From: a virus
DNA: 25,739 nucleotides
Direction: 5' to 3' (one strand)
Virus record (IMG/VR): IMGVR_UViG_3300033145_001394
Span: 1-25,739 of that record
In this document: positions 1-25,739 of the stretch, piece after piece
How positions within the stretch are numbered: position 1 is the stretch's first letter
How the letters are laid out: each line of letters begins with the position of its first letter
Translations under genes and position numbers: made by a program
The notes under the pieces: model-generated
Told to the model about the DNA's origin: nothing
What the model saw: the letters and a program-made list of their open reading frames with translations, nothing else
The model's database searches: none

Positions 1-84
1 CACATCGAACTTGCTCCAGTCAACCCCCAGCGCCTCACCGACTCTCTTGGCCTCTTCGGCAGTAAAATGTTTCTTGCTTTCCAT
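1..84 (-). CDS. DUF5661-like protein, N-terminal part (cut by window edge)
   Basis: The first 28 codons are present and the gene runs off the left edge. The start reads MESKKHFTAEEAKRVGEALG, followed by VDWSKFDV. The pattern FTAEEAK..GE.LGVDWSKFDV resembles the N-terminus of DUF5661 proteins, small soluble proteins of unknown function in archaea and bacteria. The ATG is at 82-84 on the minus strand, preceded by AAGGGGTG (92-99) at a 7-nt spacing, which supports this start. A TATA-like element at 127-135 could give it a separate promoter. It is the last visible gene of the minus-strand group and its role in the virus is unknown. Confidence 0.65.
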   Translation of the reverse strand, partial: MESKKHFTAEEAKRVGEALGVDWSKFDV

Positions 85-126
85 TTTGTTACACCCCTTA
101 AAGCCTCGGGAGGGCTGAGTGCAGTT

Positions 127-135
127 GATATAAAG
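127..135 (-). promoter_or_regulatory. TATA box for the DUF5661-like gene
   Basis: On the minus strand this reads CTTTATATC, an archaeal TATA-box match. A transcript would start about 25 nt downstream, near 104, leaving a leader of roughly 20 nt that contains the AAGGGGTG ribosome-binding site. It lies just past the stop of the PH-domain gene. This is a pattern match only. Confidence 0.35.
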
Positions 136-137
136 CC

Positions 138-458
138 CTAAACACCTCCTGCCGTGATCGGCAGGCGCTCTTTGATCAATTTTACGACTTCTAGGACCTC
201 CGCTTTTGGAACGTTGATGATCTTTTTCGTTGCAGGTCCGGCGCTGATCGTTATCTCCCCCAGGGATACGCCGGCCTTATGCTGCACCGATGCGATCTTA
301 TCATACGGAAATTCTTGGTACCCACCTCCATCCGTTTTGGAGTATATGACAACCCTCTGATCCGTTACCATGATCACCTTCCTATCAGGTCCTTCCTCGT
401 CCATGCCAGTCGTCAGATAGAGGACGTCTTCCCCTGGCTTGAGGATATTCTGAATCAT
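138..458 (-). CDS. PH-like domain protein (YokE-like)
   Basis: The protein has 106 residues. The arrangement KVIMVTDQRVVIYSK, then FPYDKIASVQHKAG, then a strand-rich stretch and a C-terminal helix EVLEVVKLIKERL is typical of bacterial/archaeal PH-like domains of the YokE (bPH) type: a seven-strand barrel capped by one helix. The start ATG (456-458) directly abuts the stop of the 44-aa membrane protein upstream (TGAATG), so the two are probably translationally coupled. There is no signal peptide or membrane span. PH-like domains usually mediate membrane or protein binding, and pairing with a small membrane protein suggests action at the inner face of the membrane. That role is inference. Confidence 0.6.
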   Translation of the reverse strand: MIQNILKPGEDVLYLTTGMDEEGPDRKVIMVTDQRVVIYSKTDGGGYQEFPYDKIASVQHKAGVSLGEITISAGPATKKIINVPKAEVLEVVKLIKERLPITAGGV

Positions 459-593
459 TCACAACAACCACATCAGGCACACAATAAACAGGATGACCAC
501 AGCCGCGAAGAGATATGCCAATATTTTTGCTCCTCGTTCCATTCCAGCCTTGTTATAGCCCGCCATCATCCATTCGTCGTCGTCCTTTTTCAT
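459..593 (-). CDS. small single-span membrane protein (44 aa)
   Basis: This is a short gene of 44 codons plus stop. The N-terminus is acidic (MKKDDDEWMMAGYNKAGMER). It is followed by a hydrophobic span ILAYLFAAVVILFIVCLMWL at about residues 24-43, so it should be a single-span protein ending almost at the membrane. The start is supported by AGGAGAGTG upstream on the minus strand. Its stop abuts the ATG of the PH-domain gene. No family is recognised. By position it is a partner of the PH-domain protein. Confidence 0.6.
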   Translation of the reverse strand: MKKDDDEWMMAGYNKAGMERGAKILAYLFAAVVILFIVCLMWLL

Positions 594-626
594 CACTTTC
601 ACTCTCCTCTTCTAGACCATAGCGCC

Positions 627-959
627 TCATGCGAACACAATCATGTTGTCCTTTGTCTCCCAGCCGCCAAGTTCCACCTTGACGGTCTCGATTATATCCA
701 GGGCAAGGTTCGTGGTGACGTTCAGCTTGCGCTTAACCCTCTCTAAAAGCAGATCCTTTGATATTTCGTCGTCGACGATCATCTTGCAGACCGCCTCTTT
801 TGCCGTGCAAACGAAGTCTTCTTTGCGTTGTTGGTCTCCTATGGTAATGTCATCTGGCCTCAACACAATGTTTTTTTCATTACCATAAATGCCGAACGTA
901 TTCTCCACATTAAAGACAGTCTCATTTTCGCAGTAGACACATTCAACAGATGCGTACAC
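627..959 (-). CDS. conserved-looking 110-aa protein, function unknown
   Basis: The likely start is GTG (957-959), preceded on the minus strand by GGAGAGG at 966-972. Earlier starts would run into the upstream regulator's stop. The N-terminus has a CVYC pair (residues 8 and 11) that could be half of a metal site, but the only later cysteines (in FVCTAKEAVCKM) do not form a second CxxC. The C-terminal half is predicted alpha-helical. It lies 12 nt downstream of the ribbon-helix-helix gene, so the two form an operon. I do not recognise the family. Confidence 0.55.
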   Translation of the reverse strand: MYASVECVYCENETVFNVENTFGIYGNEKNIVLRPDDITIGDQQRKEDFVCTAKEAVCKMIVDDEISKDLLLERVKRKLNVTTNLALDIIETVKVELGGWETKDNMIVFA

Positions 960-971
960 GTTATTCCTCTC

Positions 972-1172
972 CTAACTCAGCGCTACGGCCGTTCTTTTTT
1001 TTAACTCTGCACTCTGCTCGTGCCTCACTATGAAGTCCATGATTGCCAGATTAACCACATCTGAGACTGATGCGAAATCTTTTGTTTCGGCCAGCTCCTT
1101 CAGTTTCTTTTTGATCCATGGAGACACGCTTACATTCAGTTGCTCCTTTTTTCTTTCACCTAATTGTGTCAT
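972..1172 (-). CDS. ribbon-helix-helix (CopG/MetJ-type) regulator
   Basis: I choose ATG at 1170-1172, giving 66 residues that start MTQLGERKKEQLNVSVSPWI. A longer form from 1208 would cover the promoter. The layout is that of RHH DNA-binding proteins: a beta strand QLNVSVSPWI (residues 11-20), helix KKKLKELAETK, then SVSDVVNLAIMDFIVRHEQ (36-54) with the conserved S-D-V-V.A pattern that opens helix B. Such proteins bind operators as dimers through the paired strands. It is transcribed away from the other RHH gene at 1274, so the region between them is its probable operator. It is the first gene of the minus-strand operon. Confidence 0.75.
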   Translation of the reverse strand: MTQLGERKKEQLNVSVSPWIKKKLKELAETKDFASVSDVVNLAIMDFIVRHEQSAELKKRTAVALS

Positions 1173-1185
1173 GGTTCTATACCCA

Positions 1186-1199
1186 GATATTACTATATC
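1186..1199. promoter_or_regulatory. inverted repeat, possible operator of the divergent regulators
   Basis: GATAT-TACT-ATATC is a perfect 5-bp inverted repeat with a 4-bp spacer, 14 bp upstream of the minus-strand RHH start. RHH dimers typically bind short inverted repeats, so it could be an autoregulatory site. The repeat is short and AT-rich and may be chance. Confidence 0.3.
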
Positions 1200-1210
1200 T
1201 TTACGCAACC

Positions 1211-1218
1211 TTTATATA
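1211..1218 (+). promoter_or_regulatory. TATA box in the divergent promoter region
   Basis: CCTTTATATATACC (1209-1222) is a strong archaeal TATA box on the plus strand. A transcript would start near 1241-1245, giving a leader of about 30 nt with AAAGGGGT (1260-1267) before ATG 1274. The core TATATATA is self-complementary, so on the minus strand it reads TATATATAAAGG and could also serve the RHH gene starting at 1172. A second TATA-like stretch, TGTATAATATAG, lies at 1231-1242. Confidence 0.55.
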
Positions 1219-1273
1219 TACCTGATTGAATGTATAATATAGCACGTGTAAAGCAAAAGTAAAGGGGTAAACT

Positions 1274-1450
1274 ATGAGCGACAAGGAATATGGTTTTTTG
1301 AATGTGAAACTGAGCAAAGAAGATGCGCAGATTTTAGATGAACTAGTACGACAAGGGCGTTACCTGAATCGTTCTGACGCGATAAGAGCGATGATCCGTG
1401 AGGCTGAGGTAAAACTTAACCCCACCGCTCTTGCGGAGGCCTCTACATGA
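1274..1450 (+). CDS. ribbon-helix-helix (CopG-type) regulator
   Basis: The protein has 58 residues. Strand YGFLNVKLSKEDAQILDEL is followed by helix A and then YLNRSDAIRAMIREAE (30-45), with the characteristic N-R-S-D-A-I-R-A-M-I turn and helix B of CopG/NikR-type RHH repressors. It is preceded by AAAGGGGT at a 6-nt spacing. The stop overlaps the histone start (ATGA at 1447-1450), so the two proteins are likely translated in a fixed ratio. It heads the long plus-strand operon and diverges from a second RHH gene. Confidence 0.75.
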   Translation: MSDKEYGFLNVKLSKEDAQILDELVRQGRYLNRSDAIRAMIREAEVKLNPTALAEAST

Positions 1451-1680
1451 CCGTCCTCCCGCTCGCACCGGTTAAGCGCATCATACAGAGCGCAGGCATC
1501 GACAGAATCTCATGGGAAGCAAACGTAAAGCTGGCGAAAATTCTGGAAGACTTCGGCACCGAGATCGCATCCGAGGCCGCGAAACTTGCTGCACACGCGA
1601 AGCGAAAGACATTGATGGAGCAGGATATCGAACTCGCATATCAGCGCTGGAAGGATTTGAAGTGGAGGGCTCAAAAATGA
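1447..1680 (+). CDS. archaeal histone (HMf-type), virus-encoded
   Basis: The protein has 77 residues against about 66-70 for typical HMf-family histones. The whole histone fold is visible: LPLAPVKRIIQSAGIDRIS (4-22) gives helix 1 and loop 1, ANVKLAKILEDFGTEIASEA (25-44) the long helix 2, and AKRKTLMEQDIELA (51-64) loop 2 and helix 3. Known DNA-contact residues are kept (R20 in loop 1, R53-K54-T55 in loop 2). L47, H50 and D60, which match the dimer-dimer interface of HMf histones, are also kept, so multimers on DNA look possible. The C-terminus adds a basic, tryptophan-containing extension RWKDLKWRAQK. It overlaps the RHH gene upstream and the unknown gene downstream by ATGA, so it is a settled part of the operon. 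Confidence 0.88.
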   Translation: MTVLPLAPVKRIIQSAGIDRISWEANVKLAKILEDFGTEIASEAAKLAAHAKRKTLMEQDIELAYQRWKDLKWRAQK

Positions 1681-1904
1681 GCGGACAAGACCCCTCTGCA
1701 AAACCTTCCCACGTTCATGTTGAGCCATCAAACTCAGCGCAGAATGACTTAAATTCCGTGCCTGAATCGAACCCCCAGCTGAGCAGCGACCAGACAATCC
1801 CCAAAGAGATTTTTGAGCAGTTACCTTCGTGGAAGCAGCAACTCATCAGGCTCAGCCGTCAGGCGCATATCGAGATCGTTCTGGATGAGGAGGTCGCGCC
1901 ATGA
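1677..1904 (+). CDS. 75-aa protein, function unknown
   Basis: The start ATG 1677 overlaps the histone stop (ATGA). The reading frame is open further upstream inside the histone gene, but that part is a shadow. Residues 1-45 are rich in S, P, N and Q and look disordered. Residues 46-75 (IFEQLPSWKQQLIRLSRQAH and onward) look helical. The stop overlaps the next start by ATGA. No family is recognised. Confidence 0.5.
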   Translation: MSGQDPSAKPSHVHVEPSNSAQNDLNSVPESNPQLSSDQTIPKEIFEQLPSWKQQLIRLSRQAHIEIVLDEEVAP

Positions 1905-2089
1905 TGCAACATTGGATTCCCGACCACTACGAAGATTTTAGAGACATCATCGAAACGCTTGGCGGAAGACGCCTACCATTCCCCGTGCTGGTAATCACAG
2001 ACGGAGGGCGCAGGGCGGTATTGACAGATGGAACGCCTAGTGGTTGGCTCAAGACGAACCACATCGTGAATCCGGAGAACTGGATATGA
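1901..2089 (+). CDS. 62-aa protein, function unknown
   Basis: The gene is ATGA-coupled at both ends, which is the main evidence that it is real. An N-terminal helix (DHYEDFRDIIETLGG) is followed by short strands (FPVLVITDGGRRAVLTDG), a small alpha/beta or beta-hairpin fold. No cysteines or known motifs are present. Confidence 0.5.
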   Translation: MMQHWIPDHYEDFRDIIETLGGRRLPFPVLVITDGGRRAVLTDGTPSGWLKTNHIVNPENWI

Positions 2090-2211
2090 GCGATGACCGC
2101 CCAGACGTACTCGATCACCTAGACGAACAGGAACGTGAGGCTTTAATCGAAGAGCAGGAGCGCCAGTATCAGCTGTACGGGGACCTCTACTGCTCGGAGG
2201 ACCAGATATGA
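2086..2211 (+). CDS. 41-aa acidic peptide, function unknown
   Basis: This is a 41-codon ORF, very acidic (start MSDDRPDVLDHLDEQEREAL), and probably one long helix. Its start overlaps the preceding stop by ATGA and its stop overlaps the next start by ATGA, matching the operon pattern exactly. No homologue is recognised. Confidence 0.45.
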   Translation: MSDDRPDVLDHLDEQEREALIEEQERQYQLYGDLYCSEDQI

Positions 2212-3347
2212 TCATCACAGGCCTCTCAGAGCAGCAGATTCAGTACCTGAAAGAGATGATCAACGAACACATCAAAGAACTTGAAGCCGATATCGCGGGC
2301 TGGAAACACGCCATCGAACGCCTCGATGGAAGCCCCGATACCTCTAAAAGTGATACTTCTAAAGGTGATGCCCAAGAGGAGGGGGCGCCCGAACTCACAT
2401 CCACCCCACCCAAGCTGAAGCACGCAACGCACACGCCGATAGTCGGCAGGGGCTACAGCCTCGCCATCCGGGAGGGACCTCTGAAGGATCTCCTGGAGCT
2501 CGAGACCGTGAACGCCGCCACCGCCAGGCCCGTGATACGCGATTGGTACCCGCTCGTAACTAAATCCACTGCCAACAATTATGCCGACCAGTACGTCAAG
2601 TGGATGCGCAGCATGGGACTCATCGACCAGAACGGCAAACCGGCCGCTTCGTCCACGCCGGAGTCTGTGCTGAAGGCAAGAACAAGAGCGAAGAAGGAAG
2701 AGCCACCCGTTGAAGGCGGTCAAAAGGCGACGGACACGCCGATAGTAGGGCGGACCAGAACGCTGGCCATTCGAGAAGGCCCTCTGCGAGAACTCATGGC
2801 GCTGGAAGTCGTGACCCCAGACGAAGCCCAGAAAATAATACGCAAGTGGTATCCGAGCATAACAGACACGTCTGTTCTGGATTACGCGTACAGATATCTC
2901 AAATGGATGCGCGCAGAAGGGCGCGTCGATAAAGACGACAAGCCCATCAAGGCAGCACAGGAATCCAACGAAGTCGGCCAGGCCATGTATGACGAGCAAG
3001 TGGGACGGAACAGAAACAAGGACGAGGGACCAAAAAGTCCTGCGCCGCCCGAGACAGAAGCAGGAAAGGAGGAAGCGGAGGAAACCGACCTGGTCCATCC
3101 GGCCCGGAAGGACCTCACAGTCGTAGCGATTAAAAACGATGTCGAGATCTACCTGGAACCGCTCAACGAACTTTTGAAATTACCATCCATCGACGATGCT
3201 GCACTCGAGAAGGTCTTAAACAAATACTACGAAGTGTCGCGGCCATCCTTCCAGGTCGCCATCAGGGAAACCTGGAAGCAATTTTTGGAGGACGACAAAC
3301 TCGTCGATGAGCACGGCCAGCCGACGTGCCAGGAGGTGGAGATATGA
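2208..3347 (+). CDS. 379-aa protein with three tandem repeat domains
   Basis: Residues 1-40 form a probable coiled coil (SEQQIQYLKEMINEHIKELE). Two close copies of a domain of about 71 residues follow at 75-145 and 176-246. Each has TPIVGR, L.IREGPL.(D/E)L, a W-Y-P motif, Y...Y.KWMR and a final D..(G/D)KP. A third, diverged copy lies at about 303-372 and keeps PLNELL, KYY, TWKQFLEDDKLVD and GQP. Charged, low-complexity linkers separate the copies (41-74, 147-175, 247-300). The S/T...Y...Y.KWMR.(M/E)G helix followed by a short turn resembles a helix-turn-helix unit, so three tandem DNA-binding modules are possible, but that is a guess. It is ATGA-coupled at both ends. Confidence 0.65.
   Translation: MIITGLSEQQIQYLKEMINEHIKELEADIAGWKHAIERLDGSPDTSKSDTSKGDAQEEGAPELTSTPPKLKHATHTPIVGRGYSLAIREGPLKDLLELETVNAATARPVIRDWYPLVTKSTANNYADQYVKWMRSMGLIDQNGKPAASSTPESVLKARTRAKKEEPPVEGGQKATDTPIVGRTRTLAIREGPLRELMALEVVTPDEAQKIIRKWYPSITDTSVLDYAYRYLKWMRAEGRVDKDDKPIKAAQESNEVGQAMYDEQVGRNRNKDEGPKSPAPPETEAGKEEAEETDLVHPARKDLTVVAIKNDVEIYLEPLNELLKLPSIDDAALEKVLNKYYEVSRPSFQVAIRETWKQFLEDDKLVDEHGQPTCQEVEI
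2430..3323 (+). repeat. three internal domain repeats of the 379-aa protein
   Basis: The copies are at 2430-2642, 2733-2945 and 3114-3323. Copies 1 and 2 match clearly at protein level (TPIVGR, REGPL, KWMR). Copy 3 is recognisable mainly by spacing and by the YY, W and final DxxGxP positions. The pattern indicates domain duplication with a recent second copy and an older third. Confidence 0.6.
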
Positions 3348-3508
3348 TGTCCAGGATCTCCGCGTATGCTGGCAACTATCCGGGCGGGTATGAAACAGAA
3401 ACCATCTTATTCGGTTATATGGATGCGCTGTGCCTTCTCGGCTGCCGGCTCGTTGTGTACGCGGTCATCACTGTGATATCTGTGTTTTGTTACATGAACT
3501 GGGGGTAA
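3344..3508 (+). CDS. 54-aa membrane protein
   Basis: ATG 3344 overlaps the preceding stop (ATGA at 3344-3347), and AGGAGGTGGAG lies just upstream. An in-frame start at 3326 would lie inside the previous gene. The C-terminal half is hydrophobic (LCLLGCRLVVYAVITVISVF, about residues 29-48), so one membrane span is expected. Two cysteines sit near the start of the span and one at its end. The function is unknown. Confidence 0.45.
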   Translation: MMSRISAYAGNYPGGYETETILFGYMDALCLLGCRLVVYAVITVISVFCYMNWG

Positions 3509-3510
3509 CC

Positions 3511-3747
3511 ATGGCTGAAGAAACTGAAACAGAAAAGACGGTAGCGGAAACGATGGTGGATGAACTGATTAAGATCAGGGCATCGTTGGAGCGCTTGGAG
3601 AGAATAGGGATTTCCAGGGATTTGATGGCGATCTACATCAACAAAAAGACGCGGGTCAGCATGCGCGACATCAAGGCCGTCCTGGAATCACAGGAAGACT
3701 TCGTTAAATCCTTGGATAAGCCGTTTTTCAGTAACGTGGAGAAATGA
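3511..3747 (+). CDS. 78-aa helical protein, function unknown
   Basis: I choose ATG 3511, two nt after the previous stop and preceded by GGGGGT. The longer frame from 3430 is a shadow of the membrane protein. The sequence is mostly helical and charged (ETMVDELIKIRASLERLERI, then ISRDLMAIYINKKTRVSMRD), with a possible small DNA- or protein-binding fold in the second half. No family is recognised. Confidence 0.5.
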   Translation: MAEETETEKTVAETMVDELIKIRASLERLERIGISRDLMAIYINKKTRVSMRDIKAVLESQEDFVKSLDKPFFSNVEK

Positions 3748-3750
3748 ACA

Positions 3751-3757
3751 GGAGGTG
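3751..3757 (+). promoter_or_regulatory. strong ribosome-binding site deciding a TTG start
   Basis: GGAGGTG lies 5 nt before TTG 3763. It is one of the best Shine-Dalgarno matches in the window and supports TTG as the start of the 71-aa gene, as no ATG or GTG lies nearby in frame. Confidence 0.6.
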
Positions 3758-3762
3758 TTGAA

Positions 3763-3978
3763 TTGGAATTGAAAGTAGAGAGGTTGGTAACGACCGAGAA
3801 GGCAGACGGAACGACAGAGGAGAAAGTAGTCTTGAAGGGCGATAGCGATGTGTTATGCATGACGCTCACTATCACCGGAGAGGACGTTACAAAGTGCTAC
3901 GTCGCGGGCGAACCGTTCTCGATAGAGCTGGACCCACTCCAGACCACGCTGGATGAAGCGGGAGGCAAGAAGAAATGA
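3763..3978 (+). CDS. 71-aa beta-rich protein, function unknown
   Basis: The start is TTG, decided by GGAGGTG 5 nt upstream. The protein alternates strand-like stretches (LKVERLVTTEKADG, EEKVVLKGDSDVLCMTLTI, YVAGEPFSIELDPL) and ends in a basic tail (GGKKK). It looks like a small all-beta protein. The stop overlaps the next start by ATGA. No family is recognised. Confidence 0.5.
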   Translation: MELKVERLVTTEKADGTTEEKVVLKGDSDVLCMTLTITGEDVTKCYVAGEPFSIELDPLQTTLDEAGGKKK

Positions 3979-4241
3979 ACCTCGAACCGTTCTCCAAGTC
4001 CTGTAAACTCTGGCACGAATCCGGCGATATCCCCTCGTACATCCTCGAGGATATGCAGAGGGAAGCGGACAACGTGGAGGACATCGCTAAAGCCATACTC
4101 AAGGCAGACAGGGAGAGAAAAGACAGGCCACTGATCACAGACGGACTGGGCGCGCAGATGCACACACTGATCAGGGAGCTCATATTCTATCGGAACACAT
4201 ACGACATGAAGATAGTCGAGCTCAGAACGTGGGAGGGGTAA
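3975..4241 (+). CDS. 88-aa helical protein, function unknown
   Basis: ATG 3975 overlaps the previous stop. The protein is helical and charged, with KLWHESGDIPSYILEDMQRE in the first half and MHTLIRELIFYRNTYDMKIV in the second. It overlaps the probable start of the winged-helix gene by 13 nt. No family is recognised. Confidence 0.5.
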   Translation: MNLEPFSKSCKLWHESGDIPSYILEDMQREADNVEDIAKAILKADRERKDRPLITDGLGAQMHTLIRELIFYRNTYDMKIVELRTWEG

Positions 4242-5260
4242 AATTTCAGACCGGATTGGAATTATCCAAGAGTTCGTACACCACTGAGGATGATTCGTAC
4301 ACCACTGAGAAACCCAAGAGAGTCGAATTCGTACACCCTGTTCGTACACCCCGTGGTAGTAAGGACAAAAACCCCCTCGATGATCTGGACCAGAAGATCC
4401 TGAAATTGTTACCAAATGGATATTACTGCAGGTCTCTCGCGCGAGTTCTTAAGCGATCTACATCAACAATCCAGTATCGACTGGAAAAGCTCCAGAAATT
4501 AGGCATAATCACCCCAGAAAAGCATAACATCGCCAACAATTCCACAGTCACGTATTCTATCGCTCCCAGCTGGGTGGCCGAACTTTTCTCACTAGGAGTG
4601 AGAAATGCCCCTCAAACTGCCCCATTTAGCGCCCACGCGATGCTATGGCGCTTTCCAATCCTCAGTGGTGTCCAGCCGAAGAGCGCTTTCCCACAGCGCA
4701 TGAATAACAGCACATTTTACAGATTTTATGAGGACAGCGCGACAATCATCAGTACGCCGAAGTCCCTCCTCATATACGTCAAGGTAGATCTGGGCGCCGA
4801 CACCATCGACAATCTCAATGCCAAATACCTTGAGATAGCGCGTTCAGTGGCGCACCAGTATGCCAAGCGCTTTGATCTCGCCTTAGGCACTCCAGACAAA
4901 CCGAGCAAGACTCATTATGCTATTAAAGGCGCCAGAATCAGCGAACTCGTCCGTGACAGAGGAACGTTTGAAACAACAGGCTTTACTATCGATGATTCAC
5001 ATGGGGAAGCGCATATCGAGACGCGGGACGAGGAGCTCGCCAAAGGCTTCGAATTCACGCTCACGGAGATGCCCAAGGTCGTAGGCAGCATGGCCAGACA
5101 AATCGCAAACGTCCAGGAGATGATAAAAGGGGGCGTTACCCAGCAGCAGGCCATCAACAACATGGCCTACATAGCAGGAAATCTGCAGTGCCAAATCAAC
5201 GAGATCAAAAAAATGCTCGAGGGTTCAAATCCCCGCGCGAAGAAGGAGGACCGGCAATGA
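4229..5260 (+). CDS. winged-helix DNA-binding protein, candidate replication or partition initiator
   Basis: The protein has 343 residues from GTG 4229, which overlaps the previous gene. TTG 4256 is an alternative, and no ATG is available near the front. Residues 1-48 are polar and low in structure, and their DNA contains four TTCGTACACC repeats. Residues 52-112 form a winged helix: DLDQKILKLLPNGYYCRSLA, then KRSTSTIQYRLEKLQKLGII, then a wing with TVTYSIAP. This is typical of Lrp/ArsR/MarR-type archaeal regulators. The remaining 230 residues match no family I know and end in a probable coiled coil (MARQIANVQEMIKG, then CQINEIKKMLEG). A DNA-binding domain, repeats in its own gene and no polymerase nearby suggest a replication initiator or an autoregulated repressor. 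Either role is inference. Confidence 0.65.
   Translation: MGGVKFQTGLELSKSSYTTEDDSYTTEKPKRVEFVHPVRTPRGSKDKNPLDDLDQKILKLLPNGYYCRSLARVLKRSTSTIQYRLEKLQKLGIITPEKHNIANNSTVTYSIAPSWVAELFSLGVRNAPQTAPFSAHAMLWRFPILSGVQPKSAFPQRMNNSTFYRFYEDSATIISTPKSLLIYVKVDLGADTIDNLNAKYLEIARSVAHQYAKRFDLALGTPDKPSKTHYAIKGARISELVRDRGTFETTGFTIDDSHGEAHIETRDEELAKGFEFTLTEMPKVVGSMARQIANVQEMIKGGVTQQQAINNMAYIAGNLQCQINEIKKMLEGSNPRAKKEDRQ
4273..4350. repeat. four direct repeats of TTCGTACACC (iteron-like)
   Basis: Perfect 10-bp copies start at 4273, 4294, 4328 and 4341 (spacings 21, 34 and 13 bp). The first two extend to TTCGTACACCACTGA. Copies 1 and 2 share a reading frame, but copies 3 and 4 fall in the other two frames, so they encode different peptides. 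The repetition is therefore conserved at DNA level and not because of the protein. They lie at the start of the winged-helix gene, as expected for operators or replication iterons bound by the encoded protein. Confidence 0.7.
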
Positions 5261-5724
5261 TCGACTCCGTGATTTTAGGATGGCATAAGCCACTGAGAAA
5301 GGCATTTCTCGAGATTCTGACGTTCTATTTCCCGCCGCCGGCCACAGTTATTGATTTGTGTGCAGGTCACAAGGAATTTTACAAGCGCATAGGTAAGAGC
5401 GGCAACACGTTGGACGGTAGATACCGCTTCATTTGGGGAGATAGACGAGCGCTGCCAAGCAACGATATACTGTGTGATATTAGAGCTGCCCCGATTAAAA
5501 ATGAGAGTGCTGACGTCGTGGTTTTTGATCCACCATACGGCGATGCGCATTACGGCCACGACCAACTTGAACGCCTCTATACGACAGTTAATCCAGAGGA
5601 TGCGATCAAACTCATGGAAGCAGCATATCCCGAGATCCTGCGCATGCTCAAACCGGGGGGGGCGTCATTCTTAAAATTGGAGACCGGCACAAAGACAAAA
5701 AGTTCTATCCGATGCACAGCATAG
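5257..5724 (+). CDS. DNA methyltransferase (N4/N6-type), N-terminal part before the frameshift
   Basis: ATG 5257 overlaps the previous stop (ATGA) and has AAGGAGGA upstream, so the frame open before it is a shadow. SAM-binding motif I is seen as TVIDLCAGHKEF (30-41) and the catalytic motif IV as VVVFDPPYGD (87-96, DPPY at 91-94). EILRMLKPGG (126-135) is the usual region just after the motif IV helix. After the G8 tract at 5655-5662 this frame reads 20 unrelated residues and stops. The rest of the enzyme continues in the -1 frame to 6008. No restriction endonuclease is nearby, so it would be an orphan methylase, usually used by viruses to evade host restriction. Confidence 0.75.
   Translation: MIDSVILGWHKPLRKAFLEILTFYFPPPATVIDLCAGHKEFYKRIGKSGNTLDGRYRFIWGDRRALPSNDILCDIRAAPIKNESADVVVFDPPYGDAHYGHDQLERLYTTVNPEDAIKLMEAAYPEILRMLKPGGASFLKLETGTKTKSSIRCTA
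5655..5662 (+). repeat. G8 homopolymer at the methyltransferase frameshift
   Basis: This is a run of eight G inside the codons for K-P-G-G. With six or nine G the frame would continue as GVILKIGDRHKDKKFYPM into the downstream open frame. With eight it stops at 5724. It may be a sequencing or assembly error, a phase-variable tract, or a -1 slippery site (G GGG GGG). Confidence 0.7.
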
Positions 5725-6008
5725 CACCGCAGATATTCAGCAGGGACTTGGAATACTATGACATGGTGATTCACAGAGGCATACATCGGAGAGCGAGGTT
5801 CAGGTTGCCGTTCGCCAATAAGAACCACAGCTATTTTATGATCTTCAAAAAGTCCAAGGCGCCGGCCAACGGCGCCATAGATTGCGCCAAACAGTGCCCG
5901 CGCTGCAATCGTGAGATGAAAGTATCGCCCGCAGTAACCCAGGTATGGCTCCAGCTCCCATGGTACGAAAAATTATGCGACATCTGCGTCAGCGAGGTGG
6001 GGCTGTGA
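5712..6008 (+). CDS. DNA methyltransferase, C-terminal part after the frameshift, with zinc-binding tail
   Basis: This is the -1-frame continuation of the methyltransferase. The homologous frame is open from the G8 tract at 5661, with ATG 5712 the first internal methionine. HSIAPQIFSRDLEYYDMVIH and FANKNHSYFMIFKK form the last strands of a methyltransferase fold (the N-HSYF.IF..K end is typical of DNA methylases). A tail follows with CPRC and CDIC pairs, a probable zinc site for binding DNA or a partner. On its own this fragment lacks both the SAM and catalytic motifs. Its stop overlaps the radical SAM start by GTGA (6005-6008), which suggests the operon was built with this frame intact. Confidence 0.65.
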   Translation: MHSIAPQIFSRDLEYYDMVIHRGIHRRARFRLPFANKNHSYFMIFKKSKAPANGAIDCAKQCPRCNREMKVSPAVTQVWLQLPWYEKLCDICVSEVGL

Positions 6009-6853
6009 AGCACGCATTCGGGCGCTGGGCATGGGCTACCTCTTCCGGAGTCAATTATGGCATGGCCGTCTGCAAGAACTGTGGCCAGCAGTATTATGCC
6101 GGATCAGATGAAGCCTGCCTGGCAGTCCGCAGGTCCATCCTCAACAAGAGCAAGGTCGAATGGACTGACCTGAACTGTAACCACTATGCCGGGTGCGCCC
6201 ACAACTGCTTCTACTGCTACGCCCGAAAGCTGACGCAGCGATTCAATCCTGATTTCGTGTGGACCAGGCCTGCGCCGGTCCTGAATGCCGTTGACATTCT
6301 CAAGAAGGAAGTTTCCAGGAAGAAGGCCGGTCGCGTCATGGTCTGCAGCATGACGGACCCATACCAGCCGCTCGAGAAGGACCTGCAACTCACGAGACAG
6401 GTCCTAGAGGTTCTACTCCCTTCTAAACACCACGTTCTCATCCTGACCAAATCCGACCTGGTGACCAGGGACTACGACCTGATAGAGCAGCACTCCAACG
6501 TCGAGGTCGGATTCACGATCACATGCAGGGATGCCGAGACAAACAAGAAATACGAGCCGTGCGCGCCACCGCCACACAAGCGATTAAACGCCCTCCTAGA
6601 AGCGAAAGAACGCGGGATCAAAACCTTCGTGAGCGTCGAGCCCTGGATTCCAAACATCACAGAGCCGGAAAAGCTGGTCCTATCGCTTGACGGCTTGGCG
6701 GACAGGTGGATTTTCGGCAGCCTCAATTATACCAACCTCGTACCCGACGGATTCTATGCCGAGCGCTTGCCTGCGCTCGTGGAGTTTCTGGATGCTAACG
6801 ATATCAATTATCTGATAAAGAAGGAGCTGATGCAGGAGGCCCAACCGCAATGA
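6005..6853 (+). CDS. radical SAM protein, SplB/Gp37-Gp68-like
   Basis: The protein has 282 residues from GTG 6005, chosen because it overlaps the preceding stop (GTGA) and has GAGGTG 5 nt upstream. The [4Fe-4S] cluster motif CX3CX2C is seen as CAHNCFYC (C64, C68, C71), followed by YAR. KVEWTD just before it resembles phage Gp37/Gp68 radical SAM proteins. MVCSMTDPYQPLEKDLQLTR, then HVLILTKSDLVTRDYDLI and FTITCRDAETNKKYEP, match the COG1533 (spore photoproduct lyase-like) pattern. An extra CKNC pair lies at 23-26. The family includes a DNA photoproduct repair enzyme. Here repair or chemical modification of DNA is possible, because the gene is coupled to a DNA methyltransferase. The substrate is unknown. 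Confidence 0.8.
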   Translation: MKHAFGRWAWATSSGVNYGMAVCKNCGQQYYAGSDEACLAVRRSILNKSKVEWTDLNCNHYAGCAHNCFYCYARKLTQRFNPDFVWTRPAPVLNAVDILKKEVSRKKAGRVMVCSMTDPYQPLEKDLQLTRQVLEVLLPSKHHVLILTKSDLVTRDYDLIEQHSNVEVGFTITCRDAETNKKYEPCAPPPHKRLNALLEAKERGIKTFVSVEPWIPNITEPEKLVLSLDGLADRWIFGSLNYTNLVPDGFYAERLPALVEFLDANDINYLIKKELMQEAQPQ

Positions 6854-7026
6854 CCGAATATTTTTGCACCAAATATCAACGCAAGCTCACCCTCTACGAG
6901 ATTAAGCATCAGCACAAAGGCCGGTGCTTCAATGTGAGGCGGGGCCACAACAAGGGGCGCAAATGTAGGTCTCTAATCGTATATCCGAGCCAGCAGCGGA
7001 TCGGGGATTTCAACGGAGGCAAATAA
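6850..7026 (+). CDS. 58-aa basic protein, function unknown
   Basis: ATG 6850 overlaps the radical SAM stop by ATGA, and the stop TAA shares its last base with the next start (TAATG). The protein is strongly basic, with three cysteines (C6, C26, C39) and several histidines (H20, H22, H33), so a small metal-binding or nucleic-acid-binding role is possible. It begins MTEYFCTKYQRKLTLYEIKH. No family is recognised. Confidence 0.45.
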   Translation: MTEYFCTKYQRKLTLYEIKHQHKGRCFNVRRGHNKGRKCRSLIVYPSQQRIGDFNGGK

Positions 7027-7262
7027 TGGCCAGATCTGTCGTTTATCTCTGGACCCAGGAAGTTCGGCGCTGGATGCAACGGAACGGATTTGACACGTTC
7101 ACATGGAGCAAGGAAGGGCAGGACCATGTGTTATGCCACCGACTACCGCCCCGGTTGAGAAACTGGTCCAAGTTCAGGCGGGCCCGAGAAGAGGGCATGA
7201 TCAAATGCGCAGGATTCATTCCGGGGACCAAGAAGCGCGTCAGGATATGGAGGATTGTATGA
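7026..7262 (+). CDS. 78-aa basic protein, winged-helix-like C-terminus
   Basis: The start overlaps the preceding stop by one base. The protein is basic and aromatic (VVYLWTQEVRRWMQRNGFDT). Residues about 50-78 (FRRAREEGMIKCAGFIPGTK, then KRVRIWRIV) look like a helix followed by a two-stranded wing, as in small winged-helix proteins. DNA binding is therefore plausible but unproven. It overlaps the MazG-like gene by 4 nt (ATGA). Confidence 0.5.
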   Translation: MARSVVYLWTQEVRRWMQRNGFDTFTWSKEGQDHVLCHRLPPRLRNWSKFRRAREEGMIKCAGFIPGTKKRVRIWRIV

Positions 7263-7498
7263 TAGGTAACAAATTAGGTAAAGAGTTCGAGGAACTGAGA
7301 AGACAAAAAATAGAGGCAAGGAGCGCCAAGCACAAAGGTGAGGTCCTAAAATTTGCCAGCTGCTTCGTCCATCTGCTCGAGGAATTTGCAGAGCTCATAC
7401 TGGTGATTAAATCGGCAGACAAGGACAGAATAGCCGAGGAACTGGCGGACCTGGCCAACTGCTGCGAGTTCGCGTTTATCGCATTGAAGGATTGGTGA
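7259..7498 (+). CDS. MazG-like nucleotide pyrophosphohydrolase
   Basis: The protein has 79 residues from ATG 7259, which overlaps the previous stop. The frame open upstream is a shadow. The all-alpha NTP pyrophosphohydrolase signature is visible as EEFAE (41-45) and then EELADLANCCEF (60-71), which supply the acidic residues that hold Mg2+. The protein is shorter than cellular MazG (two domains) but in the range of single-domain phage versions. Such enzymes hydrolyse (d)NTPs to (d)NMP and PPi, either cleaning the nucleotide pool or lowering alarmone-type signals during infection. Confidence 0.7.
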   Translation: MIGNKLGKEFEELRRQKIEARSAKHKGEVLKFASCFVHLLEEFAELILVIKSADKDRIAEELADLANCCEFAFIALKDW

Positions 7499-7505
7499 AT
7501 GCGTA

Positions 7506-7577
7506 ATGGTGAATAATTCTTTTAAAGCCTCAGATTCAATCACACTCTATAGGCTTCTAGAGGGGATGGGACCCTGA
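7506..7577 (+). CDS. 23-aa ORF coupled to the Dam-type methylase (CTGA overlap)
   Basis: ATG 7506 opens a frame of 23 codons (start MVNNSFKASDSITLYRLLEG) that stops at TGA 7575-7577. Its stop overlaps CTG 7574, the only plausible start of the methylase, in the same geometry as the ATGA and GTGA overlaps of this operon. It may be a translated coupler or leader rather than a functional protein. Confidence 0.35.
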   Translation: MVNNSFKASDSITLYRLLEGMGP

Positions 7578-8581
7578 CTCTCAGAATTTTTAGAGCGCTT
7601 CCACCCTACTTCGGTGGGAAACAGAAACTAGCAAAACAGATCTTGCATCTTGCAGAGGGCAGGACGTTCATCGATGCATTTCTTGGTGGAGGCAGCGTAA
7701 GCCTGCTCGCAAAGGTCCTTGGATATAAAGTCATCTGCAACGATTATGCGCTGCGCAGCCACATCATTGGCCGGGCGCTGATTGAAAACAATACCAAGAA
7801 GATTCACGATGCCGACATCATCCGGCTATTCGTGGAGAATCCCAATAACACCCACTTTATAGAGAACACATACGACGAGAGGTTTTTCCTTAAGAGCCAC
7901 GCCCGGTTCATGGACAACGCGCTGGCCAACATCCAGGACCTCGAAGATGAATGCACCAGGCATCTCATGTTGCATTTATGCTGCACTTTCTTGGTGTACA
8001 TGCGCCCCTTCGCGGAGTTCGATAACAAGTGCGATGTTCCTAAAGTTGCAGCAGAGGATTACGAGGACATCAAACACAAGAGCAATGCGGTCAGGCTCGT
8101 CTACAAGTACTCGCGCGGGGTCCTAGGCAACCTCAGATTGGTCGCGTCTAGGATTAATTACGCAATCTGTAATAACGGCCACCTGAACGAAGCACATCAG
8201 CTGGATGTGTTCAAATTCTTGGACCAAGTTGAAGGAGACACGATTTATTTCGATCCCCCATATACCGGGGCTGCTGCCACTTACGAATATGAGTACGCGG
8301 TCTTGGACTCGATCCTTGCAGGCAAAAAGGTGAGGATGGAAGATAGTGTGTTTAACAAGCGGGATGCGCTGAAGTTCCTAGATGAGATGTTCAAAAAGGC
8401 GCAGCACATTCCGACATGGATCATCAGTTTTTCAGACATCAAGATATCCAGAGCGGATCTCTTCAATATCATAGCTCAGTACAGGGAGATTGAGGAGATT
8501 CCGATTATTTATAGATACACGGTGAGCCACAAGAGGAGTACCAGGAAAGCGAGGGAGGAGATTTTGGCGGTAGCGAGGTGA
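7574..8581 (+). CDS. dam: DNA adenine methylase, Dam/D12 class
   Basis: The protein has 335 residues if it starts at CTG 7574. The frame is closed by TAG at 7550 and contains no ATG, GTG or TTG before residue 24, yet the conserved N-terminus LPPYFGGKQKLAKQIL (residues 9-24) lies upstream of that TTG. FGGK (13-16), motif I FIDAFLGGGSVSL (32-44) and catalytic DPPY at 227-230 (IYFDPPYTG) identify a D12-class N6-adenine methylase. GAGGGGATGGG (7560-7570) could act as the ribosome-binding site. It probably protects viral DNA from host restriction or marks it for packaging. It lies 4 nt before a ParB-like gene. Confidence 0.82.
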   Translation: MTLRIFRALPPYFGGKQKLAKQILHLAEGRTFIDAFLGGGSVSLLAKVLGYKVICNDYALRSHIIGRALIENNTKKIHDADIIRLFVENPNNTHFIENTYDERFFLKSHARFMDNALANIQDLEDECTRHLMLHLCCTFLVYMRPFAEFDNKCDVPKVAAEDYEDIKHKSNAVRLVYKYSRGVLGNLRLVASRINYAICNNGHLNEAHQLDVFKFLDQVEGDTIYFDPPYTGAAATYEYEYAVLDSILAGKKVRMEDSVFNKRDALKFLDEMFKKAQHIPTWIISFSDIKISRADLFNIIAQYREIEEIPIIYRYTVSHKRSTRKAREEILAVAR

Positions 8582-8585
8582 TATA

Positions 8586-9227
8586 ATGCAAATTCAAAAC
8601 CATGCGCAAATCCAGATGGTAGAGATTAAAAAAATAGTGCCGAACGATTACAACCCCAACGAGATGCCTGAGGAGCTTTTCGAGGGTATTAAAAACAACA
8701 TCAAGCGCACCGGATTCGTGGGCGCCATCGTCGTCAGGCCCACCAAGAAGGGCAAATACGTCATCATCGACGGCGAGCACAGGTACAAAGCGCTCAAGCG
8801 AGTGGGAGCAAAAGAGGTCCCCTGCATCGTCATGGACCTAGACGATTCGGATGCAAAGATAAACACGATCGCGTGGAATAAGTTGCGCGGGACCGCAAAC
8901 CCGATTAAACTGGCGCATGCCATCCACGATCTGACCGAATACTACTCGATGGAGCAGCTGGAAAAGCTCACCGGATACAGAAAAGCGGAATTGAATGACG
9001 TCCTCAAGTTGCTCAAACTCCCGACAGAGTTCAGGGATCTCGCTGAAGCGATTGAAATGGCGGCGCAAGAGGAGACCGATCGAGCCCCTGTTATAATGGT
9101 TTTCGTGGTAGATCAGGATCAGGAGCGCACAATTCTCGAGGCCGTTGAGCGAACCAAGATGAAAAAGAAGGGAGACGCGCTGTTCGAGATTTGCTCGAAG
9201 TATGTGGAGGCGCATCATGAAAAATAA
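8586..9227 (+). CDS. ParB/Srx-superfamily DNA-binding protein
   Basis: The protein has 213 residues, with GAGGTGAT just upstream of ATG 8586. The N-terminal ParB-like fold is seen in VEIKKIVPNDYNPNEMPEEL, GFVGAIVVRPTKKGKYVIID and the signature DGEHRYKAL (62-70). Residues about 110-145 (LTGYRKAELNDVLKLLKLP) carry a helix-turn-helix as in ParB/Spo0J. No ParA partner is visible. In viruses ParB-like proteins next to methylases and terminases act in partition, as CTPases, or as nucleases. Which applies here cannot be told. Confidence 0.78.
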   Translation: MQIQNHAQIQMVEIKKIVPNDYNPNEMPEELFEGIKNNIKRTGFVGAIVVRPTKKGKYVIIDGEHRYKALKRVGAKEVPCIVMDLDDSDAKINTIAWNKLRGTANPIKLAHAIHDLTEYYSMEQLEKLTGYRKAELNDVLKLLKLPTEFRDLAEAIEMAAQEETDRAPVIMVFVVDQDQERTILEAVERTKMKKKGDALFEICSKYVEAHHEK

Positions 9228-9283
9228 CACTCAAAACATCCATCCAGGACGTAACAACTTAAAATAATGGAGGAGCATGCCGC

Positions 9284-9844
9284 ATGCCGCGAAAGTTCAG
9301 CGTTGCGAAAAGCCCGCATAGAAACCAGATCATCAAGAAGATTAAATCAGGATGGTCACCAGGAAGGATATCACAATGGCTCGAGGAAGAGCATAGTGAA
9401 CTCATCACCGATAAGGCAATCAGGCGCTATGCCCAACGCTACATCCCACCGGACGGCATAATACCACCCTCCCTCATTCGCGAGAAACTAAAGCAGGTCG
9501 ATGTGGACCTGGATGTACTGAACGACCTCATCACGACGACCAAGTTCATGGAGCAGCGTCTGGACACCAACCTACGACTTGAGAGCGAGCTGGGCGTACT
9601 TCTCCCCGAGACGCGCAAAGAGCTCAAAAATTACTTCGATGCTCTAGTGAAGCTGTTCGATATCATGGTCAGGATTGGCATGATCAAGACCGTACCGGAG
9701 AAATTAGATATAAGTGGTCGCCTGGACCTCGATGCAAAAATCTTCCAGGACATCAAGATTTTGAACGCCTATATTGTTGAGAAACATCCCGAGTTGGCGA
9801 AGGAATATGAAGGATATATCATCAAGCGAAAGCGGCAGCATTAG
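9284..9844 (+). CDS. terminase small subunit-like protein
   Basis: The protein has 186 residues, with GGAGGAGC (9270-9277) upstream of ATG 9284. The basic N-terminus FSVAKSPHRNQIIKKIKSGW, then PGRISQWLEEEH and KAIRRYAQRYIPP look like a helix-turn-helix for recognising viral DNA. A long helical middle (80-135) would form the oligomerisation core. It directly precedes and overlaps the large terminase subunit by 38 nt. The assignment rests on domain layout and position, as small subunits are poorly conserved. Confidence 0.65.
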   Translation: MPRKFSVAKSPHRNQIIKKIKSGWSPGRISQWLEEEHSELITDKAIRRYAQRYIPPDGIIPPSLIREKLKQVDVDLDVLNDLITTTKFMEQRLDTNLRLESELGVLLPETRKELKNYFDALVKLFDIMVRIGMIKTVPEKLDISGRLDLDAKIFQDIKILNAYIVEKHPELAKEYEGYIIKRKRQH

Positions 9845-11243
9845 TGGCCTTGACGTCGCGCTGCATGACCTACAAGCAAGGCGAGCGCGCGCGGACCTAA
9901 AGGATTTCTCCTCCGCACTCGGCTATGAAAACAACTGGCACCACAACGAGTGGTACGATCTACTGATGCAGCTGGCTATCAAGAAGTTCAACAGGTGCTT
10001 ACTCCTCGCGCCACGTGGCCATGCAAAATCGACGTGCGTCACGGTCAATTATCCATTATGGATGCTGGGAAACAACCCAAATCTGCGCATCATCATCGCA
10101 TCCGACACAGTATCTCAAGCCTCGCTATTCCTACGCCAGATTTCACACACGATTGAACACAACAAATCCTATCATGACATCTACGGACATTTAAAACCAG
10201 ACATACAGGATAAATGGACAGATACTGAAGTCATCGTCAAGCGCGACCAAAACTTGAAAGACGCATCCCTTCTTGCTCTAGGTGTAGGGTCCGCAACGAT
10301 AGGCAGACGTGCGGACCTCATAATCTGCGACGACATCGTCAGCGAGGATAACTGCGCCACAGAACTCCAGCGCGAGAAGCTAAAGACGTGGTTCTACAAG
10401 GTCCTGATGCCCGTCCTTGATCCTGATGGCGCCGTCATCGTGGTCGGTACGCGCTGGCACTACCATGACCTCTACTCTGAGCTGCTGGAGAAACCGCAGT
10501 ACACCCAGAAGGTTTACAAGGCGATTGAGAAGGGAAAAGCGCTCTGGCCCGCCCGGTTCTCGCTTAAAAAACTCGAGGAGATTAAAAACGAAATCGGCTC
10601 GATCATCTTCAACTGCCAGTATCTCAATGACCCTTCAGGCCTGCGCGGCCAGCTGCTAAAACTCGACTGGCTTCAATATTACGATGTGGCGCCGCCTGAT
10701 ATGCGAATCTACCAGGGCGTTGATCTCGCGATATCGGAGCGCGCAGAGGCGGATTACACAGTGATATGCACGATTGGCGTGGATGCGCAGAATAACATCT
10801 ATGTGCTCGACTTTTACCGCGACAAATTGAGTTTTCCTATGCAGGTCAAAGCCATCCATGTTCAGGCCGAGATACACAAACCGCTCAAGATTGCAATTGA
10901 GAGCAACGCGTATCAAAAAGCGATGAGCCAGCAACTCAGGCAGATGAGCATGTTACCGGTTGTGGAGACTAAAACAACCAAGGACAAAATCACCAGGATG
11001 ATCGCGCTCAGCCCACACTTCGAGAACGGCAGGATTCGCATTAAGAAGGACATGACGGAGCTTATCGATGAATATCTCAAGTTTCCCCGGGGAGAGCACG
11101 ACGATATGCTGGACGCGTTGGAAATAGCCGTAAGGTCCGCAGCAATCTCTCCAGGCTCCAAGATATTCACACCGCTCGAGCGCCCCAAACCAAAAACACC
11201 GCAGGCGCTTCCGTCCGGACTCAGGAGGGCGCTTCATGGATGA
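9807..11243 (+). CDS. terL: terminase large subunit (ATPase-nuclease)
   Basis: The protein has 478 residues from ATG 9807. An in-frame start at 9774 lies deeper in the small-subunit gene. The Walker A is LLLAPRGHAKST (65-76) and the Walker B LIICDDIVSED (171-181). The motor domain continues with VIVVGTRWHYHDLY. The C-terminal RNase H-like nuclease shows YQGVDLAISERAEADYTVIC (D306 as first acidic residue), then IAIESNAYQKAM, and ends with HDDMLDALEIAV (D432/D433). It packages DNA into the prohead and cuts it. The length is normal for tailed viruses. Confidence 0.93.
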   Translation: MKDISSSESGSISGLDVALHDLQARRARADLKDFSSALGYENNWHHNEWYDLLMQLAIKKFNRCLLLAPRGHAKSTCVTVNYPLWMLGNNPNLRIIIASDTVSQASLFLRQISHTIEHNKSYHDIYGHLKPDIQDKWTDTEVIVKRDQNLKDASLLALGVGSATIGRRADLIICDDIVSEDNCATELQREKLKTWFYKVLMPVLDPDGAVIVVGTRWHYHDLYSELLEKPQYTQKVYKAIEKGKALWPARFSLKKLEEIKNEIGSIIFNCQYLNDPSGLRGQLLKLDWLQYYDVAPPDMRIYQGVDLAISERAEADYTVICTIGVDAQNNIYVLDFYRDKLSFPMQVKAIHVQAEIHKPLKIAIESNAYQKAMSQQLRQMSMLPVVETKTTKDKITRMIALSPHFENGRIRIKKDMTELIDEYLKFPRGEHDDMLDALEIAVRSAAISPGSKIFTPLERPKPKTPQALPSGLRRALHG

Positions 11244-11394
11244 GAAGATGAAAGAGGTGCGGGGGCGCGTCTCAAGCATGAAGTTCGATGTCATCAAAGC
11301 GATGTTAGAAGCTCAGGATGTGGAGGATGCGCTCCAAAAGATGACGAACTTCTGTTACAAGGAGCTCATACGCGAGCGCAGCAAGGGTATTTAA
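11236..11394 (+). CDS. 52-aa helical protein after terL
   Basis: ATG 11236 overlaps the end of terL by 8 nt, and AGGAGGGC lies just upstream. The sequence is one or two charged helices (MDEKMKEVRGRVSSMKFDVI, LEAQDVEDALQKMTNFCYKE). It is the last gene of the early plus-strand operon before the intergenic region. No family is recognised. Confidence 0.5.
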   Translation: MDEKMKEVRGRVSSMKFDVIKAMLEAQDVEDALQKMTNFCYKELIRERSKGI

Positions 11395-11412
11395 ATCATA
11401 GAAGGGCAAATC

Positions 11413-11420
11413 TTTATATA
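11413..11420 (+). promoter_or_regulatory. TATA box for a small RNA or leaderless ORF
   Basis: TTTATATA, centred about 27 nt upstream of ATG 11443 and 35 nt upstream of the first RNA hairpin. A transcript would start at about 11441-11444. The spacing to the ATG matches that of the portal promoter. Confidence 0.5.
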
Positions 11421-11442
11421 GAAGCCGTAGATGATGTTTTAT

Positions 11443-11610
11443 ATGGTTACTGGGTGTGGCACCCGTCCCCGGGTAGAGGGCGTTAGTAGCGCGACAACCT
11501 CTGCCCGGTCAATTGTGAAGTCTATTGTATCAAACTTGGTAACAAACTATGCTGATTTATGCTCTTTTGTGCATAATCATGGTGAAGTGCGCACTCATGG
11601 TTATATATAA
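11443..11610 (+). CDS. possible 55-aa leaderless ORF
   Basis: ATG 11443 lies where transcription from the 11413 TATA box should begin, so a leaderless mRNA is possible. The frame runs 55 codons (start MVTGCGTRPRVEGVSSATTS, then an amphipathic stretch RSIVKSIVSNLVTNYADLCS) and stops inside the portal TATA box. No homologue is recognised, and codon choice is unlike the neighbours. The same DNA encodes a strong RNA stem-loop, so it may be non-coding. Confidence 0.3.
   Translation: MVTGCGTRPRVEGVSSATTSARSIVKSIVSNLVTNYADLCSFVHNHGEVRTHGYI
11451..11508 (+). ncRNA. candidate structured RNA between terL and portal
   Basis: Two adjacent hairpins are visible. The first is GGGTG-TGG-CACCC (11452-11464). 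The second has an 11-bp stem pairing 11469-11479 (CCGGGTAGAGG) with 11498-11508 (CCTCTGCCCGG), one G-U pair included, enclosing a smaller GCG/CGC hairpin (11480-11482 with 11490-11492). A TATA box lies 35 nt before the first hairpin. The stems are GC-rich in an otherwise AT-rich gap. The structure could be a small RNA, a regulatory leader or a terminator-like element. No known RNA family is recognised. Confidence 0.4.
11586..11595. promoter_or_regulatory. palindrome upstream of the portal promoter
   Basis: AGTGCGCACT is a perfect 10-bp palindrome ending 5 bp before the TATA box of the structural operon. In archaea this position is used by activators and by repressors that block TBP/TFB, so it may be the control site for late transcription. 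The site is not otherwise identified. Confidence 0.4.
11601..11609 (+). promoter_or_regulatory. TATA box of the structural (late) operon
   Basis: TTATATATA, centred 27 nt upstream of ATG 11632. With the usual archaeal TATA-to-start distance, transcription begins at or next to the ATG, so the portal mRNA should be leaderless. No Shine-Dalgarno sequence precedes the ATG (TTTTAAATATCTATA), which fits. Confidence 0.65.
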
Positions 11611-11631
11611 GTCCCGTTTTAAATATCTATA

Positions 11632-13557
11632 ATGCAGAGTATAGGGGATGCGCCGAATCAACTTCTTTTAAGCGTGCTACCAAGGGCTACGACAAGCGCT
11701 CCAACGACCCTTGCAGACATCAGCAGCAAATCTGGGAAGTATTTCTTCTTATGCGAATGGGTAGCGCACAACGACCCTTTGATTAGGAACGCCTTCATAA
11801 AATTCTCCAGATACGTCACCCTCGGCTTCAAGACCGAGCTGGCGAATGAGGACGGCAACGAAAAGGCGAAGGAGCTCGTAGACGAGTTCAACGCCCAGGT
11901 CGGTCATTCCATAGGGCGCAGGGCTGGTATGGATGCCACGATGCGCAAGATAACGCGCAACTGGCTTACATTCGGCCTCTGCATCGGCGAGCTGGTCTAT
12001 GATAAGAGTCACAAGAAACCGATGGACTTTTTGATACGGTCCACGCGCACCTTCACGATCAAATCGAGCACCGACAAGTCCGGAAGGATCGCGTCGATAA
12101 AGCAGCACGGCAACTCCAAGAAGCTCGATGTCGAGGACTTCCTCATCATGACGCTGGACGAGGACTACGACGGGGAGATATACGCGACCTCTACGGTGCG
12201 CTCGCTTCTCAACATCATAAATGTGACAGTCGGCATGGAAGCCGACCTACAGAAGATAGTCGAAAATTATTGGGCGCCCAATTTTGCCGTTATCGTCCCT
12301 GAAGGCGTGCCGGATACGACGATAACCGAGATCAACAACCTGCTACAGGACACCCCCGCTGGCACGAACTTCACGTTGGCGCACGGCGCTGACATCAAAC
12401 TGCTCGGCGCAGGACAGGTCCAGTTCAACATCGAGCCCTATTTCAGATACGTTCAGGACCGTATTATCGGCGGCCTTGGATTCCCGAAGTTCATGATGGG
12501 CTGGGGAGACGATCCAAACCGCGCCACCGCAAAGGAGCAGCTGAGGGATTTTTTCATCAACATCAACTCCTTTAGGCGTGCAATCCGCCGGTACATAGAG
12601 AACGAGATCTACGCGAAACTACTCGAGGCCAACGGATTCGATCCGGTGAGGGACAGGGTGAAGATCGTTTTTGACGAGTTCAGCGTGGAGGACGAGCTGA
12701 CCAAGGCGGAAACGGAGTTCAAGAAGTCCCAGGCCGCGCTCAACTACGTCAAAGCGGGCATCATGACCCAAGCGGAAGTGCGCGAGTCCTTGGACCTGCC
12801 AGAACTAAAGCCGGGCGAGTTGCCACCGATACTGCTCCACGAACTGAAGCTCCAGAAAGTCACCGACAAGCGCATAATCGACACCGCCAGGTTCGAGACT
12901 AGGTTTGCGATGGACATACAGCGCTACTTCATCGGCATGGAGGACTTCGTCCTTGACTGGCTCGAAGAGCACAGGGACCGGCTGAATCTCAGCAATGTCC
13001 TGGAACTTCATAGAAGCACATCTATCGTGCTGGAGCTGGATTACGAGGCGGAGGAGCTGCAAACCACTCTTGACAGATACATGACCGATGCCTACGTGAT
13101 GGGTGGCCAGCGCGCATTTGAAGACTTGCACGTCAGCGGCACGTTCACACTCGCCGATCCGGAAGCGGCGGAATGGCTCAAAAACTACACGATCGTCCTG
13201 GCGGACAAGGAGTCGAACGAGTTCGTGGGCAAGGTCAGGCAGGAGATCATGTCGGGCCTCAACGCCGGCGAAGGGATGGACGAGATTGCAGCAAGGGTGC
13301 GCAGCGCATTCGAGATGACGGATGAGAGGTCCAAGCTGATAGCGAGGACTGAGACGATGAGGGCCACGAACGAAGGGCGCCTGGCTGGATACAAGCAGTC
13401 GAAGCTTGAAGAGGTCGAATTTCTGGCATCCGGCGGTGCGTGTCCCGACTGCGCGGCCATGAACGGAGAAATTATGACGATTAACGAAGCGCGGGGTGAG
13501 ATTCCTGTGCATCCTAACTGCGAGTGCACGTGGATACCGGTAGGAATGGAGGCATGA
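11632..13557 (+). CDS. portal protein fused to a MuF-type head morphogenesis domain
   Basis: The protein has 641 residues. The N-terminal two thirds are portal-like (Mu gp29/DUF935 or SPP1-type layout), including FIKFSRYVTLGFKTELANED, YFRYVQDRIIGGLGFPKFMM and RATAKEQLRDFFININSFRR. The dodecameric portal is the DNA gate. From about residue 529 a MuF domain follows: ARTETMRATNEGRLAGYKQS, then ACPDCAAMNGE (C604, C607) and HPNCECTWIP (H627, C630, C632). The C/H pattern is the usual MuF signature. Normally the two are separate genes, and here one ORF encodes both, a fusion known from some phages. The gene probably begins a leaderless transcript. Confidence 0.85.
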   Translation: MQSIGDAPNQLLLSVLPRATTSAPTTLADISSKSGKYFFLCEWVAHNDPLIRNAFIKFSRYVTLGFKTELANEDGNEKAKELVDEFNAQVGHSIGRRAGMDATMRKITRNWLTFGLCIGELVYDKSHKKPMDFLIRSTRTFTIKSSTDKSGRIASIKQHGNSKKLDVEDFLIMTLDEDYDGEIYATSTVRSLLNIINVTVGMEADLQKIVENYWAPNFAVIVPEGVPDTTITEINNLLQDTPAGTNFTLAHGADIKLLGAGQVQFNIEPYFRYVQDRIIGGLGFPKFMMGWGDDPNRATAKEQLRDFFININSFRRAIRRYIENEIYAKLLEANGFDPVRDRVKIVFDEFSVEDELTKAETEFKKSQAALNYVKAGIMTQAEVRESLDLPELKPGELPPILLHELKLQKVTDKRIIDTARFETRFAMDIQRYFIGMEDFVLDWLEEHRDRLNLSNVLELHRSTSIVLELDYEAEELQTTLDRYMTDAYVMGGQRAFEDLHVSGTFTLADPEAAEWLKNYTIVLADKESNEFVGKVRQEIMSGLNAGEGMDEIAARVRSAFEMTDERSKLIARTETMRATNEGRLAGYKQSKLEEVEFLASGGACPDCAAMNGEIMTINEARGEIPVHPNCECTWIPVGMEA

Positions 13558-14807
13558 GCATGGAGAATGGATTTGAATCAATTGAATTGGACGGTGCTCT
13601 GGAGCTCCAGAGCACTGAGCCGTTGAAGATTAGGGGCATTGCCGTAACGCCAGGAGACTACCTCTACAAAACGGCAGAAGGCGTGGTCAAGAAGATACGC
13701 CTGACCGCTGAGAATGTGAAGGAAATCGCTTACCAGCTAGCTGGTAAGGACTTTTTAGACACCCATGACGAGGATTCACTAGGCGCCGTAGCCGGCACAG
13801 TCACAAAAGGCGAGTATTACGACAATCCCCCGCGAGCCGAATTCGAAGCGGATGTGATCAGCCCGCACTACATTGCGCTATTCCGGGCCGGCAAGATCAA
13901 GGCGTTCAGCATCGGCCTGGGCTTTAAGAACAAGGTCATCGACGGCGTGAACACCGCGATATCGGTCATCGTCAATCACCTGAGTCCAGTCAAGAACCCG
14001 CAGGACAAACAGGCGCGACTGCTCACACTTTTGAATCAACAAGTGGAGGGAGGCGAAATGGACGGAGACGAAGGAGAATTGGACCTGGCGAAGTGGACGA
14101 GGGCATTCATCAACGACTTGCCGGATTCAGCATTTGCAGTTATCGAACCAGCATACAAGTCAGGCAAGACAGACAACAAGAACGCACGCCACCTGCCGCA
14201 TCATGGAGCTGACGGCAAGGTGGACCTGTCGCATCTGCGCAACGCGCTGGCGCGGATGAACCAGATAAAACCAGTCACGGACTCGATTACAGCCGACGCG
14301 CTGAGAAGGCAGGCCAAAAAACACCTGACGGCGCATGCGAAGAAACTCTTACCAACCAGCCAGTGGGCTAAAGGAGCGATGAGCGTGGAGAAAGAAGAAA
14401 TCCAGGCGCTGACACTCGAGGAGATCAAGGATCATCCGGAAGTGATAGCGCTGAACGAAAAGATAGAAGGGCTCGAGAAGGAGAAGACCGAGCTCACAGG
14501 GAAACTACAAGCAGCTGAGCAGGCGCTCAGCGAAATCCAAGAGGCGCAGAAACTCGAATTGGCGAATCAAATCGTCGAAGCCGAGAAATCTGCAGGGAAA
14601 GACGTTGACGACAAGAGGGCAGAGGAACTGAAGCAGCTCAACTTGGAGCAGCTGGAGGCGAAACTGGCCGAGACCAAGGAGTGGCTCGCGCTGGTCAAGC
14701 CGGAGCCAGATGTCAAGTCGGCTGCAGGTAGCGAAGAGGCCGATGAAGAGTGGAGTAAACTCTCGTTGGCTGAGAAGATAAGGAAAGCAGGAGGACTCAA
14801 AACATGA
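13554..14807 (+). CDS. prohead protease with C-terminal scaffold domain
   Basis: The protein has 417 residues. ATG 13554 overlaps the portal stop (ATGA) and has GGAATGGAGG upstream. The N-terminal 165 residues are an S78-like prohead protease: FLDTHDEDSLGAV (probable catalytic H71) and GKIKAFSIGLGF (probable S119). A middle segment (about 180-285), with INDLPDSAFAVIEPAYKSGK and HLPHHGADGKVDLSHLRNAL, is often attached to such proteases. The C-terminal part (about 300-390) is a long coiled coil (EKIEGLEKEKTELTGKLQAA) that should act as an internal scaffold and be removed during maturation. Confidence 0.82.
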   Translation: MSMENGFESIELDGALELQSTEPLKIRGIAVTPGDYLYKTAEGVVKKIRLTAENVKEIAYQLAGKDFLDTHDEDSLGAVAGTVTKGEYYDNPPRAEFEADVISPHYIALFRAGKIKAFSIGLGFKNKVIDGVNTAISVIVNHLSPVKNPQDKQARLLTLLNQQVEGGEMDGDEGELDLAKWTRAFINDLPDSAFAVIEPAYKSGKTDNKNARHLPHHGADGKVDLSHLRNALARMNQIKPVTDSITADALRRQAKKHLTAHAKKLLPTSQWAKGAMSVEKEEIQALTLEEIKDHPEVIALNEKIEGLEKEKTELTGKLQAAEQALSEIQEAQKLELANQIVEAEKSAGKDVDDKRAEELKQLNLEQLEAKLAETKEWLALVKPEPDVKSAAGSEEADEEWSKLSLAEKIRKAGGLKT

Positions 14808-15238
14808 CAACCGCAATTAAGGAGAACGAAGTGGCCTTGGTGCCCGTATTGACGTGCGGACACCTGAAAGCGGCAGCATCACAGACGATTAAAGCAGGCA
14901 ACGTCCTGACACTCGACGCAGACGGTAATCTCGTCGTAGGTGTCGCGGATGCTCACAAGGCATTTGTGGCGCTGAAGGATCTCACCACCGAAGCAGGCGA
15001 AACAGAGGAGATCGCAGTGGGCGTAAAGGGAATCTACAACGTCGTGGCCTCAGGGGCCATCAACGAGGGAGATCCGATCGTCACTGCAGCGGACGGCAAG
15101 GTAGCAGCGTACTCCCCAGTGGACCAATCAACACACACCGACGAAACAATCACGAACGGCATTGAAGAGGCAGCACAGATAATCGGAATAGCGTACACCG
15201 CCGCGGCAGACAATGAAAAGGTAACAGTCGAATTGTAG
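14804..15238 (+). CDS. capsid decoration/stabilising protein (DUF2190-like)
   Basis: The protein has 144 residues. ATG 14804 overlaps the protease stop. It is all-beta: HLKAAASQTIKAGNVLTLDA, then EEIAVGVKGIYNVVASGAI and EGDPIVTAADGKVAAY. The G-(I/V)-(Y/V)-..V.(A/S)..I..GD.V pattern is that of DUF2190-type or gpD-like capsid decoration proteins. Position between protease and major capsid protein fits. Confidence 0.68.
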   Translation: MTTAIKENEVALVPVLTCGHLKAAASQTIKAGNVLTLDADGNLVVGVADAHKAFVALKDLTTEAGETEEIAVGVKGIYNVVASGAINEGDPIVTAADGKVAAYSPVDQSTHTDETITNGIEEAAQIIGIAYTAAADNEKVTVEL

Positions 15239-15250
15239 GAGGACAAGAGA

Positions 15251-16117
15251 ATGACACCATTTGAGAATTTAGAAGCAGCAACACAGGGCAAGGCGTACGC
15301 GCTGACACCTGAGGACTATGCAGCTGAAATGGAGAAGGCAGCGGCCCCGTTCAGGATGGTGCCGTATCTATGCACGATCAACCGCGATCTTGTGAATGCA
15401 GTGGGGACATCCCTGCGCTTACCCAAGAAGACGGCTGGCGTGACTGCAGTCAAGTACGACACCGATACTGGGATACAGCTGCTCAACGAACGCACGACAT
15501 TCGACTACGTCACTGCGCAGACATACCTGATCGCGACCAAGGCATCTTGGAGCATTCAAGATCAGAAGGCAGTCGCAGCTGACCTGATTGCAGAGGAGAT
15601 ACAGAGCGCAGGCGAAGCCATAGCGAACTACGAGAATGAAACGCTCGTATCGGTAATCGACGCAGGCGTGGCAGACGCGAACACATTCGCAGCTGCGGCA
15701 GCGGGAACGCTGGCATACGAAGACATCCTCAACGGATGGTCCAAAATTAGGCAGAGCAAGTTCGGTCGCACACCAAACAGGATAGCGGTCTGCGTGCATG
15801 CAGACCAGGCAGTGGACCTCATGAGCGATGCGAAGTTCATCGACAAGCAGAAACTCATCCAACTGGGACAGCTCAATCTCACGGATGCAGCTATCGGCGT
15901 GATCACCGGCATAGGTCCGGTCTACGCGATGGACGACCTCACAGCTGGAACGGCCTACATGGTCGACACGGCGAAGGCGCTCAAATTCGTTGAGAAGCAG
16001 CCGCTGACGACGGAGGAGTTCAAGCCGAACCCGCTCGAGAACGAAGTCTGGGCCTGGGAGATCGCAGACATAAAAGTAGTCTTTGACACCGCGATGGCGA
16101 AGATCACTTCCTGCTGA
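15251..16117 (+). CDS. major capsid protein, HK97 fold
   Basis: The protein has 288 residues, with TAGGAGGACAAGAGA upstream of ATG 15251. The order protease, decoration protein, then this gene is the standard head module. The sequence has an N-terminal helix region, LRLPKKTAGVTAVKYDTDTG and FDYVTAQTYLIATKASWSIQ (P-domain strands), and EEIQSAGEAIANYENETLVS (spine helix). It also has NGWSKIRQSKFGRTPNRIAV with a later CVHADQAVDLM, typical of HK97-type capsid proteins. No long cleaved delta domain is visible because the scaffold lies in the protease. Confidence 0.8.
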   Translation: MTPFENLEAATQGKAYALTPEDYAAEMEKAAAPFRMVPYLCTINRDLVNAVGTSLRLPKKTAGVTAVKYDTDTGIQLLNERTTFDYVTAQTYLIATKASWSIQDQKAVAADLIAEEIQSAGEAIANYENETLVSVIDAGVADANTFAAAAAGTLAYEDILNGWSKIRQSKFGRTPNRIAVCVHADQAVDLMSDAKFIDKQKLIQLGQLNLTDAAIGVITGIGPVYAMDDLTAGTAYMVDTAKALKFVEKQPLTTEEFKPNPLENEVWAWEIADIKVVFDTAMAKITSC

Positions 16118-16136
16118 GCGTGGGGGGTCGATCTCA

Positions 16137-16502
16137 ATGACCGAGTATAGGTGGAATGGTACCGGTGCGTGGATGATCGCCGAGCTGGGGGTCACATTCC
16201 ATCACAAAGGGGACGTGCAGACACTCCCCGAGTTGGACGAACTGACGCCACCGGTGCGCCAGAAAGTAGAAGACATGCTCACAATCGGCAATCTCACAGA
16301 TCTCGAAGCCGTGCTGGAGCCAGTACCCGCTGAGGAGGAGAGCGCAGTCTCGGGCTTCTTTGAAGGCAAAACCTACAAGGAGCTCATGGCATCGCTCGAT
16401 GTGATTCCTGTGGAATTGATCTCAGAGGCGATCGAGTACGAGAAGAACCACAAGAACAGAAAATCGGTCATAGCCGCGCTGGAGCAGAGAACGCAAATGT
16501 AG
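16137..16502 (+). CDS. 121-aa head-module protein, function unknown
   Basis: ATG 16137 is chosen (GGGGGG upstream at 16122-16127). The frame open further upstream lies inside the capsid gene. The N-terminal half is strand-rich (MTEYRWNGTGAWMIAELGVT). The C-terminal third (KTYKELMASLDVIPVELISE, then EKNHKNRKSVIAALEQR) resembles the short helical E/S-rich anchor found at the C-terminus of small head-tail proteins. Its position right after the capsid protein suggests a minor head or head-tail protein. Confidence 0.55.
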   Translation: MTEYRWNGTGAWMIAELGVTFHHKGDVQTLPELDELTPPVRQKVEDMLTIGNLTDLEAVLEPVPAEEESAVSGFFEGKTYKELMASLDVIPVELISEAIEYEKNHKNRKSVIAALEQRTQM

Positions 16503-16533
16503 GCTGAGTCCCTGCGAACACAGGAGAGATCAG

Positions 16534-16791
16534 ATGAACAACGAGGACCGCGAAGCGATCACCAAGTTGCGCATCCACATGGAGGGACTGCACACAGACA
16601 TCAAATACGTCAAAAAAACAGTCGACGAGATCAAAAAAGACATCAAGGAAAACCAGAAGGAGACCAACGAACGCATCGTCGAACTTGAAACGTGGCGCGG
16701 TTCCGTCATGGGTGCGGTGGCAGCAGTAAGCACAGGCATAGCTATGATAGTCTCCGCGATCGTGATGTGGATCGGAAAAATTTGGAGGTAG
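16534..16791 (+). CDS. coiled-coil, tail-anchored membrane protein (XhlA-like)
   Basis: The protein has 85 residues, with GGAGAG upstream. Residues 1-54 form a heptad-rich coiled coil (LHTDIKYVKKTVDEIKKDIK). Residues 57-80 are a membrane span (VMGAVAAVSTGIAMIVSAIV). This layout matches XhlA-type haemolysin/holin accessory proteins of phages and archaeal viruses. It is followed at once by a second small membrane protein and a metallopeptidase, so it may belong to a lysis or envelope-entry cassette lying in the head module. Confidence 0.55.
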   Translation: MNNEDREAITKLRIHMEGLHTDIKYVKKTVDEIKKDIKENQKETNERIVELETWRGSVMGAVAAVSTGIAMIVSAIVMWIGKIWR

Positions 16792-16796
16792 AAAGC

Positions 16797-16970
16797 ATGA
16801 GTGAAATGCCGTTATGGATGCCGAAGGGGAGCGTCCGCGCTATAGTAGCCATCGGCTCTCTCGCGCTGGTTGCATATCAGGTGATAACAACTGGCACAGT
16901 GAATGAAGCAGTAAGCGCCTTGACCGGCATGGTCTGGATATATTACTTCAAGATGAGAGAGCAGGCATGA
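16797..16970 (+). CDS. 57-aa membrane protein, holin-like
   Basis: ATG 16797, with GGAGGT (16784-16789) upstream. The in-frame extension back to 16692 lies inside the previous gene. Two hydrophobic segments are seen: SVRAIVAIGSLALVAYQVIT (12-31) and VSALTGMVWIYYFKM (39-53). The size and two-span topology fit a class II holin, but sequence alone cannot show this. Its stop overlaps the metallopeptidase start (ATGA). Confidence 0.5.
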   Translation: MSEMPLWMPKGSVRAIVAIGSLALVAYQVITTGTVNEAVSALTGMVWIYYFKMREQA

Positions 16971-17248
16971 GGACAGAGGAACTGAACATAAAAATCCACT
17001 ACCAGACGGCCCAGGAGTTCAAAAAGGGCGCTCCATGGTTAAAGAACATCTGGTACGGGCGCTGGATTCGGGGATACGTCCAGCTCGAGACGCGCGAGAT
17101 ATTCATCAACAGGGATGCGTGGTTCTGGAGCAAGTGGGACAAAATCAGGCTGATCCTCCATGAGATTGGCCACGTTTTGGCCGGGGATGGAGAGCACACG
17201 AAGATTCCAGGGGGGATAATGCACTGGACCGGGATACTGAGGTGGTAA
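16967..17248 (+). CDS. zinc metallopeptidase (HExxH, metzincin-like)
   Basis: The protein has 93 residues. The zinc motif HEIGHVLAGDGEH (65-77) supplies H65, E66, H69 and perhaps H77. Metzincins have the third histidine 11 residues after the first, and here it is 12, so the match is loose. GGIMHWTG (82-89) could be the Met-turn. The N-terminus (FKKGAPWLKNIWYGRWIRGY) is basic and aromatic, and there is no signal peptide. The gene is coupled to a small membrane protein. It could be the endolysin-like enzyme that opens a protein cell wall (S-layer or pseudomurein peptide) or a virion-maturation protease. Confidence 0.65.
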   Translation: MRTEELNIKIHYQTAQEFKKGAPWLKNIWYGRWIRGYVQLETREIFINRDAWFWSKWDKIRLILHEIGHVLAGDGEHTKIPGGIMHWTGILRW

Positions 17249-17249
17249 A

Positions 17250-17597
17250 ATGGCGTACTGCACGATAGACGACGTAAAGGACCGCCTGAACATCAAGGAC
17301 ACCAGCGAGGATAGTACGCTGGCAAACAAGTTAACGGCCGCAGACGCGTACATCGACACAAAGCTCAAAAAATACACCACCGTGCCGCTTGCATCAGTGC
17401 CTCAAATCATCAAGGATGCAAGTGCGGACCTCGCGGCAGCGATGTTCAGGGAGGACAGGTTCGAAACCGAGGCAGTGGAGTCGATAGAGGAGCGCTCTCG
17501 AGCGTCGATATTCAGGAATAGGGCAGAGGCCGCCCTGGACAGCTACATCAAGGAAACGTACTGCCTGCACGTGCTTCAAAAAATCGAGGTGGCGTGA
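17250..17597 (+). CDS. head-tail connector (gp6-like)
   Basis: The protein has 115 residues. MAYCTIDDVKDRLNIKD, followed by LANKLTAADAYIDTKL and then IIKDASADLAAAMFREDRFE, is the helical pattern of phage head-tail connector/adaptor proteins (HK97 gp6, SPP1 gp15). They form a ring under the portal. It is followed by the completion proteins in the usual order, and its stop overlaps the next start by GTGA. Confidence 0.72.
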   Translation: MAYCTIDDVKDRLNIKDTSEDSTLANKLTAADAYIDTKLKKYTTVPLASVPQIIKDASADLAAAMFREDRFETEAVESIEERSRASIFRNRAEAALDSYIKETYCLHVLQKIEVA

Positions 17598-18034
17598 TGG
17601 CGGAGGCGCTCAGCATCAGGATAGATCTGTCCGAATTCAATCGCACGTTTGACCTGAAGGAGAAACAGGTCGGATACGCGATCCAGAAGATCCTACGGGA
17701 CGGCTCTGTGATTGTCGAGCGTCTCATGAAGCAGAAGGCGCCTGTCAGGACCGGGCGCCTGCGCGCATCGATCAGCTCCGACATTCAGACTGCGATAGGA
17801 CGGATGAGGGCGACCATATCGCCCCACGTCAAGTATGCCCTGTTCATCAACTCTGGCACGAAGGAGTCACCAGGGCGATACGTACCGTCCATCGGCAAGC
17901 GGCTTGTCAACCCTCCAGAGGGAATGCATCCCGGGGTGAAGGCCACGCACTTCATTGAACGGACAGAGCGCGAGGCCAGACCGAGGATACAGAGAATTGC
18001 ACAGCGCATAATGGCGCAGGAGCTGGCGAAATGA
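17594..18034 (+). CDS. tail completion/neck protein (HK97 gp10-like)
   Basis: The protein has 146 residues from GTG 17594 (GTGA overlap). ATG 17597 directly follows in frame and may be used instead. KQKAPVRTGRLRASISSDIQ is the typical central motif of HK97 gp10-like proteins (AP.(R/K)TG.L..SI). It is followed by VKYALFINSGTKESPGRYVP, close to the family's YA...E.GT pattern, and by HPGVKATHFIERTEREARPR. The protein joins head and tail or blocks the tail end. Confidence 0.75.
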   Translation: MMAEALSIRIDLSEFNRTFDLKEKQVGYAIQKILRDGSVIVERLMKQKAPVRTGRLRASISSDIQTAIGRMRATISPHVKYALFINSGTKESPGRYVPSIGKRLVNPPEGMHPGVKATHFIERTEREARPRIQRIAQRIMAQELAK

Positions 18035-18456
18035 CGTATAAAACTGCATACCTGGGCGTCATCGACGAGATCATAGCGATCCTGAAGGCCGACCCGAATC
18101 TTGCAGCGATCGACGACAACAACATCCTGTTCGGAGAGCGCGAGAAGGTGGCAAAGTTCCCGGTAATATTCGTGATTCCAAGGCCGGACGAAATCGATGA
18201 CATGACGGTATCGCAGCAGGAGCACAGGATCACTGTCGACGTCGTGGTGCTCCAGAAGAAATACGACGTGGAGGAAGGTGCCAGAGAAGCCATCGAGTTC
18301 GCAGGCGACTGCTACGACTGCATCATGGGCAACAGAACGCTGAACGGAAAGTGCGAGGACCTGATCGTAAAGCGCTTCGAGCCGGACTATGAAAAGGGCG
18401 CCAAATGGGTCCTGCACTGGACGCTGATCAGGATAGAGGTGCTGAAAATATTGTGA
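18031..18456 (+). CDS. tail terminator-like protein
   Basis: The protein has 141 residues, and ATG 18031 overlaps the previous stop. An N-terminal helix (YLGVIDEIIAILKADPNLAA), then FPVIFVIPRPDEID, EHRITVDVVVLQKK and WVLHWTLIRIEVL fit the alpha/beta fold of tail terminator proteins, which cap the tail tube. Sequence similarity in this family is weak, so the call rests on pattern and position between the gp10-like and tail tube genes. Confidence 0.58.
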   Translation: MTYKTAYLGVIDEIIAILKADPNLAAIDDNNILFGEREKVAKFPVIFVIPRPDEIDDMTVSQQEHRITVDVVVLQKKYDVEEGAREAIEFAGDCYDCIMGNRTLNGKCEDLIVKRFEPDYEKGAKWVLHWTLIRIEVLKIL

Positions 18457-18468
18457 GGAGATGAAAGA

Positions 18469-18666
18469 ATGAAAGTCAAATACATTAGAACTGGCAGCGC
18501 CGTGGTCGTGCCTGGTATAGGCAGGTTCGAGTCCGGGCAGGTCGTGGATTTGCCCGCTAAGACTGCGAAGGCGCTAGTCGAGACCAACCCGAATTTCGAG
18601 ATGGTTCAAGAAGGTATAGATGTTGAACACAAAGCCGAAAAGGCGAAAAAAGGAGGCAATAAATGA
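18469..18666 (+). CDS. 65-aa small tail-module protein
   Basis: ATG 18469, with GAGGAGATG upstream. MKVKYIRTGSAVVVPGIGRF and ESGQVVDLPAKTAKALVETN make a small beta fold with a helix (F..G....LP...A..L), as in short head-tail proteins found just before the tail tube gene of many phages. A basic C-terminal tail (KAEKAKKGGNK) follows. The stop overlaps the tail tube start by ATGA. Confidence 0.58.
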   Translation: MKVKYIRTGSAVVVPGIGRFESGQVVDLPAKTAKALVETNPNFEMVQEGIDVEHKAEKAKKGGNK

Positions 18667-19628
18667 CGCGATATCTGGGCATAGGAAAAGAAACGGAATA
18701 CGGCACTCCGGTAGAGGTCACCAAGTACGTGGACCTGATATCAGAAAGCATCGTGGCAAGCAATGAGGTCATATACCCCGAGACTGCGCAGGGACGCGAC
18801 CTGACCAAACAGGTGGCAGGGCCGTTCAAGATCGGCGGGCCGGTGAACGTGTTCGCCGAACCCGAGAATCTTGGTCTGCTCCTGCTGGCGGCGTTCGGCT
18901 CCGTTACTTCTGAGGTGCAGGGCACAACCGCCTACAAGCACGAATTCAAACCGGCGGACGCGCTGGGCAGCCTGACGCTGGAGATCGGACACGACACCCC
19001 GAGCACCGCGAGAAAAATCGCAGGGTGCAAGGTGGACAAACTGACGATCGAGGCGGCCGTAAAGGAGCTTGTGTCGGCCAGCTTTGACGTTGTGGGCAAG
19101 ACGGAGGAGATCACGACACCAGGAACACCTGAGTTCAGCGAGTTGCCGCCGTTCGTGTTCCACCAGGGAACAGCATCGATAGCGGGGACCCCCAATGCAA
19201 ATGTGAAGGCGTTCTCGGTCACGCTGGAGAACAAGCTGCAGGCAGACGAGGGATACAGGATCACACCGGACAGGACGATTCAAGTGCTTGACATAGCGGA
19301 CCTGCTCGTGAAAGCGAAGCTGGACCTCGCGTTCGCTAGCACAGACGAGTACAAGCGGTTCCTAGGGAATGCAACCGCGGTAAGTCCAGCGGACACATTG
19401 GAGCCGGTGGCATTGAACCTGAAGTGCGAGGGCGCAGTAATAGAGGACACATACAAATACACCTTTGAAATCGACCTGCCGAAGGTCATATACGACACCA
19501 CGAACGCGAACATCAACAAGCGCGACCTGATAGTTCAGGGGGTAGAAGCGACCGCACTGAAGGACGAGACCGTCGGAGTCGGATATTCCATAATGGCGAC
19601 ATTGATCAACAAGGTCACGAGCTACTGA
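18663..19628 (+). CDS. major tail tube protein
   Basis: The protein has 321 residues, and ATG 18663 overlaps the previous stop with AGGAGG upstream. It begins MTRYLGIGKETEYGTPVEVT, a common opening of phage tail tube proteins. SESIVASNEVIYPETAQGRD follows, with paired domains containing TLEIGHDTPSTARKIAGCKV and FSVTLENKLQADEG, typical of tube proteins with a repeated beta-sandwich. No sheath gene is present, so the tail is non-contractile. It lies just before the tail chaperone pair. Confidence 0.75.
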   Translation: MTRYLGIGKETEYGTPVEVTKYVDLISESIVASNEVIYPETAQGRDLTKQVAGPFKIGGPVNVFAEPENLGLLLLAAFGSVTSEVQGTTAYKHEFKPADALGSLTLEIGHDTPSTARKIAGCKVDKLTIEAAVKELVSASFDVVGKTEEITTPGTPEFSELPPFVFHQGTASIAGTPNANVKAFSVTLENKLQADEGYRITPDRTIQVLDIADLLVKAKLDLAFASTDEYKRFLGNATAVSPADTLEPVALNLKCEGAVIEDTYKYTFEIDLPKVIYDTTNANINKRDLIVQGVEATALKDETVGVGYSIMATLINKVTSY

Positions 19629-19638
19629 GGAGATGGAG

Positions 19639-20085
19639 ATGGCTGAAACAGAAATCGTATCTGCAGCAGAGTACAAAGCGAAAAGTCGCAAGCTAATCAC
19701 GCTACCAAGTGGCGCTGTTTTCGAGATTAAGAAAATATCGCCGTTTGACTTCGTGGAATTCTCAGGCGAGATCAAAGAGGGCATGTCCGAAGAGGAGATG
19801 GCGAAAATAATCGCTCCAAAATTTGAGGAATACGGCGCAGCGTTCATCTGCAGCGGGGTGTCCAAGCCACGCATAAGGAATGACGTATCAAGCGCAGAGG
19901 TTGGCGATGAAGAGCTGCATATCACGGACATCGACAAGCACGATCTGACCGCGCTGATAAAGGAGATAACGGAGTTCTCAGGTCTCGATGAGGTAACTGC
20001 TGAGTTGGAGGGCGAGAAGCGCAAATCCTTTCGCAATGCACCCGATAGCAAAGGCAGCGGGGGTACTGGCACTGAGAGTTCATAA
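19639..20085 (+). CDS. tail assembly chaperone, first ORF (gpG-like)
   Basis: The protein has 148 residues from ATG 19639, which has GAGGAGA at a good spacing. ATG 19633 is an in-frame alternative lying within that Shine-Dalgarno region. It begins with polar sequence and has ITLPSGAVFEIKKISPFDFV, a common opening of phage chaperone proteins (LPSG..F.I....P.D...). The C-terminal tail is low complexity and includes a GGGGG run at 20059-20063, where a +1 slip would enter the next ORF. The chaperone holds the tape measure and recruits tube subunits. Confidence 0.65.
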   Translation: MAETEIVSAAEYKAKSRKLITLPSGAVFEIKKISPFDFVEFSGEIKEGMSEEEMAKIIAPKFEEYGAAFICSGVSKPRIRNDVSSAEVGDEELHITDIDKHDLTALIKEITEFSGLDEVTAELEGEKRKSFRNAPDSKGSGGTGTESS

Positions 20086-20266
20086 ACTCCCGACAGAGCT
20101 CCTGCGGATGGACTTGGATGAGTTCCTACTCAACGTCGAGATCATGAACCGCGTAGAGGCAGAACTAACCCCGCCTGAAGCTAAAAGTGTTGGCACCACA
20201 TCAGTGGCGGAGGAGATTAGGCGCAAGCGCTTGCAATGGGCGAGAGATGCGCAGATGTATGGATAG
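20036..20266 (+). CDS. tail assembly chaperone, frameshift ORF (gpT-like)
   Basis: The ORF is in the +1 frame and overlaps the first chaperone ORF by 50 nt. Its own ATG 20036 has no Shine-Dalgarno sequence, so it is probably made as an extension by frameshift. The domain contains VLALRVHKLPTELLRMDLDE and EEIRRKRLQWARDAQMYG, helical and charged. A short second ORF between tube and tape measure is the hallmark of the gpG/gpGT system. Confidence 0.6.
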   Translation: MHPIAKAAGVLALRVHKLPTELLRMDLDEFLLNVEIMNRVEAELTPPEAKSVGTTSVAEEIRRKRLQWARDAQMYG

Positions 20267-20277
20267 GAGAATAGGTA

Positions 20278-22536
20278 ATGGCAGACCCCAAAGTTAAAAT
20301 TCTAATCGAAGCGATCAACAAGGCCGGCAAGGCATTTGGAGAGGTAAAGAAGGACGTTAGCGGGCTCACCGGCACGATCGCAAAGAATAAAGCCGCTATC
20401 AGGGGCGCTGGTGCGGCTCTCACAGCCTTCGGCGCTGCGGGCGTGATGGCTCTAACAAAGGTCGCTAAATCGTTCATGGGTTTTGAGAAGGAGGTCCGCC
20501 GAATAGGCGTCATCTCAGGGGCAACCAAGGAAGAAATGGCAGCCATGGGTAACGTAATCAAAGATTTGGCGATTACCACAGAATTTGCTATCGGGCCTGT
20601 CGGAGAGGCGGCCCGCATATTCGCCATGGCCGGATTTGAGATGAAAGGTTCTGCGGACTCCGCCGCGCTGCTTAAAGGCGCGCTCGATCTATCCACTGCT
20701 GCCATGACAGATACCAAGACAGCCACAGAATTGACAATCTTGGCTGTAAATGCCTGGAGGATGTCTGCCAAGGATGCGTCACTTGCGACAAATGCATTCG
20801 CAGGGGCTGTTACGAGCGCCAATGTGACCGCGTATGATTTAATCGAATCCCTTAAATATATTGCAACCCCCGCGGCTGATTTTGGAGCTACTCTAGCAGA
20901 AGTGAACAGCGCCTTGGGAGTCCTTGGAGACCGTATGATAAAGGGCACTTTAGCAGGCACTGCGCTCCGTCGGATGTTCATCGAGCTGGACCTTCTCGTT
21001 GCGGAATACTCCGGCAAGATGGGCGATGCGGAGCTGGCCACAAGAACCCTCGAAACGAGAGATAAAGCGCTGAGGGCTGAGAAGACATTACTGACTTATG
21101 AAATAGCTAAGGCGACCAAGGAATTTGGGGCTGAAAGCGATATAGTCACAGACCTGACGAAACAGCTGGATGATTTAGATCTTGAACAGAAGGAACTCAA
21201 CGCCGATGTTGCTAAGTTCGAAGTCGAGAAGTTTGCCCTGCTGGATGAGGTGATGGCGGTACTAGGCCCGCGCTTGGTCAAGGCAAAGGACTCATCGACG
21301 CCGTTTTTGGAAACATTGAAGGTAATCGATGAGACGATGACCGAGATGGGCTATACAGCTGAAGAGCAGACCGTGATTGTAGAGGCGCTATTTGGTGCAA
21401 GGGCGATCAGTTCTGCAAAAGCGCTCATCGGCAACACCGAGGAGATTGAAGAAAAAATGATGAAGATTCGCCCGGCAATGGTGCGCGGCCTGGCACTTGA
21501 CTTGATGAAGTCCGGGGTCGTGATATCGGAGGATTTAGGCGGCGCGATTGACCAGATAAGGGGTGCATGGGACGGTACCGAAGAGGGCGCCAAGAGGGTG
21601 CAGGTGCAGTTCGGCCTCACAGACGAGCAGATGAAACTGCTCAACGATACGATCCTGACATCCGATGAGGAGTACCAGGGGTTCGCTGCAGCGGTGAATG
21701 AAGCCGTCAGCGCAGGAGAGATACAGTCGGATTTGCTGGATACAACCGCCGGGCGCATGGACTACTTGAAAGGGACACTCTCGGCGGCAGCAGTCGAATA
21801 CGGGGAAAAACTGGGTCCCGCGATCAGGAAGGTGGCGGATGCCCTGAGTAATCTGGTCCAGTGGTTCATCAACCTGGATCCTAAAACGAAAAACATGATT
21901 GTAAAAGGCGCACTGGTCGCGACAGTGGTCGCAGCAATCGGCGGCCCACTGTTGATATTGATCTCATTGCTCCCCTCGCTGGTCGCTGGCATAGGATTGG
22001 TCACAGGTGCAATGAGCGCACTGTTAGGACCAATCGGCCTCGCCATACTCCTCATCGCGGCGCTGGCAGTTGCATGGCATAAAAATCTGTTCGACATCCA
22101 GGGCAAAACGGCAACGTTTGTGGAGGTCATCAAGACCCTCTGGACCGGATTAAAGACGGCCACCATAAAAACTATCAACTTTATCATAGGCGGCGTGGAG
22201 GGATATGCAAATTCGTTCATACGCGCCATCAACCTCATGATCAGGGCATACAACCTATTCGCTTCCACTCTTATGCTGCCCACAATCGGCACGCTAGCCA
22301 AGATCACCTTACCGAGAGTTGAGATGCCGTCACTGCAGACGTACGGGTCTGAGGCGAAGTACATAACGAGGTCTGGACCGGCGTACGTACATGAAGGTGA
22401 AACGGTATCGCGCGGAGGCAGTAGCGAGACACACATCCATGTTTACCTCGACGGCGACGAGGTCAGCGATGTGATCGGAGAGCGCACGGTCACCAAGATG
22501 CTCAGGAGATACGGCACGCTGGGAGGTACCGCATGA
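20278..22536 (+). CDS. tail tape measure protein
   Basis: The protein has 752 residues. The N-terminal 220 residues match the TP901-type tape measure core: FEKEVRRIGVISGATKEEMA, LAITTEFAIGPVGEAARIFA and ALGVLGDRMIKGTLAGTALR. A coiled-coil stretch follows (about 250-330). Hydrophobic segments at about 540-602 (GALVATVVAAIGGPLLILIS, GPIGLAILLIAALAVAW) could insert in the host membrane. The C-terminus has SGPAYVHEGETVSRGG, a common tape measure end motif. Its length sets the tail length, roughly 110 nm at 1.5 angstrom per residue (estimate). It overlaps the hub gene by 4 nt. Confidence 0.88.
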   Translation: MADPKVKILIEAINKAGKAFGEVKKDVSGLTGTIAKNKAAIRGAGAALTAFGAAGVMALTKVAKSFMGFEKEVRRIGVISGATKEEMAAMGNVIKDLAITTEFAIGPVGEAARIFAMAGFEMKGSADSAALLKGALDLSTAAMTDTKTATELTILAVNAWRMSAKDASLATNAFAGAVTSANVTAYDLIESLKYIATPAADFGATLAEVNSALGVLGDRMIKGTLAGTALRRMFIELDLLVAEYSGKMGDAELATRTLETRDKALRAEKTLLTYEIAKATKEFGAESDIVTDLTKQLDDLDLEQKELNADVAKFEVEKFALLDEVMAVLGPRLVKAKDSSTPFLETLKVIDETMTEMGYTAEEQTVIVEALFGARAISSAKALIGNTEEIEEKMMKIRPAMVRGLALDLMKSGVVISEDLGGAIDQIRGAWDGTEEGAKRVQVQFGLTDEQMKLLNDTILTSDEEYQGFAAAVNEAVSAGEIQSDLLDTTAGRMDYLKGTLSAAAVEYGEKLGPAIRKVADALSNLVQWFINLDPKTKNMIVKGALVATVVAAIGGPLLILISLLPSLVAGIGLVTGAMSALLGPIGLAILLIAALAVAWHKNLFDIQGKTATFVEVIKTLWTGLKTATIKTINFIIGGVEGYANSFIRAINLMIRAYNLFASTLMLPTIGTLAKITLPRVEMPSLQTYGSEAKYITRSGPAYVHEGETVSRGGSSETHIHVYLDGDEVSDVIGERTVTKMLRRYGTLGGTA

Positions 22537-23786
22537 CATTACCGGATTATCAGGTCAAGATCACGGATGCCAGCGAAACGGTCCACGATGTGACAGGGGA
22601 CGTGGAGAAGCTCACCGTCACGAACACGATAGCCCAGCAGGCAGACTCTTTCGACATCACTTTGTTTGATCCAGACAATACATACGGCAGCACGTTCAAG
22701 CCAGGGAATAAAGTCGAAATCTGGACGGCTTATCTCGGCAACACGCTCGTGAAGAGGATCACAGGCATCCTCAGGACGGTCAACTCAAAGAAGGTCAACC
22801 GGAAACAACTCCTGATCCTTCTTGGAGAGGATTACAGGGCGCAACTGTCGAACATCCGGGTCGCTGAGAAGTACGTCAGCCAAGAGATCAGCGACATCGT
22901 CAAGGATCTGATGACGAAGTATACCCCCTTCCTAACTACCACAAACGTCCAGACGACCACGACCACGATCGACAAGATCACGTTCAAATACAAAAAACTA
23001 TCAGAGTGCCTGAATGAACTGGCGACAACTGCTAGATATGAATGGTACGTCAATCCCGATCTAGATTTGAATTTCTATAATGCCATCACGACGTATTCAG
23101 AGATAGAGCTGACTGACGATAACAAGAACATCGTCAAGGATTCTGGCCTGCGCTGGGATAAGTCGCAGATGCGCAACCGAGTCTGGGTGCAGGGCGGACT
23201 GGACGCCGACGGCAACATCGTTTTCAGGGAATCATGCGACTACTCATCATACAAAAAATACGGCAACATGTGGTACGACGACTTCATCTACGATGAGAAG
23301 ATTACGGACGAAAATCTCGCCCAGGACCTGGTGGATGCGATGGTCCAGAAATATGCGTACGCGCGTCTATGCGGCGCTCTGGTCGTGAGCGAGACCGAAC
23401 TCAAACCGGGTGAGAACGTCCGGATTAAAATCGCTAAAAGAGGCATCGACGAGTACTGCATGTGCAAGTCCGTCACGCACACGATCACCAAGGGCAAATA
23501 CACGGTCAAGGTGGACGTCGGGGAGCGCATGGGCGAGGTGGATTACGTACTGGCCAACATCATGCGCAAGATAGACTCCCTCGAGCAGTCGCGGATCGAC
23601 ACCGAGACGAGCATCCTTGTCAAGATGCCGATTCTCACAGATACCCTCACCCTCACGCCGACTTTAGAGAAGCACAAGCGTGCCATCAACGACAGCTTCT
23701 GCCTCGGCCATCCTGTTAACAGCGAAATTGGAGCTGGCGCTTCGTATCCGCTCGGCGACAGAACGGGCGCCTGGGAGGGAACATGA
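22533..23786 (+). CDS. baseplate hub / tail tip protein (gpD/XkdQ-like)
   Basis: The protein has 417 residues, and ATG 22533 overlaps the tape measure stop. The start DYQVKITDASETVHDVTGDV, then TIAQQADSFDITLFDPDNTY and KVEIWTAYLGNTLVKRITGI, is the hub pattern found in gpD/gp27-like and XkdQ-type proteins (beta barrels that close the tube end). Later KKLSECLNELATTARYEWYV and LRWDKSQMRNRVWVQGG continue it. No peptidoglycan hydrolase domain is visible. It is followed by fibre genes, as expected. Confidence 0.75.
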   Translation: MTLPDYQVKITDASETVHDVTGDVEKLTVTNTIAQQADSFDITLFDPDNTYGSTFKPGNKVEIWTAYLGNTLVKRITGILRTVNSKKVNRKQLLILLGEDYRAQLSNIRVAEKYVSQEISDIVKDLMTKYTPFLTTTNVQTTTTTIDKITFKYKKLSECLNELATTARYEWYVNPDLDLNFYNAITTYSEIELTDDNKNIVKDSGLRWDKSQMRNRVWVQGGLDADGNIVFRESCDYSSYKKYGNMWYDDFIYDEKITDENLAQDLVDAMVQKYAYARLCGALVVSETELKPGENVRIKIAKRGIDEYCMCKSVTHTITKGKYTVKVDVGERMGEVDYVLANIMRKIDSLEQSRIDTETSILVKMPILTDTLTLTPTLEKHKRAINDSFCLGHPVNSEIGAGASYPLGDRTGAWEGT

Positions 23787-24250
23787 TCGAAAAAGCGCTC
23801 GAGGACCGACTCAAATTGAAGGGCACCCTGGAGATCGATGTGCGAAAAGTTGGCGAGGAGAAGTGGAGGACCATCCGCAAGGTACCGAACCTGCTCGTCA
23901 ACGATGGCCTGAATCAGGGCCTCAGATTGATTGCTGGCGAGTCATCGGCATGCTTGACCCACTACGCAACGGGACACGGCACGACCGACCCAGTAATAAC
24001 TGATGAAACGCTTGAATTTGAAGATTTCAGAAAAGAGATAGACAGCACCCTGCTCGATACGGCAGCCAAAAAGATGCGGTTTATGTGCATCATGCTGTCC
24101 ACAGAGAGCAACACGCCAGGCACCATTTCCGAGTTCGGAATGTTCAACGCCAGCTCAGGCGGCATCATGTGGAACCGTGCAACCTTCCCAGGATTTACGA
24201 AGGACAACACGATCGAAGTTCGGTTTAGATATTATCTGGAGGCGAGATAG
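23783..24250 (+). CDS. tail tip / fibre-associated protein
   Basis: The protein has 155 residues, and ATG 23783 overlaps the hub stop. VPNLLVNDGLNQGLRLIAGE, then THYATGHGTTDPVITDETLE and FRKEID, followed by TISEFGMFNASSGGIMWNRA, is a pattern seen in many phage tail-tip proteins (K.L..N.G......A.GTG.T.......L...R....E.G.F....G......F). A 9-bp tandem duplication, GGCGAGATA, spans its stop. Confidence 0.6.
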   Translation: MIEKALEDRLKLKGTLEIDVRKVGEEKWRTIRKVPNLLVNDGLNQGLRLIAGESSACLTHYATGHGTTDPVITDETLEFEDFRKEIDSTLLDTAAKKMRFMCIMLSTESNTPGTISEFGMFNASSGGIMWNRATFPGFTKDNTIEVRFRYYLEAR

Positions 24251-24259
24251 GCGAGATAA

Positions 24260-25204
24260 ATGGTTTTGAAATTCACAGATGGAGAACTGCCGCAGTTGGC
24301 ACTAGACCGCAACGCAATGGTTCAAGGCATAAAAGGAGACGGCGTTTACAGTGGATTCGCAGTATCTGAGAAAGCAGTCCCAGATATGAGTGTCGACGTT
24401 GCACCGGGCACGTGTTACGTTGGCGGTACAAAATATACGGAAGCAAGCACGGTAAACGTCGCGATAAGTGCCGCAGATCCAACGAATCCAAGAAGGGATA
24501 TCATAACCTACGACACGAGTGCGGGCAATCCTGCGTGTGTAACTGGTACGCCAAGCACGAATCCAAACCCCCCGGACATCCCAGACGGCGATATCGTTCT
24601 TGCAATAGTCTATGTCAAGGCAAATGCGACCGCGATCTACGAGGCGGACATCACGGATAAGAGGGTGTTTGTGAGGTTGAATAGAGAAATTGAAACCCAT
24701 ACTGAAGTTACTACAAACGTGCATGGTTTTGCTGATACATCTAAAGTTCCAACTACATTGGAATGGACAACAAGGAACGGAGTTATTAGAAAATATATCA
24801 ATAATTCTGGTTCTGACATTTATATATCAAGTGATGCAAGAAATAGTTATAGTGAGGGTAGTGGGACTACGTGGCACAAAGCAAAAAGCATAACACTAAC
24901 GCCTCTGTTTGATAGCACTATAAAAATAAAATACACTGTGGGATGCACTAGTATTGGTGGGGTATATGGTCAGGTTTATTCAAATATTAAAAGGAATGGT
25001 GTTGTTGTTGGAACGCAAAGGACTCTTACAACTGTAAGTTCTCAAACTCCTATAGAAACCATCTCAGGGTGGTCGGAAGGTGATACCTTAGAACTTTGGA
25101 TAGGTCTAAAGAAAGGAAATTCAACGACAAGTGGATATGTTGAAAAATTACAACTTTTAGGAACAGTTGTTATGCCTATCCAATATGATGGAGCTGACAA
25201 TTAA
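24260..25204 (+). CDS. tail fibre / receptor-binding protein (chimeric)
   Basis: The protein has 314 residues. The N-terminal ~140 residues are a conserved tail attachment domain: SGFAVSEKAVPDMSVDVAPG, YVGGTKYTEASTVNVAISAA, TNPRRDIITYD and IPDGDIVLAIVYVKANATAI, ending in DITDKRVFVRL. The C-terminal ~175 residues (after 24690) use a clearly more AT-rich sequence, with codons such as AAA, ATA, AAT and GGT. They form a probable beta-sandwich that ends LQLLGTVVMP. This half should carry host recognition and looks acquired separately. Confidence 0.7.
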   Translation: MVLKFTDGELPQLALDRNAMVQGIKGDGVYSGFAVSEKAVPDMSVDVAPGTCYVGGTKYTEASTVNVAISAADPTNPRRDIITYDTSAGNPACVTGTPSTNPNPPDIPDGDIVLAIVYVKANATAIYEADITDKRVFVRLNREIETHTEVTTNVHGFADTSKVPTTLEWTTRNGVIRKYINNSGSDIYISSDARNSYSEGSGTTWHKAKSITLTPLFDSTIKIKYTVGCTSIGGVYGQVYSNIKRNGVVVGTQRTLTTVSSQTPIETISGWSEGDTLELWIGLKKGNSTTSGYVEKLQLLGTVVMPIQYDGADN

Positions 25205-25205
25205 T
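24690..25205 (+). other. AT-rich segment, probable exchanged receptor-binding module
   Basis: From about 24690 (GAAACCCATACTGAAG) to about 25205 base and codon use change sharply towards A and T, against the GC-rich DNA on both sides. The left edge falls just after the conserved DITDKRVFVRL attachment domain, and the right edge at the stop of the fibre gene. GC-rich coding sequence resumes at 25209 with a gene lacking a normal start. This is consistent with replacement of the fibre tip by recombination. Confidence 0.55.
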
Positions 25206-25275
25206 TGGAGATGACAATATCAAAGACGCAAATGGAAATACGGTTAACCTGACAGATGCAACGGTCAAGTTTAAG

Positions 25276-25482
25276 ATGGTGGAGCAGGGCGGAGACACAC
25301 TAAAAATCGATGGAACGTGCACGGTCACGGACGCGGCGGCCGGCAAATGCAAGTATAACGTCCAAGCCGGCGATCTCGACACGGCGGGCACGTATCACGC
25401 GGAGCTTGAAATAACGTACACGGGTGGCAAGATCATCACGACGACGCGGTTCACTGTGAAGGTGATATCTGACCTGCCGTAG
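25276..25482 (+). CDS. BppU-like Ig-fold baseplate protein, start unclear
   Basis: 68 residues from ATG 25276, but the same frame codes upstream without a normal start: DANGNTVNLTDATVKFKMVE from about 25225 matches the N-terminus of BppU/DUF2479-type phage baseplate domains (D.NG..V.LT.ATV.F.M). CKYNVQAGDLDTAGTYHAEL and ITYTGG finish the Ig-like fold. No ATG, GTG or TTG lies in frame between the closing stop and 25276, so the gene either uses ATT (25204) or ATC (25219) or is a remnant cut by the fibre exchange. The stop lies 7 nt from the convergent minus-strand gene. Confidence 0.55.
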   Translation: MVEQGGDTLKIDGTCTVTDAAAGKCKYNVQAGDLDTAGTYHAELEITYTGGKIITTTRFTVKVISDLP

Positions 25483-25489
25483 GAGCAAA

Positions 25490-25739
25490 TCAATCCCCCA
25501 CCTTCCACATAATCCCTCGTTCAGCCATCTTCTTCGCAAGAATCTCGCGCATTTCTCTATCGCTGAGCAGTTCCTCCATAACGCCGTCTATCTCTTCTTG
25601 AACCCTATCCAGTTTGGCGGTTGCTTCCTTCGACAGGGGCATCCCGCATTTGTAACAGTAGCTGGCGCCAGGCGGGTTGATCTCCTTGCAGCGCCTACAG
25701 CGCTGAACGACTTCCTTTTTCTCGACCTCGTCCTCTGCC
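25490..25739 (-). CDS. zinc-ribbon C-terminus of a probable archaeal tyrosine recombinase (partial)
   Basis: The gene enters from the right edge and only its last 83 codons are seen. They hold a zinc ribbon, C-RR-C, ten residues, C-YK-C (CRRCKEINPPGASYCYKCGM), then a helical tail (LDRVQEEIDGVMEELLSDRE and onward) ending MWKVGD. C..C..INPP...YC.KCG followed by a helix that runs to the end is common at the C-terminus of archaeal XerC/D-like integrases. The catalytic domain is outside the window, so the recombinase assignment is inference. Zinc ribbons of this type also end other archaeal proteins. Confidence 0.55.
   Translation of the reverse strand, partial: AEDEVEKKEVVQRCRRCKEINPPGASYCYKCGMPLSKEATAKLDRVQEEIDGVMEELLSDREMREILAKKMAERGIMWKVGD

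Follow-up and report, generated by a model that had tools for sequence, protein, structure and literature searches.

Four direct repeats inside a winged-helix gene of a putative archaeal tailed virus as probable binding sites of its product and a tentative replication origin

Introduction

The location of a replication origin inside the gene of its own initiator is described as 'uncommon but not exceptional', with oriV and its iterons found within the initiator gene in pAD1, pSK1, pSK41, pLS32, pAMbeta1 and pSX267 (PMC3155836). The ori of phage lambda, with its four iterons, lies midway through gene O (PMC7466680). The RepA_N initiators of plasmids such as pSK41 and pAD1 are of the winged helix-turn-helix (wHTH) type and likewise have iterons inside their own genes (PMC3155836, PMC7145576). 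AspA of pNOB8 binds one 23-bp palindrome upstream of its own gene and works with ParB and ParA (PMC5120986). For archaeal tailed viruses, little is known about where replication starts and by which initiators, especially when the genome is small and encodes neither a polymerase nor a helicase. We analyzed a viral record of 25,739 bases (the window, which is the entire record), in which four short direct repeats lie within the coding sequence of a wHTH protein.

Results

Assignment of the virus

By sequence comparison, we assign the record to the tailed viruses of archaea because it combines an archaeal histone-fold gene (1447-1680; CBFD_NFYB_HMF, E 2e-18), a tail tube protein 32% identical to that of Haloarcula virus HHTV-1, a MuF domain closest to those of Halorubrum and Methanobacteriales viruses, a divergent promoter region with the TATA-like TTTATATA, and a terminase that shares 40% identity with that of contig L006. 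An ORF of L006 also agrees in its N-terminal sequence with ORF6 of Methanobacterium phage psiM2. The hosts are perhaps methanogens. Searches with the terminase, portal, capsid, tail tube and histone returned only distant kin.

Several other genes were noted along the record. A small CopG-like ribbon-helix-helix gene (1274-1450) immediately precedes the histone-fold gene, and positions 2208-3347 encode a 379-aa protein of no known family with a repeated motif (TPIVGR...LAIREGPL...). A short DNA-methyltransferase-like ORF at 5257-5724 is overlapped by an ORF at 5712-6008, a pair that is possibly a frameshift or a split gene.

Position and frame of the four repeats

The 10-mer TTCGTACACC occurs in four exact copies on the plus strand, and a scan of both strands of the 25,739-base record that tolerated one mismatch found no further copy. 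All four lie in the gene listed first below.

4229..5260, plus strand: gene of the wHTH protein, 343 aa, GTG start (alternative TTG at 4256); the repeat stretch codes for a polar N-terminal linker, and the C-terminal half belongs to no known family
4273..4282, plus strand: repeat 1, TTCGTACACC; the 16 bp at 4273-4288 recur identically at repeat 2
4294..4303, plus strand: repeat 2, TTCGTACACC; 21 bp after repeat 1 and in the same frame
4328..4337, plus strand: repeat 3, TTCGTACACC; 34 bp after repeat 2, in a different frame
4341..4350, plus strand: repeat 4, TTCGTACACC; 13 bp after repeat 3, in the third frame
4373..4560, plus strand: codes for the wHTH (approximately residues 49-109), which weakly matches the HTH_24, AsnC/Lrp-type and Csa3 wHTH domains

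Within ORF 4229-5260 the repeats start at codon positions 3, 3, 1 and 2, such that all three frames are occupied and the encoded peptides differ (SYT, FVHP and VRTP). The spacings (21, 34 and 13 bp) are not multiples of one unit. Repeats 1 and 2, which share both their frame and 16 bp, may derive from a 21-bp tandem duplication, leaving three independent placements; repeats 3 and 4 have only the 10-bp core in common, in two further frames. The array ends at 4350; the first wHTH helix begins 23 bp further on, at residue 49 (4373).

The start of the gene is uncertain between GTG 4229, which lacks a Shine-Dalgarno sequence, and TTG 4256, which has GGGAGGGG about 18 nt upstream, inside the GTG-started frame; neighboring genes carry GGAGG 7-9 nt ahead of their starts. 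Because no other in-frame ATG, GTG or TTG precedes the first wHTH helix, the repeats are coding under either start. The gene overlaps its upstream neighbor (3975-4241) and appears to sit within an operon.

The wHTH protein

Profile comparison of the wHTH region against PHROGs gave weak matches to phrog_3855 ('HTH DNA binding protein', E 5e-5) and phrog_678 ('replication initiation O-like', E 0.0012), and no initiator matches the region as well as archaeal transcription regulators (Lrp/AsnC, Csa3) do. Such short matches are taken to indicate the fold class, not the function. Beyond the wHTH, the 343-aa protein matches no known family. No homologue was found in IMG/VR, GTDB genomes, phage records, plasmids or 30 viral records, where the contig scans require exact 8-residue peptides and detect close relatives only. 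A structure model from the single sequence, computed with no alignment, was unusable (pLDDT 38).

Conservation of the repeats as DNA

In a window-wide scan, TTCGTACACC was the sole 10-mer with at least three copies inside 150 bp, and no such cluster appeared in any of 200 order-3 Markov simulations. We also recoded residues 1-67 with synonymous codons drawn according to the virus's own codon usage. Among 200,000 draws, none contained four copies of any 10-mer and three contained three copies; the joint probability that a recoding keeps the four observed copies is 6.5e-9. The observed copies require rare codons, for example CGT, which accounts for 12 of the 257 Arg codons. Because neither the simulations nor the synonymous recodings reproduce the cluster, we conclude that the repeats are kept as DNA and not as peptide, with the recoding result as the strongest evidence. 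These data bear out the earlier note on this DNA, which had described four perfect copies spread over all three reading frames (borne out by exact search and codon positions), had located them in a polar linker that directly precedes the wHTH domain, and had proposed that DNA rather than protein is conserved.

The four sites are thus almost certainly real DNA elements. That they are a product of chance, or a functionless remnant of tandem duplication, is very improbable: repeats 1 and 2 could indeed be a single 21-bp in-frame duplication, but repeats 3 and 4 retain the core only, in the two other frames, and the cluster as a whole arose in none of the 200 simulations or 200,000 recodings. RNA structure was rejected as an explanation of the repeat region (z -0.23).

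Flanking repeats, origin marks and promoters

Additional repeats and a promoter region were located as follows.

4658..4671, minus strand: ACACCACTGAGGAT, a perfect 14-bp inverted copy of repeat 1's right half and the adjoining flank, pairing with 4278; no inverted repeat in the window with arms less than 1 kb apart is longer
3628..3644, plus strand: first copy of the 17-bp direct repeat GCGATCTACATCAACAA, in the gene ending at 3747
4453..4469, plus strand: second copy of GCGATCTACATCAACAA, in the wHTH coding region, in a codon frame different from that of the first copy
1209..1273, no strand assigned: divergent intergenic region with the TATA-like TTTATATA at 1211

The wHTH gene is touched by both of the longest direct repeats with copies less than 2 kb apart (17 bp, 3628/4453; 16 bp, 4273/4294) and by this longest inverted repeat (14 bp, 4278/4658); the copy at 4453..4469 is a possible accessory site. 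Because simulations yield a direct repeat of at least 16 bp in about 1% of cases and a 14-bp inverted repeat in 10%, we treat these long repeats as supporting signs only.

Inspection of cumulative GC skew around 4300, proposed in the earlier note as a check, did not support an origin; the curve is lowest near 1250, in the region of the divergent promoters, and near 4250 it instead passes through a local maximum. No AT-rich melting stretch adjoins the repeats, the best 30-bp stretch being at 4700, 350 bp away. The intergenic region 1209..1273 is likely the promoter of leftward and rightward early operons. From 3300 up to the gene, no archaeal TATA-like element (TTTAWATA, at most one mismatch) was found, and a plain operator is disfavored because this element is missing upstream of the wHTH gene.

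Repeat arrays in other contigs

In IMG/VR, 58 stretches with three TCGTACAC copies inside roughly 100 bp were found, mostly periodic in-frame repeats. Contigs with TTCGTACACC pairs or TCGTACAC triples were set aside as protein repeats in most cases (in-frame, with spacings of 18 or 36 bp, among others), and others had the sites in unrelated contexts. The exception is a group of five contigs (L057, L058, L064, L075 and L095) in which TCGTACACA repeats lie in the coding sequence of a 501-aa protein, just before its wHTH; a ParA gene, read in L057, precedes the gene. For one member of the family, P0001, matches were obtained to helicase loaders of the DnaD type (E 1.2e-7) and to O-like initiators (E 2.8e-5). 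Genes of this family were located at:

L057, 7936-9441
L099, 1010-2446
L101, 2063-3340
L102, 1190-3352
L103, 1047-1796
L104, 1958-3298

The family comprises ParA-linked wHTH proteins on Legionella, Piscirickettsia and Bdellovibrio plasmids, with ParA adjoining wherever it was annotated or read; those on plasmids carry hypothetical annotations. The Piscirickettsia and Bdellovibrio plasmid relatives have repeats in the same place but of other sequences, often phased at 11 bp, and CGGAACACAA (L104), GACAAAGT (L101) and AAAGTCGG (L102) each occupy all three frames. No clear array was seen in the Legionella relative L100. A 2019 study of P. salmonis LF-89 plasmids, which may or may not carry a gene of this family, reported no iterons (PMC6963756). 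Together, these arrays indicate that the layout of repeats in a coding linker before a wHTH recurs, with the repeat sequence changing along with the protein. The window protein was rejected as a family member (hhalign probability 2.4%, no homology beyond the wHTH, no ParA).

No comparable cluster was found in the archaeal tailed viruses Blf4, PhiCh1, HFTV1, HSTV-2, HHTV-1 and vir080, some of which were read in part. Methanobacterium phage psiM2 has an intergenic TGTACATAC array between ORF4 and ORF5 (L105:2621-2815), with a partial duplication of about 80 bp and a GTACA core like that of the window repeats; it is possibly a control or origin region. Two further loci were recorded: intergenic 20-bp and 40-bp repeats in an unrelated contig (L027:10450-10704) that include GGTGTACGAA, the reverse complement of the window repeat, and, immediately ahead of a gene for a MarR-like wHTH protein, three copies of TCGTACAC spaced 23 bp apart (L052:733-786).

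Discussion

We consider the repeats to be, probably, in-gene binding sites (iterons) read by the wHTH product of the same gene. In the mechanism we propose, the wHTH protein would bind the four direct repeats inside its own gene, several copies would assemble side by side, and the resulting complex would mark the replication origin of the virus. Host archaeal replication proteins would then be recruited to it, since the virus appears to encode neither a polymerase nor a primase or helicase; in agreement with the earlier note, none was found among the ORFs scanned (a few small ORFs fell outside the scan, and the record may be incomplete). With the sites placed within the linker, protein and target would stay linked through recombination, as in lambda O and the RepA_N plasmids.

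Among the functions such sites could serve, an origin/initiator ranks as the most likely, because there is precedent in lambda O and in plasmids with oriV inside the initiator gene; the array is also the only one of its kind in the record and lies within one wHTH gene. The weak wHTH-level match to an O-like profile, and the similar layout in the P0001 family with its own matches to DnaD-like and O-like proteins, also favor this function. In absolute terms, we put this function at somewhat below an even chance. The earlier note had proposed an origin/initiator or a partition site; the part of this proposal that stands is that in-gene sites for the gene's own product are the best reading and that a bacterial family has the same layout, while the GC skew and the missing AT-rich stretch speak against an origin and the missing ParA against partition. 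The irregular spacing of the repeats and the closer resemblance of the wHTH to transcription regulators than to initiators also count against the origin/initiator.

Partition and autoregulation are weaker candidates because no ParA and no nearby promoter were found. Autoregulation, in which the wHTH protein on its in-gene repeats would block elongating RNA polymerase or an internal promoter and so limit its own level, is unlikely, although the wHTH resembles archaeal Lrp/AsnC/Csa3 regulators and the repeats are at the 5' end of the gene: there is no TATA-like element (at most one mismatch) between 3300 and 4300, the gene overlaps 3975-4241 in an apparent operon, and operators are usually found at promoters rather than in coding sequence. 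Somewhat less probable still is a centromere for the wHTH protein, or for a ParB-like protein, that keeps an episomal provirus stably inherited. Bacterial plasmids with in-gene repeats in a wHTH gene adjoining ParA, the archaeal wHTH centromere-binding protein AspA of pNOB8 (PMC5120986) and a ParB_N protein encoded at 8586-9224 would fit such a role. Against this, the ORFs scanned include no ParA, the ParB-like gene is 4.2 kb away and adjoins a D12 DNA methylase gene, methanogen virus Blf4 has a ParB-like domain fused to a methylase, and the AspA site is a palindrome, not a set of direct repeats.

A different reader of the sites, such as a host factor, the product of the ribbon-helix-helix gene at 1274-1450, or the terminase at a packaging site, is about as improbable as partition. 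The window does encode further small DNA-binding proteins, and location alone ties the repeats to the wHTH product, but no TTCGTACACC copy lies near the ribbon-helix-helix genes or the small terminase gene, and the gene's own product best accounts for a location inside the wHTH gene.

Returning to the origin/initiator, it is conceivable, at roughly one chance in three, that the protein represents a new archaeal-virus initiator family that carries its origin inside its own gene, in the linker before the wHTH. If true, and taken together with the unrelated bacterial ParA-linked family, a protein's DNA target inside its own linker-coding region would have arisen independently in bacteria and archaea. 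Were the array an origin, the single gene would constitute a self-contained replicon, testable in methanogen or haloarchaeal vectors.

Among described systems, AspA-ParBA of pNOB8 resembles the window in having an archaeal wHTH DNA-binding protein with sites near its own gene, whereas the window has direct repeats inside the gene and no ParA was found. The P0001 family is similar in that its repeats, in several or all frames, occupy the 5' coding linker directly before the wHTH, but it has an adjoining ParA, which is absent among the ORFs scanned in the window, and mostly many copies phased at 11 bp. The L057 repeat also has the core TCGTACAC in common with the window; this core was the search term and is not independent evidence, and its sharing may be a coincidence.

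RepA_N initiators likewise have direct repeats within the gene of a wHTH protein; the window differs from them in belonging to an archaeal virus and in its short 10-bp sites without obvious inverted substructure, and its protein does not match the RepA_N domain (PF06970). With Phage_rep_O, the protein has no Pfam match, only the wHTH-length match to phrog_678, and membership in either the lambda O or the RepA_N family was rejected with both domains unmatched. In lambda, the iterons lie in mid-O and adjoin an AT-rich tract, and gene P is the neighbor of O, whereas the window repeats precede the wHTH and have neither an AT-rich tract nor a helicase-loader gene. Still, both loci have four direct repeats within the coding sequence of a DNA-binding protein, in the window a putative initiator, and if the array is an origin, it would extend the design of lambda O and RepA_N to a new archaeal protein family.
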